A stretch of DNA of 64,000 nucleotides from assembly GCA_947493165.1 (NCBI GenBank), contig CANLPY010000001.1:558001-622000 (forward strand). The letters are read 5' to 3'. The first letter of the stretch is position 1. Each line of letters starts with the position of its first letter. This document shows, one piece after another, positions 1-64,000 of this stretch. Source of the stretch: an uncultured Erythrobacter sp. (GTDB lineage: Bacteria; Pseudomonadota; Alphaproteobacteria; Sphingomonadales; Sphingomonadaceae). The position numbers and the translations under genes were made by a program. Under the pieces are notes generated by a model that saw only the letters and a list, made by a program, of their open reading frames with translations, did no database searches and was not told where the DNA came from.

Positions 1-2
1 CC

Positions 3-1574
3 TCCGATCCGAAACGCATTATGAAGCATGCACAGTCTATGGGCGAGGACATGGTGAAAATCATGACCGGCAAAAGCGAGCTTGCACCCGATCCCAAAGA
101 CAAGCGCTTCATGGATCCGGCGTGGCAGTTCAACCCGTTTTTCAAGGCTGGTGCGCAATATTATCTGGCCGTGCAAAAAGGCATGCGCAATTGGCTTGAC
201 GACCTTGAACTGGATGATTTGGAGCGCAATCGCGCGAACTTCATCTCGAATATCATTTTGGATGGTTTAGCGCCCACCAACTCGCTGCTTGGCAATCCTG
301 TCGCGCAAAAGCAGGTTATCAATTCTGGCGGCCTCTCCCTTATCAAAGGGTTGCAGAACGCCTACAACGACATCGTCAACAACAAGGGCATGGTCAGCCA
401 AGTTGACAAGCGACCTTTCGAAATTGGCAAGAATATCGCTATTTCAAAAGGTTCCGTCGTACTTCGAACGGAAATGATGGAATTGGTTCATTACGCACCC
501 ACCACTGATGAAGTGCATGAAGTGCCACAGCTGACTATCCCGCCGCAAATCAATAAGATGTACATCAACGATCTTTCACCGGACAAATCCGTTGTGAAGT
601 ATCAACTCGATAACGGCATCCAAACCTTCGTCATTTCCTGGCGCAATCCGTCGAAGGAACAGGGCGTTTGGGGCATGGCGGATTATATTCGTTCTTGTGA
701 AGAAGCTATTGAAGCGGTCTCGCAGATCACTGGCTCGAAAAAAGTCAATGTCTCGGCGGGTTGCTCAGGTGGGCAAACGGCGTCTGTGCTCGCGTCAAAA
801 CTAGCCGCACAAAAGAGCGATCTACTTGGCACACTAACATTGATGGTTTGCGTGCTTCACCCCAAGCCAACCGACGTCGAAGCGGCTTCGCTGGTATCAG
901 AGAATGGCACCGCGATTGCTCGCCAACGCGCGGAAAAGTCGGGAATTATCAAAGCCGATGATCTTGCTCGCGGTTTTGCGTGGCTCAGGCCCAACGATCT
1001 GATCTGGAACTATGTGATCAACAATTACCTGCTTGGAATGGACCCACCAGCTTTTGATGTCCTTTACTGGAATGCGGATGCCACAAACCTTTCTGGCAGC
1101 CTCATGGGTGATTTTCTTACGCTGTTCGAAACGCTCGCTTTCACCAAGCAGGGCGAAGTTGAAATGGCCGACCACAAAATCGACTTGTCCAAGGTTGAGG
1201 CTGACATGTTCATCCTTGGCGGCGTGACGGACCATATCACTCCTTGGAAGGCGACCTACCGCTCTACGCGATTGTTCGGCGGCAAAGACGTTACCTACGT
1301 CCTAAGTCAGTCAGGCCATATGCAAGCGATCCTCAACCCTCCAGGGAATCCGAAGGCTAAATACTTCGTTCAGAAAAAGAAGGGTAAGTTGCCTGAGACT
1401 GCCGATGAATGGTTGCAAGGCACGGAAGAGGTCAAGGGCAGCTGGTGGCCATTCTGGATGGGATGGATGCAGAAACGCTCTGGCGATAAGAAAACGGCGC
1501 CAAAAAAACTGGGGAGCGCGAAGCATAAACCGCTGGACCCAGCACCTGGTCTCTACGTAGTGGAAGAGGTCTAA
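3..1574 (+). CDS. phaC: Polyhydroxyalkanoate synthase (PhaC), 5' end outside window
   Basis: Polymerises (R)-3-hydroxyacyl-CoA into storage polyester at the granule surface. The frame is open back to the window edge, so the gene very likely starts upstream; the first ATG in view is at 21, and family members often have about 60 more N-terminal residues. Counting from that ATG, the N-terminal PhaC domain is followed by an alpha/beta hydrolase core with the nucleophile Cys248 in an AGCSGG box, a conserved LRPNDLIWNYVINNYLLG stretch near residue 322, Asp404 in GGVTDHITPW and His433 in SGHMQAI, so the Cys-Asp-His triad is complete. The tail is rich in Trp and Lys, as in class I/II enzymes. A PHA depolymerase gene follows on the same strand. 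The box has Ala where the usual GxCxG has its first Gly. Class I versus II cannot be settled here. Confidence 0.93.
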   Translation, partial: SDPKRIMKHAQSMGEDMVKIMTGKSELAPDPKDKRFMDPAWQFNPFFKAGAQYYLAVQKGMRNWLDDLELDDLERNRANFISNIILDGLAPTNSLLGNPVAQKQVINSGGLSLIKGLQNAYNDIVNNKGMVSQVDKRPFEIGKNIAISKGSVVLRTEMMELVHYAPTTDEVHEVPQLTIPPQINKMYINDLSPDKSVVKYQLDNGIQTFVISWRNPSKEQGVWGMADYIRSCEEAIEAVSQITGSKKVNVSAGCSGGQTASVLASKLAAQKSDLLGTLTLMVCVLHPKPTDVEAASLVSENGTAIARQRAEKSGIIKADDLARGFAWLRPNDLIWNYVINNYLLGMDPPAFDVLYWNADATNLSGSLMGDFLTLFETLAFTKQGEVEMADHKIDLSKVEADMFILGGVTDHITPWKATYRSTRLFGGKDVTYVLSQSGHMQAILNPPGNPKAKYFVQKKKGKLPETADEWLQGTEEVKGSWWPFWMGWMQKRSGDKKTAPKKLGSAKHKPLDPAPGLYVVEEV

Positions 1575-1614
1575 ATAGATAAGCCGCGTGCAAAGCTGCG
1601 GCACTTTTACCGGG

Positions 1615-1647
1615 CGGCGGTTGTGAGGGATCGACAACCGCCGTTTC
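1615..1647 (+). terminator. Strong hairpin between phaC and phaZ
   Basis: CGGCGGTTGT at 1615-1624 pairs perfectly with ACAACCGCCG at 1634-1643 around a 9-base loop and is followed by TTTC. A weaker GCCGC/GCGGC hairpin with TTTT lies just upstream (1583-1608). This looks like a Rho-independent terminator or attenuator that would uncouple phaC from phaZ. The T-run is short, so termination may be partial. Confidence 0.6.
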
Positions 1648-1671
1648 GGCTCACTTGGAAGGGAAGCAAAT

Positions 1672-2520
1672 TTGTCGGATGCTATGAAGGACGCGGTTGT
1701 CGGCCTGCACAATATCGGCGGGCGCGATCTGCGTGTTGCGCACTGGCGGCTCGACAAGGCATCCGATCATCCTCCTGTGCTTTTCTTTAACGGGATCGGC
1801 GCCAATATCGAAGCTGTAGCTCCACTCGCAGATGCTCTGCCAGAGCGCGGGTTTATCATGTTTGACATGCCCGGAATTGGCGGCTCACCTGATCCATTAG
1901 TGCCTTACACACCTTGGACAATGTCATGGACGGCCACAAAACTTTTGGACAAGCTCGGCGTTGATCTGGTTGATGTTATGGGTATCAGCTGGGGCGGCGG
2001 GATGGCTCAACATTTTGCAATTCAGCATCCAGGACGCACACGGCGACTAGTCTTGATCGCAACCAGTGCAGGCATGCTTATGATGCCTGGCAGTCCCAAA
2101 GCCCTTACAAAAATGGCGAACCCGCGCCGATACATCGACCCTGATTTCATGATGAAAAATTTTGAGACACTTTATGGAGAGGGTCTTGGGGGTGGTCCGG
2201 GAAAGAAAGGGCACATGGCTCGTTTGCAGCCACCTTCTCCGCGCGGCTATATGTATCAGCTGCTGTGTATGCTGGGTTGGACCAGTGCACCTGCCCTGCC
2301 CTTCATGAAAAAGGACACTCTCATCCTGATGGGAGATGACGATGCCATCGTCCCGCTGACCAATGGCAAGTTCTTAGCCAGCCTGATCCCGAACAGCGAA
2401 CTCGTTGTCATGGAAGGTGGAGGACACCTCTTCCTGCTCAGCCATAAGGACGAAAGCGTTGATGCAATTCGTCAGCATTTGAACGCGCCGGACAAGACAG
2501 ACGAGGCGCTCGCCGCCTAG
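1672..2520 (+). CDS. phaZ: Intracellular poly(3-hydroxyalkanoate) depolymerase, alpha/beta hydrolase
   Basis: A 282-residue alpha/beta hydrolase resembling intracellular PHA depolymerases, which release hydroxy-acids from stored polymer. The nucleophile Ser106 sits in GISWGG, with an acid residue in MGDDDAIVPL and a His in GGGHLFLLS near the C-terminus. The oxyanion region reads FFNGIGAN. The TTG at 1672 is chosen because GGAAGGGAAG lies about 6 bases upstream; the in-frame ATG at 1684 is too far from that site. It lies after phaC and a terminator-like hairpin. The neighbour supports the PHA role, but a related ester hydrolase cannot be excluded. Confidence 0.85.
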   Translation: MSDAMKDAVVGLHNIGGRDLRVAHWRLDKASDHPPVLFFNGIGANIEAVAPLADALPERGFIMFDMPGIGGSPDPLVPYTPWTMSWTATKLLDKLGVDLVDVMGISWGGGMAQHFAIQHPGRTRRLVLIATSAGMLMMPGSPKALTKMANPRRYIDPDFMMKNFETLYGEGLGGGPGKKGHMARLQPPSPRGYMYQLLCMLGWTSAPALPFMKKDTLILMGDDDAIVPLTNGKFLASLIPNSELVVMEGGGHLFLLSHKDESVDAIRQHLNAPDKTDEALAA

Positions 2521-2570
2521 ACACGCGCGCGGCTTTGCGACATTCTCTCTTCAATTGAGGAGAGAGACGG

Positions 2571-4349
2571 ATGGCGCAGTTTGACTTAATCATTCGCGGC
2601 GGGACGATCATCGATGGTGCGGGTACACCAGCGTTCGAGGGTGACGTTGCGATAAAAGACGGTCGAATCGCGCAAATAGGCGAAGTTTCAGGCGAGGCAG
2701 CGGAAGAGATAGACGCCACCGGTCAGATCGTAACGCCGGGCTTCGTAGATATTCACACACACTATGATGGTCAGGCGACTTGGGACCAAGAAATGGCGCC
2801 GTCCAGCTGGCACGGCGTCACGACGGTGATCATGGGCAATTGCGGCGTGGGCTTTGCACCAGCGAAGCCTGACCGTCACGAATGGCTCATCAGCCTGATG
2901 GAAGGCGTCGAGGATATTCCAGGCACCGCTCTGGCGGAGGGGATCACTTGGGATTGGGAGACATTCCCGGAATATCTCGATGCGCTCGAAAAACTGCCTC
3001 GCACAGTCGATATTGGAACGCATGTACCGCATGGTGCAGTCCGCGCGTATGTGCTGGGCGATCGCGAGCAGCCTGGAGCCGTCCCGACCGCACAAGACAT
3101 TGAGCAGATGGGTAAGATCGTAGAAGATGGCGTTCGCGCGGGCGCTCTTGGGTTTTCAACATCACGAACTGTGCTCCATAAATCGGTAGATGGCGAGCTT
3201 GTGCCAGGCACCACGGCAACGGCTGAAGAATTAGTTTCTATTGGCAAGGCGATGGGCCGCGCACGGGACGCTGGCGGTTATGCCGTCTTCGAAATGGCGA
3301 GCGACCTTCAGCGAGACTGGAACGAATTTGAATGGATGGGTAAGCTCAGCCGCGAAGCGGGCATCCCTGTTACGTTTGCTGCGCTTCAGAGCATAGCCAA
3401 GGAGATCCCTCTCGATGAACAGATCGAGAAGATGCGCGCTGAAAATGACAATGGCGCGAATATTGTTGCCCAAATCGCCCTTCGCGGAAACGGCATTATC
3501 ATGGCTTGGCAAGGCACGGTAAACCCGTTCGCTTTCCGCCCCAGCTGGCAAGAGATCAAAGACCTCGATTGGCCCGCGCAGAAAGCAAAACTGCTTGATC
3601 CCGCTTTTAAGGCTCAGCTCTTGTCAGAGGCCAATGACTATTCCGAAGCGCCCACCGACATCATTCAGGTGGTAATGGTCATCACCCAAGGATGGGCGTT
3701 GCAATATGAGATGGACCCGGATTTCGACTATGAGCCGGATGCCAGCGCAAGCGTGAATGCGCGCGCAGCCGCAGCGGGGGTTGACCCTCAGGAATATGCC
3801 TATGACATGCTGTGCCGCGACGATGCGACCGGGTTTATTTACCTGCCGATCTTGAATTATGCAGATGGAAATTTGGATTTCCTCCACGCTCTGCAAAACT
3901 CCGATGACACTGTGAATTCACTGTCCGATGGAGGCGCGCATTGTGGCACAATCTGCGATGCAGCATCGCCGACATTTATGCTGCAACACTGGGTGAGAGA
4001 CCGAAAACGCGGCGACCGCATTAGCCTTGAAAACGCAATCAAACGCCAGTGCCGCGACACCGCCGTGCTTTATGGTCTGGAAGATCGCGGCGTAATCGCA
4101 CCGGGCTATCTTGCGGATATCAACGTCATCGACATGCAGCGCCTGAAGCTCGGCCGCCCATGGCTCGCCTTTGACTTGCCTGCAGACGGCAAACGCTTGC
4201 TACAAAAGGCCGATGGCTATGCCTGCACGATCAAGAATGGCATAGTGACTTTCCGTGATGGGCAATGGACCGGAGAAACACCAGGCGGCCTGATCCGCGG
4301 CCCGCAAAGAGCCGAGTTTGGCACCGAAGAAATGGAAGCGGCGGAGTAA
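2571..4349 (+). CDS. N-acyl-D-amino-acid deacylase family amidohydrolase
   Basis: A 592-residue metal-dependent amidohydrolase of the D-aminoacylase group, which cleaves N-acyl-D-amino acids or similar amides. It begins with the small beta-sandwich domain (FDLIIRGGTIIDG), followed by the metal-binding DIHTHYDGQ (His62, His64) and the GVTTVIMGNCGVGFAP segment typical of the family. A C-terminal return to the beta domain (GYLADINVIDM) is present. It is about 100 residues longer than classical D-aminoacylases, like the large subgroup common in sphingomonads and actinobacteria. A GAGGAGAGAG ribosome site sits just upstream. Substrate unknown. Confidence 0.85.
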   Translation: MAQFDLIIRGGTIIDGAGTPAFEGDVAIKDGRIAQIGEVSGEAAEEIDATGQIVTPGFVDIHTHYDGQATWDQEMAPSSWHGVTTVIMGNCGVGFAPAKPDRHEWLISLMEGVEDIPGTALAEGITWDWETFPEYLDALEKLPRTVDIGTHVPHGAVRAYVLGDREQPGAVPTAQDIEQMGKIVEDGVRAGALGFSTSRTVLHKSVDGELVPGTTATAEELVSIGKAMGRARDAGGYAVFEMASDLQRDWNEFEWMGKLSREAGIPVTFAALQSIAKEIPLDEQIEKMRAENDNGANIVAQIALRGNGIIMAWQGTVNPFAFRPSWQEIKDLDWPAQKAKLLDPAFKAQLLSEANDYSEAPTDIIQVVMVITQGWALQYEMDPDFDYEPDASASVNARAAAAGVDPQEYAYDMLCRDDATGFIYLPILNYADGNLDFLHALQNSDDTVNSLSDGGAHCGTICDAASPTFMLQHWVRDRKRGDRISLENAIKRQCRDTAVLYGLEDRGVIAPGYLADINVIDMQRLKLGRPWLAFDLPADGKRLLQKADGYACTIKNGIVTFRDGQWTGETPGGLIRGPQRAEFGTEEMEAAE

Positions 4350-4437
4350 TCCGCTATTGATTTCTTAACCCGCTCGCATCATATGATTTGACGCGAGTAT
4401 GCAGAGCTTACTTATTTCTCTGCGATTCGTTTACTTA

Positions 4438-4464
4438 GGGGTCCCTGCGGGGGCCCCGTTTCAT
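4438..4464 (+). terminator. GC-rich hairpin before the NYN gene
   Basis: GGGGTCCC at 4438-4445 pairs with GGGGCCCC at 4450-4457 (one G-T pair) over a TGCG loop, then GTTTCATTT. A second small hairpin (GCAGAG/CTCTGC, 4401-4423) precedes it. It likely ends transcription from the amidohydrolase gene and isolates the next gene, but it sits only about 17 bases before that gene's ATG, so it could also be a leader structure. Confidence 0.5.
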
Positions 4465-4480
4465 TTGGGGCATAAAAGCT

Positions 4481-5329
4481 ATGAGGCAAACTGCGATTTT
4501 CGTTGATGCAGGATATCTATTTGCCGCTGGTAGCGCTTTGATCACTGGTTCTAAGAAATCCCGATCTTCCTGCCAACTAGATGTGAAAAAAGCGCTAAAT
4601 GCCCTAATTACTAAGGCCAAAGGTGTGGAGCCAGATGCCAGAGTGCTCCGGACATACTGGTATGATGGTATCAAACCTTATACCGGTCCTACGGCTGCGC
4701 AGACAGCCTTGGGAGAGGAGCCTTATGTGAAGCTGCGACTGGGCATGCTGAACAGTCAAGGGCAGCAAAAGGGAGTTGACTCTCTTATTGTGACTGATCT
4801 GATCGAACTAGCGCGAAATCAGGCAATTCACGACGCGCTAATCTTGGCCGGTGACGAAGACATTAGAGTTGGCGTTCAAGTAGCACAGTCTTTTGGTGTA
4901 CGAGTTCATTTGTTAGGTGTTGTACCAACACGTGGGAATGTATCTCCGCACCTTCGACAGGAGATGGATTCTCTATCCGAATTCGATAACGCTGACATCG
5001 GCTCATTCTTAAAATGCGAGGTTGAGGCTCAGCCAGCCATCGAGCCGAACCTCGCCGGCAACAGTGCGGCTAAACAATCGGACACAGCGGACAACACTTC
5101 AAATAGATCAACTTCAGACCAAACCCTTTCCGCCATTGTGCGAAGCATACTCACGCGTTTCGACACAACCCAGATTGAACAATTCCAAACAGCACTCGCA
5201 ACCACAGGGAGCCTGCCTCGTGAAGTTGACGCCCCAATTCTGGGAACGGCTCGAGAGAAGTTCGGGCGAGACTTAACTAGCGAAGAGAAACGGGAAGCAC
5301 GAAAGATCGCGCGAGAAAAGCTAAACTAG
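4481..5329 (+). CDS. NYN-domain (LabA/DUF88-like, PIN fold) putative ribonuclease
   Basis: A 282-residue protein whose first 170 residues form a NYN domain, a PIN-like nuclease fold of putative RNases. Acidic residues expected at the metal site are visible: Asp9 in IFVDAGY, Asp100 in KGVDSLIVTDL, and Asp125/Asp127 in ILAGDEDIRVG. A Ser/Thr/Asn-rich linker (about 190-220) leads to a charged helical C-terminal segment (residues about 220-282) that I do not recognise. It is flanked by a terminator-like hairpin upstream and a convergent gene 10 bases downstream, so it stands alone. Its DNA is visibly less GC-rich than the neighbours, with more A/T-ending codons, which hints at acquisition. Target RNA unknown. 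Confidence 0.8.
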   Translation: MRQTAIFVDAGYLFAAGSALITGSKKSRSSCQLDVKKALNALITKAKGVEPDARVLRTYWYDGIKPYTGPTAAQTALGEEPYVKLRLGMLNSQGQQKGVDSLIVTDLIELARNQAIHDALILAGDEDIRVGVQVAQSFGVRVHLLGVVPTRGNVSPHLRQEMDSLSEFDNADIGSFLKCEVEAQPAIEPNLAGNSAAKQSDTADNTSNRSTSDQTLSAIVRSILTRFDTTQIEQFQTALATTGSLPREVDAPILGTAREKFGRDLTSEEKREARKIAREKLN

Positions 5330-5339
5330 CCCCCCACCC

Positions 5340-6428
5340 CTAAGGCTCAATCACAATGCCCTTGGCAGGATCGACATGCCCGCCGACCATTTCGAGATAG
5401 GTCGTGCGCGCTGCCTCCAAGCCGCTATGCTTCTCGATCTTTACCGAGCCGTCCACCGAGCCAAGGAAGCCGTGCCAGGTCTTCGCAATCATCGCCCCGC
5501 CCTCGGCAGGGCCGTGTTCCTTAAAGAACGACACGAAGTGATCAGGCGCGAAGAACAAAGTCGGCTTTGGCCCGGGAAGCCCGCGATCCGCGCGCATTCC
5601 GCCCTCGCCGCGTTCCTCAATATGGGTCGCGCCGACCAGGCATGAATATTTGAGCGCGTCGGAAAAGTGCTCGTGGATCTTCGCAAGCAGTGCCGCGTTG
5701 CCGGCAAAGTCGACCACGACCGCTGGCAGCAGGCTGAGCATGGCGACCTCATCATAGGAGCAGACCTTGTCGTAAAGCCCGGTGCTCTCGACAAATTCGA
5801 CATTGCCCGGCGAGGTCAGGCCGACGCGTTTCACATTTGGAGAATTCTGCTGCGCGACGCTAGCCAGGCCCATCGCGGTCTTGGACGATGCGCTGGTCAG
5901 GATGACCTGCTCGGCCCCAAACCATTCGTTATTGCGCATGAAATAGTCGATGACGAAACCCGTCTTGAACAGCGGGCCATAGATCATCCGCTCCGCCTCT
6001 TTGCTCGCGTCATGTTCGGGATCAGCGGCGAGACGGGAATATTGGTTGTAAACCGGGCTCATCGGCTGCCTGTGGTCGGCAATGTCTGTAAACCCGTGCT
6101 CACTTATCTTGCCGGGCAACACGTCAAGGTGCGATGCCATCGGCAGATAGCCGTAGACCCGTTCTCCCACAGCGATGTCAGCGCAATTGCTCTCAATAAC
6201 CTTTCCATGGCCCCACATCGGCACGATGCCGCTGCCCTCAGGCGCAGGGAAAAAGTTCCAGTAACCGAAGCCATCGCCGACCACGGCATAGGTGATATTG
6301 TTCGCTGTGACCGAAAAGCTCTCAATCTCGAGCCGCGCCGCGCCATCAGCCAACTCACTAAGTTCGGTTTCGACCAACTGAGCATCGCTAACCTCAGCCT
6401 TTTTCACATGCACTTGTGATAGGATCAT
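5340..6428 (-). CDS. DUF2855 family protein (medium-chain reductase-like)
   Basis: A 362-residue protein of the DUF2855 family, thought to be related to zinc-free medium-chain alcohol dehydrogenases or quinone reductases; function not established. Visible family features are the N-terminal catalytic-like domain (NITYAVVGDGFGYWNFFP), GERVYGYLPMASHL, and a Rossmann-like segment VILTSASSKTAMGLA. The start is set at ATG 6428 because AAAGGAG lies 8 bases upstream; an in-frame ATG 15 codons earlier (6473) has no such site. It converges on the NYN gene with a 10-base gap. It is unlinked to dnaN by any visible overlap. Confidence 0.8.
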   Translation of the reverse strand: MILSQVHVKKAEVSDAQLVETELSELADGAARLEIESFSVTANNITYAVVGDGFGYWNFFPAPEGSGIVPMWGHGKVIESNCADIAVGERVYGYLPMASHLDVLPGKISEHGFTDIADHRQPMSPVYNQYSRLAADPEHDASKEAERMIYGPLFKTGFVIDYFMRNNEWFGAEQVILTSASSKTAMGLASVAQQNSPNVKRVGLTSPGNVEFVESTGLYDKVCSYDEVAMLSLLPAVVVDFAGNAALLAKIHEHFSDALKYSCLVGATHIEERGEGGMRADRGLPGPKPTLFFAPDHFVSFFKEHGPAEGGAMIAKTWHGFLGSVDGSVKIEKHSGLEAARTTYLEMVGGHVDPAKGIVIEP

Positions 6429-6504
6429 CAAAGTCTCTCCTTTGATGATCTCCCTATCCGATTGGAGCGGCATTTCCTACCAAGAACACTAGTGCCAAGC
6501 GTGA

Positions 6505-7632
6505 TTAAACGCGCATTGGCATCAGTACGTAGAGCGCTGGGCTTTTGTCATCTTTACGGATTAGGGTCGGCGCACCCGCATCGGCGAGATGCAATTCAAC
6601 CGTATCGCTATCGATCTGGCTAAGAATGTCTTTCAAGTAATTGGCGTTAAAGCCAATCTCAAAGCCTTCCGATTTGTATTCACCAGCCAACTCCTCAGCC
6701 GCTGTGCCATTATCCGGCGATGTTACAGACAACGTGACTTTGTCCGTATCAAGACCCATCTTCACTGCACGGGTCTTTTCCGTCGCGATCGTTGCGACGC
6801 GGTCGACACCGTCGAAGAAGCTCTTCGGATCTACTTTCAGCAGTTTGTCATTACCGGTCGGAATGACACGGCTGTAATCCGGGAATGTGCCGTCGATCAG
6901 CTTGCTGGTGAGAACAACGCCGCCTTCGCCGCCGAGCGTGAACCGCACCTTGCTCGCTGACAGGTCAATCTGCACGCTGCCGTCAAGCGCTTCTTCAAGC
7001 AGCTTGCGCAGCTCAGCCACCGCTTTACGCGGTACAATCACATCAGGCATACCCTCGGCACCCTCGGGCCGCGCAAGAGTGAAGCGCGCCAGACGGTGAC
7101 CGTCGGTCGCGGCAGCTTTCAAGACTGGCTCATCATCGTCCGTCACGTGGAGGAAAATACCATTGAGGTAGTAGCGCGTTTCCTCGGTAGAGATCGCGAA
7201 ACGGGTGCGATCGATCATTTCGGCCAAAGTTCGAGCCGGAAGCTCGAACGACGTCGGCAAATCGCCCTCGACAATCACTGGAAAATCGTCACGCGGCAAT
7301 GTTGGAAGCTTAAAACGGCTGCGGCCAGCCTTCACCTCCATGCGGTTTTCGCCGGTCTCAAGGCTGACCTGGCTGCCTTCAGGAAGTTTGCGTGCGATAT
7401 CAAACAGCAAGTGCGCCGAGACCGTAATCGCGCCCGCGCCCTCAACCGACGCGGCTGACATCGTTTCCACGACCTGCAGGTCAAGGTCGGTCGCCATCAC
7501 TTTGACGTTGCCTCCGTCGCTCGCCTCGATCAGAACGTTCGATAGGATCGGGATTGTATTGCGGCGCTCAACAACCGATTGAACATGTGAGAGGCAACGC
7601 AGGAGCGTTGCGCGTTCGATGGTAGCCTTCAT
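6505..7632 (-). CDS. dnaN: DNA polymerase III beta subunit (sliding clamp)
   Basis: The ring-shaped clamp that tethers DNA polymerase III to DNA; a dimer of three-domain subunits. The 375-residue length is normal. It starts MKATIERATLLRCLSHVQSVVERR and ends in the conserved YVLMPMRV, the C-terminal tail that lines the protein-binding pocket. The three repeated clamp domains occupy roughly residues 1-125, 126-250 and 251-375. It is a single gene here, without dnaA or recF beside it, as is usual for sphingomonads. Confidence 0.97.
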   Translation of the reverse strand: MKATIERATLLRCLSHVQSVVERRNTIPILSNVLIEASDGGNVKVMATDLDLQVVETMSAASVEGAGAITVSAHLLFDIARKLPEGSQVSLETGENRMEVKAGRSRFKLPTLPRDDFPVIVEGDLPTSFELPARTLAEMIDRTRFAISTEETRYYLNGIFLHVTDDDEPVLKAAATDGHRLARFTLARPEGAEGMPDVIVPRKAVAELRKLLEEALDGSVQIDLSASKVRFTLGGEGGVVLTSKLIDGTFPDYSRVIPTGNDKLLKVDPKSFFDGVDRVATIATEKTRAVKMGLDTDKVTLSVTSPDNGTAAEELAGEYKSEGFEIGFNANYLKDILSQIDSDTVELHLADAGAPTLIRKDDKSPALYVLMPMRV

Positions 7633-7829
7633 TGCTTAGCCTATTACCCTCAATTGCAGTGCCCGGTTTGGGCGCAAGATTGACGCAAAGGAGGCCGGAA
7701 TCGCCCCGACTGCGCCGGAATATCCTGTGTGACATTAACGCCGCCACGCGCCCCCGCAAGTTTGCGTCTTTGCGTAGGGCGATTCCTTGGGGATAATTGG
7801 CCGCGTGAGCGATTTTGTGAGTGCTTGCC

Positions 7830-8582
7830 CTAGCTGAGCATCGCCATACCGCCGTTCACATGCAGCGTTTGCCCGGTGACATAGCCTGCTTCACGACTTG
7901 CAAGATAGGCGACAGCAGCACCAATATCATCGCCCTCGCCCATTTTTCCCGCGGGGATTTTCGCGTTGATCGTTTCTTGCTGCTTTTCGTCGAGAGCGGC
8001 GGTCATAGCGGTACGGATGAAGCCCGGCGCGACGCAATTCGCTGTAATTCCGCGCGACGCGACTTCTTGCGCGAAGCTCTTCGTCAATCCGGTTAGGCCG
8101 GCCTTGGCCGCGGCATAATTCATCTGACCGGGATTGCCCGTACTGCCAACAACGCTGGTGATGTTGATGATCCGGCCAAAGCGAGCCTTCATCATCGGCC
8201 TGGCGCTAGCGCGCATCAAGCGCATGGCTGATTCAAGGTTGATAGAGATCACTTGAGCCCATTCATCATCCTTCATCCGCATCGCCAGATTATCGCGCGT
8301 TATGCCGGCATTGTTCACAAGGATATCGATCCCGCCCAGAGTATCCAAAGTTGCTGGGATAAGCTCTTCGACTTGTTCAGGATTGCTAAGGTCGCAGGTG
8401 ATCTCAACATGGTCTCCGCCCTGCTCTTGCATAAGTTGCTCACGAAAAGCGCGCAGCTTTTGCCCATTTGAGCCTGACAAGGCCACACGCGCGCCCTGCG
8501 CCGCCAAAGCCATTGCGATTGACGAACCAATGCCGCCGCTGGCGCCGGTCACAAGTGCATTCATACCTGACAGTGAAAACAT
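7830..8582 (-). CDS. fabG: 3-oxoacyl-[acyl-carrier-protein] reductase
   Basis: NADPH-dependent short-chain dehydrogenase that reduces beta-ketoacyl-ACP in fatty acid elongation. The 250-residue protein shows the cofactor motif TGASGGIGS (12-20), NNAG (90-93), and the catalytic Ser143, Tyr156 and Lys160 (YAAAK). It ends GGMAMLS, typical of FabG. Its ATG overlaps the fabD stop by one base (TAATG), so the two are translationally coupled. The acpP and fabF genes that often follow are absent. Confidence 0.95.
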   Translation of the reverse strand: MFSLSGMNALVTGASGGIGSSIAMALAAQGARVALSGSNGQKLRAFREQLMQEQGGDHVEITCDLSNPEQVEELIPATLDTLGGIDILVNNAGITRDNLAMRMKDDEWAQVISINLESAMRLMRASARPMMKARFGRIINITSVVGSTGNPGQMNYAAAKAGLTGLTKSFAQEVASRGITANCVAPGFIRTAMTAALDEKQQETINAKIPAGKMGEGDDIGAAVAYLASREAGYVTGQTLHVNGGMAMLS

Positions 8583-9520
8583 TAGGCAATCTCCCTCGCA
8601 AAATTCTCAAGCTCTTCCATCGTGATAAGGCTCGCAGTTTCAGCGTCACCAGCGATTTTTTTGATCATCGGGGTAAGGACTTTTCCGCCCAATTCTACAA
8701 ACTGAGTGACGCCATCTGCGGCCATCTGCCCAACGCTTTCGCGCCAGCGCACGCGGCCGGTAACCTGTTCAACCAACAAGCGCTGCTCTTCTGCAGGGTC
8801 TGTCACCTTGCTCGCAGTGACGTTGGCATATAGCGGCAATGACAAAGCGCCGGGTGGCGTCTGCGCAAGCGCTTCAGCCATTCGATCCGCCGCCGGTCGC
8901 ATCATTGAGCAATGGAACGGAGCAGATACTGGCAAAAGAACGCCGCGTTTGATCCCGTGATCCTTAACAATCGCAACCGCGCGCTCAACAGCCGCCTTAG
9001 CACCAGAAATGACCACCTGAGAGGGGTCGTTATCGTTGGCGACCTCGCAAACTTCGCCATCTGAAGCAGCAGCGGCAAGCGCGGACGCCTTCTCTATATC
9101 AGCACCCAGCAGTGCAGCCATAGCTCCCTCGCCTAGTGGGACAGCAGCCTGCATTGCAGAGCCGCGCAATTTGAGGAGCCGGGCCGTGTCGGACAGTGAG
9201 AAAGCGCCTACCGCGCAAAGAGCGGTGTATTCACCCAAAGAATGCCCCGCCACACAATCACCCGCATCTGCGAGCGACAAGCCGAATTCCTTTTCGAGCA
9301 CGCGCAATGTCGCGATCGCGTTCGCCATGATTGCAGGTTGCGCGTTCTCAGTTAGCATAAGGTCTTCGGCAGGGCCGTCCGCCATTATTGCAGAAAGCTT
9401 CAGAGACAGCGCCTCATCAACTTCCTCAAACACCTCGCGTGCGGCAGTGCTGGCGGCCGAAAGCTCACTGCCCATGCCGACTTTTTGGCTACCTTGTCCC
9501 GGAAAAACAAATGCTCGCAT
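8582..9520 (-). CDS. fabD: Malonyl-CoA:ACP transacylase
   Basis: Transfers malonyl from CoA to acyl carrier protein, feeding fatty acid synthesis. The 312-residue protein begins MRAFVFPGQGSQKVGMG, the family's N-terminal signature, has the nucleophile Ser94 in GHSLGE and the catalytic His203 in SAPFHCSMM. The start at 9520 is supported by AGGAG 7 bases upstream; the longer open frame to 9592 would run into ldcA. It lies 29 bases after the LD-carboxypeptidase gene and overlaps fabG, so an operon of three genes is plausible. Confidence 0.95.
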   Translation of the reverse strand: MRAFVFPGQGSQKVGMGSELSAASTAAREVFEEVDEALSLKLSAIMADGPAEDLMLTENAQPAIMANAIATLRVLEKEFGLSLADAGDCVAGHSLGEYTALCAVGAFSLSDTARLLKLRGSAMQAAVPLGEGAMAALLGADIEKASALAAAASDGEVCEVANDNDPSQVVISGAKAAVERAVAIVKDHGIKRGVLLPVSAPFHCSMMRPAADRMAEALAQTPPGALSLPLYANVTASKVTDPAEEQRLLVEQVTGRVRWRESVGQMAADGVTQFVELGGKVLTPMIKKIAGDAETASLITMEELENFAREIA

Positions 9521-9549
9521 TAACAATCTCCTATTGGTCAGCGCGCCTA

Positions 9550-10377
9550 CTAATCGCCTGATGGACTGGCAAGACCGAACGGCACAACGCAATTACCAGA
9601 GGTGTGGCCAATCTGCGCGCGGCCTAGATACGGGATGCCTGCTCTCGCGCACCAAAACTTTGCGATCTCTTCAGGAGTGTATTGAAAGTCGCGGTAATTC
9701 TCAGGCACATTCGTTACCGAACCGAGGCGTAGGCCAGCAAGCCGAGGAAGCGATCCCGAAAGGCTGAAAAACAACCGGTCAATCGAATACAAATGCTCAC
9801 TGACCTCTTCGACCATCAGCACATGGCCTTCAAGGTCAGGCATCACCGGTGTGCCGGCCACCATGGCGAGCGTGATCAAGTTGAACGCCACAGCGGGCGT
9901 TTTCCCATCGACGCTAGGTTCCAAGCCGCTGTTGTCACCTGCAAACCATTTGAGGACCCGCCGAATGGCTTCGCGCCCGCCTTCATTGCCCGCGCTAACC
10001 GGCATTGATCCGTGTACAGCTTGCCCAATCCCATGCCGGTAAAGCGCAGCGAGCATATAACCCGCATCGGAAAAGCCGACATAGGTCTTTGATCGAGCGG
10101 TTTCGTTCATCTGCGCAATGGCTGCCTCTGCAATGCGGTTTGATCCATAGCCGCCCTTGGCAAACCACACCGCATCATAGGCTGGGTCATTGGCGCAATC
10201 GAGCAAAGCCTCTAACCGGCGTAAATCGGGGCCTGCAAAATGGCCATCCAATTCAAAGCACTGATCGTGAAACGTAACCGTGTGCATCGGAAACTCTGCA
10301 GCGACCAATTGCTCTAGCGCCGCAGCTTGCTCGCGCGTGATCGGTGTGGCTGGTGCGCATATTGCAATATTTGTCAT
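9550..10377 (-). CDS. ldcA: LD-carboxypeptidase (peptidase S66, LdcA-like)
   Basis: A cytoplasmic serine peptidase that removes the terminal D-Ala from muropeptide tetrapeptides during peptidoglycan recycling. The 275-residue length is near normal. The nucleophile is Ser103 in TYVGFSDAGYM; the family's Glu is in VEEVSEHLYSIDR and the His in AQIGHTSGN at the C-terminus. AVWFAKGGYGSNRI matches the S66 substrate loop. It is divergent from a Mur ligase gene and upstream of fabD on the same strand. The divergent partner supports the recycling role. Confidence 0.88.
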   Translation of the reverse strand: MTNIAICAPATPITREQAAALEQLVAAEFPMHTVTFHDQCFELDGHFAGPDLRRLEALLDCANDPAYDAVWFAKGGYGSNRIAEAAIAQMNETARSKTYVGFSDAGYMLAALYRHGIGQAVHGSMPVSAGNEGGREAIRRVLKWFAGDNSGLEPSVDGKTPAVAFNLITLAMVAGTPVMPDLEGHVLMVEEVSEHLYSIDRLFFSLSGSLPRLAGLRLGSVTNVPENYRDFQYTPEEIAKFWCARAGIPYLGRAQIGHTSGNCVVPFGLASPSGD

Positions 10378-10431
10378 GGCTTTGTTCTAAATCGCTTGTT
10401 TTGCCCGGCACATATTAATAGCGGTGGTCGC

Positions 10432-11874
10432 ATGGGTAACGGGATCGATCAAGCGGCGCTGACAGAGCGCCCGTTCTTTTTTTGTGGGATTGGCGGCTCG
10501 GGAATGCTGCCGCTGGCCCAAATTTTGCGTGGTATGGGCTGCGAAGTTGCAGGCTCTGATCGCTCATATGATCAGGGGCGAACAGCGACGAAGTTTGCAT
10601 GGCTGGCCGATAATGGCTTTACCCTTCACCCGCAGGACGGTAGCGGTCTCACTTCGTCCGATCAGGTATTGGTTGCCTCTGCCGCCGTTGAAGACACTGT
10701 GCCGGATGCTGCGCGAGCCAGAGAGCTGGGTTGCGAACGTTTCACACGCGCAGAAGTGCTAGCGAGCCTGTTTAATGATGCTGGATACTCTATCGCTGTA
10801 GGCGGCACTTCAGGCAAATCAACGGTCACCGGGATGATCGGAACCATTCTGGCTGATGTTGAGCATGATCCCACAATCATGAACGGTGCGGTGATGAAAA
10901 ACTTCATCAGTGAGGATAACCCATTCGCCAGCGCGCGAGTTGGTCGCCCTGAAATCTTCGTGAGCGAAGTGGATGAGAGCGACGGATCTATCGCGCTTTA
11001 CCAACCAACCATCGGCGTCCTGCTTAACGTCAGCCTCGACCACAAAAGTCTGGAAGAACTGCGCGGATTATTCCGCGACTATCTGAGCGTATCGGGCTGC
11101 GGCGTTGTAAATTTCGACAACGAAGAAGCGCGCTTGCTGGGTCAGGCTTCTGTCACTGAACATGGGCGGCAGATGATTTCGTTCGGTGTCGAGAACCGTG
11201 ATGCTGATATTACCGTCAAGCCCGGATCGATCGTCGAAGGGGCGTTTAACGTATCAGCCGTGGTGATCGATAACCGCGCATTGGAAGAATGCGAGCTTAC
11301 CGTGCCGATGCCCGGCCTGCACAACCTTTCCAACGCTCTCGCGGCAATTGGCGCAGCCTGTGCGGCTGGCATTGGTATCGAGCGGGCATGCGAAGCTTTG
11401 GCAGAATTTAAGGGTCTAGCGCGACGCTTTGACGTAATCGGCACGAGCGGCAGTGACATCACGGTCATTGATGATTTTGGACACAATCCAGAGAAATGCG
11501 CAGCTACTTTGCGCACGCTAAAGGCAACCAAGGGACGCGTAATTGCCTTCTTCCAGCCCCATGGATATGGTCCTTTGCAGCAAATGGGCAATGAACTCGC
11601 TGAAACCTTTGCCCGAGAGCTAGGCAATGACGATGTTACGATCATGTGTGATCCTGTCTATTATGGCGGAACAGTCGACCGCAGCGAAGGGACAGAGCGC
11701 ATAATTAAGCTAATCGAAGAATTCGGCAGCACCGCCGAACACATTCCCGCTAGAGAGGATTGCGGCAAGCGTATGCAAGAGATCGCCCAGCCCGGTGACC
11801 GAATTGTCATCATGGGCGCCCGCGACGACACTTTGACGAACTTTGCGAAAGCTGTGTTCGACGGATTGGAATGA
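10432..11874 (+). CDS. Mur ligase family protein (MurC/Mpl-like)
   Basis: An ATP-dependent ligase that joins UDP-MurNAc to an amino acid or, if Mpl-like, to a recycled tripeptide. Three Mur domains are visible: the Rossmann-like N-terminus (FFFCGIGGSGMLPLA), the ATPase domain with P-loop GGTSGKST (124-131) and VSEVDESDGS, and the C-terminal domain with VIDDFGHNPEK. The P-loop has Ser-Gly-Lys-Ser where MurC and Mpl usually have His-Gly-Lys-Thr. ATG 10432 is taken because the longer frame to 10327 would overlap ldcA. Pairing with ldcA favours a recycling role, but MurC activity cannot be excluded. Confidence 0.82.
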   Translation: MGNGIDQAALTERPFFFCGIGGSGMLPLAQILRGMGCEVAGSDRSYDQGRTATKFAWLADNGFTLHPQDGSGLTSSDQVLVASAAVEDTVPDAARARELGCERFTRAEVLASLFNDAGYSIAVGGTSGKSTVTGMIGTILADVEHDPTIMNGAVMKNFISEDNPFASARVGRPEIFVSEVDESDGSIALYQPTIGVLLNVSLDHKSLEELRGLFRDYLSVSGCGVVNFDNEEARLLGQASVTEHGRQMISFGVENRDADITVKPGSIVEGAFNVSAVVIDNRALEECELTVPMPGLHNLSNALAAIGAACAAGIGIERACEALAEFKGLARRFDVIGTSGSDITVIDDFGHNPEKCAATLRTLKATKGRVIAFFQPHGYGPLQQMGNELAETFARELGNDDVTIMCDPVYYGGTVDRSEGTERIIKLIEEFGSTAEHIPAREDCGKRMQEIAQPGDRIVIMGARDDTLTNFAKAVFDGLE

Positions 11875-12149
11875 CCGTCTATCGCCTTGCGGTGCGACAT
11901 GCACAGCTGATGCTCTTTGCGCTGCTGGTGACTTTCCTATTTGTGATCACGATTGATCGGATGGTCGGCCATTCGTCTTTGGCCTTTGCCGTTGCGATCA
12001 TCATTCTGATCGCGGCCAATTCGCGGATGCGCCGATTTAACTGCTCGACTTGTGGCAAGAACCTGTTTTTTCGAGGATTGTTAGTTGTGCCTTGGCCCAA
12101 TAAAGTCTGCACCAAATGTGGGACCGATCTGGCTCGGCAAGCAGATTAG
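11871..12149 (+). CDS. Small membrane protein with a zinc ribbon
   Basis: A 92-residue protein of no family I recognise. Two hydrophobic segments (about 10-30 and 36-50) are followed by a C-terminal zinc-ribbon-like module with CSTCGK and CTKCGT. Its ATG overlaps the Mur ligase stop by 4 bases (ATGA), so it is made with that enzyme. Its stop codon overlaps that of the convergent GST gene. A role in the envelope is possible but not shown. Confidence 0.72.
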   Translation: MTVYRLAVRHAQLMLFALLVTFLFVITIDRMVGHSSLAFAVAIIILIAANSRMRRFNCSTCGKNLFFRGLLVVPWPNKVCTKCGTDLARQAD

Positions 12150-12793
12150 CTTTTAAGCATCTCTGCTCCCCGCTCTTCCTTGGCGACCGCGCGTTTATAG
12201 GCATCACGATCCATCAAACGCGAACGATATTCTTTTAGAGTTTCAGGGACCCCTTCATCAAGGCCAACCTTGCTGGCCAGCACCAGCGCATAGCCGACGC
12301 AAATGTCCGCTACTGTTAAACGGTCTGCGCAAAGGAACTGTCTGCCCTCAAGTCGCCGCTCTATTTTCACCAAGCGCTTGTGAAACCACTTTGCATAGGC
12401 CTTGCCCGCCTCGGCAAACCCTTTGTCTTTCTCAAATATTGCAAAGCGCATGTAGACCGTTTGCGGAAAGGTGATCGTTGCATCAGCATGATAAGTGTAG
12501 TCGAGATATTCAGCGTAGTCGCTTGCCTCAGGTGCAACCGCTAAATCCGTTAGCCCGGAACGCGTCGCAAGATAGTGCGCAATCGCGCAGCTTTCCGAAA
12601 GTTGCGCATCACCATCCACGAGCAAAGGGACCGTCCCTAACGGATTGACCTCAAGATATTCGGGAGCGAGAAAGCGCGGCGGAAACGGCAACATTTTGAG
12701 ATCAAGCTCAACGCCCGCTTCCTCTGCCGCCCACGTTGCCCGCAATCCGCGCGATCCGGCGCAGGTGTAAAGTCGCGGCATCTCATCCATCAA
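12146..12793 (-). CDS. Glutathione S-transferase family protein
   Basis: A 215-residue GST: thioredoxin-like N-terminal domain (residues about 5-82, with NPLGTVPLL and the QLSESCAIAHYL glutathione-binding turn) and an all-helical C-terminal domain (LTVADICVGYAL). The start-proximal CAGSRG may hold the catalytic Ser/Cys. Its ATG overlaps the stop of the upstream DUF808 gene by 4 bases. The substrate is unknown. Confidence 0.88.
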   Translation of the reverse strand: MMDEMPRLYTCAGSRGLRATWAAEEAGVELDLKMLPFPPRFLAPEYLEVNPLGTVPLLVDGDAQLSESCAIAHYLATRSGLTDLAVAPEASDYAEYLDYTYHADATITFPQTVYMRFAIFEKDKGFAEAGKAYAKWFHKRLVKIERRLEGRQFLCADRLTVADICVGYALVLASKVGLDEGVPETLKEYRSRLMDRDAYKRAVAKEERGAEMLKS

Positions 12794-13731
12794 TGCGCCC
12801 CTTCGTACCCGATAACCTTATGAATCACGAACGCGATTAGAGCACCGAACGCCAACCCAAGAACGCCAGAAATCGCGGCATAAGTGAACCATCCAGCTAT
12901 TCCTGAAAGCGCGCCGGTTACGCCAGCAACCCAATATTCTGCTCCGTGTGCGATATCGTAGAGCAAGTGGAAACCGACTTCATGCGTTCCGTGCACAATA
13001 ATTCCGCCACCAACCCACAGCATTGCTATCGTCCCGATAAATGACAGCGCTACAAGCAATTTTGGCACGGAATTAACGAGAAACGCTCCGAATTTTTGCG
13101 CGCTCGGGCTATCTTTCTCCGTCAGATGCAGGCCCACATCATCCATCTTTACGATCAGCGCGACTGCCCCATAAACGGCAACGGTCACCACCACAGCGAC
13201 AATCCCGAGTGCAATGGCCCTCTCCCACCACACATCAAGCGCAAGCTCATTTAGAGTAATCGCCATGATTTCAGCTGAGAGGATTAAATCGGTACGCACA
13301 GCGCCCGCAACCCGTTGATTCTCGAAAGCAACGGGATCAGTAATCTCATCCTCAAGGGTTTTGCCGTGCTTTGCGCCGCCAAGTTTTTCGAGAACCTTTT
13401 CTGCGCCCTCATAACAGAGAAACGCCCCGCCCAGCATCAATATCCAAATGATCAACCAAGGTAAAAACTCGGACAGGATAATCGCACCGGGCAGCAAGAT
13501 AACCAGCTTGTTGAAGAAACTACCTTTGGTGATCTTCCAAATTATCGGCAGTTCGCGCGCGGGAGATAAGCCTGTGACATAGCTCGGCGTGACCGCCGCA
13601 TCATCGATCACAACGCCTGCTGTTTTTGTGCCAGCTCGCCCAGCAGCAGCGGCAATGTCATCCATTGAGGCTGCTGCGGTTCTAGCGATGATCGACACAT
13701 CATCAAGCAATGCAACTAATCCTGACGGCAA
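12790..13731 (-). CDS. DUF808 family inner-membrane protein (YedI-like)
   Basis: A 313-residue integral membrane protein of the DUF808/YedI family, function unknown. It shows the family N-terminus (SGLVALLDDVSIIARTAAAS, near PSYVTGLSPARELPIIWKI) and several hydrophobic spans, for example LPWLIIWILMLGGAFLCYEGAEKV and the final GLAFGALIAFVIHKVIG. The TTG at 13731 has AGGGGA 6 bases upstream. It is coupled to the GST gene by an ATGA overlap. Confidence 0.85.
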   Translation of the reverse strand: MPSGLVALLDDVSIIARTAAASMDDIAAAAGRAGTKTAGVVIDDAAVTPSYVTGLSPARELPIIWKITKGSFFNKLVILLPGAIILSEFLPWLIIWILMLGGAFLCYEGAEKVLEKLGGAKHGKTLEDEITDPVAFENQRVAGAVRTDLILSAEIMAITLNELALDVWWERAIALGIVAVVVTVAVYGAVALIVKMDDVGLHLTEKDSPSAQKFGAFLVNSVPKLLVALSFIGTIAMLWVGGGIIVHGTHEVGFHLLYDIAHGAEYWVAGVTGALSGIAGWFTYAAISGVLGLAFGALIAFVIHKVIGYEGAH

Positions 13732-13942
13732 GCCTAATCCCCTTAAGTGACTGAGGGATCACCCCTGCCGTGCTGCGGCGACAAGCACAAGAGACCACCA
13801 GCACCTTTCACCCTTGCTTTTGGATGCAAACCGGGTATGTGCGCGCATCGCCTTTATCAAAGAGCGAACCAAAGAAAGTCGGAGGGGCCCCGTCATCCGG
13901 ACGGACAAGCCAGCGATCGGCATAACTAAGAAAGGAAGTGAG

Positions 13943-14308
13943 ATGGCTCTATATGAGCATATCTTTCTCGCGCGTCAGGATCTGAGCCAAGCTCAGGTAG
14001 ACACGCTGGCGGCAACCGCCACAGAAATCGTGGAAGCGAATAAAGGCAAGGTTACCAAGACGGAAACTTGGGGCCTCAAGTCACTCGCCTACAAGATTGA
14101 CCGCAACCGTAAAGCTCACTTCGTGATGCTCAACATTGACGCCCCAGGCTCAGTTGTTGAGGAACTCGAACGCCAGACCCGTATCAACGAAGACGTACTT
14201 CGCTATATGACCATTCGTGTTGAAGAGCACGAAGAAGGTCCAAGCGTAATGATGCGCAAGAACGAGCGTGATCGTAAACGCCGTTCCGACAGGGAGGACC
14301 GCGACTAA
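13943..14308 (+). CDS. rpsF: 30S ribosomal protein S6
   Basis: Primary binding partner of S18 in the platform of the small subunit. The 121-residue protein starts [16 protein letters not shown] and carries the [16 protein letters not shown] core; the C-terminus is a basic/acidic tail. The start is at ATG 13943, behind AAAGGAAGTGAG; an in-frame extension to 13814 has no homology to S6. The stop overlaps the rpsR ATG (TAATG), as expected for proteins made in equal amounts. The 210-base leader contains a small hairpin around 13878-13902. Confidence 0.96.
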
Positions 14309-14532
14309 TGGCACGTCCTTTTTTCCGCCGCCGCAAATCTTGCCCGTTTTCGGGCAATGAAGCCCCCAAGATCGATTATAAAGACGTACGCCTGCTTCAG
14401 GGCTTCATGTCTGAGCGTGGTAAGATTGTGCCTTCGCGCATCACGGCCGTTTCTGCAAAGAAGCAGCGTGAACTGGCCAAAGCCATCAAGCGCGCTCGCC
14501 ACATCGGCTTGCTGCCGTACATCGTGAAGTAA
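14308..14532 (+). CDS. rpsR: 30S ribosomal protein S18
   Basis: Small-subunit protein that dimerises with S6. The 74-residue sequence begins [16 protein letters not shown] and contains [20 protein letters not shown] and [20 protein letters not shown], all diagnostic. Translation is coupled to rpsF by a one-base overlap, and rplI follows 13 bases later with its own GAGGAGAG site. Confidence 0.97.
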
Positions 14533-14545
14533 GAGGAGAGACGAC

Positions 14546-15232
14546 ATGGATATCATTCTCCTCGAACGTATCGAGAAACTTGGCACCATTGGTGACGTTG
14601 TAACCGTGAAAGACGGTTATGCGCGCAACTTCCTTCTTCCACAAAAGAAGGCCCTGCGCGCAAACGATTCCAACAAGAAGGTGTTTGAAGCCAATCGTGA
14701 GCGTCTCGAAAAAGAGAACGCGGAACGTCGCGGCGAAGCCGAAAAGACCGGAAGCAAGGTCGATGGTGCAGAAGTTGTGCTTATTCGCGCAGCATCGAAC
14801 ACCGGACAGCTATACGGTTCAGTCAACGTCCGCGACATGGTCGCTGGCTTGGTTGAGCAAGGCCACGAAGTCGACAAGAAGCAAGTCATTATGGGCGCGC
14901 CAATTAAGTCGATCGGCATGCACGATGTGACTGTAGCTCTTCACCCAGAAGTGCACGTTACCGTGAAGGCAAACGTTGCGCGCAGTGACGATGAAGCCGA
15001 GCTTCAAAGTCAGGGTGTCGACGTGCTCGCACAGCTGTTTGAAGAAGAGCAGAAGGAAATTGAGGAAGCTGCCGGCGAAAACCGCATCGACCCAACCCTT
15101 GAGCCGGGTGAAATCCCCGCTGAGCTGCTCGAAGATGCAGCTGTTGCCAACATCGAAGCCGCTGAAGCTGAGGAAGCTGCTGCGGATGATGATGCGGCGG
15201 ACGCCGACGAAGAAAAAACTGCAAGCGAATAA
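14546..15232 (+). CDS. rplI: 50S ribosomal protein L9 with long acidic tail
   Basis: Binds 23S rRNA domain V and helps fix ribosome spacing. The N-terminal domain is classical ([32 protein letters not shown]), followed by the long connecting helix and the C-terminal domain ending near VTVKANVAR (about residue 150). A further 75 residues, rich in Glu, Ala and Asp, extend beyond the usual end; the protein is 228 rather than about 150 residues. The function of the tail is unknown; such tails occur in related alphaproteobacteria. Confidence 0.96.
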
Positions 15233-15262
15233 GTCTTGCTTCTTTTACCGCCGAAACAACAA

Positions 15263-15297
15263 GGGGCGCGAAGTCAGACAGGCTTCGCGCCCTTTTT
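15263..15297 (+). terminator. Rho-independent terminator after rplI
   Basis: GGGCGCGAAG at 15264-15273 pairs with CTTCGCGCCC at 15283-15292 (10 bp, 9-base loop) and is followed by TTTTT. It closes the rpsF-rpsR-rplI operon. Confidence 0.92.
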
Positions 15298-15382
15298 GTA
15301 AAGGGCACAATCTTGCGCAAAATTCGCTGCAAATGCCGCTCTGTCTTTGAATTATCACGCTTGGAGTCCTAATTCCCCTTTT

Positions 15383-16825
15383 ATGCAACCAGTTGAAACA
15401 ATCCTCTCTGAGCTTCAGCGCATCTATAGCGAAGCAGTCTCCTCCCTGCGCGAGGACGTGATCGCCTATGGCAAGGACGGCACGACCCCTCCAGCCAGTC
15501 GGCGCGAAGACGGCAGTTATGCCTATCCCGAATTAACCCTGCGTTATTCCGGAATTGGAGAGCCCCTCGATCGCAGCCGCGCCTTTGGCCGGCTAGAACT
15601 ACCGGGCACATACACAACGACGGTTACCCGGCCCGACCTGTTCAACAGCTACCTCGAAGAACAACTGAGGCTGATCGCCGGGGAGTATGAGGTGGAGATA
15701 GAGGTTGGCCGTTCACGGCAAGAGATACCCTTCCCCTACGTACTGGACGGCGATGCAGGTGCAGCAATGGTAGGGATCGCTCCGCAAGACATTGCCAAGC
15801 ACTTCCCATCAACGGACCTCGCCCTGATCGGGGATGAGCTTGCCGATGGGATTGAGTTTGATGAGGCCCAAGCGATGCCATTGTCAATTTTTGACGGGCT
15901 TCGTACTGACTATTCACTTGCGCGCTTGGCGCATTACACCGGTACTAAGGTAGAGGATTTTCAGGACTTTATCCTATTCACCAACTATCACCGGTATGTC
16001 GATGAGTTCGTGAATTGGGGTGCGCAACAAATTTGCGAAGATGGCGATAGTTATATTGGTTTGACAGGCGCTGGCGGCCTTAACATTGATCAGTGCGCAG
16101 ACAACGCCGAGGAACAGCTTAACGACACCGCTTGGCGCAGACACCAGATGCCAGCCTACCACCTGATCCGCGAAGATGGGCAAGGCATCACCTTGGTAAA
16201 CATTGGCGTTGGACCTTCCAACGCAAAGACCATCTGTGACCACTTAGCTGTATTGCGCCCGCATGCGTGGATGATGATTGGCCATTGTGGCGGCGTCAGA
16301 TCCAGTCAGAAAATCGGCGATTTTGTTCTCGCGCACGCTTATTTGCGCGATGACCATGTACTTGATGCGGTCTTGCCGCCAGAGGTGCCCATCCCCCCAA
16401 TTGCTGAGGTTCAACAGGCACTCGCTGGCGCAACCGAAGAAGTGGCCGGAATGCAAGGTGCAAACCTCAAACAGCGGATGCGTACTGGCACGGTTGTAAC
16501 CACTGATGATCGCAATTGGGAGCTTCTTTACTCAACATCCGCCAAGAGATTCTCGCAAAGCCGGGCAATTGCGGTTGAGATGGAAAGCGCAACTATTGCG
16601 GCGCAAGGATACCGCTTCCGTGTTCCTTATGGCACATTGCTGTGCGTGTCGGACAAGCCTCTCCACGGAGAGATCAAGCTGCCGGGTCAGGCCAACCAAT
16701 TCTATGAGGAAGCGATCGCAGCCCACCTTCAGATTGGTTTGGAAGCGTGCAAGCGCCTGCGCGATGAGGGGGACCGATTGCATTCTCGCAAGCTGCGCGC
16801 CTTTAACGAGCCTCCGTTTAGATGA
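15383..16825 (+). CDS. amn: AMP nucleosidase
   Basis: Hydrolyses AMP to adenine and ribose 5-phosphate in purine salvage. The 480-residue protein has the N-terminal AMN regulatory domain (SELQRIYSEAVSSLREDVIAYG onward) and a C-terminal nucleoside phosphorylase-like catalytic domain (IGVGPSNAKTICDHLAVLRP, IGHCGGVRSSQKIGD, AVEMESATIAAQGYRF). Candidate starts are TTG 15347 and ATG 15383; the ATG fits the family N-terminus better, though a GGAG sits unusually far (about 16 bases) upstream. It stands alone after the rplI terminator and converges on the YbjN-like genes. Confidence 0.92.
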   Translation: MQPVETILSELQRIYSEAVSSLREDVIAYGKDGTTPPASRREDGSYAYPELTLRYSGIGEPLDRSRAFGRLELPGTYTTTVTRPDLFNSYLEEQLRLIAGEYEVEIEVGRSRQEIPFPYVLDGDAGAAMVGIAPQDIAKHFPSTDLALIGDELADGIEFDEAQAMPLSIFDGLRTDYSLARLAHYTGTKVEDFQDFILFTNYHRYVDEFVNWGAQQICEDGDSYIGLTGAGGLNIDQCADNAEEQLNDTAWRRHQMPAYHLIREDGQGITLVNIGVGPSNAKTICDHLAVLRPHAWMMIGHCGGVRSSQKIGDFVLAHAYLRDDHVLDAVLPPEVPIPPIAEVQQALAGATEEVAGMQGANLKQRMRTGTVVTTDDRNWELLYSTSAKRFSQSRAIAVEMESATIAAQGYRFRVPYGTLLCVSDKPLHGEIKLPGQANQFYEEAIAAHLQIGLEACKRLRDEGDRLHSRKLRAFNEPPFR

Positions 16826-16837
16826 GTGTGATTTAAG

Positions 16838-17320
16838 TCAGTCTTGCTCAGCGAATGCAATATCTGCAGTCGTGTCGACGGCTTCTGAAAACCTACGTAT
16901 TGATCTCAGAAAGATTGGGACGGAAATCCCATCGCCTGTTACGATGTCCCAAGAAATGAATGGATCACCTTCATCGTCTAACGACACTGCAGCAAAACGA
17001 TTCTCGGCACTGATCTTGATTGCCTCATCTGCAGTCCAAGGCTCACTTCGATCAAAGCCCGTTCGAAATTGAATAGAACCGCAGTTGTCGTTCGTTTCAG
17101 TCTCGCAGTCATAAAACAGAATCACTGTCGACATTCCGACTAATTCAGTTCGGATCATAGGATCGCCAGTGCTATCTGTCGTCAATTCGATCTCATACCC
17201 AGCATTTTTAAGAACGGCTGCCATTACCTCAGGCTCTTGAGCGCTGACCAAATGTTCGTCTGCTTGCGCAACCGTTGATAATACAAAACAGAACAGTGCT
17301 ACAAAGTATTTTGCCAACAT
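16838..17320 (-). CDS. Secreted YbjN-like protein
   Basis: A 160-residue exported protein with a signal peptide (cleavage likely after STVAQA) and a YbjN-like sensory domain (EVMAAVLKNAGYEIEL near the start; the closing SEAVDTTADIAFAE). YbjN domains resemble type III secretion chaperones; their periplasmic role is unknown. It directly follows another YbjN-like gene (5-base gap), so the two form a tandem pair. The assignment rests on fold-like pattern rather than a strict motif. Confidence 0.65.
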   Translation of the reverse strand: MLAKYFVALFCFVLSTVAQADEHLVSAQEPEVMAAVLKNAGYEIELTTDSTGDPMIRTELVGMSTVILFYDCETETNDNCGSIQFRTGFDRSEPWTADEAIKISAENRFAAVSLDDEGDPFISWDIVTGDGISVPIFLRSIRRFSEAVDTTADIAFAEQD

Positions 17321-17325
17321 AGAGT

Positions 17326-17841
17326 TTACCGCCCTTGCACTGAAAACGCCGTCAATTCCCGGCGCATCTTCTCTATTTCCTGTCCGAACACGAGCAATTG
17401 TGCCTGGGCATTTGCATAGCTGATGCCATAAACCGAGTTGATATAACCCTGCAGCACGATCGCCTGATCGCCAGCGCGAACCGCCTTGCTGTTGGCATTT
17501 AAATTATTGAACACGTTGAGGAACTCATCAATCTCACTACGACTGCGTTCGTCATTGCGGGTGAATGTCGCGAGCATGAGCAAGCCTACGCAGCCCTGCT
17601 CAGCGCTGCAGGCGCGCGGGCTGAGAGCAAATGCAAGAGTCTCGCCAGCCTGAGCGCGATACACAGTCCCGCCATTACCGTCCTGTTCAACCTGCCACGT
17701 CGCTTGGACGTCGAGCAGCAAGCGTGAAACAGTCGGTGCGTCAAACTGAATGACGACCTGCGGCTGAGCTAGCGCTGGCGCTGATCCAAGCGTGGCCCCC
17801 ATTGCCAAAACCAGCGCAGCAATTGCCCCTAAAACACGCAT
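17326..17841 (-). CDS. Secreted YbjN-like protein, tandem copy
   Basis: A 171-residue exported protein with a signal peptide ending near SAPALA. The mature part (APTVSRLLLDVQATWQVEQ, then FNNLNANSKAVRAGDQAIVLQGYI) looks like a YbjN domain. It carries two Cys in the mature part (SPRACSAEQGCVG) that could form a disulfide. It is upstream of and likely co-transcribed with the second YbjN-like gene. Function unknown. Confidence 0.65.
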   Translation of the reverse strand: MRVLGAIAALVLAMGATLGSAPALAQPQVVIQFDAPTVSRLLLDVQATWQVEQDGNGGTVYRAQAGETLAFALSPRACSAEQGCVGLLMLATFTRNDERSRSEIDEFLNVFNNLNANSKAVRAGDQAIVLQGYINSVYGISYANAQAQLLVFGQEIEKMRRELTAFSVQGR

Positions 17842-17917
17842 TTTCCCTAAAACCCCTGTCGTCGTTCAGCAAAGCATAGGCTTGAAACGGTTTTCATCTT
17901 CTTGCCCCGCCGAATTT

Positions 17918-18991
17918 TCATTTATCTGTATCGAAGAAAGTGCCAGTTGGATCGATAATCGCCATACCGTCGCCACCATCACCCGTCGGCAATCGCCGCA
18001 GAACCTTACCACTGGCAAAATCGACTTCTGCAACGGTATCGCTAGCGGTCTCAGCGACAAAGATGCGTTCGCCATCGTCAGACCACAGAATGGTCACTTG
18101 AAAGCGTTGCTGCGCTTCTTCGGGACTAGAGACGGCGATTTGGCGAACAACTTCGCCTTCCCTTAAGTCTATCACCGTCAGACCGCCGTCGCGTAAATCT
18201 GATGTGACTGCAAAATCGCCTTGTGGGCGGATAGCCAATCGCAATGGAAAGCGCCCTGTATCCAATTCAGCACGTATCTGCATGGTCACCGGGTCAAGAG
18301 CAAACGCCTTGTCTGACCCGCGAGCGGACACCCAAAGTGTGGTGCCATCGGGCGTCAATGCAATGCCTTCCGGTTCCTCACCGACTGTCACCGAAAGCGG
18401 TCCTTCAGTCCCCCTCAAATCAATCCGTGTAACCGTCTTAGAACCAAGATCGGTAGTCCATGCCCAGCGCGTGTTTGGGTCCACCGCAATCATATGGCTC
18501 CCATCTTTACCTGTGCCGAACGCCATAATCTCCGAAGTCACAAAGGGATTGCCGATCCAGTAGATGGCGCGCTGCCCTTCAGCAGTTACAAAGATATCTC
18601 CATCGTTGTGCCAAACTATCCCATGCGGCCGAGCATTCTCGCCAAGTTCAATGCTTTTCACTTTAGCAAGATCGCGGGTTCTGAACACATCGACGGTAGT
18701 TCCGCCATAACATGCGAGTGCTACATGCTGACCATCAGGAGCAGTCGCCAATTCATGCGGATTGGCGCAACTGTCCAGTCGCAACACTTCTTTACCTGTC
18801 TCTAGGTCAATCTTGGACAGCGTATTACCACGCTTATTCGCGACCAATAAAGCTGGTGCAAACGTCTGCCCCTCTACTTTTCTCAGCGGTTCATATTCCG
18901 TCCAACCTTGCGCAGAGCTTACATTACTAGGTGCAGGACTGCAGGCTGCCAAAAATGGCAGCACCAGCAACGAAAACGCCCGTTTCATCAC
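17918..18991 (-). CDS. YncE-like beta-propeller lipoprotein
   Basis: A 357-residue protein with a lipoprotein signal (FLAAC, lipidated Cys17) and repeated blades of a seven-bladed propeller (for example DPNTRWAWTTDLGSKTVTRIDL, LTPDGTTLWVSARGSDKAF, DGERIFVAETASDTVAEVDF). YncE-type propellers are periplasmic and of unknown or heme/DNA-related function. Its start overlaps the stop of the M2 peptidase gene (ATGA), so both are made together. A carbohydrate lactonase-like activity is an alternative. Confidence 0.78.
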   Translation of the reverse strand: MMKRAFSLLVLPFLAACSPAPSNVSSAQGWTEYEPLRKVEGQTFAPALLVANKRGNTLSKIDLETGKEVLRLDSCANPHELATAPDGQHVALACYGGTTVDVFRTRDLAKVKSIELGENARPHGIVWHNDGDIFVTAEGQRAIYWIGNPFVTSEIMAFGTGKDGSHMIAVDPNTRWAWTTDLGSKTVTRIDLRGTEGPLSVTVGEEPEGIALTPDGTTLWVSARGSDKAFALDPVTMQIRAELDTGRFPLRLAIRPQGDFAVTSDLRDGGLTVIDLREGEVVRQIAVSSPEEAQQRFQVTILWSDDGERIFVAETASDTVAEVDFASGKVLRRLPTGDGGDGMAIIDPTGTFFDTDK

Positions 18992-20847
18992 CAGCCCGTT
19001 TCCTGTCCTTCGTTCTGTTCATTCAGCCAATCAAGCAAAGGCGCGAAGTATTCGACCATGGCGGTTCCACTCATCTGCCGTTCTCCAGTGAACGCCTCCA
19101 GCGCATCAGGCCACGGCTTTGACGCTCCCATTTCAAGCATAGCGTTGAGGTTCTGCCCCACCTCTTCATTGCCATAGAAAGAACAGCGATGGAGCGGCCC
19201 TTCCCATCCCGCCGTGTCACAAGCAGCTTTAAAGAACTGGAACTGCAAGATGCGCGCTAGGAAATACCGGGTGTAAGGAACGTTTCCAGGAATGTGATAT
19301 TTCGCGCCCGCATCGAAGTTTTCTTCGCTGCGCTCAACCGGAGGCACAATGCCCTGGTACTCGGTGCGCAAGTCGGTCCAAGCGCCATTGGCATTGGCCA
19401 TATCGATCGAGCCATCAAACAGTCCCCACCGATACCGATCAACCAGCAGGCCAAACGGCAAGAAGGCGACTTTATCCATCGCTTGGCGCAATAACAGGCC
19501 GATGTCTTTATCGGCGCTCGGCACTTCGTCAGCACCAAGCATATCGATCTGCACCAGATATTCTGGTGTAATCGACAGAGCGATCATGTCGCCGATGGCT
19601 TCGTGAAAACCGTCGTTAGCACCGTTCAGATAAAGATAGTCCTGCTGATTATAGGCGCGTTGGTAGTAGTTGTGGCCCAACTCATGATGGATCACGACAA
19701 AGTCATCGGCGTTGCGCTTAATGCACATTTTGATCCGCAGATCGTCGATATTGTCGATGTTCCAAGCGCTTGCGTGACACACCACCTCACGGTCGGCAGG
19801 TTTAGTGAACTGGCTACGGTCCCAGAACGTTTCGGGCAGCGCTTCGAAACCGAGTGATGAGAAGAACTGTTCGCCCACGCGGACCATGTCCTTCTCATCA
19901 TAACCCTTTTCTGTAATCAAATCCGTCAGGTCATAGCCGATGTCTCCGGCCCCTTCAGGAGCGACTAGCGGGTAAATATTGCCCCATTCCTGCCCCCACA
20001 TATTACCGAGCAGGTCTGCGCGGATAGGTCCGGTTGCGGATTGGATTTCATCGCCGTGCTTTTCATTGAGTTTGCGCCGCACATAAGTGTGCAGCGCGAT
20101 GTAGAGCGGTTTAACTTCTTGCCACATCCGCTCAGTCTCAGCGGCGAACTGGTCTGGATCCATGTCGTAATTCGAACGCCACATTGCGCCCAAATCGTCA
20201 AAGCCCAGTTCTTTTGCGCCCTCGTTGGCGATACCAACCATCGTCGCATAATCATCGCGCATTGGTGCACCAACATTATCGTGCCAGCTGGTCCACATTT
20301 CAGAGAGTTCAACTGGCGAACGTTCGAGATTGCCCATCTCGGCCTCAATATCGGAGCCGCCAATCTCCGCGCCGTTTAACGTACCGCGACCTTGACCATA
20401 AGCCGACCCGAGCTGCGTTGCGATTTCGCTAAGCTCTGTAGCAGCGCCAGCCCGACTTGGGGCTGGCATGACAATTCCATTGCGAAGGATATCAAGCTTT
20501 CGTGAGGTATCCGCATCTAAACCAACAACTCGCGCATATTTCGCCGCCTCATTGGCATAGGCAACGGTCTTTAAAGTGGCCTCCGCGCCATATTGCGATG
20601 CAAGCGAATTGCTGTCGTGATTGATGTTAGTCTGATTCAACCAGAGGACATGAGCATAGGTTTTGCCGAAAGTATTGAGGTCAGCCTCCACGCTAGCCAC
20701 CCAATCGGCTGCTCCTTGCGCGGTCAGCGGAAACTCTGCTTCGCTTGCATCTGCTTCGTGCCCCCTTTGGCTATCGGCCAGCGCCGGCGTAGCTACCAGC
20801 GCAAGAGCGGTTAGAGAAGCGCCAAGGGATCGAGCGGCAAATTTCAT
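18988..20847 (-). CDS. M2 family peptidyl-dipeptidase (ACE-like)
   Basis: A 619-residue exported zinc metallopeptidase related to angiotensin-converting enzyme; it removes dipeptides from the C-terminus of peptides. Signal peptide ATPALA at about residue 24. The zinc site is HHELGH (His388, Glu389, His392) with Glu416 as third ligand in FHEAIGD. GNMWGQEWGNIYPLV and YTRYFLARILQFQFF match the family. Start ATG 20847 has GAGAGGA 8 bases upstream; an upstream in-frame start at 20904 would spoil the signal peptide. Coupled to the YncE-like gene. Confidence 0.93.
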   Translation of the reverse strand: MKFAARSLGASLTALALVATPALADSQRGHEADASEAEFPLTAQGAADWVASVEADLNTFGKTYAHVLWLNQTNINHDSNSLASQYGAEATLKTVAYANEAAKYARVVGLDADTSRKLDILRNGIVMPAPSRAGAATELSEIATQLGSAYGQGRGTLNGAEIGGSDIEAEMGNLERSPVELSEMWTSWHDNVGAPMRDDYATMVGIANEGAKELGFDDLGAMWRSNYDMDPDQFAAETERMWQEVKPLYIALHTYVRRKLNEKHGDEIQSATGPIRADLLGNMWGQEWGNIYPLVAPEGAGDIGYDLTDLITEKGYDEKDMVRVGEQFFSSLGFEALPETFWDRSQFTKPADREVVCHASAWNIDNIDDLRIKMCIKRNADDFVVIHHELGHNYYQRAYNQQDYLYLNGANDGFHEAIGDMIALSITPEYLVQIDMLGADEVPSADKDIGLLLRQAMDKVAFLPFGLLVDRYRWGLFDGSIDMANANGAWTDLRTEYQGIVPPVERSEENFDAGAKYHIPGNVPYTRYFLARILQFQFFKAACDTAGWEGPLHRCSFYGNEEVGQNLNAMLEMGASKPWPDALEAFTGERQMSGTAMVEYFAPLLDWLNEQNEGQETGW

Positions 20848-20983
20848 GGAATAAATCCTCTCAGGATGTAATTTCTTATGAGACGAGTTTGAACGCGCGA
20901 ACACCTAGAATCAAGCGTGGGTCGATGAAAAACGTTCGATCGTTAGAGACGCCAGACCATTGCTGTGCGTTTCGTAATCGTCA

Positions 20984-21751
20984 TTAGCTTGCGCTCAGAA
21001 ACGCTGTAATCGCCTCACCCAATTCGCGCTTTGTCGCGCTATCCAGATGCGCACCAGGTACTTCTTTGTAGCTCGCATTGGGAAGCAATGCGGCAAGCTC
21101 CGTCGCCGAGCCATTGTCTTGATCGTCCACTCCGCAAGCCACCAATGTGGGCATGGTAATATTGGCGAGTTGCCCTAGATCTAGATCGCCCATCGCATCG
21201 AGTAATAGTCGCGCAGCCACGCGGTCAACGCCCTGTGACTTCAAAAACTGGCGGGAAAAATAAGCGGGATCACCTCGCTCAATCGTATCGAACTCATCAA
21301 TAACGCGCTTAAAGAAAGCAGCGCGCTTCTGCCATTCGGACAGGCCGGAAACGCCCATCCCACATACTACGAATCTTCGCGGGGTCAGTTTGTTGGTGGC
21401 CACTACGTGCAACGATGTGCGCGAACCAAGAGAGAACCCAACGAGGTCAAACCTGCCATCTTGCAGCCCCAAATGCTCTGCCAATGCGACAACATCGCGT
21501 ACCAGAACACCATCGGGATAATTGGCCGCGTCAGTCGGCGAAGCACTCTCCCCGTGAACCCGAAAGTCGAGCATGATCGCTTCAAAACCAGCTTCGGCCA
21601 ATCGCCTCGCATGGCCCCATTTCGTCCAATTCATTTCCGAGCTAGAGAACAGGCCATGGAGTAGGATGACAGGTTTGCCTTCCCCATGCCGATGGATAGC
21701 AAGCTCGGTTCCGTCAAAACTATAAAACTTATCGCTGATCTGCTCGCTCAT
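20984..21751 (-). CDS. Alpha/beta hydrolase
   Basis: A 255-residue hydrolase with the fold landmarks VILLHGLFSSS, nucleophile Ser in LVGFSLGSRT, an acid residue in ACGVDDQDNGS and a terminal His in VPGAHLDSATK. Its ATG at 21751 overlaps the stop of the GFA gene (ATGA), which identifies the start and shows co-translation. The longer frame to 21799 lies inside the GFA gene. It ends the three-gene cassette 20984-22829. Substrate unknown. Confidence 0.82.
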   Translation of the reverse strand: MSEQISDKFYSFDGTELAIHRHGEGKPVILLHGLFSSSEMNWTKWGHARRLAEAGFEAIMLDFRVHGESASPTDAANYPDGVLVRDVVALAEHLGLQDGRFDLVGFSLGSRTSLHVVATNKLTPRRFVVCGMGVSGLSEWQKRAAFFKRVIDEFDTIERGDPAYFSRQFLKSQGVDRVAARLLLDAMGDLDLGQLANITMPTLVACGVDDQDNGSATELAALLPNASYKEVPGAHLDSATKRELGEAITAFLSAS

Positions 21752-22182
21752 AAAAGCAATTTCATCCACTCCGATTGGCTTTGCGGCTGCGTTTCCCATT
21801 GCGGCACATCATCGGGCAACACAAGCCAGTCTTGCCTGCTGCGGGTCCAGATATGCGCGATCGGATCTAGCGCATTCGCATTGTCCAAAGACCCACCTTT
21901 GATAGTGACAAGACCGGGCCGATTTTCGCCAGCATGGAACAGGCGGCTACCGCATTCGAGGCAGAAATAGCAGTTTGTGTGTGATCCGATGTCTGTAGGC
22001 CGTCGCCAAGATTCGGTTTTGCCCTGTATCTTGAGACTGTCGCGAGAGATCGGGACTGAGAGACCAAACGCGCTGGCCGACTGTTTCTGACACTCAGTGC
22101 AGTGACAGGCATAAACCACGAGACGCTCGGCCTCAATTCCATAGCGGACCGCTCCGCACTGACATCCGCCGGTAAAGCTCAT
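21748..22182 (-). CDS. GFA family (glutathione-dependent formaldehyde-activating-like) zinc protein
   Basis: A 144-residue zinc protein of the GFA/CENP-V fold. Cysteines for the structural and catalytic zincs are in GGCQCGAVRY, YACHCTECQK and FCLECGSRLF. The start ATG 22182 overlaps the stop of the upstream isomerase-like gene by 4 bases, and its own stop overlaps the hydrolase ATG. The true substrate of most GFA proteins is unknown; the name reflects one member. Confidence 0.85.
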   Translation of the reverse strand: MSFTGGCQCGAVRYGIEAERLVVYACHCTECQKQSASAFGLSVPISRDSLKIQGKTESWRRPTDIGSHTNCYFCLECGSRLFHAGENRPGLVTIKGGSLDNANALDPIAHIWTRSRQDWLVLPDDVPQWETQPQSQSEWMKLLL

Positions 22183-22829
22183 CTCTTGGTCAGTCCCTTT
22201 TGCTCCATCCGCCATTTCGCAAGCTCAATCCGGTCTTGCCCGAAGAAAGGCTCTTCCTCAAATACGAGCGTCGGAACACCCCAATGCCCCGCAGATTCCA
22301 GTGCGTCTTGATTGGCTGCAATCTCAGCATCTAAATCGGCGGCGTCACCGGCAGCTTCGCTCTCGAGTTCCGCAAAGTCCAGCCCTGCTCTTGCAGTCGC
22401 CTCTGCAAAATGATCGCCCTCATTCCAGCCATCAATTTCCCCCGAAAAAATGATCCGGGAAACCTCATCGGCAAAGGCAAGCCCCTTGCCTCGCCTCGAT
22501 GCAGCTTGTCCCATTCTGCACAGTCGGCGGATGTGCGGTTGCTCATCCGCAATCTCTCTCGTGGCAAGGTCTTGAACAATAGGATCTGGTCGCGGCCAAC
22601 GAAACGGGATTTTTAGGTGCTGCGCGACCCGCAAGGAATCCATCAGGATGTAGCGCGGGGCCGCCGGATTGCCTGTAAACAATATGTCCGGGTCTCGGAT
22701 GGCGATTGGCCAGACTGTGCGCAGTGAAATTTCAAGATCGTATCGCGCAGCCATCGCGCGATAACGACCAATAGCGAGATAGGAATAGGGCGAGCGAAAA
22801 CTGAAATAGAGATCGGCTTTAAGTGTCAT
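22179..22829 (-). CDS. DsbA/2-hydroxychromene-2-carboxylate isomerase family protein
   Basis: A 216-residue thioredoxin-fold protein with an inserted helical domain. The N-terminal motif is YFSFRSPYSYLA, with Ser where DsbA has the redox Cys pair, typical of the glutathione-dependent HCCA isomerases that work in naphthalene-type degradation. WGVPTLVFEEEPFFGQDRIE near the end is the conserved cis-Pro loop and closing region. It heads an overlapping cassette with a GFA protein and a hydrolase. The substrate is unknown. Confidence 0.82.
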   Translation of the reverse strand: MTLKADLYFSFRSPYSYLAIGRYRAMAARYDLEISLRTVWPIAIRDPDILFTGNPAAPRYILMDSLRVAQHLKIPFRWPRPDPIVQDLATREIADEQPHIRRLCRMGQAASRRGKGLAFADEVSRIIFSGEIDGWNEGDHFAEATARAGLDFAELESEAAGDAADLDAEIAANQDALESAGHWGVPTLVFEEEPFFGQDRIELAKWRMEQKGLTKR

Positions 22830-22841
22830 CGCCCTAAATCC

Positions 22842-23399
22842 TTATCTGAAAAAGCACTGTGTCCCAGCATACATCATCGAAACGGTGTCTTCTTCGATAA
22901 AGCCACCAATCTTCGAACCGAGTGAAAACTCTTCACCCAGTGTACTTTCAGCAAAGGGCACAAACCCTCCAGTGCTTTGGGCGGTCTCTCTACGTGAGCC
23001 AATTTGGACATCGCCAGCGAAAGCAACTTTGCTTGCTGAACCGGTTTCGCTGCGACCAAGGTTCCATCCTACCATTGCGCCTTGCTGAAAGTTGACAATC
23101 AATCCGCCTTCAAAGCTGGTAAAATCCATTGCTCCCGCGCCGCATTCTTCATTGCTGTTAATGTCTATCGGCTCACCCAGAACCTTGGTTACTGCAGCGG
23201 TGACTTCGTTCTGCCCTGCGGAAAAGAAAAAGGCCTCGGCGCCCGCTGCAAGCCCGTCTCCGCGCACTTCAACACCGTCAACTATGACTCCCTGATTGGC
23301 GCCGCCTGTTTCGCTTAAGCGCTCTGTTGGGCTTGGTACGCTGCCACTGTCACATGCCGCCAATGCGAGCGCTACCAACCCCAAAATTACAAACCGCAT
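22842..23399 (-). CDS. Lipoprotein of unknown function
   Basis: A 185-residue protein with a lipobox LALAAC (Cys16) and an acidic, Gly-rich mature part with two further Cys (EECGAGAM and the C-terminal TQCFF). I do not recognise the domain. It lies 5 bases downstream of asd on the same strand, so probably shares a transcript, but no functional link is evident. Confidence 0.7.
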   Translation of the reverse strand: MRFVILGLVALALAACDSGSVPSPTERLSETGGANQGVIVDGVEVRGDGLAAGAEAFFFSAGQNEVTAAVTKVLGEPIDINSNEECGAGAMDFTSFEGGLIVNFQQGAMVGWNLGRSETGSASKVAFAGDVQIGSRRETAQSTGGFVPFAESTLGEEFSLGSKIGGFIEEDTVSMMYAGTQCFFR

Positions 23400-23404
23400 A
23401 GAGT

Positions 23405-24430
23405 TTATCCCTTTTTCAGGTGCTTACGACCAAGCAATTCGGCGATTTGCACCGCGTTGAGCGCCGCGCCTTTGCGCAAGTTATCTGAAACGCACCACAG
23501 CGTCAGCCCGTTCTCAACCGTCGGGTCTTCGCGAACACGGCTGATATAGGTTGCGCTATCGCCAGCACTTTCAACCGGCGTGACATAACCTTCATCCTCA
23601 CGCTTATCGATCAGCATGATTCCTGGCGCTTCACGCAGAATTTCTTGCGCTTGCTCAGCCGAAATCTCGTTCTCAAATTCAATATTGATAGCCTCAGCAT
23701 GACCAACAAAAACTGGCACGCGCACGCAAGTCGCATTGAGCTTGATCTTGGGATCGAGGATCTTTTTCGTCTCGACCATCATTTTCCATTCTTCCTTAGT
23801 TGAACCATCATCCAAGAAAACGTCGATGTGTGGGATCACGTTGAAGGCAATCTGCTTGGTGAATGCCACTGGCTCAACAGGATCACCGACAAAGATCGCG
23901 CGGCTTTGTTGAAAAAGCTCGTCCATGCCCGCCTTTCCCGCTCCCGACACCGATTGATAGGTCGAGACCACAACGCGCTTGATCTTTGCTGTGTCGTGCA
24001 ATGGCTTCAATGCAACAACCAGTTGCGCCGTTGAGCAATTGGGGTTCGCAATGATATTACGCTTCGCATAGCCATCAATCGCATCCGGGTTCACTTCCGG
24101 CACAATCAGGGGAACATCAGGCTCCATCCGGTAGAGGGACGAATTGTCTATTACCACACAGCCTGCTGCAGCAGCCTTCGGCGCATATTGTTTCGCCGGG
24201 CCTGAACCAGCTGAAAACAAAGCAATATCCCATCCCGCCCAGTCAAAATGCTCAATATTCTGGCATTTGAGCATCTTGCCGGTGTCGCCGAATTCAACCT
24301 CTGACCCATGCGAGCGAGAGCTTGCGACAGCCGCGATCTCGTCAATCGGAAACTCGCGCTCTGCCAATACCTGCATCATCTCGCGTCCGACATTGCCTGT
24401 CGCACCGACCACTGCCACTCGGTAACCCAA
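23405..24430 (-). CDS. asd: Aspartate-semialdehyde dehydrogenase
   Basis: Makes aspartate semialdehyde for lysine/diaminopimelate, threonine and methionine. The 341-residue protein starts with the NADP-binding GYRVAVVGATGNVGREMM and has the nucleophile Cys132 in ANPNCSTAQ, plus STYQSVSGAGKAGMDEL and the C-terminal LTLWCVSDNLRKGAALNAVQIAE. The start is a TTG at 24430 preceded 8 bases upstream by GGAG; no ATG fits the conserved N-terminus. It is divergent from a hydrolase gene across a 97-base gap. Confidence 0.95.
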   Translation of the reverse strand: MGYRVAVVGATGNVGREMMQVLAEREFPIDEIAAVASSRSHGSEVEFGDTGKMLKCQNIEHFDWAGWDIALFSAGSGPAKQYAPKAAAAGCVVIDNSSLYRMEPDVPLIVPEVNPDAIDGYAKRNIIANPNCSTAQLVVALKPLHDTAKIKRVVVSTYQSVSGAGKAGMDELFQQSRAIFVGDPVEPVAFTKQIAFNVIPHIDVFLDDGSTKEEWKMMVETKKILDPKIKLNATCVRVPVFVGHAEAINIEFENEISAEQAQEILREAPGIMLIDKREDEGYVTPVESAGDSATYISRVREDPTVENGLTLWCVSDNLRKGAALNAVQIAELLGRKHLKKG

Positions 24431-24527
24431 ATCACATACTCCAATGGAAAATATTCTTCACGTCATGCGCTGCCGCGCCTAGCGTGCCTTGGCAAGTGTT
24501 TCTTGGGCACTTCAGGAGGGGAAACGT

Positions 24528-25457
24528 ATGCGGACCGGTGTTGCGGATTGGCGCGAGAAAGCCAGCTATTTCGACTTTCGTGGGCACAAGATTGCATATT
24601 GGCTTGGAGACAACGCCTCGGCCCGTCCGCTTTTCCTGATCCACGGCTTCCCAACCTGTTCATGGGACTGGTCGCCTGTCTGGGAGCAATTAAACCGGTC
24701 ACACAGGCTTATTGCCTGCGACATGCTTGGCTTTGGGCTGTCGGACAAACCGCGTGGCGGAGTTCAGGGCCTAGGATACACAATCCACGATCAGGCAGAG
24801 CTGCACGAGCGATTGCGAACGTGGTTGGGCATCAAGGAATTCGACTGTCTCGTGCACGATTACGGCGTGTCGGTCGGGCAGGAATTGCTGGCCCGACAGC
24901 AAAGCGGTGGCGGCGCACCGGGGCTAGGCATGATGATCTTTCTCAATGGCGGGATATTCCCGGACCAGCACCGCGCCCGTCCGATCCAGAAACTGGGAGT
25001 GTCTCGCCTCGGCTTTCTCCTTGGCTTGCTGATGCGCCGAAAGAGCTTCAGCAAGAGCTTCTCTGAGGTGTTCGGTCCTGATACCCAACCCAGCGAAACA
25101 GAACTCGGCGAGTTCTGGCATTTCATCGCGCATAACGGGGGCAACCGCATAACGCACAAGCTGCTGCACTATATTGCTGACCGCGTGACCCATAAGGATC
25201 GCTGGCAGGCCGCCCTGGTGGAGGCGCAAGACAAGATCGGCCTGATAAACGGCGCCCTTGATCCCGTCTCTGGAAAGCACGCTTACGATAAGTGGCGCGA
25301 GGTCGTGCCGCGGGCGCGTGCGCATCTGCTCCCGAACGTCGGGCACTACCCACAAGTCGAAGCGCCCGGCGAGGTTGCCGCGACTGCGCTGGAATGGCTA
25401 GCCCAATCGCGCGTGCCTATTCCGGCGGGGTCACGCCGTTCCGTTCGAGGAAAGTGA
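24528..25457 (+). CDS. Alpha/beta hydrolase of the epoxide hydrolase/haloalkane dehalogenase type
   Basis: A 309-residue hydrolase with an Asp nucleophile: Asp111 in LVHDYGVSVGQE replaces the serine of esterases. HGFPTCSWDWSP gives the oxyanion hole, and the catalytic His is in NVGHYPQVEAPGE. These features fit epoxide hydrolases and haloalkane dehalogenases; without a check of the halide-binding residues I cannot choose. The start ATG 24528 follows AGGAGG. Its last 41 bases overlap the convergent S9 peptidase gene. Confidence 0.82.
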   Translation: MRTGVADWREKASYFDFRGHKIAYWLGDNASARPLFLIHGFPTCSWDWSPVWEQLNRSHRLIACDMLGFGLSDKPRGGVQGLGYTIHDQAELHERLRTWLGIKEFDCLVHDYGVSVGQELLARQQSGGGAPGLGMMIFLNGGIFPDQHRARPIQKLGVSRLGFLLGLLMRRKSFSKSFSEVFGPDTQPSETELGEFWHFIAHNGGNRITHKLLHYIADRVTHKDRWQAALVEAQDKIGLINGALDPVSGKHAYDKWREVVPRARAHLLPNVGHYPQVEAPGEVAATALEWLAQSRVPIPAGSRRSVRGK

Positions 25458-27702
25458 AGATCGTGTTCCACAGATGCGGCGAGATATTCTCACCAGAAAC
25501 CCGGTGCGTGTAGCCGGGATAGAGCATCATTTCGAACGGCACATTGTTCTCTTGCAGAACCGAAATCAGCTCAGATGAGTTTTCAAACACCACATTATCA
25601 TCCGCCATGCCGTGGATCAGCAGCAAGGGATCGCTGATCTTCGTCGCATCGGGGATGGCGCTGGCTTGCTCATACGCTTCGGGCACTTCGCGCGGATCGC
25701 CCATGTAGCGCTCGGTATAGTGGGTATCATAAAGCTCCCACTTGGTGACCGGAGCGCCGCTGATCCCGGCGGCATAAAGCCCTGGATCGGCCTGCATCTG
25801 CTTCAGCGTCATATAGCCGCCATAGGACCAGCCATAGAGCGCGATCTTGTCCCCATCGACGAAATCGAGGGTCTTCAAGAATTCCGCGCCAACCTTTTGG
25901 TCACGGACCTCAACCCCGCCCATCGCACGGTAGAGCAGCTGTTCAAAGTCGACCCCGCGATTGGCAGTGCCGCGATTGTCGAGCGCAAAATAGATGTAGC
26001 CCTTGTCCACGATCGCCTGAGCCAGCGCCCCGCCCCAGCCTTTATCGACGATCTGCGGGCCCGGCCCGGAGTAGTGATAATAGAACACAGGATACTTCTT
26101 GCCCGGCTCCATTGCCGGCTTCAGCATTATATAATGCAGATCGGTGCCGTCTTCAGCTTTCACCGTGCCATATTCCGGCTCAACATGACCCGCGAGGAAT
26201 GGCGCGTAGGGATGATCACCCTCCACCAGATTTGCCTCAATCGCGGCCAGAACTTCGCCGTCTGAATTGGCCAAGACCGATTGTGGGGGCTGATTTGTGT
26301 TCGACCGATTGATCAGCAGCGTCTTGCCATCCTTGTCCATAACCGCGCTGTGCGTGAACTCTGGATCGGTCAGCCGGATAGGTTCGCCGCTGCCGTCAAG
26401 GTTCGCGCGGTAAATCTGCTGTGTGAGGACGTCTTTGGTGCCTTGGAAATAGAAGACGCCGGCTGCTTCATCGACTCCAACAAGTTGGGTTGTCGGTGAA
26501 CTCCCGCTGGTCAATCGAATGAAAGTCAGACCTTCGTAAAGTGAAACAATTCCTCGACCTTCATCATCGAGCACAACTTCGGCCTCATCAAGTCCCTGAA
26601 TGCGATAAAAATGGCCATATCCATCCCTCTCGGACCACCACAGCAGGCTCCCGTCTTTCAGGAAACGGTAGTTGTCGGAGAGGTTGATCCAATATTCATC
26701 GCGTGCGGCGTTCTCCGTAAACCAAATCTCGCTTTGACCAGTCGCTGGATCGACTTTGAGCATGTCAAGCACGGTTTGCTCGCGGTTCTGGCGCTGGACA
26801 TAGATCGCGCTGCCATCGGGTGCCCAATCAACGCGCGCGATGTAGATATCGGTGTCCAAGCCGATGTCGATCTGAACCTTGTTTGCACCGTCCGGGTCCA
26901 TCACAATCAGCTCGACAATGGCATTGTCACTGCCGGCAACCGGATAGCGCTGATCAAACACCTTGGTCCCGGTCGCGCCGATCGCAGCGCGGGTCACAAT
27001 GCCAACCGGGCTTTCGTCCGTGCGCTGAACGACCAGGCGGCTGTCATCTGGGCTCCACCAATATCCGGTCAGGCGGCTCATTTCCTCCTGAGCCACAAAC
27101 TCCGCCTCGCCCCAGCGGATCGTGTCGCCTTCCTTCGGCGTAATCGGCGCCGCATCCTCGCCGACCTTGCCAACCCATAGCTGGCGCTCGCGCACGAATG
27201 ACACGGAGCCGCCCTTAGGGCTCAGCTTGGGGTTAAGTTCGCTTTCTTCGGTGTCAGTAAGGCGCGTCACCTCACCGCTGAGCTTCGCGAGGTACAGATC
27301 ACCATCCAGCGGTACGAGCACACCCGAACCATCGCTGACCCATTGATAGCTGATAATGCCTTTGAGGTTGCCAACCCGCGCGCGCTCGCGCTGCATCTTT
27401 TCATCTTCGGACAGCTCGCGGCCAGACCCCAGCGCTTCGCTGTCGACCAGCATGATCCACTCGCTGGTTTCCCGGTCATAGCCCCACAGGTCATAGCGCT
27501 CGCGCTCATCATCGCGATTGCGCAGCACAGTGAGATAGCGCCCATCGGGCGACAGTTTCGCCTGACGCGGAGCCGGCCCATTCAGCGATGGCGAGGCGAA
27601 GACGCGCTCGAAGGTCAGCTCTGGCGTATCAGTCACTGTGTGATCATCCGCGATGGCTGGGGCTGAGAGCATTGCGGCGGCGGCAAGAAAAGAAAGACGC
27701 AT
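25417..27702 (-). CDS. S9 family peptidase (dipeptidyl peptidase IV-like)
   Basis: A 761-residue exported serine peptidase. Signal peptide MRLSFLAAAAMLSAPAIA; then a long beta-propeller domain and a C-terminal alpha/beta hydrolase domain with the nucleophile Ser626 in GWSYGGY, Asp702 in GMADDNVVF and His733 in YTHRVS. The pair EE in VAQEEMSRLTGYWWSPD resembles the Glu-Glu motif of DPP IV that holds the substrate N-terminus. The start is ATG 27702 because the preceding frame runs through a palindromic repeat. It follows rplS after a terminator. Confidence 0.92.
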   Translation of the reverse strand: MRLSFLAAAAMLSAPAIADDHTVTDTPELTFERVFASPSLNGPAPRQAKLSPDGRYLTVLRNRDDERERYDLWGYDRETSEWIMLVDSEALGSGRELSEDEKMQRERARVGNLKGIISYQWVSDGSGVLVPLDGDLYLAKLSGEVTRLTDTEESELNPKLSPKGGSVSFVRERQLWVGKVGEDAAPITPKEGDTIRWGEAEFVAQEEMSRLTGYWWSPDDSRLVVQRTDESPVGIVTRAAIGATGTKVFDQRYPVAGSDNAIVELIVMDPDGANKVQIDIGLDTDIYIARVDWAPDGSAIYVQRQNREQTVLDMLKVDPATGQSEIWFTENAARDEYWINLSDNYRFLKDGSLLWWSERDGYGHFYRIQGLDEAEVVLDDEGRGIVSLYEGLTFIRLTSGSSPTTQLVGVDEAAGVFYFQGTKDVLTQQIYRANLDGSGEPIRLTDPEFTHSAVMDKDGKTLLINRSNTNQPPQSVLANSDGEVLAAIEANLVEGDHPYAPFLAGHVEPEYGTVKAEDGTDLHYIMLKPAMEPGKKYPVFYYHYSGPGPQIVDKGWGGALAQAIVDKGYIYFALDNRGTANRGVDFEQLLYRAMGGVEVRDQKVGAEFLKTLDFVDGDKIALYGWSYGGYMTLKQMQADPGLYAAGISGAPVTKWELYDTHYTERYMGDPREVPEAYEQASAIPDATKISDPLLLIHGMADDNVVFENSSELISVLQENNVPFEMMLYPGYTHRVSGENISPHLWNTIFTFLERNGVTPPE

Positions 27703-27716
27703 TCCAAAAGACACCT

Positions 27717-27800
27717 CGTCATTGCGAGCAGCCAACCGCTGCGCGGCAATCCAGGGACAGGCGCTGGATTGCTTCGTTACCAACGGTCCTCGCAATGACG
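27717..27800. repeat. Palindromic intergenic repeat, CGTCATTGCGAG family
   Basis: The element is bounded by CGTCATTGCGAG (27717-27728) and its exact reverse complement CTCGCAATGACG (27789-27800). A second pair, GCAATCCAG at 27746-27754 and CTGGATTGC at 27764-27772, lies inside, so the whole stretch can fold back on itself. This kind of element recurs in intergenic DNA of Sphingomonadales and other alphaproteobacteria. It sits between the rplS terminator and the S9 peptidase start and probably occupies that gene's leader. Function unknown. Confidence 0.8.
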
Positions 27801-27825
27801 GGGCAGAAAATCAATGTCTTCAACG

Positions 27826-27859
27826 AAAAAGGGCGCCCCGGTCTCCCAGAACGCCCTTT
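27826..27859 (-). terminator. Rho-independent terminator after rplS
   Basis: On the minus strand AAAGGGCG pairs with CGCCCTTT (27852-27859 and 27828-27835) over a 16-base loop and runs into further T residues. It closes the ffh-to-rplS operon, 41 bases past the rplS stop. Confidence 0.85.
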
Positions 27860-27899
27860 CAAATCTCTTTGTGTGAGACTTACGCCTTTGGCGCCCAAA

Positions 27900-28262
27900 T
27901 TACTTGGTAACGTCGCGGCGCTCAGCAATACGAGCCCGCTTACCTGTGCGTCCGCGCAGATAGTAAAGCTTCGCACGGCGCACAACGCCGCGGCGAACCA
28001 CGGTGATGCTGTCGACGATTGGCGCATAGAGTGGGAACACACGTTCCACACCTTCGCCAAAGCTCATTTTGCGCACGGTGAAGTTGCTGTTGATGCTGCG
28101 GTTCGACCGCGCAATGACAACGCCTTCAAAGTTCTGGATACGCTCTCGGCTACCCTCGGTGACTTTCACGCCGACACGCACGGTGTCTCCGGCCTGAAAC
28201 TCAGGAATTTCTTTGGTCACTTTGCCGATTTCTTCGGCTTCGATTTGCTGGATCAGGTTCAC
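27900..28262 (-). CDS. rplS: 50S ribosomal protein L19
   Basis: Large-subunit protein at the 30S-50S interface. The 120-residue sequence shows [26 protein letters not shown] and [14 protein letters not shown]. Its start codon overlaps the trmD stop by 4 bases (ATGA), giving tight coupling, and a terminator follows. Confidence 0.97.
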
Positions 28263-29107
28263 TGGTCCGTGTCCTTTTCTTTTCGCCGCGCGCCAGAGGC
28301 AGACTGGACCCGAGCATCCTCATGACGCTCCCATAGATCCGGCCTGCGTAACCGAGTGTGATCTTCCGACATGGCTTTGCGCCACGCCGCGATCTTCGCA
28401 TGATCCCCCGATCGCAGCACTTCAGGGATCGTGCGCCCTTCCCATTCTTGAGGTCGGGTGTAGTGCGGATACTCAAGGAGGCCTTCTTCAAAGCTCTCCT
28501 CAGCACCGCTTGAAGGCGCGCCCATTACGCCGGGAAGCAGCCGAATGCAAGCATCAAGTATGGTCAGTGCAGCCATTTCTCCGCCCGATAAGACGATATC
28601 AGCCAGGCTGACCTGCTCAATCTGCGGCCGCGCTTCGAAAATGCGCTCGTCAAAGCCTTCAAACCGCCCGCACAGCAGCGTGACGCCAGGCCCGGCTGCG
28701 ATCTCGCGGATGCGCGCCTGAGTGATGGGTTTGCCGCGCGGCGTCATGGCTAGGATGGGCACCGCTCTTTCACCCGTTCGCCCTGAGCGTGTCGAAGGGC
28801 CGTTCTTCACTTTCGATGCCTCGTGAGAAGAATAAGACGGTGCTTCGACAGGCTCAGCACGAACGGATTGAGAGTCAATTACAGAATCCAGCGCCCGCGC
28901 CATCACATCGGCCTTCAGGACCATCCCCGCACCGCCACCTGCGGGAGGGCTGTCGACATTCTTGTGCTTGTCTAATGCAAAATCGCGCGGGTTTACCGTG
29001 TCACATGACCAATCCCCGCGCGCTAAGGCCTTGCCCGCGAGGCTAACGCCCAGGGGCCCTGGAAACATCTCAGGATAGAGCGTCAGGACGGTGGCGCCGA
29101 AGGTCAT
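28259..29107 (-). CDS. trmD: tRNA (guanine-37-N1)-methyltransferase with an in-frame repeat insertion
   Basis: SPOUT-class enzyme that methylates G37 of tRNAs to prevent frameshifts. The 282-residue protein has the N-terminal [22 protein letters not shown], the knot motifs [12 protein letters not shown] and [27 protein letters not shown] and the linker and C-terminal domain [11 protein letters not shown]. Residues 81-111 (SVRAEPVEA to STRSGRT) have no counterpart in other TrmD proteins and are exactly the 93-bp palindromic element at 28774-28866. Frame and all catalytic motifs are kept. The insert falls in the loop before the knot, so function is probably retained. Confidence 0.95.
28774..28866. 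repeat. Palindromic element inserted in frame in trmD
   Basis: Left arm 28774-28804 (CCGTTCGCCCTGAGCGTGTC then GAAG) and right arm 28836-28866 (ending GCTCAGCACGAACGG) are imperfect inverted copies with a spacer of about 30 bases. The 93-bp length is 31 codons, so the reading frame survives. The encoded signature VRAEPVEA and GPSTRSGRT is one I recall as recurring in many sphingomonad and caulobacter proteins, which fits a dispersed mobile-type repeat. Confidence 0.88.
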
Positions 29108-29394
29108 TTAGGATTTCTTCGGTGCCATAGCGCTGCTGCAGGAATGCCAATCAACGCCCACAATACGACCATAAATCCGAAGCTCCACGGTTCGAACCAA
29201 CCTGATCTAAGCGTCAGCCCTAGCAGGTTCTCGAAAGGCAAAAGCCATGCAAGGATAACGGCGAGGCTCGACACGATACCCGCTTCAACCAAGGGCGAGT
29301 TCAATTTGCCAGCGAACAGGCGGCTCAGCCCAAACGAGGCAAGCTGAATTTCCGCAAAAACCGTGAGCAGAAGAAGTCCTGTGAGCACCATCAT
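29104..29394 (-). CDS. Small membrane protein in the trmD operon
   Basis: A 96-residue protein with three hydrophobic stretches (about 2-22, 35-54 and 70-90) and a basic C-terminus (WHRRNPK). No family recognised. Its ATG overlaps the nitrilase stop and its stop overlaps the trmD ATG, both by 4 bases, so it is a coupled member of the operon. Confidence 0.7.
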
Positions 29395-30362
29395 TTAGCT
29401 GCTCCCTCAGATCCTTCCCAATTCACCCCATCCTTCGCCCGGGTGTCCACATTAAGCTCAAACACATCAGGCCGCGAGTAGTGGCCGTCGGTATCAAGGC
29501 TGGTGAGCCCCTCCCCCCGCTCTGACAGGTCGAGCTGCGCGTGCAAAATCTCTTCGCTCTCGCCTGCCTGAGCCAGAACCCGAGCATCGGGCGCAATAAT
29601 CATTGAACCACCGCGATTGAGCGCCTCGCCCTCGATTGCCTCGAACAATTCCTTGGCTTCGGCAGACCCTCCAACCCGCTCCAAACCATCGAACAGATCG
29701 TCACGGTGCTGAACCAGCCCCGCAGCCAGCACAAAACACCGCCCTTCCATCGCATAGTGGCGCGAATTGAGCGCATATTCCTCGCGCACGGTCGGCCATG
29801 CGGCGACATGCACCGCTTCGCCGAGATTGTGCATCGCCGCGCGCGCCAGCGGCATCCAATGCTCCCAGCAGATAAGGTTCCCCGCATTGCCCCATTCCGC
29901 CTGATGCACGCCCAAAGTCGAACCATCACCGCGCATCCAGATCAGGCGTTCGCCATGTGTCGGCACCAGCTTGCGGTGGTCCAACGGAGCCTCGCCGGGG
30001 CGCAGCATCAGCTGATTGTTATACAGGCTGGAGCGCACGCGCTCATGCGCGCCGATGGAGATGCAGGCGTCATGTGCATCGCACAGCTCCTGCAGCGGCA
30101 GCAACCGCTCATCATTCGCGACAATTGCGTTTTCCAGCATAATCGCGTGGCATGCGCGCGTGCCCGGATGGTCCCACAATGCCGCGCCGGGGGATTCGTC
30201 TAGCCACAGCGGATAGCCGCCAAGGAACGTTTCACCAAAGGCAACCAGCTTCGCGCCGTCTTTGATCGCCTTTTCAGCGAGTTCGGCAGCCTTTGTGATG
30301 CCCGCTCCAATCGCCAAGGGGATCGGTGCAGCTTGGCAAATAGCGACGGGGAGTGTGGTCAT
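29391..30362 (-). CDS. Carbon-nitrogen hydrolase (nitrilase superfamily)
   Basis: A 323-residue enzyme with the Glu-Lys-Cys catalytic triad: Glu44 in FGETFLGGYP, Lys131 in HRKLVPTHGE and Cys165 in NLICWEHW. The GGYPLWLDE and CWEHWMPLARAAMH regions look more like true nitrilases than like omega-amidases. It could hydrolyse nitriles or amides. It is fully embedded in the rimM-trmD operon by 4-base overlaps with a small membrane protein on either side. Confidence 0.88.
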   Translation of the reverse strand: MTTLPVAICQAAPIPLAIGAGITKAAELAEKAIKDGAKLVAFGETFLGGYPLWLDESPGAALWDHPGTRACHAIMLENAIVANDERLLPLQELCDAHDACISIGAHERVRSSLYNNQLMLRPGEAPLDHRKLVPTHGERLIWMRGDGSTLGVHQAEWGNAGNLICWEHWMPLARAAMHNLGEAVHVAAWPTVREEYALNSRHYAMEGRCFVLAAGLVQHRDDLFDGLERVGGSAEAKELFEAIEGEALNRGGSMIIAPDARVLAQAGESEEILHAQLDLSERGEGLTSLDTDGHYSRPDVFELNVDTRAKDGVNWEGSEGAAK

Positions 30363-30649
30363 TTTGAAGCCTTTACGATTCTATAGAGCAGGCATGTTGC
30401 TAAACCCGTTATCGCTACGATTGCTAGTAGGACAACCATATTCGCTGTGAACGCTAGCATCCCCCCACCGTCACATGCGGCTATGTCTCCGCAAAGCGGA
30501 GTGCTGATGTAGATCGAACCAACGACCCAAAGGAAAATGACAAACAATGGAGCAGCCAATGCTGACCAAAAAAGCCGGATACCGGTAAAAGTCAGAACCC
30601 AAGCAGCGAACCAAGTGAGAACTGCCGCGCTTCCTACAATCCAGATCAT
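30359..30649 (-). CDS. Small membrane protein upstream of the nitrilase
   Basis: A 96-residue protein with hydrophobic segments near 1-25, 28-48 and 65-90, and a Cys pair in TPLCGDIAACDGGG. No family recognised. It starts 4 bases past the rimM stop and overlaps the nitrilase ATG by 4 bases. A shorter frame overlapping it (30471-30653) is less likely because it lacks such coupling and looks random. Confidence 0.62.
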   Translation of the reverse strand: MIWIVGSAAVLTWFAAWVLTFTGIRLFWSALAAPLFVIFLWVVGSIYISTPLCGDIAACDGGGMLAFTANMVVLLAIVAITGLATCLLYRIVKASK

Positions 30650-30652
30650 TCA

Positions 30653-31195
30653 CTAGCCTTCAGAGAATTCGGCGGCGATCACAAGCCTGCTTGTGTCCCA
30701 TTCGATCACGGCCGCATCAATCATTGGCACCATGAAGGTTTTCATACCCTTTTCAGGCGGCGGCTCGCGCACGATCTCGATCACGTCGGTCGCGCCGAAA
30801 TTCTCGACCGCGACGACGGTGCCCACGCGGTCTCCTGCGTCGGTGAAGGCTTCCAGGCCAAGAAGGTCAGCGTGGTAAAACTCGCCCTCGGCAAGGTCTG
30901 GCAGGGCTTCTCGCGGCACCATCAGCACGGTTCCGCGCAGTTTCTCTGCTTCATTGCGCCCGGACACTTCGGCGAAGCGGGCGACGGCCCCGCCCTTATT
31001 GTCAGAGCGGATTTTCTTGAGCGTCAGGACACGCCCATCTTTGCCGGCCGTGAAACTCTTATGCTGCGAGAGCGCGTCGACGCCCTCGCCAAACAGTTTC
31101 AGCCGGACTTCGCCCGCCACGCCGTGCGCGCCAGTGATGGCGGCCAGCTCGATCATTTCTGCGCGAGCTGGCGGCGTGACGGGCGTTTCCGTCAT
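30653..31195 (-). CDS. rimM: 16S rRNA processing protein RimM
   Basis: Binds S19 and assists maturation of the 30S head. The 180-residue protein has the N-terminal RimM domain (MIELAAITGAHGVAGEVRLKLFG) and the PRC-barrel C-terminal domain (FYHADLLGLEAFTDAGDRVGTVVAVENFGATDVIEI). It lies 8 bases after rpsP, in the usual order. Confidence 0.95.
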   Translation of the reverse strand: MTETPVTPPARAEMIELAAITGAHGVAGEVRLKLFGEGVDALSQHKSFTAGKDGRVLTLKKIRSDNKGGAVARFAEVSGRNEAEKLRGTVLMVPREALPDLAEGEFYHADLLGLEAFTDAGDRVGTVVAVENFGATDVIEIVREPPPEKGMKTFMVPMIDAAVIEWDTSRLVIAAEFSEG

Positions 31196-31203
31196 AAAAA
31201 GGC

Positions 31204-31749
31204 TTAGCCTTCAGACTTTTCTTCGCCAGCATCTTCCGCTGGAGCTTCTTCAGCAACCGCTTCTTCAGCTGGTGCTTCTTCGGTCGGAGCCTCTGGAGCA
31301 GCTTCTTCAGCAGGCGCTTCTTCGGCAGCAGGTTCTTCTGCTGGTGCTTCTGCAGCAGCCTTTGCTTCTTCTGCAGCGGCGTTCTTCGCTTCTTCTTCCG
31401 CTTCCTTGGCGGCAGCAGCCTTTTCAGCTTTCTCTTCAGCGCGTTCCGTCGCTTTTTCCCCAGGCTTCGCTTTGTTCGGGTTGTTACGCGCAGGACGCTC
31501 CATAATGCCAGCAGCATCCAAGAAACGCAGCACGCGATCTGATGGCTGAGCACCAACGCCGAGCCAGTACTTAGCACGATCTTCGTTCAATTGGACGCGA
31601 TTTGAATCATCTTTGGCGAGCAGCGGGTTGTATGTCCCGATCTGCTCAAGATAACGGCCATCACGCGGTTTACGGCTGTCAGCTGCCACGATCCGATAAT
31701 ATGGACGCTTCTTTGCGCCGCCGCGCGAGAGCCTCAATGAAATTGCCAT
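31204..31749 (-). CDS. rpsP: 30S ribosomal protein S16 with long Ala/Glu tail
   Basis: Needed for 30S assembly. The first about 85 residues are classical ([46 protein letters not shown]). About 95 more residues follow: a charged Glu/Lys/Ala helix, then imperfect repeats of EEAPAEEA to the end, for 181 residues in all. Such tails occur in other sphingomonads; their role is not known. It precedes rimM and follows ffh. Confidence 0.95.
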
Positions 31750-31782
31750 GGTATTTTACCTTTCAAGTGTAACTGTCTGAAT

Positions 31783-33267
31783 TTATTTATTATCGAGTAA
31801 TTTCTTAAGGTCTGGTGGGAGTGTGTTGGGATCCACTCCGGGTCCGCCTTGAGGCCCGCCGGGACCGCCTAGCCCCGGCATTCCGCTAGCCCCTCCAGGG
31901 CCTCCTCCGCCCATACCGGGCAAACCGCCTCCACCGAACATTGATGCGAGGCCTTTTAGACCGCCCATCTTCTTAATCTGCTTCATCGCGCGCGACATTT
32001 CTTGGTGCATTTTGAGCACCTTATTGACTTGAGGAACCTCAGTACCGCTCCCTGCTGCAACGCGCCGCTTACGTTTGGCGTTGAGCAAAGCAGGATTGGC
32101 GCGCTCCTTAGCTGTCATCGACCCGATAATTGCGTCCATATGGACCAGCACCTTGTCGTCCATATCGGACGCGGCAAGCGCTGCTTTGGCCTTCTTCATG
32201 CCCGGCATCATGCCCGCGAGCACGCCCATACCGCCCATATTCTGCATTTGCTGCAATTGCATCCGCAGGTCGTTCAGATCAAACTGACCTTTCGACATGC
32301 GCTTTGCGAGCGCTTCCGCGTCCTCTTCCTTGATCGTAGCTGCGGCTTTTTCGACCAGGCTGACGACATCGCCCATGCCCAGAATGCGGTCCGCAACGCT
32401 GCCAGCGCGGAATGACTCAATCGCGTCGAGTTTTTCGCCCGTACCAGCGAATTTGATCGGTTTTCCTGTAACAGCGCGCATGGAAAGCGCCGCACCGCCG
32501 CGCGCATCGCCATCCATCCGGGTCAGCACCACACCCGTAAGCGGGACCTCACCGCTAAAGCTTTGCGCGACATTTACAGCATCTTGGCCTGTTAGACTGT
32601 CGACAACCAACAGCACTTCTGTCGGCACTGAAACGCCAGCAACCGCCTTCATTTCAGCCATAAGAGCTTCATCGACATGCAGGCGGCCTGCGGTATCAAG
32701 CAGTAGCACGTCGAAATTCTGAAGGCGCGCGGCCTCCATAGAACGTCGGGCAATATCAACCGGCTGCTGTCCAGCCACAATCGGCAGCGTCGCGACTTCA
32801 ACCTGTTCGCCCAGAACTTGCAGCTGCTCTTGAGCAGCAGGACGGTTTACGTCCAATGAGGCCATCATGGCCTTCTTGCCGTGCTTTTCACGGATTAGCT
32901 TACCGAGTTTGGCCGTAGTGGTTGTTTTACCTGAACCTTGCAGACCGACCATCATAATGACGACGGGCGGTTTAGCCTCCAGCTTAAGACCTTCACTGTC
33001 TGGACCGCCCAGCATTTCGACCAGTTCATCATGGACGATCTTGACGACTTGCTGACCGGGCGTGACAGACTTCAGGACGTCTTGACCAACGGCCTTCTCA
33101 GTGACGGCATCGATAAAGCGTCGCGCAACAGGCAGCGCCACGTCCGCTTCCAATAGAGCCACGCGAACTTCGCGCATGGCATCGCGCACGTCTTGCTCTT
33201 TAAGAGCGCCGCGCCCCTTCAGGCGATCGAACACCCCGCCTAAGCGGTCAGACAAATTGTCAAACAT
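31783..33267 (-). CDS. ffh: Signal recognition particle GTPase Ffh
   Basis: GTPase that, with 4.5S RNA, targets nascent membrane proteins to FtsY. The 494-residue protein has the N domain, the GTPase P-loop GLQGSGKTTTTAKL, DTAGRLHVDEALM and TRMDGDARGGAAL, and a Met-rich M domain (about 320-440). The tail after about 450 is unusually Gly/Pro/Met-rich (GGGGLPGMGGGGPGG). The start is ATG 33267 with AAAGGAG 10 bases upstream; a TTG at 33276 is too close to that site. First gene of the minus-strand operon. Confidence 0.96.
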   Translation of the reverse strand: MFDNLSDRLGGVFDRLKGRGALKEQDVRDAMREVRVALLEADVALPVARRFIDAVTEKAVGQDVLKSVTPGQQVVKIVHDELVEMLGGPDSEGLKLEAKPPVVIMMVGLQGSGKTTTTAKLGKLIREKHGKKAMMASLDVNRPAAQEQLQVLGEQVEVATLPIVAGQQPVDIARRSMEAARLQNFDVLLLDTAGRLHVDEALMAEMKAVAGVSVPTEVLLVVDSLTGQDAVNVAQSFSGEVPLTGVVLTRMDGDARGGAALSMRAVTGKPIKFAGTGEKLDAIESFRAGSVADRILGMGDVVSLVEKAAATIKEEDAEALAKRMSKGQFDLNDLRMQLQQMQNMGGMGVLAGMMPGMKKAKAALAASDMDDKVLVHMDAIIGSMTAKERANPALLNAKRKRRVAAGSGTEVPQVNKVLKMHQEMSRAMKQIKKMGGLKGLASMFGGGGLPGMGGGGPGGASGMPGLGGPGGPQGGPGVDPNTLPPDLKKLLDNK

Positions 33268-33378
33268 AGTGTTCAAACTCCTTTTCCCGGGCGAAACCGG
33301 AATAAACGCGAAAAACGCCGGCGAACGAAACCTCGTTGGCCAGCGTGCGGTTGTTAAACCGACTTTTTCTGTTTTGAC

Positions 33379-33454
33379 TGGTGGAGCCTAGCGGGATCGA
33401 ACCGCTGACCTCAACACTGCCAGTGTTGCGCTCTCCCAGCTGAGCTAAGGCCCC
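33379..33454 (-). tRNA. tRNA-Ala (GGC)
   Basis: The minus strand reads a complete cloverleaf: a 7-bp acceptor stem GGGGCCT/AGGCTCC (one G-T pair), D arm with AGCTCAGCTGGGAGAGC, anticodon stem-loop CAACA CTGGCAG TGTTG giving anticodon GGC, TpsiC arm GCGGTTCGATCCCGC, discriminator A and an encoded CCA. It lies upstream of ffh on the same strand. Confidence 0.96.
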
Positions 33455-33495
33455 GAACCAGTCAATTAACGCGAGCAAACTTACTCGCAAAACCC

Positions 33496-33543
33496 GCCTT
33501 TCAGCAAGGACGCAGCCCATTATGGGCTACCCTTGCTAAAGGC
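33496..33543. terminator. Long hairpin between the FYDLN gene and tRNA-Ala
   Basis: Nested inverted repeats: GCCTTTc AGCAAGG (from 33496) pairs with CCTTGCT AAAGGC (to 33543), and AGCCCA TTA TGGGCT forms the inner hairpin. Such a 48-base near-palindrome lies just past the stop of the minus-strand FYDLN gene and just before the tRNA gene. It may end transcription from that gene, but there is no clear T-run. Confidence 0.5.
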
Positions 33544-33552
33544 AAGCTCTAA

Positions 33553-33900
33553 TTAGTTATCGTGATCGTCGTCGTCGCCCTTGCCCTTGGTCACACCAAG
33601 GTCGTCGTCGCCGCCAAGATCAACGTCATTATCCGGTGAATCCTCTTCATCGTCGATGTTCTCAATATCTTTGAGCTCATCATCGGTATCATCACCTGAC
33701 AGATCGGCATCCGCCTCGCCGTCTTTCTTCTTCTTGTCGTCAGCTTCGAAAGGAATCGGCTGTTTTGTCTTGAGCACAGGCTCAGGATTCCATTCTTCGC
33801 CGCATTCAATGCATGTTACCGGGTCATCATTGCCAAGATCGTAAAAGCGTTCCCCGCATTTGGGGCAGGAACGTTTGGTTCCCCATTCTGGCTTCGCCAT
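33553..33900 (-). CDS. FYDLN-type zinc-ribbon acidic protein (TIGR02300-like)
   Basis: A 115-residue protein found across alphaproteobacteria. N-terminal zinc ribbon with CPKCGERFYDL and CIECGEEW, then a strongly acidic Asp/Glu/Ser tail (from about 55) ending GDDDDHDN. Function unknown. The start is ATG 33900 with GAGGA upstream; the frame to 33996 adds unrelated residues. It is divergent from aroA. Confidence 0.88.
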   Translation of the reverse strand: MAKPEWGTKRSCPKCGERFYDLGNDDPVTCIECGEEWNPEPVLKTKQPIPFEADDKKKKDGEADADLSGDDTDDELKDIENIDDEEDSPDNDVDLGGDDDLGVTKGKGDDDDHDN

Positions 33901-34099
33901 CAATAAATCCTCGAGTTTTCTATGAGGCCCACGCCGCGATTGACGGAGGCGCAAAATTTCTTGTGATCGTGTGGGGCCGACATGCCTGCAAATCAAGAGC
34001 CCCAGCCCAAAGTTGGCGCGCCTTGCCAGATGCGCGGGGCACTGTCAAAGACGCGCGGCCTGTTTGACCCATTATCTATTCGCGGAAAGACAAAAACCC

Positions 34100-35416
34100 G
34101 TGCCTTCACACCGTTTTCATGGTTCTAAACCTTTGCGCGGCTCGCTCAGAGTTCCTGGCGACAAATCGATCAGCCACCGTGCCCTGATGTTTTCCGCTTT
34201 GGCTGTTGGGCAGAGTACGGTCTCCGGCTTGCTCGAAGGTGAGGACGTAATGGCCACCGCCGCCGCCATGCGCGCGATGGGCGCTTCGATTAAACACAGC
34301 GATGATGGCGTGTGGCATATACACGGCGTGGGCGTCGGCGGATTGCTTGAGCCAGCGCAAGCGCTCGACATGGGCAATTCAGGCACATCAACACGGCTGC
34401 TGATGGGTATCATCGCTAGCCACGGTATCCGCGCAACGTTTACCGGCGATGCCAGCCTTTCTGGACGTCCAATGGGGCGCGTGATCGATCCGCTTAGCAT
34501 GATGGGCGCAAATTTTGAGAGCTCAGAAGGCGGCAAACTGCCACTAATGATGCGCGGCGCCCTGCCCGCAGTGCCAATTGAATACCGTCTATCTGTTGCC
34601 TCTGCACAGGTCAAAAGCGCCGTGTTGTTGGCAGGCCTGAACACGCCGGGAACCACAACCGTTATCGAACCAGTCCCAACCCGCGATCATACGGAGCGTA
34701 TGCTGAGCGGATTCGGAGCCAAACTTGAAATCGAAGAACTTAACGGTGAACGTGCAATTCACATCCATGGTGAAGCAGATTTGCAAGCTCAGCATGTTAC
34801 CGTACCGGGCGACCCTTCTTCTGCAGCCTTCTTTATTGTAGCTGCCTTGATCATTGAAGGTAGCGATCTTGTTATTGAGAACGTTGGCCTCAACCCGACA
34901 CGTGCCGGATTGGTGCAAGTTTTGCGCGAGATGGGCGGCTCAATTGAAGAAATGAACTCGCGCGAAATCGGCGGCGAGCCTGTGGCCGATTTGCGCGTGC
35001 GCCATTCTCAGCTCAACGGTATTGATGTCGATCCAGCGATCGCTCCGAGCATGATTGATGAGTTCCCAGTGCTGTTTGTTGCAGCATCGCTCGCCAAAGG
35101 CACAACGCGCACATCTGGCCTAGAAGAGCTGAGAGTGAAAGAAAGCGACCGTCTTACTGCGATGGCATCGGCATTGTCCGCCGCAGGCGCGAACGTTGAC
35201 GAAACCGAAGACGGTCTGGTGATCAAGGGAACTAGCGGGGGGCGCTTGCTTGGGACAACAAGCGAGCCAGTGACCACACACCTAGACCACCGCATCGCCA
35301 TGAGCATGGCGGTCGCGGGGCTGGCAAGCCGCGATGGAGTCGAGGTCGATGATACCTCACCAATCGCCACCAGCTTTCCCAATTTCATGGAGTTGCTGGA
35401 AGGCGCTGGCGAATGA
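34100..35416 (+). CDS. aroA: 3-phosphoshikimate 1-carboxyvinyltransferase (EPSP synthase, class II)
   Basis: Sixth step of the shikimate pathway, condensing phosphoenolpyruvate with shikimate 3-phosphate. The 438-residue protein begins near SHRFHGSKPLRGSLRVPGDKSISHRALMFSA. It carries the motifs of class II (CP4-like) enzymes: GDKS, SAQVK, RDHTE and NPTR. The residue matching the Ala of CP4 in its GNAATGCR loop is Gly here (GNSGTSTR). The GTG at 34100 is chosen because it fits the family N-terminus; a longer frame to 33971 has no family match. Coupled to the next gene by an ATGA overlap. Confidence 0.93.
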   Translation: MPSHRFHGSKPLRGSLRVPGDKSISHRALMFSALAVGQSTVSGLLEGEDVMATAAAMRAMGASIKHSDDGVWHIHGVGVGGLLEPAQALDMGNSGTSTRLLMGIIASHGIRATFTGDASLSGRPMGRVIDPLSMMGANFESSEGGKLPLMMRGALPAVPIEYRLSVASAQVKSAVLLAGLNTPGTTTVIEPVPTRDHTERMLSGFGAKLEIEELNGERAIHIHGEADLQAQHVTVPGDPSSAAFFIVAALIIEGSDLVIENVGLNPTRAGLVQVLREMGGSIEEMNSREIGGEPVADLRVRHSQLNGIDVDPAIAPSMIDEFPVLFVAASLAKGTTRTSGLEELRVKESDRLTAMASALSAAGANVDETEDGLVIKGTSGGRLLGTTSEPVTTHLDHRIAMSMAVAGLASRDGVEVDDTSPIATSFPNFMELLEGAGE

Positions 35417-35676
35417 GCTTCCCATTCGATATCTATTCGGCCGTCGGCTTCGTAGGGACCGCCTGCATAATCGCGGCCTATGCTTATCTGACCATCAAGG
35501 ATCAGCCCAACCCGTATATTCTACATGGTACCAATCTTACCGGGGCAGCGCTGCTAACGATCAGCTTATTGGTGCACACCAATTGGCCAAGCCTTGTACT
35601 TGAAGGGTTTTGGGCAGCAATTGCGATCTTTGGGCTAGTGAAAGCACTTCGAAGAAGGAAAGGCGCCGCAGCGTGA
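35413..35676 (+). CDS. Small membrane protein (CBU_0592-like) between aroA and cmk
   Basis: An 87-residue membrane protein with three hydrophobic spans (about 8-28, 38-56 and 62-80), ending in a Lys/Arg-rich tail. It resembles the CBU_0592 family of small membrane proteins, of unknown function. Its start overlaps the aroA stop (ATGA) and its stop overlaps the cmk GTG start, so the three are translated in sequence. Confidence 0.68.
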   Translation: MSFPFDIYSAVGFVGTACIIAAYAYLTIKDQPNPYILHGTNLTGAALLTISLLVHTNWPSLVLEGFWAAIAIFGLVKALRRRKGAAA

Positions 35677-36293
35677 TTATCGCAGTCGATGGCCCCACCG
35701 CCTCTGGTAAAGGGACAATCGCCAAGCAATTGGCTGCGCATTTCGGTGTCGCGTATCTGGATACAGGATTGCTCTATCGAGCTGTGGGCCGGCAAGTCGT
35801 TGAACGCGGCGGTGACCCTGATAACGAAAACGATGCACTGGCCGCCTGCGGCTTTCCTGACGATTTGCTAGAAGACGAAACACTGCGCAGCGAAGAAACC
35901 GGTGGGCTGGCGAGCCGCGTGTCGATCCATCCTGCTGTCAGAAAGGCGCTGTTTGATCGTCAGCGGGCTTTCGCCGAGCAGCCGGGCGGCGCGGTGCTCG
36001 ACGGGCGGGACATTGGCACGGTGATCGCGCCAGACGCAGATGTGAAGTTGTTCATCACTGCCAGCGTGCCGGAGCGAGCGCAGAGGCGCTGGCTGGAGAT
36101 GACTGGCCGAGAAATCGACATCCCACTGGCTGAAATCGAGCAAGATATCATTGCCCGCGACAATCGAGATATTGGTCGCAAGGATGCTCCGTTGAAAGCC
36201 GCGGCAGATGCGGTGGTGATTGATACGACCGCACTGGATAAGCAAGAAGCGTTCGATGCAGCGTTAAAAGCCACAGAGAGAGCGCTGCGTTAG
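35673..36293 (+). CDS. cmk: Cytidylate kinase
   Basis: Phosphorylates CMP and dCMP. The 206-residue protein starts IIAVDGPTASGKGTIA, with the P-loop GPTASGKGT, and shows YLDTGLLYRAV, LDGRDIGTVIAPDADVKLFITAS and ARDNRDIGRKDAPLKAAADAVVIDTT. The start is a GTG at 35673 (AAGGAAAGG upstream) that overlaps the previous stop. It is followed by rpsA, as in many bacteria. Confidence 0.95.
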   Translation: MIIAVDGPTASGKGTIAKQLAAHFGVAYLDTGLLYRAVGRQVVERGGDPDNENDALAACGFPDDLLEDETLRSEETGGLASRVSIHPAVRKALFDRQRAFAEQPGGAVLDGRDIGTVIAPDADVKLFITASVPERAQRRWLEMTGREIDIPLAEIEQDIIARDNRDIGRKDAPLKAAADAVVIDTTALDKQEAFDAALKATERALR

Positions 36294-36506
36294 GGAGCAT
36301 TCCCCTTGCATTCTGGCCCGTTCTGGCTTAGGCGCACGGCCGTTCTCGAAATCATTACGGTAGACAGAACCTTTGCGGCGGCATCCGGCCCCGCAGAGAT
36401 ATTCGGCCTCTTGCCCTGCTAGCCCGCGCAATAGTGCGTTGGAGGCAGTTTAAGACCCCGGACAACCGGTGGCCGGTAGCAAAACGAAAACAGGATTTTT
36501 TCCTCT

Positions 36507-38216
36507 ATGGCGACTTCTGCCAACCCTTCGCGCGACGATTTCGAAGCGCTTCTCAATGAACAACTTGGCGGTGCAGGCGAAGACGGCTTTGAAGGCCGTG
36601 TTGTAAAAGGCACCGTAACCGCGATCGAGGCCGGCATGGCTGTGATCGATGTGGGCCTCAAATCTGAAGGCCGCATCAACCTCAAAGAATTCTCTCGCAA
36701 CGAAGACGATCACGGTCTTAGCGTCGGCAGCGAAGTCGAAGTTTATGTCGACCGCGTCGAAAACGCGGATGGCGAAGCAATGCTCAGCCGTGACCGTGCC
36801 CGCCGCGAAGCTGCTTGGGATAAGCTGGAAAGCGAATTTGGCGAAAGCGCCCGCGTTGAAGGCCGCATCTTTGGCCGCGTGAAAGGCGGCTTTACAGTCG
36901 ACCTCGACGGCGCCGTTGCGTTTCTTCCTGGCTCACAAGTGGACATCCGCCCTGTGCGCGACGTTACGCCGCTTATGGAAGTGCCTCAGCCGTTCCAGAT
37001 CCTCAAGATGGATCGCCGCCGTGGCAACATCGTTGTTTCACGTCGCGCCGTACTTGAAGAAACACGCGCAGAACAGCGCAGCGAGCTAATCGACAAACTG
37101 GCCGAGGGTCAAGTTATTGAAGGCGTGGTCAAGAACATCACCGATTACGGTGCATTTGTGGACCTCGGCGGCATCGATGGCCTGCTGCACGTCACCGATA
37201 TGAGCTATAAGCGGGTAAACCACCCAAGCGAGATCATCGAAATCGGTCAGACTGTCAAAGTGCAGATTGTTCGCATCAACTCGGAAACCCAACGCATCAG
37301 CCTTGGCATGAAGCAACTGGAAAGCGATCCATGGGATGGCGTTGCTTCCAAGTATCCAGTGGGCGCAAAGCTGCAGGGCACAGTCACAAACATTACCGAA
37401 TATGGTGCATTTGTTGAGTTGGAAGCTGGCATCGAAGGTCTGGTCCACGTCTCTGAAATGAGCTGGACTAAGAAGAACGTTCACCCGGGCAAGATCGTCA
37501 GCACAAGTCAAGAAGTTGACGTTCTCGTGCTTGAGGTGGACAGCGACAAGCGCCGCATTTCACTGGGCCTCAAGCAGGCTCAAGGCAATCCTTGGGACGA
37601 ATTTGCTGACAAGCACCCAGTGGGCACCGTGGTCGAAGGCGAAGTCAAGAACGCTACCGAATTCGGCCTGTTTATTGGTCTTGACGGCGATGTCGATGGC
37701 ATGGTCCACATGTCAGATATCGCATGGGGGATCTCAGGCGAAGACGCTCTGGCACTTCACCGCAAGGGCGAAGAAGTCAAAGCCGTTGTTCTCGATGTCG
37801 ACGTTGACAAAGAACGCATTAGCCTCGGCATGAAGCAACTTGAAAAGGGTGCTCCAACCGCAGAAGGCGCCGCTGGCGCTGGAACTCTGCGCAAAGGCGA
37901 AACCGTTACCGTCACTGTCCTCGAAGTTCGCGACGGTGGCCTCGAAGTGCAAGTTGGCGAAGACGGTGCAACCGGCTTCATCAAGCGTTCGGACCTTGGC
38001 CGCGACCGCGACGAGCAGCGTCCTGATCGCTTCCAGACCGGCAGCAAGGTTGACGCAATGGTCACCGGATTTGACCGTTCGAAGAAGCCAAACTTCTCGA
38101 TCAAAGCGCGTCAGATCGCTGAAGAGAAGGAAGCGGTGCAGCAGTTCGGTTCATCCGACAGCGGCGCTTCACTCGGCGACATTCTTGGCGAAGCTCTGAA
38201 GAAGTCAGACGATTGA
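36507..38216 (+). CDS. rpsA: 30S ribosomal protein S1
   Basis: Brings mRNA to the 30S subunit. The 569-residue protein contains a series of about six S1 (OB-fold) repeats; the later four are the most alike (for example VVKNITDYGAFVDLGGIDGLLHVTDMSYKR, TVTNITEYGAFVELEAGIEGLVHVSEMSWTKK). It follows cmk after a 213-base leader with no ORF. Confidence 0.96.
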   Translation: MATSANPSRDDFEALLNEQLGGAGEDGFEGRVVKGTVTAIEAGMAVIDVGLKSEGRINLKEFSRNEDDHGLSVGSEVEVYVDRVENADGEAMLSRDRARREAAWDKLESEFGESARVEGRIFGRVKGGFTVDLDGAVAFLPGSQVDIRPVRDVTPLMEVPQPFQILKMDRRRGNIVVSRRAVLEETRAEQRSELIDKLAEGQVIEGVVKNITDYGAFVDLGGIDGLLHVTDMSYKRVNHPSEIIEIGQTVKVQIVRINSETQRISLGMKQLESDPWDGVASKYPVGAKLQGTVTNITEYGAFVELEAGIEGLVHVSEMSWTKKNVHPGKIVSTSQEVDVLVLEVDSDKRRISLGLKQAQGNPWDEFADKHPVGTVVEGEVKNATEFGLFIGLDGDVDGMVHMSDIAWGISGEDALALHRKGEEVKAVVLDVDVDKERISLGMKQLEKGAPTAEGAAGAGTLRKGETVTVTVLEVRDGGLEVQVGEDGATGFIKRSDLGRDRDEQRPDRFQTGSKVDAMVTGFDRSKKPNFSIKARQIAEEKEAVQQFGSSDSGASLGDILGEALKKSDD

Positions 38217-38226
38217 TCTCGTTCGG

Positions 38227-38253
38227 GGCTTGGGTCATCCGATCCAAGCCTTT
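38227..38253 (+). terminator. Terminator-like hairpin after rpsA
   Basis: GGCTTGG at 38227-38233 pairs with CCAAGCC at 38244-38250 over a 10-base loop, then TTTC. It lies 10 bases past the rpsA stop and is the first of two candidate terminators. Confidence 0.55.
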
Positions 38254-38334
38254 CGGCCTAACCGGCCGGCGCGCAGTCGCGCTTTGACTGCCGTGACCAA
38301 GAACCAAGCTGACGCTTGAATTGAAACGAGAAAC

Positions 38335-38368
38335 GGCCCGTCTGCTCTTAGGAGTGGGCGGGCCTTTT
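38335..38368 (+). terminator. Second terminator downstream of rpsA
   Basis: GGCCCG at 38335-38340 pairs with CGGGCC at 38359-38364, with extra inner pairing (GCTC/GAGT), then TTTT. It insulates gloB from rpsA. Confidence 0.75.
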
Positions 38369-38436
38369 CATTGGTGCTTCCATCGCGCGCAGGAGAGGCG
38401 TATCATCGCGCTTCATTCCCCGTTGAAAGACCTGAC

Positions 38437-39195
38437 ATGACGATCCAAATCCACCAGTTCCCTTGCCTGTCCGACAATTACGGCTTCCTCGTGCACAATT
38501 CTGTGACCGGAGAGACCGCCGCAATCGACACGCCTGATGCCAAGGAATATTTGCGTCAGGCCGATAGCAAGGGGTGGAAAATCACTCACATCTGGAACAC
38601 CCACTGGCATCCGGATCACGCCGGCGGGAACAAAGAAATCGTCGAGGCGACCGGCGCGCGTGTGCTCGCGCCCAAGGAGGTGGAAAAGCTCTCCCCCATC
38701 GACCGCGTTGTTGCGCATGGCGACAGCGTCAATCTGGGTGAGCACCGCGCCGAGATCATCGACGTTTCCGGACACACCAATGGCCATATCGCGTACCATA
38801 TCGTTGAAGAAGGCGTGGCCTTCGTGGGCGACGCGGTTTTCGCGCTGGGTTGCGGGCGTATGTTCGAAGGCGAGCCAAAGCAATTCTGGACCAGCCTCGA
38901 CCGGATTCGGCGCATGTCGACCGAGACGACGCTCTATTGCGCGCATGAATACACTGAGGCGAACGCGAAGTTTGCGCTGCACGCTGATCCGGACAATGCG
39001 GCGCTGCAAGACTATGTCGCTGAGATCAAAGACAAGCGCTCTCGCGGCGAGCCGACCGTGCCCACCGTTCTGAAACGCGAGCTTGAGACGAACCCATTCC
39101 TGCGCGCGGACGATCCCGCGATGATGGCGAAATGGGGCGGCAGCGAGCCGCACGAAACATTCGCCGCGCTGCGCAGCGCCAAGGATAATTTCTAG
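38437..39195 (+). CDS. gloB: Hydroxyacylglutathione hydrolase (glyoxalase II)
   Basis: Hydrolyses S-lactoylglutathione, second step of methylglyoxal detoxification. The 252-residue metallo-beta-lactamase fold has THWHPDH (His56, His58, Asp60, His61), SGHTNGHIAYH, GDAVFALGCGRMFEGEP and a C-terminal half ending NPFLRADDP, all expected for GloB. The start is ATG 38437; the longer frame to 38371 is unsupported. Confidence 0.94.
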   Translation: MTIQIHQFPCLSDNYGFLVHNSVTGETAAIDTPDAKEYLRQADSKGWKITHIWNTHWHPDHAGGNKEIVEATGARVLAPKEVEKLSPIDRVVAHGDSVNLGEHRAEIIDVSGHTNGHIAYHIVEEGVAFVGDAVFALGCGRMFEGEPKQFWTSLDRIRRMSTETTLYCAHEYTEANAKFALHADPDNAALQDYVAEIKDKRSRGEPTVPTVLKRELETNPFLRADDPAMMAKWGGSEPHETFAALRSAKDNF

Positions 39196-39200
39196 CCAAG

Positions 39201-40181
39201 ATGCAGGCTCTTACGGTCGAGATGCTATCGAGCGATCTATCAAGCGTGACGCTGGTGGACGCGCCAGAGCCGCTGCGCGGTCCGGGCGAGGTGTTGGTCC
39301 GGGTCCACGCCGCATCACTCAATTTTCCCGACCTGCTGATGACGCGCGGTGAATATCAATTCAAACCAAAGCCGCCCTTTGTCAGCGGGTTGGAACTGGC
39401 CGGCGAAGTTATGGAGGCGGAGCCGGACAGCGGCTTTGCCCCCGGCGACCGGGTCATGGGCGGCAATAAGACCGGCGCCTTTGCGGAAGTCTCAAGCATC
39501 CCCGCGCGCGGCCTGTCCCCCCTCCCCGCCAATGTGAGCTTCGCTGAGGGCGCTGCCATGGGAGCGGCTTACTCGACCGCCTACACCGGGCTTGTCGAGC
39601 TGTGCGGCCTCAGAGCAGGGCAATGGGTGCTGGTCCATGGTGCGAGTGGCGGCGTAGGACTGGCCGCGGTGGATCTGGCGAAAGCTATGGGTGCAAGGGT
39701 CATCGCGGCGACCGGTGTCGAGGCAAAATGCACGCGGATCGCAGGCCTTTACGAACCTGATGCGGTTATTGTCTCGAAAGGCCGCTTTCGCGACCAGGTG
39801 TCCGAGATTACCGATGGAAAGCTGTGTGATATCGTATTCGATCCCGTCGGCGGCGATGTGTTTGACGAAAGCACACGCTGCGTCAGCTTCGCAGGAAAGT
39901 TAGTGGTTGTAGGCTTCACCAGCGGGCGGATCGCAGAGGTTGCGACGAATATTCCCCTGATCAAGGGCTTCTCCATTGTCGGCCTTCGTGCAGGCGAATA
40001 CGCGCGGCGCTTTCCAGAACGGGGCCGCACAATCAGTCATGCGATTACCGAATTGGCCGCCTCTGGTCAGATCTCGCCGGCAATTGATCGGGTCCTGCCG
40101 CTGTCGCGCTGGCGCGAAGGGTTTGAAGCCATGCAGTCGCGAGAATTGGTGGGTAAAGTCGTGTTCGAGCCCGGCAGCTAA
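39201..40181 (+). CDS. Quinone oxidoreductase-like protein (zinc-independent MDR)
   Basis: A 326-residue NADPH-dependent reductase of the QOR family, following gloB by 5 bases. The GroES-like N-domain (AASLNFPDLLMTRGEYQFKPKPPFVSGLELAG) lacks the zinc ligands; the Rossmann motif is VHGASGGVGLAAV. C-terminal GKVVF is typical. Quinones or enones could be substrates. Confidence 0.9.
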   Translation: MQALTVEMLSSDLSSVTLVDAPEPLRGPGEVLVRVHAASLNFPDLLMTRGEYQFKPKPPFVSGLELAGEVMEAEPDSGFAPGDRVMGGNKTGAFAEVSSIPARGLSPLPANVSFAEGAAMGAAYSTAYTGLVELCGLRAGQWVLVHGASGGVGLAAVDLAKAMGARVIAATGVEAKCTRIAGLYEPDAVIVSKGRFRDQVSEITDGKLCDIVFDPVGGDVFDESTRCVSFAGKLVVVGFTSGRIAEVATNIPLIKGFSIVGLRAGEYARRFPERGRTISHAITELAASGQISPAIDRVLPLSRWREGFEAMQSRELVGKVVFEPGS

Positions 40182-40195
40182 CCTTCAGCAAACAC

Positions 40196-40228
40196 GAAAA
40201 GAGCGGCTCATTCAGACCGCCCCTCGCA
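40196..40228 (-). terminator. Weak terminator after atpF
   Basis: On the minus strand, GAG-GGGCGG (ending 40228) can pair with CCGCTC (from 40206) over a loop, running into TTTT. The stem is short and bulged. It lies between the convergent atp operon and the quinone oxidoreductase gene. Confidence 0.4.
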
Positions 40229-40249
40229 TTTCTAGCGCTGGTAAGCTAA

Positions 40250-40783
40250 TTACATAGACGCGATAATTTCATCGGCTAGGCCGCGATCCGCACCCGCATC
40301 ATGCTTTTCAGCGATAATTTTGCGCGAGGCAGCCGCTGCAGCATCAACCGCACTGCTTCGCACCTCTTCTACAGCATCCCGCTCTGCGGCGGCGATCTTG
40401 TCTTCCGCCATACGTTGACGGCGAGCAACCATGTCTTTCGCGTCCATCTCAGCCTTCGCCAAAATCGCTTCAGCTTCGCGCTGCGCGCCTTCCATCATCA
40501 CTTCTGCATCTTTTTCAGCGCCTGATATCTTTGAGGCATACTCATCACGGAGAGCTTCTGCTTCTCCGCGTAAGGTCTTAGCCTCATCAAGTTGAGCCTT
40601 GATTTCAGCAATCTTGGCGTCGAGACCGCCAGTGATCAGACTAGGAACTTTCTTCCAGACGAAGATCGCGAGGAGGATAAACATTGCCAGTGAAACCCAC
40701 TGGTAATCCTGCAAGAACAGAGCCGATGGAGCGGTCTTCCCGCCTTCGGTTGCGCTAGCGAACAAGGTCAAAGTATTAGCCAT
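40250..40783 (-). CDS. atpF: ATP synthase Fo subunit b
   Basis: Part of the peripheral stalk. The 177-residue protein has one N-terminal membrane span (WVSLAMFILLAIFVW) and a long charged coiled-coil (SLITGGLDAKIAEIKAQLDEAK onward). It ends DRGLADEIIASM. The gene overlaps the neighbouring b' subunit by 8 bases; the heterodimeric b/b' pair is typical of alphaproteobacteria. Confidence 0.93.
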   Translation of the reverse strand: MANTLTLFASATEGGKTAPSALFLQDYQWVSLAMFILLAIFVWKKVPSLITGGLDAKIAEIKAQLDEAKTLRGEAEALRDEYASKISGAEKDAEVMMEGAQREAEAILAKAEMDAKDMVARRQRMAEDKIAAAERDAVEEVRSSAVDAAAAASRKIIAEKHDAGADRGLADEIIASM

Positions 40784-41270
40784 TTGCGAGCGCTTTCTTC
40801 ACCGCCGAACGAGCGGTGCGTTTGTCGACCTTAGCACCAGCGAGCCGAGAGACGATATCTTGGGTTGCTTCAGCAGCGACCGTCTCCACTTCAGCCATCG
40901 CGTTAGCGCGAGCCTCGGCGATTGCCAGTTCAGCTGTTTCCAGCTTCGTGTCGATCTTGGCTTGAGCGGTCGCAAGCTTCTTGTCAGTCTTCGCCGCCGC
41001 CTTGACCTTAGCCTCAGCGATGGCTTGCTGAGCCGCAGCGCGATTTTCATTCTCGCGCTTACGCCATGCCTCTTCTTGCTCATCAGCCGCATCACGAGCA
41101 GCCTGAGCAGCAGCAAGATCATCAGCGATTTGCTGATCACGAAGCGCAACGGTCCCCATCACTTTGGGCACCATTCCGCGCCCGATAATGAAGAATGTCA
41201 GGCCAAAAAACACCAGTGTCCAGAAAATCTGGCTGGAGGCAAACTCGGCAAGTTGGGCTATCTGAGGCAT
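40776..41270 (-). CDS. atpG: ATP synthase Fo subunit b'
   Basis: Second peripheral-stalk subunit. The 164-residue protein begins MPQIAQLAEFASSQIFWTLVFFGLTFFI (membrane span) followed by VPKVMGTVALRDQQIADDLAAAQAARDAADEQ, a coiled coil. It precedes atpF on the same strand. The symbol varies (atpG or atpF2). An inverted repeat stands between it and atpE. Confidence 0.9.
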   Translation of the reverse strand: MPQIAQLAEFASSQIFWTLVFFGLTFFIIGRGMVPKVMGTVALRDQQIADDLAAAQAARDAADEQEEAWRKRENENRAAAQQAIAEAKVKAAAKTDKKLATAQAKIDTKLETAELAIAEARANAMAEVETVAAEATQDIVSRLAGAKVDKRTARSAVKKALANG

Positions 41271-41339
41271 ACTAGCTGTCCGAAAGCGGTCAAAGATTGC
41301 CCCGAGCGATTGCGCGGAGCAGGCTTGATTATGTTTGAT

Positions 41340-41367
41340 GTCCGGCCCGCATTTATGCCGGCCGGAC
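41340..41367 (-). other. Perfect stem-loop between atpE and atpF'
   Basis: GTCCGGCC pairs perfectly with GGCCGGAC (41340-41347 and 41360-41367) around a 12-base loop, in the 113-base gap after atpE. There is no T-run on either side, so it is not a standard terminator. In the transcript it would sit 16 bases past the atpE stop, where it could stabilise or process the c-subunit message. Confidence 0.6.
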
Positions 41368-41383
41368 TACAAAAAACCAGTAT

Positions 41384-41611
41384 TTAGGCGACGAAGATTA
41401 GGATCATCGCGACGACAAATGCCAGCAGGCCGAGAAGCTCAGCTGCGGCAAAGCCGATGAACAAACGACCCTGTTGGCCGTCAGCCGCACCTGGATTGCG
41501 CAATGCGCTCTCAAGGAACGAACCGAATACGTTACCAACGCCAATCGCGGCCATGCCGGCACCGATTGCTGCGAGGCCTGCGCCTACGAGCTTGGCTGCT
41601 TCTGCTTCCAT
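41384..41611 (-). CDS. atpE: ATP synthase Fo subunit c
   Basis: Forms the proton-driven c ring. The 75-residue hairpin shows two membrane helices and the ion-binding Glu58 in GFAAAELLGLLAFVV; the Gly/Ala-rich first helix (GAGLAAIGAGMAAIGVGNV) fits. It follows atpB by 46 bases and is separated from atpF' by a stem-loop. Confidence 0.97.
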   Translation of the reverse strand: MEAEAAKLVGAGLAAIGAGMAAIGVGNVFGSFLESALRNPGAADGQQGRLFIGFAAAELLGLLAFVVAMILIFVA

Positions 41612-41657
41612 TTGAAAAACTCCTTTGGGATCAATCTAATAAATTTAAGAGGTAAAC

Positions 41658-42446
41658 TCAGTGAAGGTTCTCTGCGTCGTTGATATACAACGACGTCAGT
41701 AGAGCGAAAACGTAAGCCTGAATGCCGGCTACGAGAATTTCCAAGGCGCTAATCGCTACCATCAGGATAAAGCTTGGCACTCCAATAAAGCCACCAAACA
41801 CGGGGCCTGCATTGACACTATCGATCACAAAGCTCGACAGGACCTTGAGCAGAACGTGTCCAGCCATCATGGCGACAAACAAACGCAGAGCAAGGCTGAA
41901 CGGGCGCACGAGGAATGAAATCAGCTCGATCACCGGGATCAGCCAGATTAGCCACAGCGGTGTGCCGTGCGGCACAAACAGGCTGAAGAAATGGAAGCCG
42001 TGCTTCCAAAACCCAACCGCCAAGACGATGGCGAAGCTAACGATGGCCAGCACGCCAGTGACGGTAAAGTGACTAGTAAACGTAAACGGGTGCGCTCCAA
42101 CCAAACCAATAGGCAGGAGGCCCAGAAGGTTAGCGAACAGAATAAACATGAACAGGCTAAAGATATAAGGCACATATTTGCGTCCGGCCTTACCCACATT
42201 CGCTTCGAGCATATCGTCGATGAAGCCAGTGAAGGTCTCTACGGCCATCTGCCACCGACCCGGCACAAGCTCACGCTTCATCCCGCCGAACACGAATGCC
42301 CAGATCGCGAATACGGAAATAGCCATCCACAAAGCTGAGTTTGTGAACGCGATATTTAACCCGGCCAATTCCCAGCTAGACGAACCGAACAACGGCTCGA
42401 GCTGGAATTGTTTCATCGGATCGACTTTGCCTGCTTCGGCTGCCAC
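41658..42446 (-). CDS. atpB: ATP synthase Fo subunit a
   Basis: Stator that forms the proton half-channels. The 262-residue protein has several membrane spans; the essential Arg lies in LVRPFSLALRLFVAMMAGH. KYVPYIFSLFMFILFANLLGLLP is also typical. It sits between atpI and atpE. Confidence 0.96.
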   Translation of the reverse strand: MAAEAGKVDPMKQFQLEPLFGSSSWELAGLNIAFTNSALWMAISVFAIWAFVFGGMKRELVPGRWQMAVETFTGFIDDMLEANVGKAGRKYVPYIFSLFMFILFANLLGLLPIGLVGAHPFTFTSHFTVTGVLAIVSFAIVLAVGFWKHGFHFFSLFVPHGTPLWLIWLIPVIELISFLVRPFSLALRLFVAMMAGHVLLKVLSSFVIDSVNAGPVFGGFIGVPSFILMVAISALEILVAGIQAYVFALLTSLYINDAENLH

Positions 42447-42516
42447 GATCTATAAGTCCTTAAACCCTAGTATGAAACGCGCCCTGACATATGACCCTGT
42501 TATAGGCTGAAAAGCC

Positions 42517-42843
42517 CTATTCAGCATCGTCAGGGCGAGTGTTCGCCGCTCGTATAATGTTTCTGAAGGCAACAATGATCCCAAGGAACATCATTATCAA
42601 CAGACCCGCAGGTGAAGTGCCGGCGAAATAATCAATCGTCCAACCAATCACTGCACCACCAAGAATCCCACCGAGAAGGTCTGCGAGCACCCGGTTACCT
42701 TTGCGATAATTCGCATCGGTTCCCGAAACACGCGATCGATTGCGTTCGTCTTCGCGCTCGTTTGCGGCCTTTAGCCGCTCTTCGAGTGCATCAATCCGCG
42801 CATCCTCGACGATGGTTTCCCGTGCGGGTTTCTCGTCGCTCAT
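42517..42843 (-). CDS. atpI: AtpI-like ATP synthase assembly protein
   Basis: A 108-residue membrane protein that assists c-ring assembly. The N-terminus is a charged coiled-coil-like helix (IDALEERLKAANEREDERNRSR); the rest has two spans (LLGGILGGAVIGWTIDYFAG, LLIMMFLGIIVAFRNI). Start ATG 42843 has GGAAGG 6 bases upstream; the frame to 42906 is longer but unlikely. It is the first gene of the Fo operon, with a TATAAT-type promoter about 120 bases upstream. Confidence 0.82.
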   Translation of the reverse strand: MSDEKPARETIVEDARIDALEERLKAANEREDERNRSRVSGTDANYRKGNRVLADLLGGILGGAVIGWTIDYFAGTSPAGLLIMMFLGIIVAFRNIIRAANTRPDDAE

Positions 42844-42960
42844 GATCAGCCTTCCGATAAAAGGAAACAAAGCACAGGCAACAAGCTGCCCGCTTAGGGC
42901 GCGCACCCCTTAGAAGGGGGGCATATTCAAGTCAACCGCATGTAAGCCTTGGATGCGGCA

Positions 42961-42991
42961 ATTATAGCGATAGTGCTTGCACAAAGCGCAA
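42961..42991 (-). promoter_or_regulatory. Putative promoter of the atp (Fo) operon
   Basis: On the minus strand, a perfect TATAAT (42961-42966) follows TTGCGC (42986-42991) with a rather long 19-base spacer. It lies in the gap just past the ydbL gene and about 118 bases before the atpI start. The leader also holds a CCCCTT/AAGGGG hairpin (42906-42919). Confidence 0.4.
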
Positions 42992-43028
42992 GCCTTCAGA
43001 ATGTCGGTTGGCGTCTTTTGGTTGCGGG

Positions 43029-43418
43029 TTAGGGACAACGCGGATCACGAACGGGGGCGGCACTGGTGCGGGTCTGCCACGTTCCATCAGGCGACTGATA
43101 TTTTTCACCACGTGTTGTCCGCAAGATGGCCTGACAACCTGCAGTGAACGCATATTCGTCCAACGTCGCCTTCGCTGCCTGCGCCCGTTCTGCATATACA
43201 GCCCGGCGTTTGATATTGATATCATTGACTAAACGGCGCAATTGAGCAGTCTCGCCGCTTACAATCCCGAGATAGCCATCCCGCTGTTCGCCGATAGAAC
43301 CATTGGCCCGTGCAGCGGCATAAGCCGGGTCGCGTTGCGCCTGCGCTGGAGCAACGAAGCCGGTGATTGCTACGCTGGCTGCAAGGCCTGCAATCATGAT
43401 ATTGCGTAACTTATCCAT
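43029..43418 (-). CDS. ydbL: YdbL-like periplasmic protein (DUF1318)
   Basis: A 129-residue exported protein. The signal peptide ends near VAPAQAQ; the mature part has the DUF1318 pattern RDPAYAAARANGSIGEQRDGYLG and VNDINIKRRAVYAERA. In E. coli, YdbL is thought to act with YnbE and YdbH in the bridge carrying phospholipids to the outer membrane. It is the last of the three genes, 35 bases after ynbE. Confidence 0.85.
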   Translation of the reverse strand: MDKLRNIMIAGLAASVAITGFVAPAQAQRDPAYAAARANGSIGEQRDGYLGIVSGETAQLRRLVNDINIKRRAVYAERAQAAKATLDEYAFTAGCQAILRTTRGEKYQSPDGTWQTRTSAAPVRDPRCP

Positions 43419-43453
43419 TCTCTATTCCTCCTGAGTTGAGAATATGAGCGGCA

Positions 43454-43654
43454 TCAAAATATATCCGCGTTTTCCTCAACTGTGTTGGCTGCATCTTCAG
43501 CCAATGCAAAAACCACTTCCTGCCTGATGTTGATATTAAGCTCGATCACAATCGGTTTGTCGGGAGCCGCCACATTGATGCAGCCACCTATGCTACCGAC
43601 CAGCGCGATCGCGCCCGCCATTTTCCATCCGGCCCTCGCCCACGGCTGTGACAT
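43454..43654 (-). CDS. ynbE: YnbE-like lipoprotein
   Basis: A short lipoprotein. From ATG 43654 it is 66 residues long with a lipobox ending at Cys24 (SIGGC), and the mature part INVAAPDKPIVIELNINIRQEVVFAL matches YnbE. An alternative ATG at 43735 overlaps the ydbH stop (ATGA) and would add 27 N-terminal residues, giving a long pre-signal; the shorter start fits the E. coli length of about 60 residues better. YnbE partners YdbH in the intermembrane bridge. Confidence 0.82.
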   Translation of the reverse strand: MSQPWARAGWKMAGAIALVGSIGGCINVAAPDKPIVIELNINIRQEVVFALAEDAANTVEENADIF

Positions 43655-43731
43655 TGTGTGATACCCCCGAAAATTGCTTCCCCGCGAGAATCGTTTGGCA
43701 ATGCCGCATTGCTCAGTCAATTTGCGGTATA

Positions 43732-46700
43732 TCATGGAACATTCTCGCTTTCGTTGGGCTGAATGAGCAAGTCATCCAACGGTTCATCTTCTGGATTGAC
43801 ATCAGGCCTGTTTGCGCAGGCCACTTCAAAAAATCGGCTCGCGCGCCATTTGGGATCACTTGTCAGGCACGGATCGCGCAAATATTCAGAATCATACGTG
43901 GAACGCAGCAAACGACTAAGCTCCCAAAACTGCGAACGAACATTCACATTGAACCGGATGGGAAGCTTTGCCAGTCGGCGGGTAACGAAGTTCTGAGATG
44001 ATCCCTCCCCCTGGCTGATACCGTCAAACCGGATGCTGGTTATAATCTCACCAGTTAGGCTGCCATCCATCGTTACCGCCATCTGGCGATAATCCAGGCT
44101 GCGCAGCATGTTGAATGCGTAATTGCTGATTGTCCCCAAGTCCTCATAAGTGAGATCGCCAATATATGAGAGGTTACCGCCGGGAGACTCAGAAATCAGC
44201 AAGCCACCTTCGATCCGTCCATTGCCTTGCGCATCAAAAATGATTGGGAGTGAGCCGTTGAACTTGCCTGAAGCCGCAAGGTTACCAAACTCCATCTCTG
44301 AAATGAAAGTGCCTGCATCAAGATTGATAATTTCAAAAATGTACCGGCGTTCCTCTGGCACGGCGAAATTGAGGTCAATTGGACGCATGATCAGCTCTCC
44401 GCCCATGAAAGGCCAGCGCGCGTCTTCCAATTTAATGAGCTGTCCATCAACCAGCGAGTAGCGAACCTTGCCGCCCTGCACCTCAATACCGGTGTTGATT
44501 GAGCCAAGCTCGATTTCTTGACCCGGTGCTGTGGTCAGAGCGAGCAGATCAGTGAATTCCACCTTTGCACGCGCATCTTTCACAGGACCAAAGGCCGCCG
44601 CAAAATCAAACTGGTCGGTTTGGAAGGTTCCGCTGCTGGTGAGATCATTCGGACTCCAGTCGATACGGCCATTGCCCGTGATGCGACCATTTGCGAGCGT
44701 CACAAAACCCTTCGTCAATATCGTCAGATCATCCGGCTGCAGTTGCTCGTCAAACCTCAAGCCTGCCACGGATAGACGAGCGCCTCCGACACCAGTGCCC
44801 AGTTCATGCGTGATCTGGGCGTTGGTAACTACACGATCAGAGGCTGGATGGCGCAAATCTGCCTCAGCAATGATGGTATTGCCGGTAAGTGTAAGTTGCG
44901 CTCCGCGCGCAGTCAGGGGGCTAAACCGCGCCTCAGACAATCGATCCTGTAGCGTGAAACTGGCATCATCAATCACTAATGTCTCATTGTATATCCAGCC
45001 TCCTTGCAGATCGACTAGCTCAAACGGTATCTGATAAATCGCGGCTGGATCGCTGGCAGCGAAATCAAAGCGCACTTCACCCTTTCCGAATGTGCCGCCG
45101 ATTGTTTCGCCAAAATTTGCGTTCAGCGTCTTAGCCGACAGACGAATTGGCTCTTCCGCGTTGCCGATTGCTATATCGAGGTCGTTAATTTGCGCGTTGC
45201 CCGGGTAGCTAAATTCAACCGACGCCGCCGTAGCCGACATGGGCGTGCCTGAAATATCTCCGCCAAGCGCTAATGCGGCAATCCGGCCGTCTATCTGGAA
45301 TTCATCCCTATACCTAATCAAAGCCCCGTTTTGTGAAGGACATAAACTTACGTCTCGCTTGTCCAAAGTGAGTTCGTATAACGTTAGGCTGTCAAAACGA
45401 ACATTTGCGCAATCCTGTCCCAGCAAAAGGCCAGCGCGCGGAGACCAACTGCCAATGATCGGTACGGCAAGGTTTTCAACCCTACCCCCTGGCAGATCAC
45501 CAGTCGCGCGAATTGCGCCATCAATTTGAAGGGCGCCGTTTGGCGATTGCGAAACCCGCAATTCCGGCACAGCGAAACGATTGCCAGCAGCGGTATAGTC
45601 CTCCATCCGCAATTGCAAAGCGAGCGTACCGCCATCGACCCGCTCCATCCGCCCAGAAATGCGCGGGATATCAGCACCGCCCGTGGCAATATTGGCTGAC
45701 AGCTTGCCCGATGCATTCTGCGAACTAGCCCAAGTGAAACGGGACAGTGCGAGCACAGTTTCCCCAGAAGTTGATCGCAAACGACCTTGCGGAATGACAA
45801 TGCTGGTGCTTGCTGGCGACATGCGAAGCGTCAAATCCGCGGCAAAAGAACCATCTTTGGTCGCGCGCGAAAGTCCAGACTTGAGCCGAGTTAGGAGCGG
45901 TGCGGCAAGTGTGCCCTTGGAGGCATCTCGCGCACTGTCGAGGTGCGACGCCAAATCGCCACCAATTGAAGTGCCCTCGCCGTCGATCTGCGCATCCCAT
46001 TCGATGCGTCCAAACCCTTCGCGCGCGCGCAAAGTACCATCGGCTGTCAGATCGGAAATAGCGCCGAAATCTGTGACTGTCCTGTTTGCGGTTAAATCGT
46101 GCCGCGCTGTCAACATATGGTCGGCCCAACTGAATTGAACATCACCGCTGAGAGCCTCAGCGCCTGCACCCGGACCTGAAAACTCGGTAGCAGCCACGCC
46201 AATTTCACCGCTAGCGCTTGCAAAATCGCTCGCGAGAGCAATTTCAGCATTCAAGTCGAGGCTCGCCAGGCTGACACCTTGTTCTGAGCATTGTAGCTCG
46301 CGAAGCCTTATCGGACCGGCAAAGCTGGGAGCGCCATCATTGGTTGTCAGATCGCCATAGATCGTGGCGCTGGTCGTCACACAAAATTGAGATGAAAAGC
46401 CAGGCGATGTTGCAGCAATCTTACCAATAAAACCATCATCCAGCTTACCCCTGCCGTCAACTTTGATGCCTATATCTCCAAGATCGCTCTCAATGAGCGC
46501 GCGCGCGTCGATTAAATTAAGGTCAATCGCTGGTAATCCCGCAGGCTCGTCGTTTTCGGCAAGCAGCAACTCATCCAAAGAGCCAAAGCTGAGCTTTCCA
46601 TTTGTGTATGAGCCAAACAGCCGGGCGCCATGCACCTCAAGCTCACCTAACTTAGGTGCTGCAAACCCATATCCTATTTGCGCGACGACACGCTCAACGG

Positions 46701-46974
46701 TGAGGTCAGGTTTGTCAGTATCCCCAATAACGAGGTTAGTAAGCACCTGCCGGTCCGCGCCTATCTCTTCCACGTCATACGATGCTTCGAGACCAAGCTG
46801 GTCAAGTTCTGAGGCAATGAGATCGTCGGCGATCTCTTCGCGTGCAGTCCATGCCAACAAGCCTGCAGCGACTAACAAAACACAAAGAACAAGCGCGAGG
46901 CGCAACCGCTTCCTGCGCGGCAAGAAACTGCGCTTAGGCGTCTCATATCTTTGTTCATTTTCGGCCGACGCCAT
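43732..46974 (-). CDS. ydbH: YdbH-like AsmA-family intermembrane bridge protein
   Basis: A 1080-residue protein with one N-terminal membrane anchor (LRLALVLCVLLVAAGLLAW after a KRSFLPRRKR stretch) and a long periplasmic part of repeating beta-strand segments, as expected of the TamB/YhdP/YdbH group that carries phospholipids to the outer membrane. The closing LTGEIITSIRFDGISQGEGSSQNFVTRRLAKLPIRFNVNVRSQF is like the conserved C-terminal DUF. ATG 46974 is chosen. It is followed by ynbE and ydbL. Confidence 0.85.
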   Translation of the reverse strand: MASAENEQRYETPKRSFLPRRKRLRLALVLCVLLVAAGLLAWTAREEIADDLIASELDQLGLEASYDVEEIGADRQVLTNLVIGDTDKPDLTVERVVAQIGYGFAAPKLGELEVHGARLFGSYTNGKLSFGSLDELLLAENDEPAGLPAIDLNLIDARALIESDLGDIGIKVDGRGKLDDGFIGKIAATSPGFSSQFCVTTSATIYGDLTTNDGAPSFAGPIRLRELQCSEQGVSLASLDLNAEIALASDFASASGEIGVAATEFSGPGAGAEALSGDVQFSWADHMLTARHDLTANRTVTDFGAISDLTADGTLRAREGFGRIEWDAQIDGEGTSIGGDLASHLDSARDASKGTLAAPLLTRLKSGLSRATKDGSFAADLTLRMSPASTSIVIPQGRLRSTSGETVLALSRFTWASSQNASGKLSANIATGGADIPRISGRMERVDGGTLALQLRMEDYTAAGNRFAVPELRVSQSPNGALQIDGAIRATGDLPGGRVENLAVPIIGSWSPRAGLLLGQDCANVRFDSLTLYELTLDKRDVSLCPSQNGALIRYRDEFQIDGRIAALALGGDISGTPMSATAASVEFSYPGNAQINDLDIAIGNAEEPIRLSAKTLNANFGETIGGTFGKGEVRFDFAASDPAAIYQIPFELVDLQGGWIYNETLVIDDASFTLQDRLSEARFSPLTARGAQLTLTGNTIIAEADLRHPASDRVVTNAQITHELGTGVGGARLSVAGLRFDEQLQPDDLTILTKGFVTLANGRITGNGRIDWSPNDLTSSGTFQTDQFDFAAAFGPVKDARAKVEFTDLLALTTAPGQEIELGSINTGIEVQGGKVRYSLVDGQLIKLEDARWPFMGGELIMRPIDLNFAVPEERRYIFEIINLDAGTFISEMEFGNLAASGKFNGSLPIIFDAQGNGRIEGGLLISESPGGNLSYIGDLTYEDLGTISNYAFNMLRSLDYRQMAVTMDGSLTGEIITSIRFDGISQGEGSSQNFVTRRLAKLPIRFNVNVRSQFWELSRLLRSTYDSEYLRDPCLTSDPKWRASRFFEVACANRPDVNPEDEPLDDLLIQPNESENVP

Positions 46975-47063
46975 AACCAGTCCACACTTGCGCGCATCAA
47001 TTGTTAAAGGCAATGCAGCATAGCTAGCCGATTGCACACATAAACGCATTAGTGGGGGACAGC

Positions 47064-47798
47064 TTGACGCAAACTGAAGACATGTTTGGTGAAGGCACCG
47101 CCCAGTCCGAAAAGAGCGATACGAGCAAGCATGCCGGTGCTGGACACCGCGCGCGCTTGCGCGAACGCTTGCTTAAAGGGGGGGCGGAAGCGCTCGCAGA
47201 TTATGAAGTGCTGGAATATCTGCTGTTCGCTGGCATCCGCCAAGGCGACACCAAACCAATTGCGAAAGCGTTGCTCAAACATTTCGGATCTTTATCAGCA
47301 GTTTTAAGCGCAGATCCGGCTGCGCTTAAACAGGTTAAAGGTGTAGGAGATACCAGTGCCGCCGCTCTCAAATCTGTAGGAATTGCCGCCCGCCGCATGG
47401 CTCGCAGCGAAGTGAGCGCAAAACCCGTGCTTGGGTCATGGCAAAACCTGATCGACTATCTCGCTATCGACATGGCGCACCTTACTGTAGAGCGCGTCCG
47501 CGTCCTTTACCTCGATGCGAAAAACCGCCTGATTGACGATCACCATGTCGGCGATGGTTCCATTGACGAAGCCGCCATCCACCCGCGTGAAGTCATTCGC
47601 AAGGCAATGGACGTTGGCGCAAGCGCGCTGATCCTCGTCCATAACCACCCCAGCGGCAATCCAGAACCGAGCCGTGCCGACATTCAAGTGACGCAGAAGA
47701 TCGCCGAGGCGGGCCGCTTACTGGGCGTAACCGTTCATGACCACGTAATCGTAGGCAGAGAAGGCCATGTCAGCTTGCGCGCAAAAGGCCTGCTTTAA
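47064..47798 (+). CDS. radC: RadC-like JAB/MPN domain protein
   Basis: A 244-residue protein of the RadC family: an N-terminal helix-hairpin-helix region (ADYEVLEYLLFAGI, VKGVGDTSAAAL) and a C-terminal JAMM domain with HNHPSGNPEPSRADI, the zinc-binding motif. Function is still unclear despite the name. Starts in frame are GTG 47052, TTG 47064 (GGGGG just upstream) and ATG 47082; the TTG is preferred. Divergent from ydbH; the stop overlaps that of the DoxX-like gene. Confidence 0.85.
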   Translation: MTQTEDMFGEGTAQSEKSDTSKHAGAGHRARLRERLLKGGAEALADYEVLEYLLFAGIRQGDTKPIAKALLKHFGSLSAVLSADPAALKQVKGVGDTSAAALKSVGIAARRMARSEVSAKPVLGSWQNLIDYLAIDMAHLTVERVRVLYLDAKNRLIDDHHVGDGSIDEAAIHPREVIRKAMDVGASALILVHNHPSGNPEPSRADIQVTQKIAEAGRLLGVTVHDHVIVGREGHVSLRAKGLL

Positions 47799-48799
47799 GA
47801 TGCCTTGTTCAGGCTAAAAACACGCAATTTACGGCTGAAGAAGTGCCATAGCGACCCGGCAAATATCACCAAAATAACGCCCGCGCTTTCATCATCATCA
47901 CGCGGTGCTGCATCCTTGCCGAGCCAATTCGCCAATCTGCTCTCAATCAGCGGATCAAGCGAGAGAAAACCTGCCCCGCGTGCCTCATAAATCGCCAACA
48001 GCAGCACCGGATAAAACGTCACATCAGGATGCGCGCCAGCCAGCATAAAATAGCCGATTAGAAACGTGAGCGCATACGATAATAATGTCGCAGCGAGCCC
48101 AAGGAAAAACAGCGCCACAAAAGTCATAGCGAGCCAATCTGGCGTTCCGCTAAAGCTGTTCGTGGGCAGCCACGTTGCAAGCGCGACCGATGGTTCAAAC
48201 ATTCCAGCCAAACTCAGCAGCGCCAGTCCCAACCAAACCCGTAAACCAAGCAACAAAAGCGGGGTCGCCAATTTGCGAACCCATGCCCCAAAGGACAGCA
48301 ATGCCTTTATCGGGCGGCGCGATCCAATCTTGTGGGTAGCAGCCCAAATACGATCCATCGACAAAGCTGACGGACCGCAAAACACATACCATATTGACAT
48401 TGCCACCAACATCAAATTGGTGGTTGTCGGGATATAGACCGCTTGCGAAATCACAGTCAGCGCAGCGAGCGCTAGCGCAGCAGGCCGTGTAAATAAGCCA
48501 AGAAACAGCAAAATCGGGCCGACAAGCTCAATCGTAAGCCCCGTTGCCGCCGCGTGCACTGGTGCCATCCAACTGACAGGATATTCATTGGCGGCAAGCG
48601 CAACCGCGGTGTCCCAATTGGACGCTTTTACCAGCCCTGATCGAAAGTAATATTGCGCGACAAAGAAACGAACAGCCAAATCAGTGAACGGCCAGAAGAG
48701 CACCGTGCTGCCAGAATACAGCGTCGCCAACCGACGCCATATCACCCCGTCTTCAACGGCTTGCGCGCCCTCGCCATCCAATTGATCTTCACTCGTCAT
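47795..48799 (-). CDS. DoxX-like membrane protein
   Basis: A 334-residue integral membrane protein. Its first half resembles DoxX (LAVRFFVAQYYFRSGLVKASNWDTAVALAANEYPV, then LFLGLFTRPAALALAALTVISQAVY); the second half adds further spans (LLLLGLRVWLGLALLSLAG and LLSYALTFLIGYFMLAGAHPDV). It follows the large transglutaminase gene on the same strand. An in-frame TTG at 48865 is an alternative start. Function unknown. Confidence 0.75.
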   Translation of the reverse strand: MTSEDQLDGEGAQAVEDGVIWRRLATLYSGSTVLFWPFTDLAVRFFVAQYYFRSGLVKASNWDTAVALAANEYPVSWMAPVHAAATGLTIELVGPILLFLGLFTRPAALALAALTVISQAVYIPTTTNLMLVAMSIWYVFCGPSALSMDRIWAATHKIGSRRPIKALLSFGAWVRKLATPLLLLGLRVWLGLALLSLAGMFEPSVALATWLPTNSFSGTPDWLAMTFVALFFLGLAATLLSYALTFLIGYFMLAGAHPDVTFYPVLLLAIYEARGAGFLSLDPLIESRLANWLGKDAAPRDDDESAGVILVIFAGSLWHFFSRKLRVFSLNKAS

Positions 48800-48890
48800 T
48801 TCATCTGCGTCGTAACACGCCAAACGCAGAACGCCGATAGCCGTAAAGATTATGTCCGGCTGCAATCACTTCAGCGGCGCAGCGAATGGC

Positions 48891-51695
48891 CTAAAGGTCA
48901 AAGCCCCATTTGCCATAGGTGATGGCTAAATATGGGCTGCGAGCCAGCGCATCCGCAATCTGTGCCTTCGCTCTCTTATCGCCCATTGCACGTAAAATCA
49001 GACCTTTAAGAAGAACAGATGCCGTTTGGTCCGGTTCTAACTCAAGCGCCGCATCGACATCCTTCAACGCCTCATCAAACATGCCATTTCGCATATACAT
49101 CAAGGCTCGGCTGTCGAGGATATTGGCCGCGTTATCTGAGTTCTCCACCGCTTTGGTGCAGACTGACAGACCCTCTGACAGATTGATCGCCCATGTCGCC
49201 ATAAACCAGCATTTGTCGTCCAACATGTCGGCCTCGTTAGACATGTCTCCGATAAATTGGGTGATCCGGGCGAAACCGTCCTCAGGCCGCCCCTCCATTC
49301 CATCCAACCTAGCCAGAGCGAAGGTCAGACTTTTCTGCACATCCTCATCGCCGTCCTGATATTCCAGAATTTCGCGCGCACCATCAATATCTCCAGCGTG
49401 GGCCATAGCATTGGCGAGCCCCATTGCGCGCCACGCAGATGGATCGAGCGAATAGGCTTCATCCAGATCGTTGATGTAGGCATCTTGATCGAGTAATTGT
49501 GAATGCACCGTGGCGCGCTGGCTGTAATATTCTGCGTCCGCCTCTAACTCGATCACAGAATTCATGTCTTCCAGCGAACCGGCAAAGTCGTACGTGTCAT
49601 AGCGGAACGCAGCGCGGGTAAGGTAGGATTCGTATTCATCCGGTTCATTCGCAATGATTTGTGCATATGCTTTTTCAAGGGGCTCAAGCACACTGCGATC
49701 GTCGCTTTTTGCAAAGCGCCAACGGCGTTCAATCGTTTCAGGCGCGATCAGTTTAACCTCTTGCCGCGCAAGCGCTGCAGCCTTGCGGCGCTCCTCACGA
49801 AAGTTCTCAGGAGCAATTTCACCGCCTTGGCTGGTAACAATCTCGGACACGACAACGAGCCCGTCTTTCAAATCGATTTCCCGTTGATAGCGGCGTCCTG
49901 CAACTTCGGTATCAACCGCCTCGCCATTGCGCAGCTCAAACGCGCCATCTGTCTGGGGAAGGATCAACCGCGCCATAGTGTCAGAACGGGTGCTCGTTCC
50001 GATGGCAGCGGGAAGAGTGCGCCATTCGCGGCGAGATCGATCTGGAGCAAATTTAAGCTCATCAGGTATAGAGCCTATGCTGCTTTCACCCTTCAAACCT
50101 TCAAACTCAAACGGCCCATCCCCGACACCTGTTAACACCAGTGTCGCTTCGCTATCATCATTTCCTTCAATGATTTCAACATCAAGCAACGCCAGTTCAT
50201 CATCAATGCGCCGCGCCAATCGTCTTTTAGCGTCGCTTTCAAACTTATCCGCTGCGCCGTTCAGTCCGGCAGCCGCTGGGCCAAGAAAATGCATCTTCAA
50301 GGTTTGCAGCACGGGCAAATCCACGCCCGCCGACGCGTCAGCTAGATAATCCAAGCGCACTTCGGCCACGCGCGGCAAAACCTGCACAATCGGTTCCAAT
50401 TCGGCGCCAGACGTGCGAATTGGCAGCGCGTATTCAAATGCTGGCACATTACCAGCGAGCGCCATGTTCGCACCCAGCGATGTACCATCCAAGTAATACT
50501 GGTTACCGCCAATGTCGGCGCGCACAAGCACGTGATCGAACGCACCGGGCAGCGGCAGCGAAACTGGAACGGCATTGCCCGCCTCGCTGGATACCAGCAC
50601 AGGTTCTGCCTCAATCCCAAGGTGATTTAAGATCGCGAGTAAAATGACGGTTTTGGCTTTGCAATCGCCATATTTCTTGTCCCAGGTGGTTGCGACATCT
50701 TGTGGAAGATAGTTTCCGCCATCTAAGCCGTTCATCAGATAGCGAATGTCTTCCTGCACCAGCTCAAGCGCAGCGACGGCGCGTTCAAGATCGTTAGGGT
50801 AGTCGGCCCGAATGGCCTCAACCTTGGCGAGCAGGTCATCGATCCCGTCAAGCGCGCCATCGGTTTCGTAAAACGGGGCCATGGTGCTGGAAACTTCGGC
50901 CCAATCGGCAAAGGTCCCAAGCTGCAGCAAAGTTCCGCGGCGATACCGAAGCGGCGCATCTCTGGGGAATTCGTCCGCTTCCTCTAGCGGTAGGGTAATT
51001 TCGAGGGCGGTCGAGCCGCCAGAACGTTCGACTTCGGGCAGATTAAAGTTCGGACCTGCCTTGTACTGCACATCAACATCGTTGGACCACGAAGCGCGGA
51101 CACGGGCAAAATCGGCGAGTTGGCTTGGCTCTCGCCATAGGAATGACTGGCTTTGCACCTCATCGCCGAGGGCTTGATCCGAGGTCGTCACCGAATAGCG
51201 CAGACGCAATTCATCGCCCACTTCGAGGCCGGGCACGGCCATGGTAGCGGTTAAAGAACCATCGAGAATGCGGTTTTCAAGCTGACGTTCGCGCCGCAGG
51301 ACTTCGAATTCTTCGCCTTGCTCAACCAGATCAATCACATCTCCATCACGCAGAATGGTGATTTCGTGGACGATCAGATCGCCTTTGTCGGGTAGCCATT
51401 GCGCGTTGAGAGTGCCGACTTTTGAAAGGTCGGCAAGGCTGCCAACGCGGTAGACAATATCGCTGTATTCCCAAAGGCGCCCATCTTCGATGCGAATCTG
51501 GGTATCGTTGACGACCTGCGAATTGGCAGCGTCGCGCTCAATCTCAGACAGATCCACGCTGTCAATCCAGGATGGCGCGTCCTCATAAAGCGGCTCATCG
51601 CCCGCAATCGCAGCCGCAGAACAGCACAGCGCCAGTGCAGAAACGCCAGAGCGCGCGATTTTACGCGCGACCGGGCGCGCAAATGGAAAAGTCAT
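48891..51695 (-). CDS. DUF3857 and transglutaminase-like protein with C-terminal TPR repeats
   Basis: A 934-residue exported protein (signal peptide SALALCCSAAAIAG). Order: DUF3857 beta domain (residues about 50-260), transglutaminase-like core with YGDCKAKTVILLAIL (Cys), a His in AFDHVLVRAD and an Asp in YLDGTS, a second beta region, and TPR repeats from about 700 (YESYLTRAAFRYDTYDFAGSLEDMN, ALKDVDAALELEPD). The fold suggests a periplasmic thiol protease- or transglutaminase-like activity; the substrate is unknown. It has a strong promoter-like site upstream and is followed by the DoxX-like gene. Confidence 0.85.
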   Translation of the reverse strand: MTFPFARPVARKIARSGVSALALCCSAAAIAGDEPLYEDAPSWIDSVDLSEIERDAANSQVVNDTQIRIEDGRLWEYSDIVYRVGSLADLSKVGTLNAQWLPDKGDLIVHEITILRDGDVIDLVEQGEEFEVLRRERQLENRILDGSLTATMAVPGLEVGDELRLRYSVTTSDQALGDEVQSQSFLWREPSQLADFARVRASWSNDVDVQYKAGPNFNLPEVERSGGSTALEITLPLEEADEFPRDAPLRYRRGTLLQLGTFADWAEVSSTMAPFYETDGALDGIDDLLAKVEAIRADYPNDLERAVAALELVQEDIRYLMNGLDGGNYLPQDVATTWDKKYGDCKAKTVILLAILNHLGIEAEPVLVSSEAGNAVPVSLPLPGAFDHVLVRADIGGNQYYLDGTSLGANMALAGNVPAFEYALPIRTSGAELEPIVQVLPRVAEVRLDYLADASAGVDLPVLQTLKMHFLGPAAAGLNGAADKFESDAKRRLARRIDDELALLDVEIIEGNDDSEATLVLTGVGDGPFEFEGLKGESSIGSIPDELKFAPDRSRREWRTLPAAIGTSTRSDTMARLILPQTDGAFELRNGEAVDTEVAGRRYQREIDLKDGLVVVSEIVTSQGGEIAPENFREERRKAAALARQEVKLIAPETIERRWRFAKSDDRSVLEPLEKAYAQIIANEPDEYESYLTRAAFRYDTYDFAGSLEDMNSVIELEADAEYYSQRATVHSQLLDQDAYINDLDEAYSLDPSAWRAMGLANAMAHAGDIDGAREILEYQDGDEDVQKSLTFALARLDGMEGRPEDGFARITQFIGDMSNEADMLDDKCWFMATWAINLSEGLSVCTKAVENSDNAANILDSRALMYMRNGMFDEALKDVDAALELEPDQTASVLLKGLILRAMGDKRAKAQIADALARSPYLAITYGKWGFDL

Positions 51696-51727
51696 GAATT
51701 ATGCCCCAAATTCAGAAGTATTGCCTA

Positions 51728-51755
51728 AGTTTATAAGTCAAAAGGTTACTGTCAA
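51728..51755 (-). promoter_or_regulatory. Putative promoter of the transglutaminase/TPR gene
   Basis: On the minus strand, TTGACA (51750-51755) and TAAACT (51728-51733) are 16 bases apart, about 33 bases before the ATG at 51695. The minus-35 is a perfect consensus; the minus-10 matches 4 of 6. Confidence 0.5.
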
Positions 51756-51922
51756 ATGGCAATCTCTCAATTGCACCGATTTGAGAGTAGCGATCTGATT
51801 TTTGCGCCGATCTTGGGATAAACCGGGGGCAATTTGCTATTCAGGCACTTGCCAAGTGTGCGCCTGCCGCATAGCCGCCGCTAAAGCACAAACACCACCT
51901 TATATTGCAATGGAGTTTCCCC

Positions 51923-53233
51923 GTGGTCCCTCGTTATGCCCGCCCTGAAATGAGCGCCCTATGGGAGCCGGAAGCAAAATTTCGCATCTGGTTCGAGATA
52001 GAAGCCCATGCGACCGAAAAACTGGGCGAGCTAGGCGTTGTGCCCGAGAGCGCAGCGAAAGCTCTGTGGGATTGGTGGGCGACAAACCCCAAGATCGACG
52101 TTGAGGCTATTGATGCGATTGAAGCTGTCACCAAGCATGATGTGATCGCTTTCCTTACCTGGGTGGCAGAGCAGGTTGGTGATGAGGCCCGCTTTATGCA
52201 CCAAGGCATGACCAGCTCTGACGTGCTCGACACCACGCTGGCGGTGCAATTGGCCCGTGCGTCGGACATTTTGCTGGCTGATCTTGATGACTTGCTCGCC
52301 GCGATCAAACGCCGCGCTGAGGAGCACAAATACACCGCCACCATTGGTCGCAGCCACGGCATTCACGCAGAGCCGGTGACGTTCGGCCTTAAGCTCGCTC
52401 AGGCCTATGCTGAGTTTGACCGCTGCCGCGACCGGCTGGTTGCAGCCCGCGCAGAAATCGCCACCTGCGCGGTATCCGGCGCGGTCGGCACATTTGCGAA
52501 TATTGACCCATCGGTTGAAGAGCATGTCGCTGCGAAGCTCGGGCTGACGCCTGAGCCGGTCAGCACGCAGGTGATCCCGCGCGATCGCCACGCGATGTAT
52601 TTTGCAACGCTGGCCGTGATCGCTGGCTCAATCGAGCGGTTGGCGGTGGAAGTGCGGCACTTGCAGCGCACCGAAGTGCTTGAGGCGGAGGAGTATTTCT
52701 CTCCGGGGCAAAAAGGCTCATCAGCCATGCCGCATAAGCGCAACCCAATCCTCACTGAGAACCTCACTGGCCAAGCTCGCATGATCCGCAGCTATGCCCT
52801 GCCCGCGCTCGAAAACGTTGCGCTGTGGCATGAGCGCGACATCTCCCACTCCTCGGTGGAGCGTTTCATCGGTCCTGATGCAACCATCACGCTCGACTTT
52901 TCGCTCGCGCGGCTGACGAGTGTGATCGACAAGCTGCTGATCTACCCAGAGCGGATGCAGGCAAATATGGACCGCATGGGCGGCCTCGTGCACTCCCAGC
53001 GCGTCCTGCTTGCTCTCACTCAGGCCGGTGTCAGCCGCGAGGATGCCTACCGGCTGGTTCAGCGCAATGCGATGAAGGTGTGGGAATCGGATGGTAAGCT
53101 GCAATTGCTCGACCTGCTTAAGGCAGACGAGGAAGTGACATCAGCCCTCTCCCCCGAACAACTCGAAGATAAGTTCGACCTTGGATACCACTTCAAGCAA
53201 GTCGATACGATCTTTGACCGGGTGTTTGGCTGA
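51923..53233 (+). CDS. purB: Adenylosuccinate lyase
   Basis: Splits SAICAR and adenylosuccinate in purine synthesis. The 436-residue protein has MVPRYARPEMSALWEPEAKF, MTSSDVLDTTLAVQL, GRSHGIHAEPVTFG and the fumarase-superfamily signature GSSAMPHKRNP. The GTG at 51923 is the start, with GGAG 7 bases upstream; the TTG 18 bases earlier is less likely. Confidence 0.96.
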   Translation: MVPRYARPEMSALWEPEAKFRIWFEIEAHATEKLGELGVVPESAAKALWDWWATNPKIDVEAIDAIEAVTKHDVIAFLTWVAEQVGDEARFMHQGMTSSDVLDTTLAVQLARASDILLADLDDLLAAIKRRAEEHKYTATIGRSHGIHAEPVTFGLKLAQAYAEFDRCRDRLVAARAEIATCAVSGAVGTFANIDPSVEEHVAAKLGLTPEPVSTQVIPRDRHAMYFATLAVIAGSIERLAVEVRHLQRTEVLEAEEYFSPGQKGSSAMPHKRNPILTENLTGQARMIRSYALPALENVALWHERDISHSSVERFIGPDATITLDFSLARLTSVIDKLLIYPERMQANMDRMGGLVHSQRVLLALTQAGVSREDAYRLVQRNAMKVWESDGKLQLLDLLKADEEVTSALSPEQLEDKFDLGYHFKQVDTIFDRVFG

Positions 53234-53323
53234 CCACTCGCGCTAGACTCAGCCGTTAAAAGGCTTAGGCTTGCGCGCACTGATTGGTGCTACGCCACAA
53301 TAACAATTGCTTGGGGAAGATTG

Positions 53324-53722
53324 ATGCAGATTTTGCGCACAATGCTTTGGATCGCAGTGCTGCTTGCGCTGGTTGCCTTTACAATTGGCAATTTTGATCG
53401 CGCCAGCGAAGTGCGCATTTGGCCCGGCCTCGTGTGGGATACCCGCGTTCCTGCAATTGTAATTGTGTCCTTCCTGATCGGTCTGGTGCCTACATGGCTG
53501 TATCATCGCGGCGTCAAATGGAGCCTCAATCGCCGCATACGCAGCCTTGAGAACGCGGTAAAATCAAACGCGCTCGCTCGCCGTCATGAACCTGCTGCCA
53601 GCACGGCAGATGCTGAGCCAGCCTCACCTGACGCCCCGCCAGCTCCAGCACCGCGAACCACAGAAGCCTCTGAACCACTGGCGCCAACTCCCCCTGTGCA
53701 GCCGCCAAAGGCAGGCAGCTAA
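53324..53722 (+). CDS. LapA-domain small membrane protein (DUF1049)
   Basis: A 132-residue protein with two membrane spans (MLWIAVLLALVAFTIGNF and IVIVSFLIGLVPTWLYH), the DUF1049/LapA pattern, then a short basic helix (RRIRSLENAVKSN) and a Pro/Ala-rich tail. In E. coli LapA helps to control LPS synthesis. It precedes pyrF, as it does in many proteobacteria. Start ATG 53324 follows GGGGAAG. Confidence 0.78.
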   Translation: MQILRTMLWIAVLLALVAFTIGNFDRASEVRIWPGLVWDTRVPAIVIVSFLIGLVPTWLYHRGVKWSLNRRIRSLENAVKSNALARRHEPAASTADAEPASPDAPPAPAPRTTEASEPLAPTPPVQPPKAGS

Positions 53723-53726
53723 GCCG

Positions 53727-54401
53727 ATGAGCAATCCTGTCTTCCTCGCGCTCGATGTGCCGCAAATAGAGCCTGCTAAAGCTCTGATCGAAAAGGTGAA
53801 AGCGCATATCGGCGGCGTGAAACTTGGGCTGGAATTCTTCTGCGCACACGGCTCGCACGGCGTGCATGAAATTGCGCATCTGGGCCTGCCTATTTTCCTC
53901 GACCTGAAATTTCACGACATCCCCAACACCGTCGCCAGCGCGATGCAGGCTATCCACGTCTATGAACCCGCGATTGTCACCGTCCACGCCAGCGGCGGCC
54001 GGGCAATGATGGAAGATGCGAAAGCGGCAGCAGCAGAAGGCTGCAAAGTTGTCGCCGTAACCACGCTAACCAGTATGGATGCAAACGATCTGACAGCAAC
54101 CGGCGTCTATGGCAGCCCTGAAACGCAGGTGATGCGGCTCGCGGAACTTGCCGAAGCGGCGGGCCTCGATGGAATTGTCTGTTCTGGCAAAGAGGTTGGC
54201 CAAGTCCACAAACAGTGGAAGGATGGCTATTTCGTGGTCCCAGGTCTGCGCCCCACCGGGGCCGGTACAGGCGATCAGAAGCGTGTCGTTACCCCGCGTT
54301 CAGCGCGCGATAGCGGCGCAAGCGTTCTGGTTATCGGACGCCCAATCAGCCGCGCGGACGATCCGATGGCCGCCGCGCGCGCAATCGAAGCCACGCTTTA
54401 G
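53727..54401 (+). CDS. pyrF: Orotidine 5'-phosphate decarboxylase
   Basis: Last step of UMP synthesis. The 224-residue TIM barrel has FLALDVPQ, GGVKLGLEFFCAHG, the active-site FLDLKFHDIPNTVA, TVHASGGRAMM and RPTGAGTGDQKRVVTP. Start ATG 53727. It is followed by trpF after 11 bases. Confidence 0.95.
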   Translation: MSNPVFLALDVPQIEPAKALIEKVKAHIGGVKLGLEFFCAHGSHGVHEIAHLGLPIFLDLKFHDIPNTVASAMQAIHVYEPAIVTVHASGGRAMMEDAKAAAAEGCKVVAVTTLTSMDANDLTATGVYGSPETQVMRLAELAEAAGLDGIVCSGKEVGQVHKQWKDGYFVVPGLRPTGAGTGDQKRVVTPRSARDSGASVLVIGRPISRADDPMAAARAIEATL

Positions 54402-54412
54402 AGCACGACAAT

Positions 54413-55045
54413 ATGAGCACCCAGATAAAGATTTGCGGGCTGTCCACGCCCGAAACAATTGAAGCGGCAGTGGATGCGGGCGCGACGCATATTGGTCTCG
54501 TGCATTTTGAGCCAAGCTCTCGCCATGTTTCCATACACGATGCAGTGAAGCTGCGCAGGCTGATCCCCAGCAGCGTCAGAGCCGTGCTGCTCCTCGTCAA
54601 CGCAGACGTCAAAGTGACCGGCACTGCGATTGGAGAGATAAAGCCGGACGTGGTGCAATTTCATGGCCGCGAAACGCCGGAATGGACGGGCGCCGTGCGC
54701 CAGCGGCTGGGAATTGAAGTGTGGAAGGCCTTGGGCCTGAAAGACGCTGGCACACTCGAAAGATCCCAAAAATATGTCGGCAATGTGGACCGGTTTTTGT
54801 TCGATGCCCCGGCAAAGGCGCTGCCCGGCGGCAATGGCGAAACCTTTCGCTGGGACTTGCTGAAAGGTCACGAACATCAGGTTCCGTGGGGCCTTGCGGG
54901 CGGATTGACGCCTGACAATGTGACCGAGGCCATCCGCTCTACGGGTACCGAATTGGTTGATACGTCTTCTGGCGTAGAAAGTGCGCCGGGCGTGAAGGAT
55001 GTGGACTTGATCCGTGCCTTCTGCGAAGCGGCGAAGAACGCCTGA
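54413..55045 (+). CDS. trpF: Phosphoribosylanthranilate isomerase
   Basis: Third step of tryptophan synthesis from anthranilate. The 210-residue barrel begins STQIKICGLSTPETIEAAVDAGATHIGLV (Cys7 as general base) and has VVQFHGRETPEW, FLFDAPAK, PWGLAGGLTPDNV and VDTSSGVESAPGVKD. Followed by trpB after 30 bases. An opposite-strand open frame (54398-55450) is a shadow. Confidence 0.95.
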   Translation: MSTQIKICGLSTPETIEAAVDAGATHIGLVHFEPSSRHVSIHDAVKLRRLIPSSVRAVLLLVNADVKVTGTAIGEIKPDVVQFHGRETPEWTGAVRQRLGIEVWKALGLKDAGTLERSQKYVGNVDRFLFDAPAKALPGGNGETFRWDLLKGHEHQVPWGLAGGLTPDNVTEAIRSTGTELVDTSSGVESAPGVKDVDLIRAFCEAAKNA

Positions 55046-55075
55046 CAACCGCTTGACCACCCCTGAGGGCCGATA

Positions 55076-56290
55076 ATGAACAAGCAACCCAATTCTTTCC
55101 GCACCCAGCCCGATGATCGCGGGCACTTTGGCGAATTTGGCGGACGTTATGTCGCCGAAACGCTGATGCCGCTGATCCTTGATCTGGAACGGGAATATCG
55201 CGCGGCCCAGCAAGACCCGGCCTTCGCGGCTGAGTTTGATGATCTGATGAAGCATTACGTGGGCCGGCCTTCCCCGCTCTATCATGCAGAACGCCTGACA
55301 GAGGCTCTGGGCGGAGCGCAGGTCTGGTTTAAGCGCGACGAGCTCAACCACACTGGCGCGCACAAGATCAACAATTGCATCGGGCAGATCCTGCTCGCGA
55401 TCCGTATGGGCAAAACCCGCATCATCGCAGAAACTGGCGCAGGCCAGCACGGCGTTGCGACCGCCACCGTATGCGCGCGCTTTGGCCTACCATGCGTCAT
55501 CTATATGGGCGCAGAGGACGTAAAACGGCAATCGCCCAACGTGTTCCGTATGAAGCTGCTCGGCGCGGAAGTCGTGCCCGTGACCAGCGGCGGCGCGACG
55601 CTCAAAGACGCGATGAATGAAGGGCTGCGCGATTGGGTCGCTAACGTTCATGACACTTTCTACATCATCGGCACGGCTGCTGGCCCGCATCCCTACCCCG
55701 AGCTGGTGCGCAATTTCCAAAGCGTGATCGGCACAGAGGCGCGCGCGCAAATGCTTGATCGCGTCGGCCGTCTGCCCGATCTGTTGGTCGCCTGCATTGG
55801 CGGCGGATCAAACGCGCTTGGCCTATTCCACCCGTTCCTCGACGATGCTGATGTAAAGATGCTGGGCGTGGAGGCGGCGGGCCACGGGCTCGATGGCGAC
55901 GAACACGCGGCGAGTTTGCTAGGCGGATCACCCGGTGTGCTCCACGGCAACAAGACCTATCTTTTGCAGGACGAAGACGGTCAGATTACCGAAGGCCACT
56001 CGATCAGCGCGGGGCTAGACTATCCGGGTATCGGGCCAGAACACGCCTGGCTAAAAGAAAGCGGCCGGGTCGAATACACCGCCGTCACGGATAAGGAAGC
56101 GCTGGACGGCTTCCAATTGCTCTGCCGCACCGAAGGCATCATCCCCGCACTAGAGCCAAGCCACGCAATCGCCGCCGTCGCCGAGCGCGCAAAGCAAATG
56201 GGCGAGGATGAGATCATTCTCATGAACCTGTGCGGACGCGGCGATAAGGACATCTTCACCGTGGCGGAAAAACTGGGAGTGGAGATGTGA
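55076..56290 (+). CDS. trpB: Tryptophan synthase beta chain
   Basis: PLP-dependent subunit that joins indole and serine. The 404-residue protein has the PLP Lys97 in [10 protein letters not shown], the catalytic Glu in [30 protein letters not shown] and the C-terminal NLCGRGDKD. The next, unknown gene starts by GTGA overlap with its stop. Confidence 0.97.
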
Positions 56291-56619
56291 GCGGGCAAAA
56301 CCCGTCAGATGCGGCAAATTGCAATTCCACAGCTTTTGTCGATTTCATGCAGCGCTATTGGCACCAGATGGCAGACCAGCTTTACCCAAGTCTTGGCGCC
56401 GCACTTGAAGAATATAGAATCGAGAATGGGGAGAAATCATTCAATCGCCTTTCTCGGGAAATTGGAGAAATGATGGCGGACGGCCGTTTTCCAAAGCAAG
56501 CCGAGATCCGCTCGGCATACTCAAACCCATTCTGGAAGGCATTCGATAGGATTATCACTATCGAACAGCTGAATGAATCCTTTGCGCAAGCTTCCGATCT
56601 GCGGGGCTCAATTGACTAG
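56287..56619 (+). CDS. Unknown small protein between trpB and trpA
   Basis: A 110-residue protein with no family I recognise. It is mostly helical and polar ([27 protein letters not shown], then [22 protein letters not shown]), with no membrane span. It starts at a GTG overlapping the trpB stop by 3 bases (GTGA) and ends 8 bases past the start of trpA, so it is locked into the operon. Its codon use is more A/T-rich than its neighbours. The usual trp operon has trpB and trpA adjacent. Confidence 0.7.
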
Positions 56620-57394
56620 CCGCCTCTTCTCAGCCTTTGCCAAGCCCCACCCCGCCTTCGTCGCCTTCATCACCGCAGGCGATGGTGACACCGCAGCCAA
56701 TCTCGACGCGCTTGTCGAGGGCGGCGCGGATGTGATCGAGCTGGGAATGCCTTTCACCGATCCGATGGCCGATGGCCCCGCAATCCAAGCCGCAAACCTG
56801 CGCAGCCTTGGCGCAGGCACGACCACCGCCGACGTGCTGCAAATCGCCTATGACTTTCGCGCGCGCCATCCCGACGTCCCGCTGGTGCTGATGGGATACG
56901 CCAATCCGATGATTCGGCGCGGGCCGGAATGGTTTGCGAAAGCCGCGAAAGGCGCTGGCGTCGACGGTGTGATATGTGTCGACATCCCGCCGGAGGAAGA
57001 CGACGCGCTCGGCCCGGCCTTGCGCAACGCTGGTATTGCGCCAATCCGCCTTGCCACGCCAACCACCGATGCCGCGCGTCTGCCCAGCGTGCTCAAGGGC
57101 TCGCAAGGCTTCGTCTATTACGTCTCTGTTGCTGGCATCACGGGCAAACAACAGGCCGCACAAGCCAGCATTGAGGAAGCGGTTGCTGCGCTAAAAGCGC
57201 AAACCGATCTACCGATTGCGGTTGGTTTTGGTGTGCGCACGCCCGACCAGGCCAGCGCCATCGCCAAGGTCGCAGATGGCGTCGTCGTTGGCTCGGCCCT
57301 AGTCGAAATCGTCGGCGAATTTGGCAAAGACGCTCCAGCCAAGCTAATAGAATACACATCTGCGCTGGCCGATGCCGTGCACAGCGCTCGATAG
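56612..57394 (+). CDS. trpA: Tryptophan synthase alpha chain
   Basis: Cleaves indole-glycerol phosphate to indole, which passes to the beta subunit. The 260-residue barrel has the catalytic Glu in [16 protein letters not shown] and Asp in [11 protein letters not shown], plus [11 protein letters not shown] and [10 protein letters not shown]. The start is a TTG at 56612, overlapping the end of the unknown gene by 8 bases; GGGG lies just upstream. No ATG fits the family N-terminus. Confidence 0.93.
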
Positions 57395-57402
57395 GAACAA
57401 CG

Positions 57403-58251
57403 ATGAACTGGTTTACTCGCGTTAGAAATTCGCTCGGCTTTAGTGACAAGCGCAGCTCCGAAAAGGATCTGTGGGTCAAATGCCGCAATTGTCAGGAAAT
57501 GCTGTTTGCGCAGGAGTATGAGGACAATCTTTCCGTCTGCACTCGCTGCGAACATCACGGCCGGATCAGCGCCGACGCACGGCTAAACCTGTTGCTTGAT
57601 GAAGGTTTTGAATTGCTGCCGCAGCCGCAGGTAAAAGAAGACCCGCTGAAGTTTAAGGACAGCAAGAAATACACAGATAGGCTCAAGATCGCGCGGGCCA
57701 ACAATCCGCATCGCGATGCATTTTCGGTTGGCTCTGGATCGATTGATGGCCACCCGGCTGTCGTCGGTGTGCAAGATTTCGGTTTTATGGGCGGCAGCAT
57801 GGGGATGGCCGTGGGCATGGCATTTTGCGCCGGGGCCGAGCGTGCGCTTACCCGCAAGTGCCCGTATATCGTGGTGACCGCCGCTGGCGGAGCGCGGATG
57901 CAGGAAGGCATCCTCAGCCTGATGCAAATGCCGCGCGCCACCGTGATGACGCGCGGCCTGAAAGAGGCTGGCCTGCCCTATATCGTCGTGCTGACCGACC
58001 CGACCACCGGCGGCGTCACCGCCAGCTATGCGATGCTGGGCGATATCCACATTGCAGAGCCCGGCGCGCTTATCGGCTTTGCCGGACAGCGGGTGATCCA
58101 GGATACCATTCGTGAACAACTGCCAGACGGCTTCCAACGCGCGGAATATCTGCACAAGCACGGCATGGTCGATATGGTGGTAAAACGCCACGATCTGAAA
58201 GCCACTTTGGCCAATGTGATCGACTATCTGCAGCCGCCCGTCGCGGCTTAG
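57403..58251 (+). CDS. accD: Acetyl-CoA carboxylase carboxyltransferase beta subunit
   Basis: With AccA it transfers carboxyl from biotin to acetyl-CoA to form malonyl-CoA. The 282-residue protein has the N-terminal zinc ribbon (Cys27, Cys30, Cys46, Cys49) and the crotonase-type core [33 protein letters not shown] and [18 protein letters not shown]. Start ATG 57403 follows AGGA. It lies between trpA and folC, a common order in alphaproteobacteria. Confidence 0.96.
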
Positions 58252-58277
58252 CCACGCGTCCGGTCGCCAGCAAAGCG

Positions 58278-59534
58278 ATGGATTTCGGAAAGTCCGACGA
58301 CCCGCGCGTTCAGGCTCAGCTTGATCGTCTAAGCCAGCTGAGCGTGCCGGACGGCCGCATCGGGCTGGAGACGATCACCGCGATGATGGAGCGGCTCGGC
58401 AATCCGCACCGCAAATTGCCTCCCGTGTTCCACGTCGCTGGCACCAATGGCAAGGGCTCAACTTGCGCGTTTCTGCGCGCGATGCTGGAGGCGGAAGGTT
58501 ACCGCGTCCATATGACGACCAGCCCGCATCTCGTGCGTTATAACGAGCGGATCAGGCTGGCCGGAGAGCTGATTTCCGATGAGGATTTGGCGACGTTGCT
58601 CGCAGAGGTTCTCGACGCCTGCGAGGATCTGGGTCCGAGCTTTTTCGAAGTCACCATCGCCGCCGCCTTTCTGGCGTTCAGCCGCGTGCTCGCCGATGCC
58701 TGCGTGGTCGAGGTCGGGGTTGGCGGGCGTTTGGACGCAACCAATGTGCTGGAGCCGGATGCGCTGGCCGCCTGCGGGATCGCTGCGCTGGGTATGGATC
58801 ACGAGAAGTTCCTGCTCGCGCCGGAGGACGGCGTGCCGAAAGAGCCGATGGCACGGATCGCGTTTGAGAAGGCTGGGATTGCGAAGAAGGGCGTGCCGCT
58901 GGTGACGATGTCATCTGACTATTCAGACGAGGTTCGACTAACGATCCGCAAATGCGCTCATCCAGTATCAGCCCCACTGCAAGAATTGCAGCCGGGGGAT
59001 GAGTTTAAACTAGGCCGCCATCCGCTCGGGCTGTCTGGCGAACACCAGACGCGAAACGCCGCTCTAGCGGTCGCCATGCTTCGCCATCAGGATAAGCTCA
59101 AAATATCCGCCACCGCGATCAAAGAAGGTTTAAAAGCGGCCACTTGGCCTGCTCGCATGCAGCGGCTCTCGCAAGGCCCATTGGTCGCTGAACGCGACGT
59201 GTGGCTCGACGGCGGCCACAATCGCAGCGCGGGTGATGTTATCGCTGGGGAGTTTGAGGGCACATCACTGCACCTCATCCTAGGCATGCTCGCCAACAAA
59301 AATCCGCGCGCGTTGCTTGATCCGCTAGGCGATGCAGTGCGCAGCCTCACTATCGTCCCTGTGCCCGGCCAAGATTGTCATCCGCCCGAAGTGTTCGGAC
59401 CCGACGCGCGCGCCGCGTCGGGCATTGAAGACGCGCTGCTCAACATCCCCGATGACGGTTACCCTGTGCTGATCGCAGGATCGCTCTATCTCGCTGGCGA
59501 GGTGCTGCGGCTCAATGACGAGATACCTGACTAG
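58278..59534 (+). CDS. folC: Folylpolyglutamate synthase/dihydrofolate synthase
   Basis: Adds glutamates to folates. The 418-residue Mur-ligase-like protein has the P-loop VAGTNGKGST (53-62), SPHLVRYNERIRLAGELIS, GVGGRLDATNVLEPD and WLDGGHN. It ends by overlapping the stop of the convergent AmpG gene. Confidence 0.95.
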   Translation: MDFGKSDDPRVQAQLDRLSQLSVPDGRIGLETITAMMERLGNPHRKLPPVFHVAGTNGKGSTCAFLRAMLEAEGYRVHMTTSPHLVRYNERIRLAGELISDEDLATLLAEVLDACEDLGPSFFEVTIAAAFLAFSRVLADACVVEVGVGGRLDATNVLEPDALAACGIAALGMDHEKFLLAPEDGVPKEPMARIAFEKAGIAKKGVPLVTMSSDYSDEVRLTIRKCAHPVSAPLQELQPGDEFKLGRHPLGLSGEHQTRNAALAVAMLRHQDKLKISATAIKEGLKAATWPARMQRLSQGPLVAERDVWLDGGHNRSAGDVIAGEFEGTSLHLILGMLANKNPRALLDPLGDAVRSLTIVPVPGQDCHPPEVFGPDARAASGIEDALLNIPDDGYPVLIAGSLYLAGEVLRLNDEIPD

Positions 59535-60856
59535 GCGCTGTCGTCAGCGTCAGCCCTACCCGCCGTGCCCATAGAATCGTCGACCAATCCGGTGCGCATC
59601 ATCCACCAGAACAGCACGATCCCCGGCACCGCCAATACGGTGGTGAGCAGGTAGAAATTCACATATCCAGTGGCCTCAATCAGGCCGCCCGCCGTGGTCC
59701 CCGTGATCAGCCTACCGACGATGCTCGCCGCCGCGCTGATCATTGCATAATGCGCCGCCGTAAACCGCAGATCACACAGCGCCGAGAAATAGGCGACCAC
59801 CACCACGCCGCCATATCCGCTGGCGAAATTCTCAAACCCGATGGCCGAGGCGAGGCCCAGATTTGAATGCCCTGCCGCCGCCAAGGCCGCGAAACTAACA
59901 TTGGATACCGCCATCAATATAAGCGCGATCAGAACCGAGCGTTTGAGGCCCAGTCGCGCATAGATAATGCCGCCCACAAAGATGCCGATCAGATAGGCCC
60001 AAAAGCCAACGCCAACGTCGTATATTGCGATCTCATCATTGCTGAACCCCAGATCATCAAACAGCAGCCGGAATGTAAGATTCGCAAGCGTATCGCCGAT
60101 TTTGTGGACGAGGATGAACGCGAGGACGAGCCACGCGCCGTGCCGCTGAAAGAACTCTTTGAATGGCCCGGCGATCGACTGCCAAACGTCAGAAACGCCC
60201 TTGCGCGCGATCGTGACTTGCCGCCGCTCGGGCTCTCCCATGATCAGCGCGGTCAGCATCGCTGGCAGCGCCAGTGCGGCGCAGGAAAGATAGGCGGCCT
60301 CCCACCCATATCGCACGGCGACCACCAGCGCGATGGCCCCTGCCCCGGCGGAGCCGACGCGCCAGCCATATTGGTTCATGCCCGAGCCTGTGCCGAGCTG
60401 ATACGGCTTCAGCGTCTCAATCCGGTAGGCGTCGATCACGATGTCGAATGTCGCCCCGGCAATGCCGACAAGCACCGCAGCTACGATGGTTCCGGCCAGG
60501 TTCTCAGACGGATCGACCAGCGCGAGGTTCACCACGGATGCGATGACCAGCACGCCGGATAGGATCATCCACGATACCCGCTGCCCCAATCGGCCCAGCA
60601 CCGGGATGCGCACGCCATCGACCACCCACGCCCAAAACACTTTAAAATTGTAGACAAGGAAGGCGAGCGTGAACGCGGTGACGGTCGCCTTGTCGATCCC
60701 ATCCTGCGCAAGCCGCGTCGTCAACGTCGCGCCGATCATCGCATAGGGAAAGCCGGAGGACACGCCGACAAAAAATGCGGCGAGCGATTCCTTCTCAAAA
60801 TAGGGTTTCGCGGCGCTCCACCAATTGTGCCCGGTCGCTGCTTCAGGCGCAGACAA
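59531..60856 (-). CDS. AmpG-like MFS transporter, first copy
   Basis: A 441-residue inner-membrane MFS permease of the AmpG group, which imports anhydro-muropeptides for recycling. It shows about 12 hydrophobic segments and the family pattern SSGFPYAMIGATLTTRL at the start, with GATFDIVIDAYRIETL in the fourth region. It starts at a TTG (60856) 6 bases past the stop of the second AmpG gene. Its exact substrate is inferred only from the family. Confidence 0.82.
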   Translation of the reverse strand: MSAPEAATGHNWWSAAKPYFEKESLAAFFVGVSSGFPYAMIGATLTTRLAQDGIDKATVTAFTLAFLVYNFKVFWAWVVDGVRIPVLGRLGQRVSWMILSGVLVIASVVNLALVDPSENLAGTIVAAVLVGIAGATFDIVIDAYRIETLKPYQLGTGSGMNQYGWRVGSAGAGAIALVVAVRYGWEAAYLSCAALALPAMLTALIMGEPERRQVTIARKGVSDVWQSIAGPFKEFFQRHGAWLVLAFILVHKIGDTLANLTFRLLFDDLGFSNDEIAIYDVGVGFWAYLIGIFVGGIIYARLGLKRSVLIALILMAVSNVSFAALAAAGHSNLGLASAIGFENFASGYGGVVVVAYFSALCDLRFTAAHYAMISAAASIVGRLITGTTAGGLIEATGYVNFYLLTTVLAVPGIVLFWWMMRTGLVDDSMGTAGRADADDSA

Positions 60857-60862
60857 ACCCGC

Positions 60863-62590
60863 CTACTCCGCCGGTTGTGCCTCTGGCGTGACGACGCCTG
60901 ACCCGGTGGGACCAGCCCGAGATTGGCGGAACCATTCTGCGAGGCATAACACTACCGCGATAAAGCCGATCAGCGTGGTTAGGATGAAAACATCGTAATA
61001 CCCTTGATCTTCGATCATCTCACCCAAAGCGCCGCGGCCCAAGGTGCCGACCAGCAATGTGAGCGAGGAAAGCAGCGCATATTGCACCGCGCTGAAGTTC
61101 TTGTTCACGATGGAGGATAGCCACGCGATATAGGCCGCGCCTGCGATACCAATGGCCAGGTTTTCAAAGAAGATTGTGAAGGTCAATTTGGCCAGAGAAG
61201 GGCTGCCGATAACCGGGACTTGGCTGATCGCCCATGAGAAGCCGACCGCATCGCTCACTGCCTGCATATTCGCTCCGCCGATGGCGAGATCAGCGTAGAG
61301 CAAGTTTGTGAGCGCAGCGAGCAGCGCGCCAATCGTCAGCGTCAACATCCGGCCCATAAACGTCAGCATCGCGCCGCCCACAGCAAGGCCTAGGATGATC
61401 GCGCCGACACCAAAGAATTTGGAGGCAAAGGCGACCTCATCCTTGGTGTAGTTCAATTCTCCAAGGTAAAACGGATAGGCAAAGCTGCCCCAGATCGCGT
61501 CGCAAATCCGGTAGGTCAGAACCAGTGCGAGAATAAGCACCAGTGACCAACCGATCCGGCCCACAAACTCGACCAATGGCAAGACCAGCGCGCGGTAAAG
61601 GTGGTCCATCACAAATCCGCTGCCCTGCGGCGCGGGAGCGTCCTGGGTGAGCAGATAGTTGCCCTGGCGTTTCTGGCTCGCGAGCCAGCCAGCAATCAAC
61701 GCCGGAATTACGACGGTCGCAACGATAATCCATGGGCCGTAATTTACCGTGAATTCGGTCGGGTTTGGACGGTCCTCTGGCGCGTATGCCAAAGACATAT
61801 ACATGAACGTAACCACCACACCGATGGCCCCTGCCCACAACCCGCCCACCACCAGCAAAGCCTTGGCTCTAATACCCGGTTCCAGCTCGCCTTGCTTGCG
61901 CAGGCCCACGAACAGCTCATCGACAACCGCAGGCTGCCCTTCGGCGAGCTTTTTGCTGTCGCTATCAGGAGCAAACAGGCCGATAAACCCAATACCGAGC
62001 AAGATTGCCCCCATCAGCATGTAGGTTTGCGGCCAACCGAGCCGCGCGGCGATGATCAGACCAAATGCGCCGCCGACCAGCGCCGCTAGACGATATCCCA
62101 TCTGGTAAACCGTGGAGAGGATATCCAGCGTGGCCTTTTCATCCGCCACGTCAATCCGCCACGCATTAATCGCAATGTCTTGTGTGGCGCTGGCAAGCGC
62201 TCCGATCCCGGCGAGCAGGCTGAACCAGCCGATCGTCTCATTGCTGGGATTGCTGAGCGCCAAGGCGACTAGAATCGCGCCAAGCAGCAATTGCGAGGGC
62301 ACGATCCATTGCTTGCGCTTACCCAGCATCCGCATGCCGGGAATGTTCACTTTGTCGATCAGCGGCGACCACAGAAACTGAAACGCATAAGCGAGACCGA
62401 TGAGCGAGAAGACACCCATCGTCTCCAGATCAACCTCGGCATCGCTAAGCCATGCGAACAAAGTGCCAAGGAACAACGCGAACGGCAGCCCGCTGGCAAA
62501 GCCAAACAGCGCCATATAGCCGGTTTTCTTCTGGCCCATCGACTGGAAGACTTCGCGCCAACCCGGTTTTTTTGCTTCGGCCTCAGCCAT
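60863..62590 (-). CDS. AmpG-like MFS transporter, long second copy
   Basis: A 575-residue MFS permease, paralogous to the next gene: [20 protein letters not shown] near the start, [24 protein letters not shown]. It is about 130 residues longer than its partner because of an extra middle region between the two halves (residues about 215-330, with [35 protein letters not shown]). The tandem pair is transcribed together. Confidence 0.82.
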
Positions 62591-62663
62591 TTTCCCTGCG
62601 TCCTTCCGATCCCGCGTAATTTCTGCAACACTAGCGGCGGATGAGAGGAATAGGAACGCTTCG

Positions 62664-63848
62664 ATGAACGCCCCGACAACGCCATCAACACCTTTGCCAG
62701 AAAGTGGTGCTGAAACACTTCGGCCAACACCGGGTCAATTGGCCTTGGCGCAGAAAATCAAGAGCGGCGAAATGCGCACAGCGGACCGGACCATGACTGT
62801 CCGGGCGAGCGTCTATACAGATCCTGCCCACTTTGCGCGCGAGAAAGCGGCGCTGTTTGACCGGATGCCGCAAGTGATTGCGCCTTCCGCCTTGTTACCC
62901 GCCCCCGGCATGTCAGTGCCGCATGATGGCACGGGTCGGCCGCTGCTGATCACGCGCGATAAACAAGGCGAGGTTCACGTTTTCCTCAATGTCTGCCGCC
63001 ATCGGGGCACACGTTTGGTTGAAGGGGACAAAGTGCAATGCGCCAGCCGCTTGGTCTGCCCGTATCACGCTTGGACATACAGGCTAGATGGGGCTTTGCT
63101 TGCCCTACCCCGGCCCGAAACCTTCCCCAGGCTTGAAAAACGCGAGCATAGCCTGATCGAAATGCCATCATGCGAGGCAGGCGGGCTGATCTGGTTTACC
63201 CCTAAAGACAGCGCAGACTTCTCTGAAGCCATGACTTTGGGTCAGGACTTTGCAGCCTTTGGGATGGGCAGCGCCCATCTGTTCCGCCGCAAGACGCATT
63301 CGGTAGCGGGCAATTGGAAGCTGATTATGGATGCATTCCTTGAAAGCTATCATGTCACTCGCCTCCACGCGAACACCATTGGGCCATTCTTTAAGGATGG
63401 AATCACCAGCGGCGACAATATCGGACCGCATCAACGCTCTGCCGTTGGACGCTTAGAGGAAATGGAGACGGTCGACCTTACCGATATGGCGGCGCTGCGT
63501 AAGGTGGTAACGTTTGCATACCAGCTGCTACCGGCAACGATCATCGTACCCAGCCCAGATTATGTGAATGTGATGGTTTTGATGCCGCAAGCTCACAATC
63601 ACACTCTAGTAGAAGACTTCATGTTAATCCCCGAAGAACCGGCGACCGAAAAGGCTAAGGCGCATTGGGAGCGCAGTTGGAACTTGCTTGATGGCGGTGT
63701 ATTCGCCAGCGAAGATTTCCGCGCTGCAGAACTGGGCCAACAAGGGTTGGAAACAGGTGCAATTGAGCATCTCACACTCGGCACGCTAGAAAGTGGCATC
63801 GCTCGATTCGATGAATCCATTTCAGCGGCATTGGCTGCTCATAAGTGA
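62664..63848 (+). CDS. Rieske [2Fe-2S] ring-hydroxylating oxygenase alpha subunit-like
   Basis: A 394-residue oxygenase. The Rieske cluster ligands are CRHRGT (Cys111, His113) and CPYHAW (Cys132, His135); the mononuclear iron ligands include His230 and His235 in [33 protein letters not shown] is typical of the catalytic domain. No beta subunit or reductase is nearby. Substrate unknown. The ATG follows AGGAA. Divergent from the AmpG pair. Confidence 0.88.
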
Positions 63849-63858
63849 CTCTGCAAAA

Positions 63859-64000
63859 ATGAACGTGACTAATGCTGAGCCAAGCTATGAAGTGCTAACC
63901 TTTGGGGAAGAACGCGAATCTGTTGTGGTGATTGACAGGTTTTCGGGAGAATTGAATCGGCTCATCACTGCCGGGCGCAGGGCCAGCTATGCACCAGCTC
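63859..64000 (+). CDS. Start of an unidentified gene, cut by window end
   Basis: An open frame from ATG 63859, 10 bases after the Rieske gene, running off the window. The 47 visible residues (for example VLTFGEERESVVVIDRFSG and GRRASYAPA) recall the start of DUF6445-type proteins, which resemble 2-oxoglutarate oxygenases, but this is weak. It may be co-transcribed with the Rieske gene. Confidence 0.45.
   Translation, partial: MNVTNAEPSYEVLTFGEERESVVVIDRFSGELNRLITAGRRASYAPA

Follow-up and report, generated by a model that had tools for sequence, protein, structure and literature searches.

The trmD gene of an uncultured Erythrobacter sp. contains an in-frame 93-bp palindromic segment that is, in all likelihood, a tolerated passenger repeat in a variable loop of the TrmD protein, and the same loop is filled by at least four repeat families in related bacteria, with alleles that are inherited and probably also exchanged. 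The gene lies in a 64,000-nucleotide stretch of contig CANLPY010000001.1 (called the window here, with all feature coordinates counted from its first base), and the source genome is referred to as G000.

The palindromic element in trmD

The product of the 282-codon trmD frame matched Pfam tRNA_m1G_MT in a profile search, scored 270.4 bits against the NCBIfam equivalog NF000648 (cut-off, 220), also passed the curated cut-off of the second NCBIfam TrmD model, TIGR00088, and was the single match in the source genome when TrmD was searched for. The features of the element and its neighborhood are as follows.

27900..28262, minus strand: rplS (ribosomal protein L19), downstream neighbor of trmD; an ORF named by sequence recognition
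28259..29107, minus strand: trmD, tRNA (guanosine(37)-N1)-methyltransferase, 282 codons including the insert; from ORF, Pfam, and NCBIfam
28774..28866, no strand assigned: family A palindromic element, 93 bp, adding 31 codons; from fold, ORF, and pattern search
28843..28866, minus strand: first arm in the coding direction, CCGTTCGTGCTGAGCCTGTCGAAG, read as VRAEPVEA; from arm comparison
28798..28842, minus strand: spacer between the arms, itself partly self-complementary; from fold
28774..28797, minus strand: second arm in the coding direction, CTTCGACACGCTCAGGGCGAACGG, read as STRSGRT; from arm comparison
30653..31195, minus strand: rimM, upstream of trmD on the same strand; an ORF named by sequence recognition
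31204..31749, minus strand: rpsP (ribosomal protein S16), upstream of trmD; an ORF named by sequence recognition

A sequence-only reading of this DNA had described a palindromic repeat of 93 bp, or 31 codons, lying in frame within trmD, and the arms, the fold, the ORF, and the Pfam and NCBIfam matches all confirmed this description. The arms are 24 nt each, with 3 mismatches when one is compared to the reverse complement of the other, and the copy begins with CCGTTCG and finishes with CGAACGG. Folding energies of the 93 bases are −50.8 kcal/mol (coding strand) and −53.0 kcal/mol (opposite strand). The first base of the element falls on the second position of codon 81; exactly 31 codons are added, in a codon phase that is not zero. 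An automated repeat search of the window did not report the 93-bp palindrome, probably because the mismatches break up its arms. We ruled out an intein or intron, as the segment has 31 codons, forms a simple hairpin, and has no such match in Pfam or Rfam, and we ruled out a pseudogene, as the frame is full and the TrmD score is over the cut-off.

The placement of the insert in a loop before the TrmD knot, which had been proposed from the sequence, was supported in two ways. Solved TrmD structures lack the insert and align on either side of it (for 3ief, to query residues 1-76 and 117-263), and an AlphaFold2 model built from 42 sequences puts the insert between helix 66-82 and strand 118-127. 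The top Foldseek rows for this model were TrmD structures. The pLDDT was below 50 at residues 85-112 of the insert, and since it was also below 50 at residues 53-61, 199-222, 227-239, and 262-282, with a mean of 66.4, the model is weak evidence for disorder of the insert. The invariant TrmD residues are retained in both occupied and empty proteins (42 rows of the 81 available). We propose that a non-autonomous dispersed repeat of family A, resembling REPs or Rickettsia palindromic elements (RPEs), landed in frame in the loop between helix 66-82 and the strand that precedes the knot, and that it would be translated as an additional segment of TrmD. The loop would tolerate the extra residues, possibly through disorder, so that TrmD would still function and the repeat would be carried as a passenger with no selected function. 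The sequence-only reading went further and spoke of a repeat used as a peptide; we found no evidence of such use.

The whole-genome search for the arms that the sequence-only reading had put forward as a check found other copies. The family A arm, with up to 3 mismatches allowed, gave 8 matches at five sites in the 2.97-Mb source genome and none with a reversed control, and in the 60 other genomes of the genus it gave 0 to 59 forward matches each, with at most 2 for the control. Given these control counts, the pattern is no chance effect, and arm matches were present in 53 of the 61 genus genomes. Peptides of the same type were likewise found in other proteins. Three of the five source-genome sites lie between long ORFs or at an ORF edge, and two lie inside ORFs, both in frame; the second in-frame copy is in an ORF that spans 704 codons or more and encodes Type ISP and Eco57I methylase domains. 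This copy (547626-547693, in locus L003, G000:C1:546126-549147) falls in the Type ISP specificity domain encoded by the ORF, a restriction-modification gene.

We then considered the gene context of 54 family A regions, which comprised 36 of the 37 listed G011 sites (all but C29:150445) and all 18 G025 sites; the G011 sites are those among the matches listed, and a few arms may be absent from the set. A codon-usage test covered 52 of these regions, as L203 and L204 fell outside the position filter. It identified one clear in-frame gene, carA of G011, which is not a tRNA gene, and one N-terminal case at the start of a gene that we take, by recognition, to be proC-like. Four regions were ambiguous (L195, L201, L209, and L225), and 46 had no open frame common to both flanks. 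Thus, with 1 clear case in 52 and no shared open frame in 46, in-frame landing in genes is the exception.

The RAYT family PF01797 had no match in the source genome, which rules out mobilization by a RAYT there, and it was present in 11 of the 61 genus genomes. A target-site duplication was also rejected, as none was seen and identity of 2 to 5 flanking bases was found for 4 of 47 elements, about the level expected by chance. Insertion by transposition is thus a step that we infer, since family A also has no known mobilizing enzyme.

Repeat families in the trmD loop of related bacteria

Among 37 genomes of the genus, 14 had a recognizable palindrome in the trmD loop, 1 had a remnant, 21 were empty, and 1 was unclassified, with loops read from fetched loci or, for empty ones without a fetched or printed loop, judged from match spacing. 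The occupied genomes divide into four families as follows.

Family A, 2 genomes: G000, G033
Family B, 2 genomes: G011, G030
Family C, 3 genomes: G001, G015 (insert visible only on two contig ends), G035
Family D, 7 genomes: G012, G013, G014, G023, G024, G025, G031
Short remnant: G002
Unclassified: G005

In a set of 80 titled loci, 31 were occupied (9 by A, 9 by C, 9 by D, 3 by B, and one by A and D together) and 49 had no insert; the two sets partly share identical loops, probably from the same strains, and are not additive. In an even sample of the order, a TrmD match was found in 111 of 118 genomes, and the only genomes to show an insert-like split were G000, G087, and G176, which belong to a single taxonomic family, from which 33 sampled genomes lie outside the genus; the matches for G037 and G155 were short, partial, and uninformative. 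Across the 80 fetched regions, family A has about 91-fold higher density in the loop than elsewhere, with 9 elements in 6,456 loop bases and 8 in the remainder of 526,520 bases. This density is quoted for family A alone because the B, C, and D patterns were made from trmD loops and favor the loop. The trmD loop is a hot spot, and these data suggest either a preferred or an unusually tolerant landing site.

A comparison with close relatives, which the sequence-only reading had put forward as a check, showed that they lack any insert. The uniqueness that this reading implied was not supported, since the loop is occupied in many relatives. The sequence-only reading had also counted relatives with loops of the same length and unrelated sequence against its claim. 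Such relatives do occur, but their loop sequences are other palindromic repeats, and for that reason they strengthen the finding.

Two of the loops had unusual contents. In L094 (Novosphingobium huizhouense), the trmD loop is 81 residues long and contains an A element and a partial D element side by side, apparently from two insertions in one loop. In L243 (G012), the frame of the D element is interrupted at a run of C within it, giving two overlapping ORFs, by either a sequencing error or real slippage.

The families were sorted by motifs made by eye, and we compared nine representative loops by blastn-short. At an E value of ≤0.01, matches were found only within families. Family C is heterogeneous, with no mutual match between C2 and C3 of its three representatives, and families A and B have only short ends in common. 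Each of the other families also recurs outside trmD. The family B arms gave 47 plus 48 matches in G030 and 19 plus 19 in G011, and the family D arms gave 8 plus 7 matches in G023, with a control of 0 for both families; family C is rarer, with 7 matches at 6 sites in G035, one of which is trmD. None of the B, C, and D arm patterns matched in G000. The families by themselves require at least four insertions, and the same loop in this group of Sphingomonadales has received at least four palindrome families with no detectable similarity to each other.

To place occupancy on a phylogeny, we removed the loop and computed a quick maximum-likelihood tree from the TrmD core (81 rows, 239 columns). Occupied and empty states are interleaved on this tree and need at least 23 changes, of which strongly supported branches force 5. 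This count overstates independent insertions if alleles recombine, and it comes from a tree in which 32 of 78 inner branches are unresolved. When the labels were shuffled, 75 of 500 replicates needed as few changes, showing that the states are hardly clustered. In 9 of 14 printed pairs of one occupied and one empty gene, the DNA outside the loop is 90 to 92.5% identical.

A comparison of the source gene with L039 revealed a mosaic. Their loops match at 137 of 138 bases, while identity is 89.8% over 216 bases of the upstream part and 84% (370 of 440 bases) in the downstream part. The tract of high identity starts about 100 bases upstream of the loop, within native codons, and another such tract is found further downstream. 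Constraint on the loop is insufficient to account for this mosaic because native synonymous sites are identical too. From this one pair, it is probable that the trmD loop also moves by homologous recombination. Loop alleles, once formed, would be inherited, would drift, and could pass from one species to another when homologous recombination acts on the conserved core of trmD.

In another comparison, trmD of L040 is about 92% identical outside the loop to that of L041 and L042, and L040 has an outward-oriented pair of A elements while the other two are empty. The whole loop differs between them, and not the insert alone, which suggests loop replacement.

The dN/dS ratio of the loop was 0.28 to 0.86 in 12 chosen pairs, with a pooled pS of 0.27 and pN of 0.15, values that are biased by the conserved arms. 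This leaves room for weak constraint, and overall we read the loop as tolerant with weak constraint.

In-frame palindromes in other genes and alternative explanations

Palindromes in frame were also present in other conserved genes of these bacteria, as listed below; several cases came from a single-frame query, which makes the gene list a biased one.

LeuS: G023 and G031 at one site, G033 at another
BchB: G023
ValS: G035
TruB: G028 with family A; G001, G025, G036, and G035 with other types
TsaD: G017
CarA: G011
2-oxoacid dehydrogenase E2 linker: G072, G028

In the 37 genus genomes, occupied loops number 14 for trmD, 5 for TruB (with 4 TruB genes, those of G013, G023, G031, and G033, outside the classified set), and 3 for LeuS. 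By a length screen, 13 of the 37 TruB genes appeared occupied; the 18 TruB loops that were read comprised 5 with a palindrome, 8 with a longer native loop, and 5 short ones, one of which (L268) is perhaps a remnant of A. The TruB loops of L255, L256, L257, and L258 (G001, G025, G036, and G035) have two further palindrome types at the same site as the A element of G028. These two types, HAELVSASI and HPGEGRDP, were assigned by sequence recognition and hairpin energy. For LeuS, G013 has a contig break at the site, and a long segment in G007 is not palindromic-looking. The ValS of G035 (L156) apparently contains more than one repeat-like insert in one protein.

Plain tolerance alone leaves the frequency of trmD insertions unexplained. 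One alternative, which we consider unlikely, is that the machinery copying these palindromes, whatever it is, prefers the DNA of the trmD site. The local density of family A and the arrival of four families at one site would fit such targeting, as would the recurrence of the LeuS and TruB sites in several genomes. However, the position within the loop varies by several codons, neither a clear target motif nor a duplication was found for family A, the sequence of empty loops is not the same from clade to clade, and targeting would be the work of an enzyme for which there is no known candidate. A broader version, to which we also give a low probability, is that palindromic repeats land or are retained specifically in the loops of tRNA-acting enzymes (TrmD first, and TruB, LeuS, ValS, and TsaD), through targeting or through selection on mRNA or protein. 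If it were true, unrelated palindromic repeats would be recurrently built into the tRNA-modification machinery. The idea that tRNA enzymes are specially favored was weakened by the 52-region sample of family A, in which carA was the sole clear in-frame gene.

Hairpins in the loop could instead be kept for a role in the mRNA. In Escherichia coli, the operon has a low output of TrmD and is controlled by mRNA folding. If this operon has to supply much less TrmD than ribosomal proteins, any strong hairpin, regardless of sequence, might serve by slowing trmD translation, which would account for the convergence of unrelated families on one site. All nine representative loops fold strongly, and 32 occupied loops have a mean of −0.53 kcal/mol per base, compared to −0.39 kcal/mol per base for downstream stretches of the same length in the same genes. 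Against this role, L071 (−0.31), L045 (−0.35), and L040 (−0.37) have lost the extra stability yet keep the frame, 49 of the 80 titled loci have no insert, and palindromes are also found in frame in TruB, LeuS, ValS, TsaD, CarA, and E2 proteins. We regard a role in the mRNA as quite improbable.

It is still less probable that the extended loop is a functional peptide, kept by selection on the protein because it helps TrmD to handle tRNA or stabilizes its dimer. In favor of this reading, the frame used by distinct trmD alleles is uniform for family A (11 of 11 first arms and 10 of 10 second arms found) and for family D (14 of 14 and 13 of 13), although other frames of the trmD elements are often open. 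In genomic copies of A, the used frame is open in 70 of 94 copy-strands and the other main frame in 66 of 94. Against this reading, two frames occur in the first arm of family B (3 versus 1) and likewise in the second arm of family C (5 versus 2), the four peptides are mutually unrelated, and the alleles are not independent, given shared descent and recombination. Hydropathy was rejected as the cause of frame choice, as only 10 of the 31 alleles with an alternative use the most hydrophilic of their open frames.

A single ancient insertion that diverged into all of these loops, with many losses, is hardly credible: some clades do keep one family (four Citromicrobium-like loci are all C), but there is no cross-family similarity among the nine representatives, families B, C, and D match repeats elsewhere in the tested genomes, and empty loops are uniform within clades and not scar-like.

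Relation to known repeats

The palindromic repeat of trmD has features in common with several known systems. The parallel with Rickettsia that the sequence-only reading had drawn stands as an analogy, in that family A is a dispersed palindromic repeat found in frame in conserved genes. In-frame palindromes were described as Rickettsia palindromic elements by Ogata et al. (2000, 2002), as cited in PMC3767692, and RPE-1 is also noted in R. conorii truB in the main text of PMC3733652. RPEs are short dispersed palindromes inside conserved ORFs that keep the frame, and family A shows both features. Family A differs in that its host belongs to a free-living group and that one gene loop is filled by four families.

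The main text of PMC3733652 likewise reports that REPs occur within ORFs in many bacteria, among them those for tRNA synthetases and TruB in Erythrobacter litoralis and S. alaskensis. It gives one case of different REPs at one site, recB of two Xanthomonas, and describes a CGTC-type REP without a dedicated transposase. Family A resembles the CGTC- and GTAG-tagged REP dimers outlined there, which are inward-facing palindromic pairs, mostly intergenic and sometimes in ORFs. Neither a literal CGTC nor a literal GTAG tag was seen at the ends of the trmD copy or in the flank profile of 47 copies, although family A may still be related to these REPs. The RAYT transposase of the GTAG type was not found in G000. 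The element is also similar to MITEs (reviewed in PMC10969869), being small, non-autonomous, multicopy, and built of inverted repeats, but no target-site duplication was seen in 47 copies of family A, and a parent transposon was sought as RAYT alone.

The main text of PMC3733652 does not mention trmD, and we found in it no description of the filling of one loop by several families or of exchange between species. In the literature searched, we found no report of trmD with palindromic repeats or of one trmD loop filled by four families. Thus, in-frame REP and RPE repeats were already known, also in tRNA enzymes of Erythrobacter, and what appears to be new is that a single trmD loop has been filled repeatedly. 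Most of the in-frame palindromes described from Rickettsia onward are scattered cases, whereas the essential gene trmD is a natural replicate experiment: across dozens of related species, the same loop either is empty or contains one of four unrelated repeats. Because several of these species are in culture, whether such repeats act as passengers, as regulators, or as raw material for new protein segments is directly testable, and the trmD loop also lends itself well to a search for the enzyme that moves them.

A different palindrome lies close to trmD in the window. At positions 27717-27800, between rplS and an S9-type peptidase ORF, there is an inward-facing pair of CGTCATTGCGAG-type palindromes, which we take by resemblance to be a CGTC-tagged REP dimer and which may extend the apparent start of the peptidase ORF.
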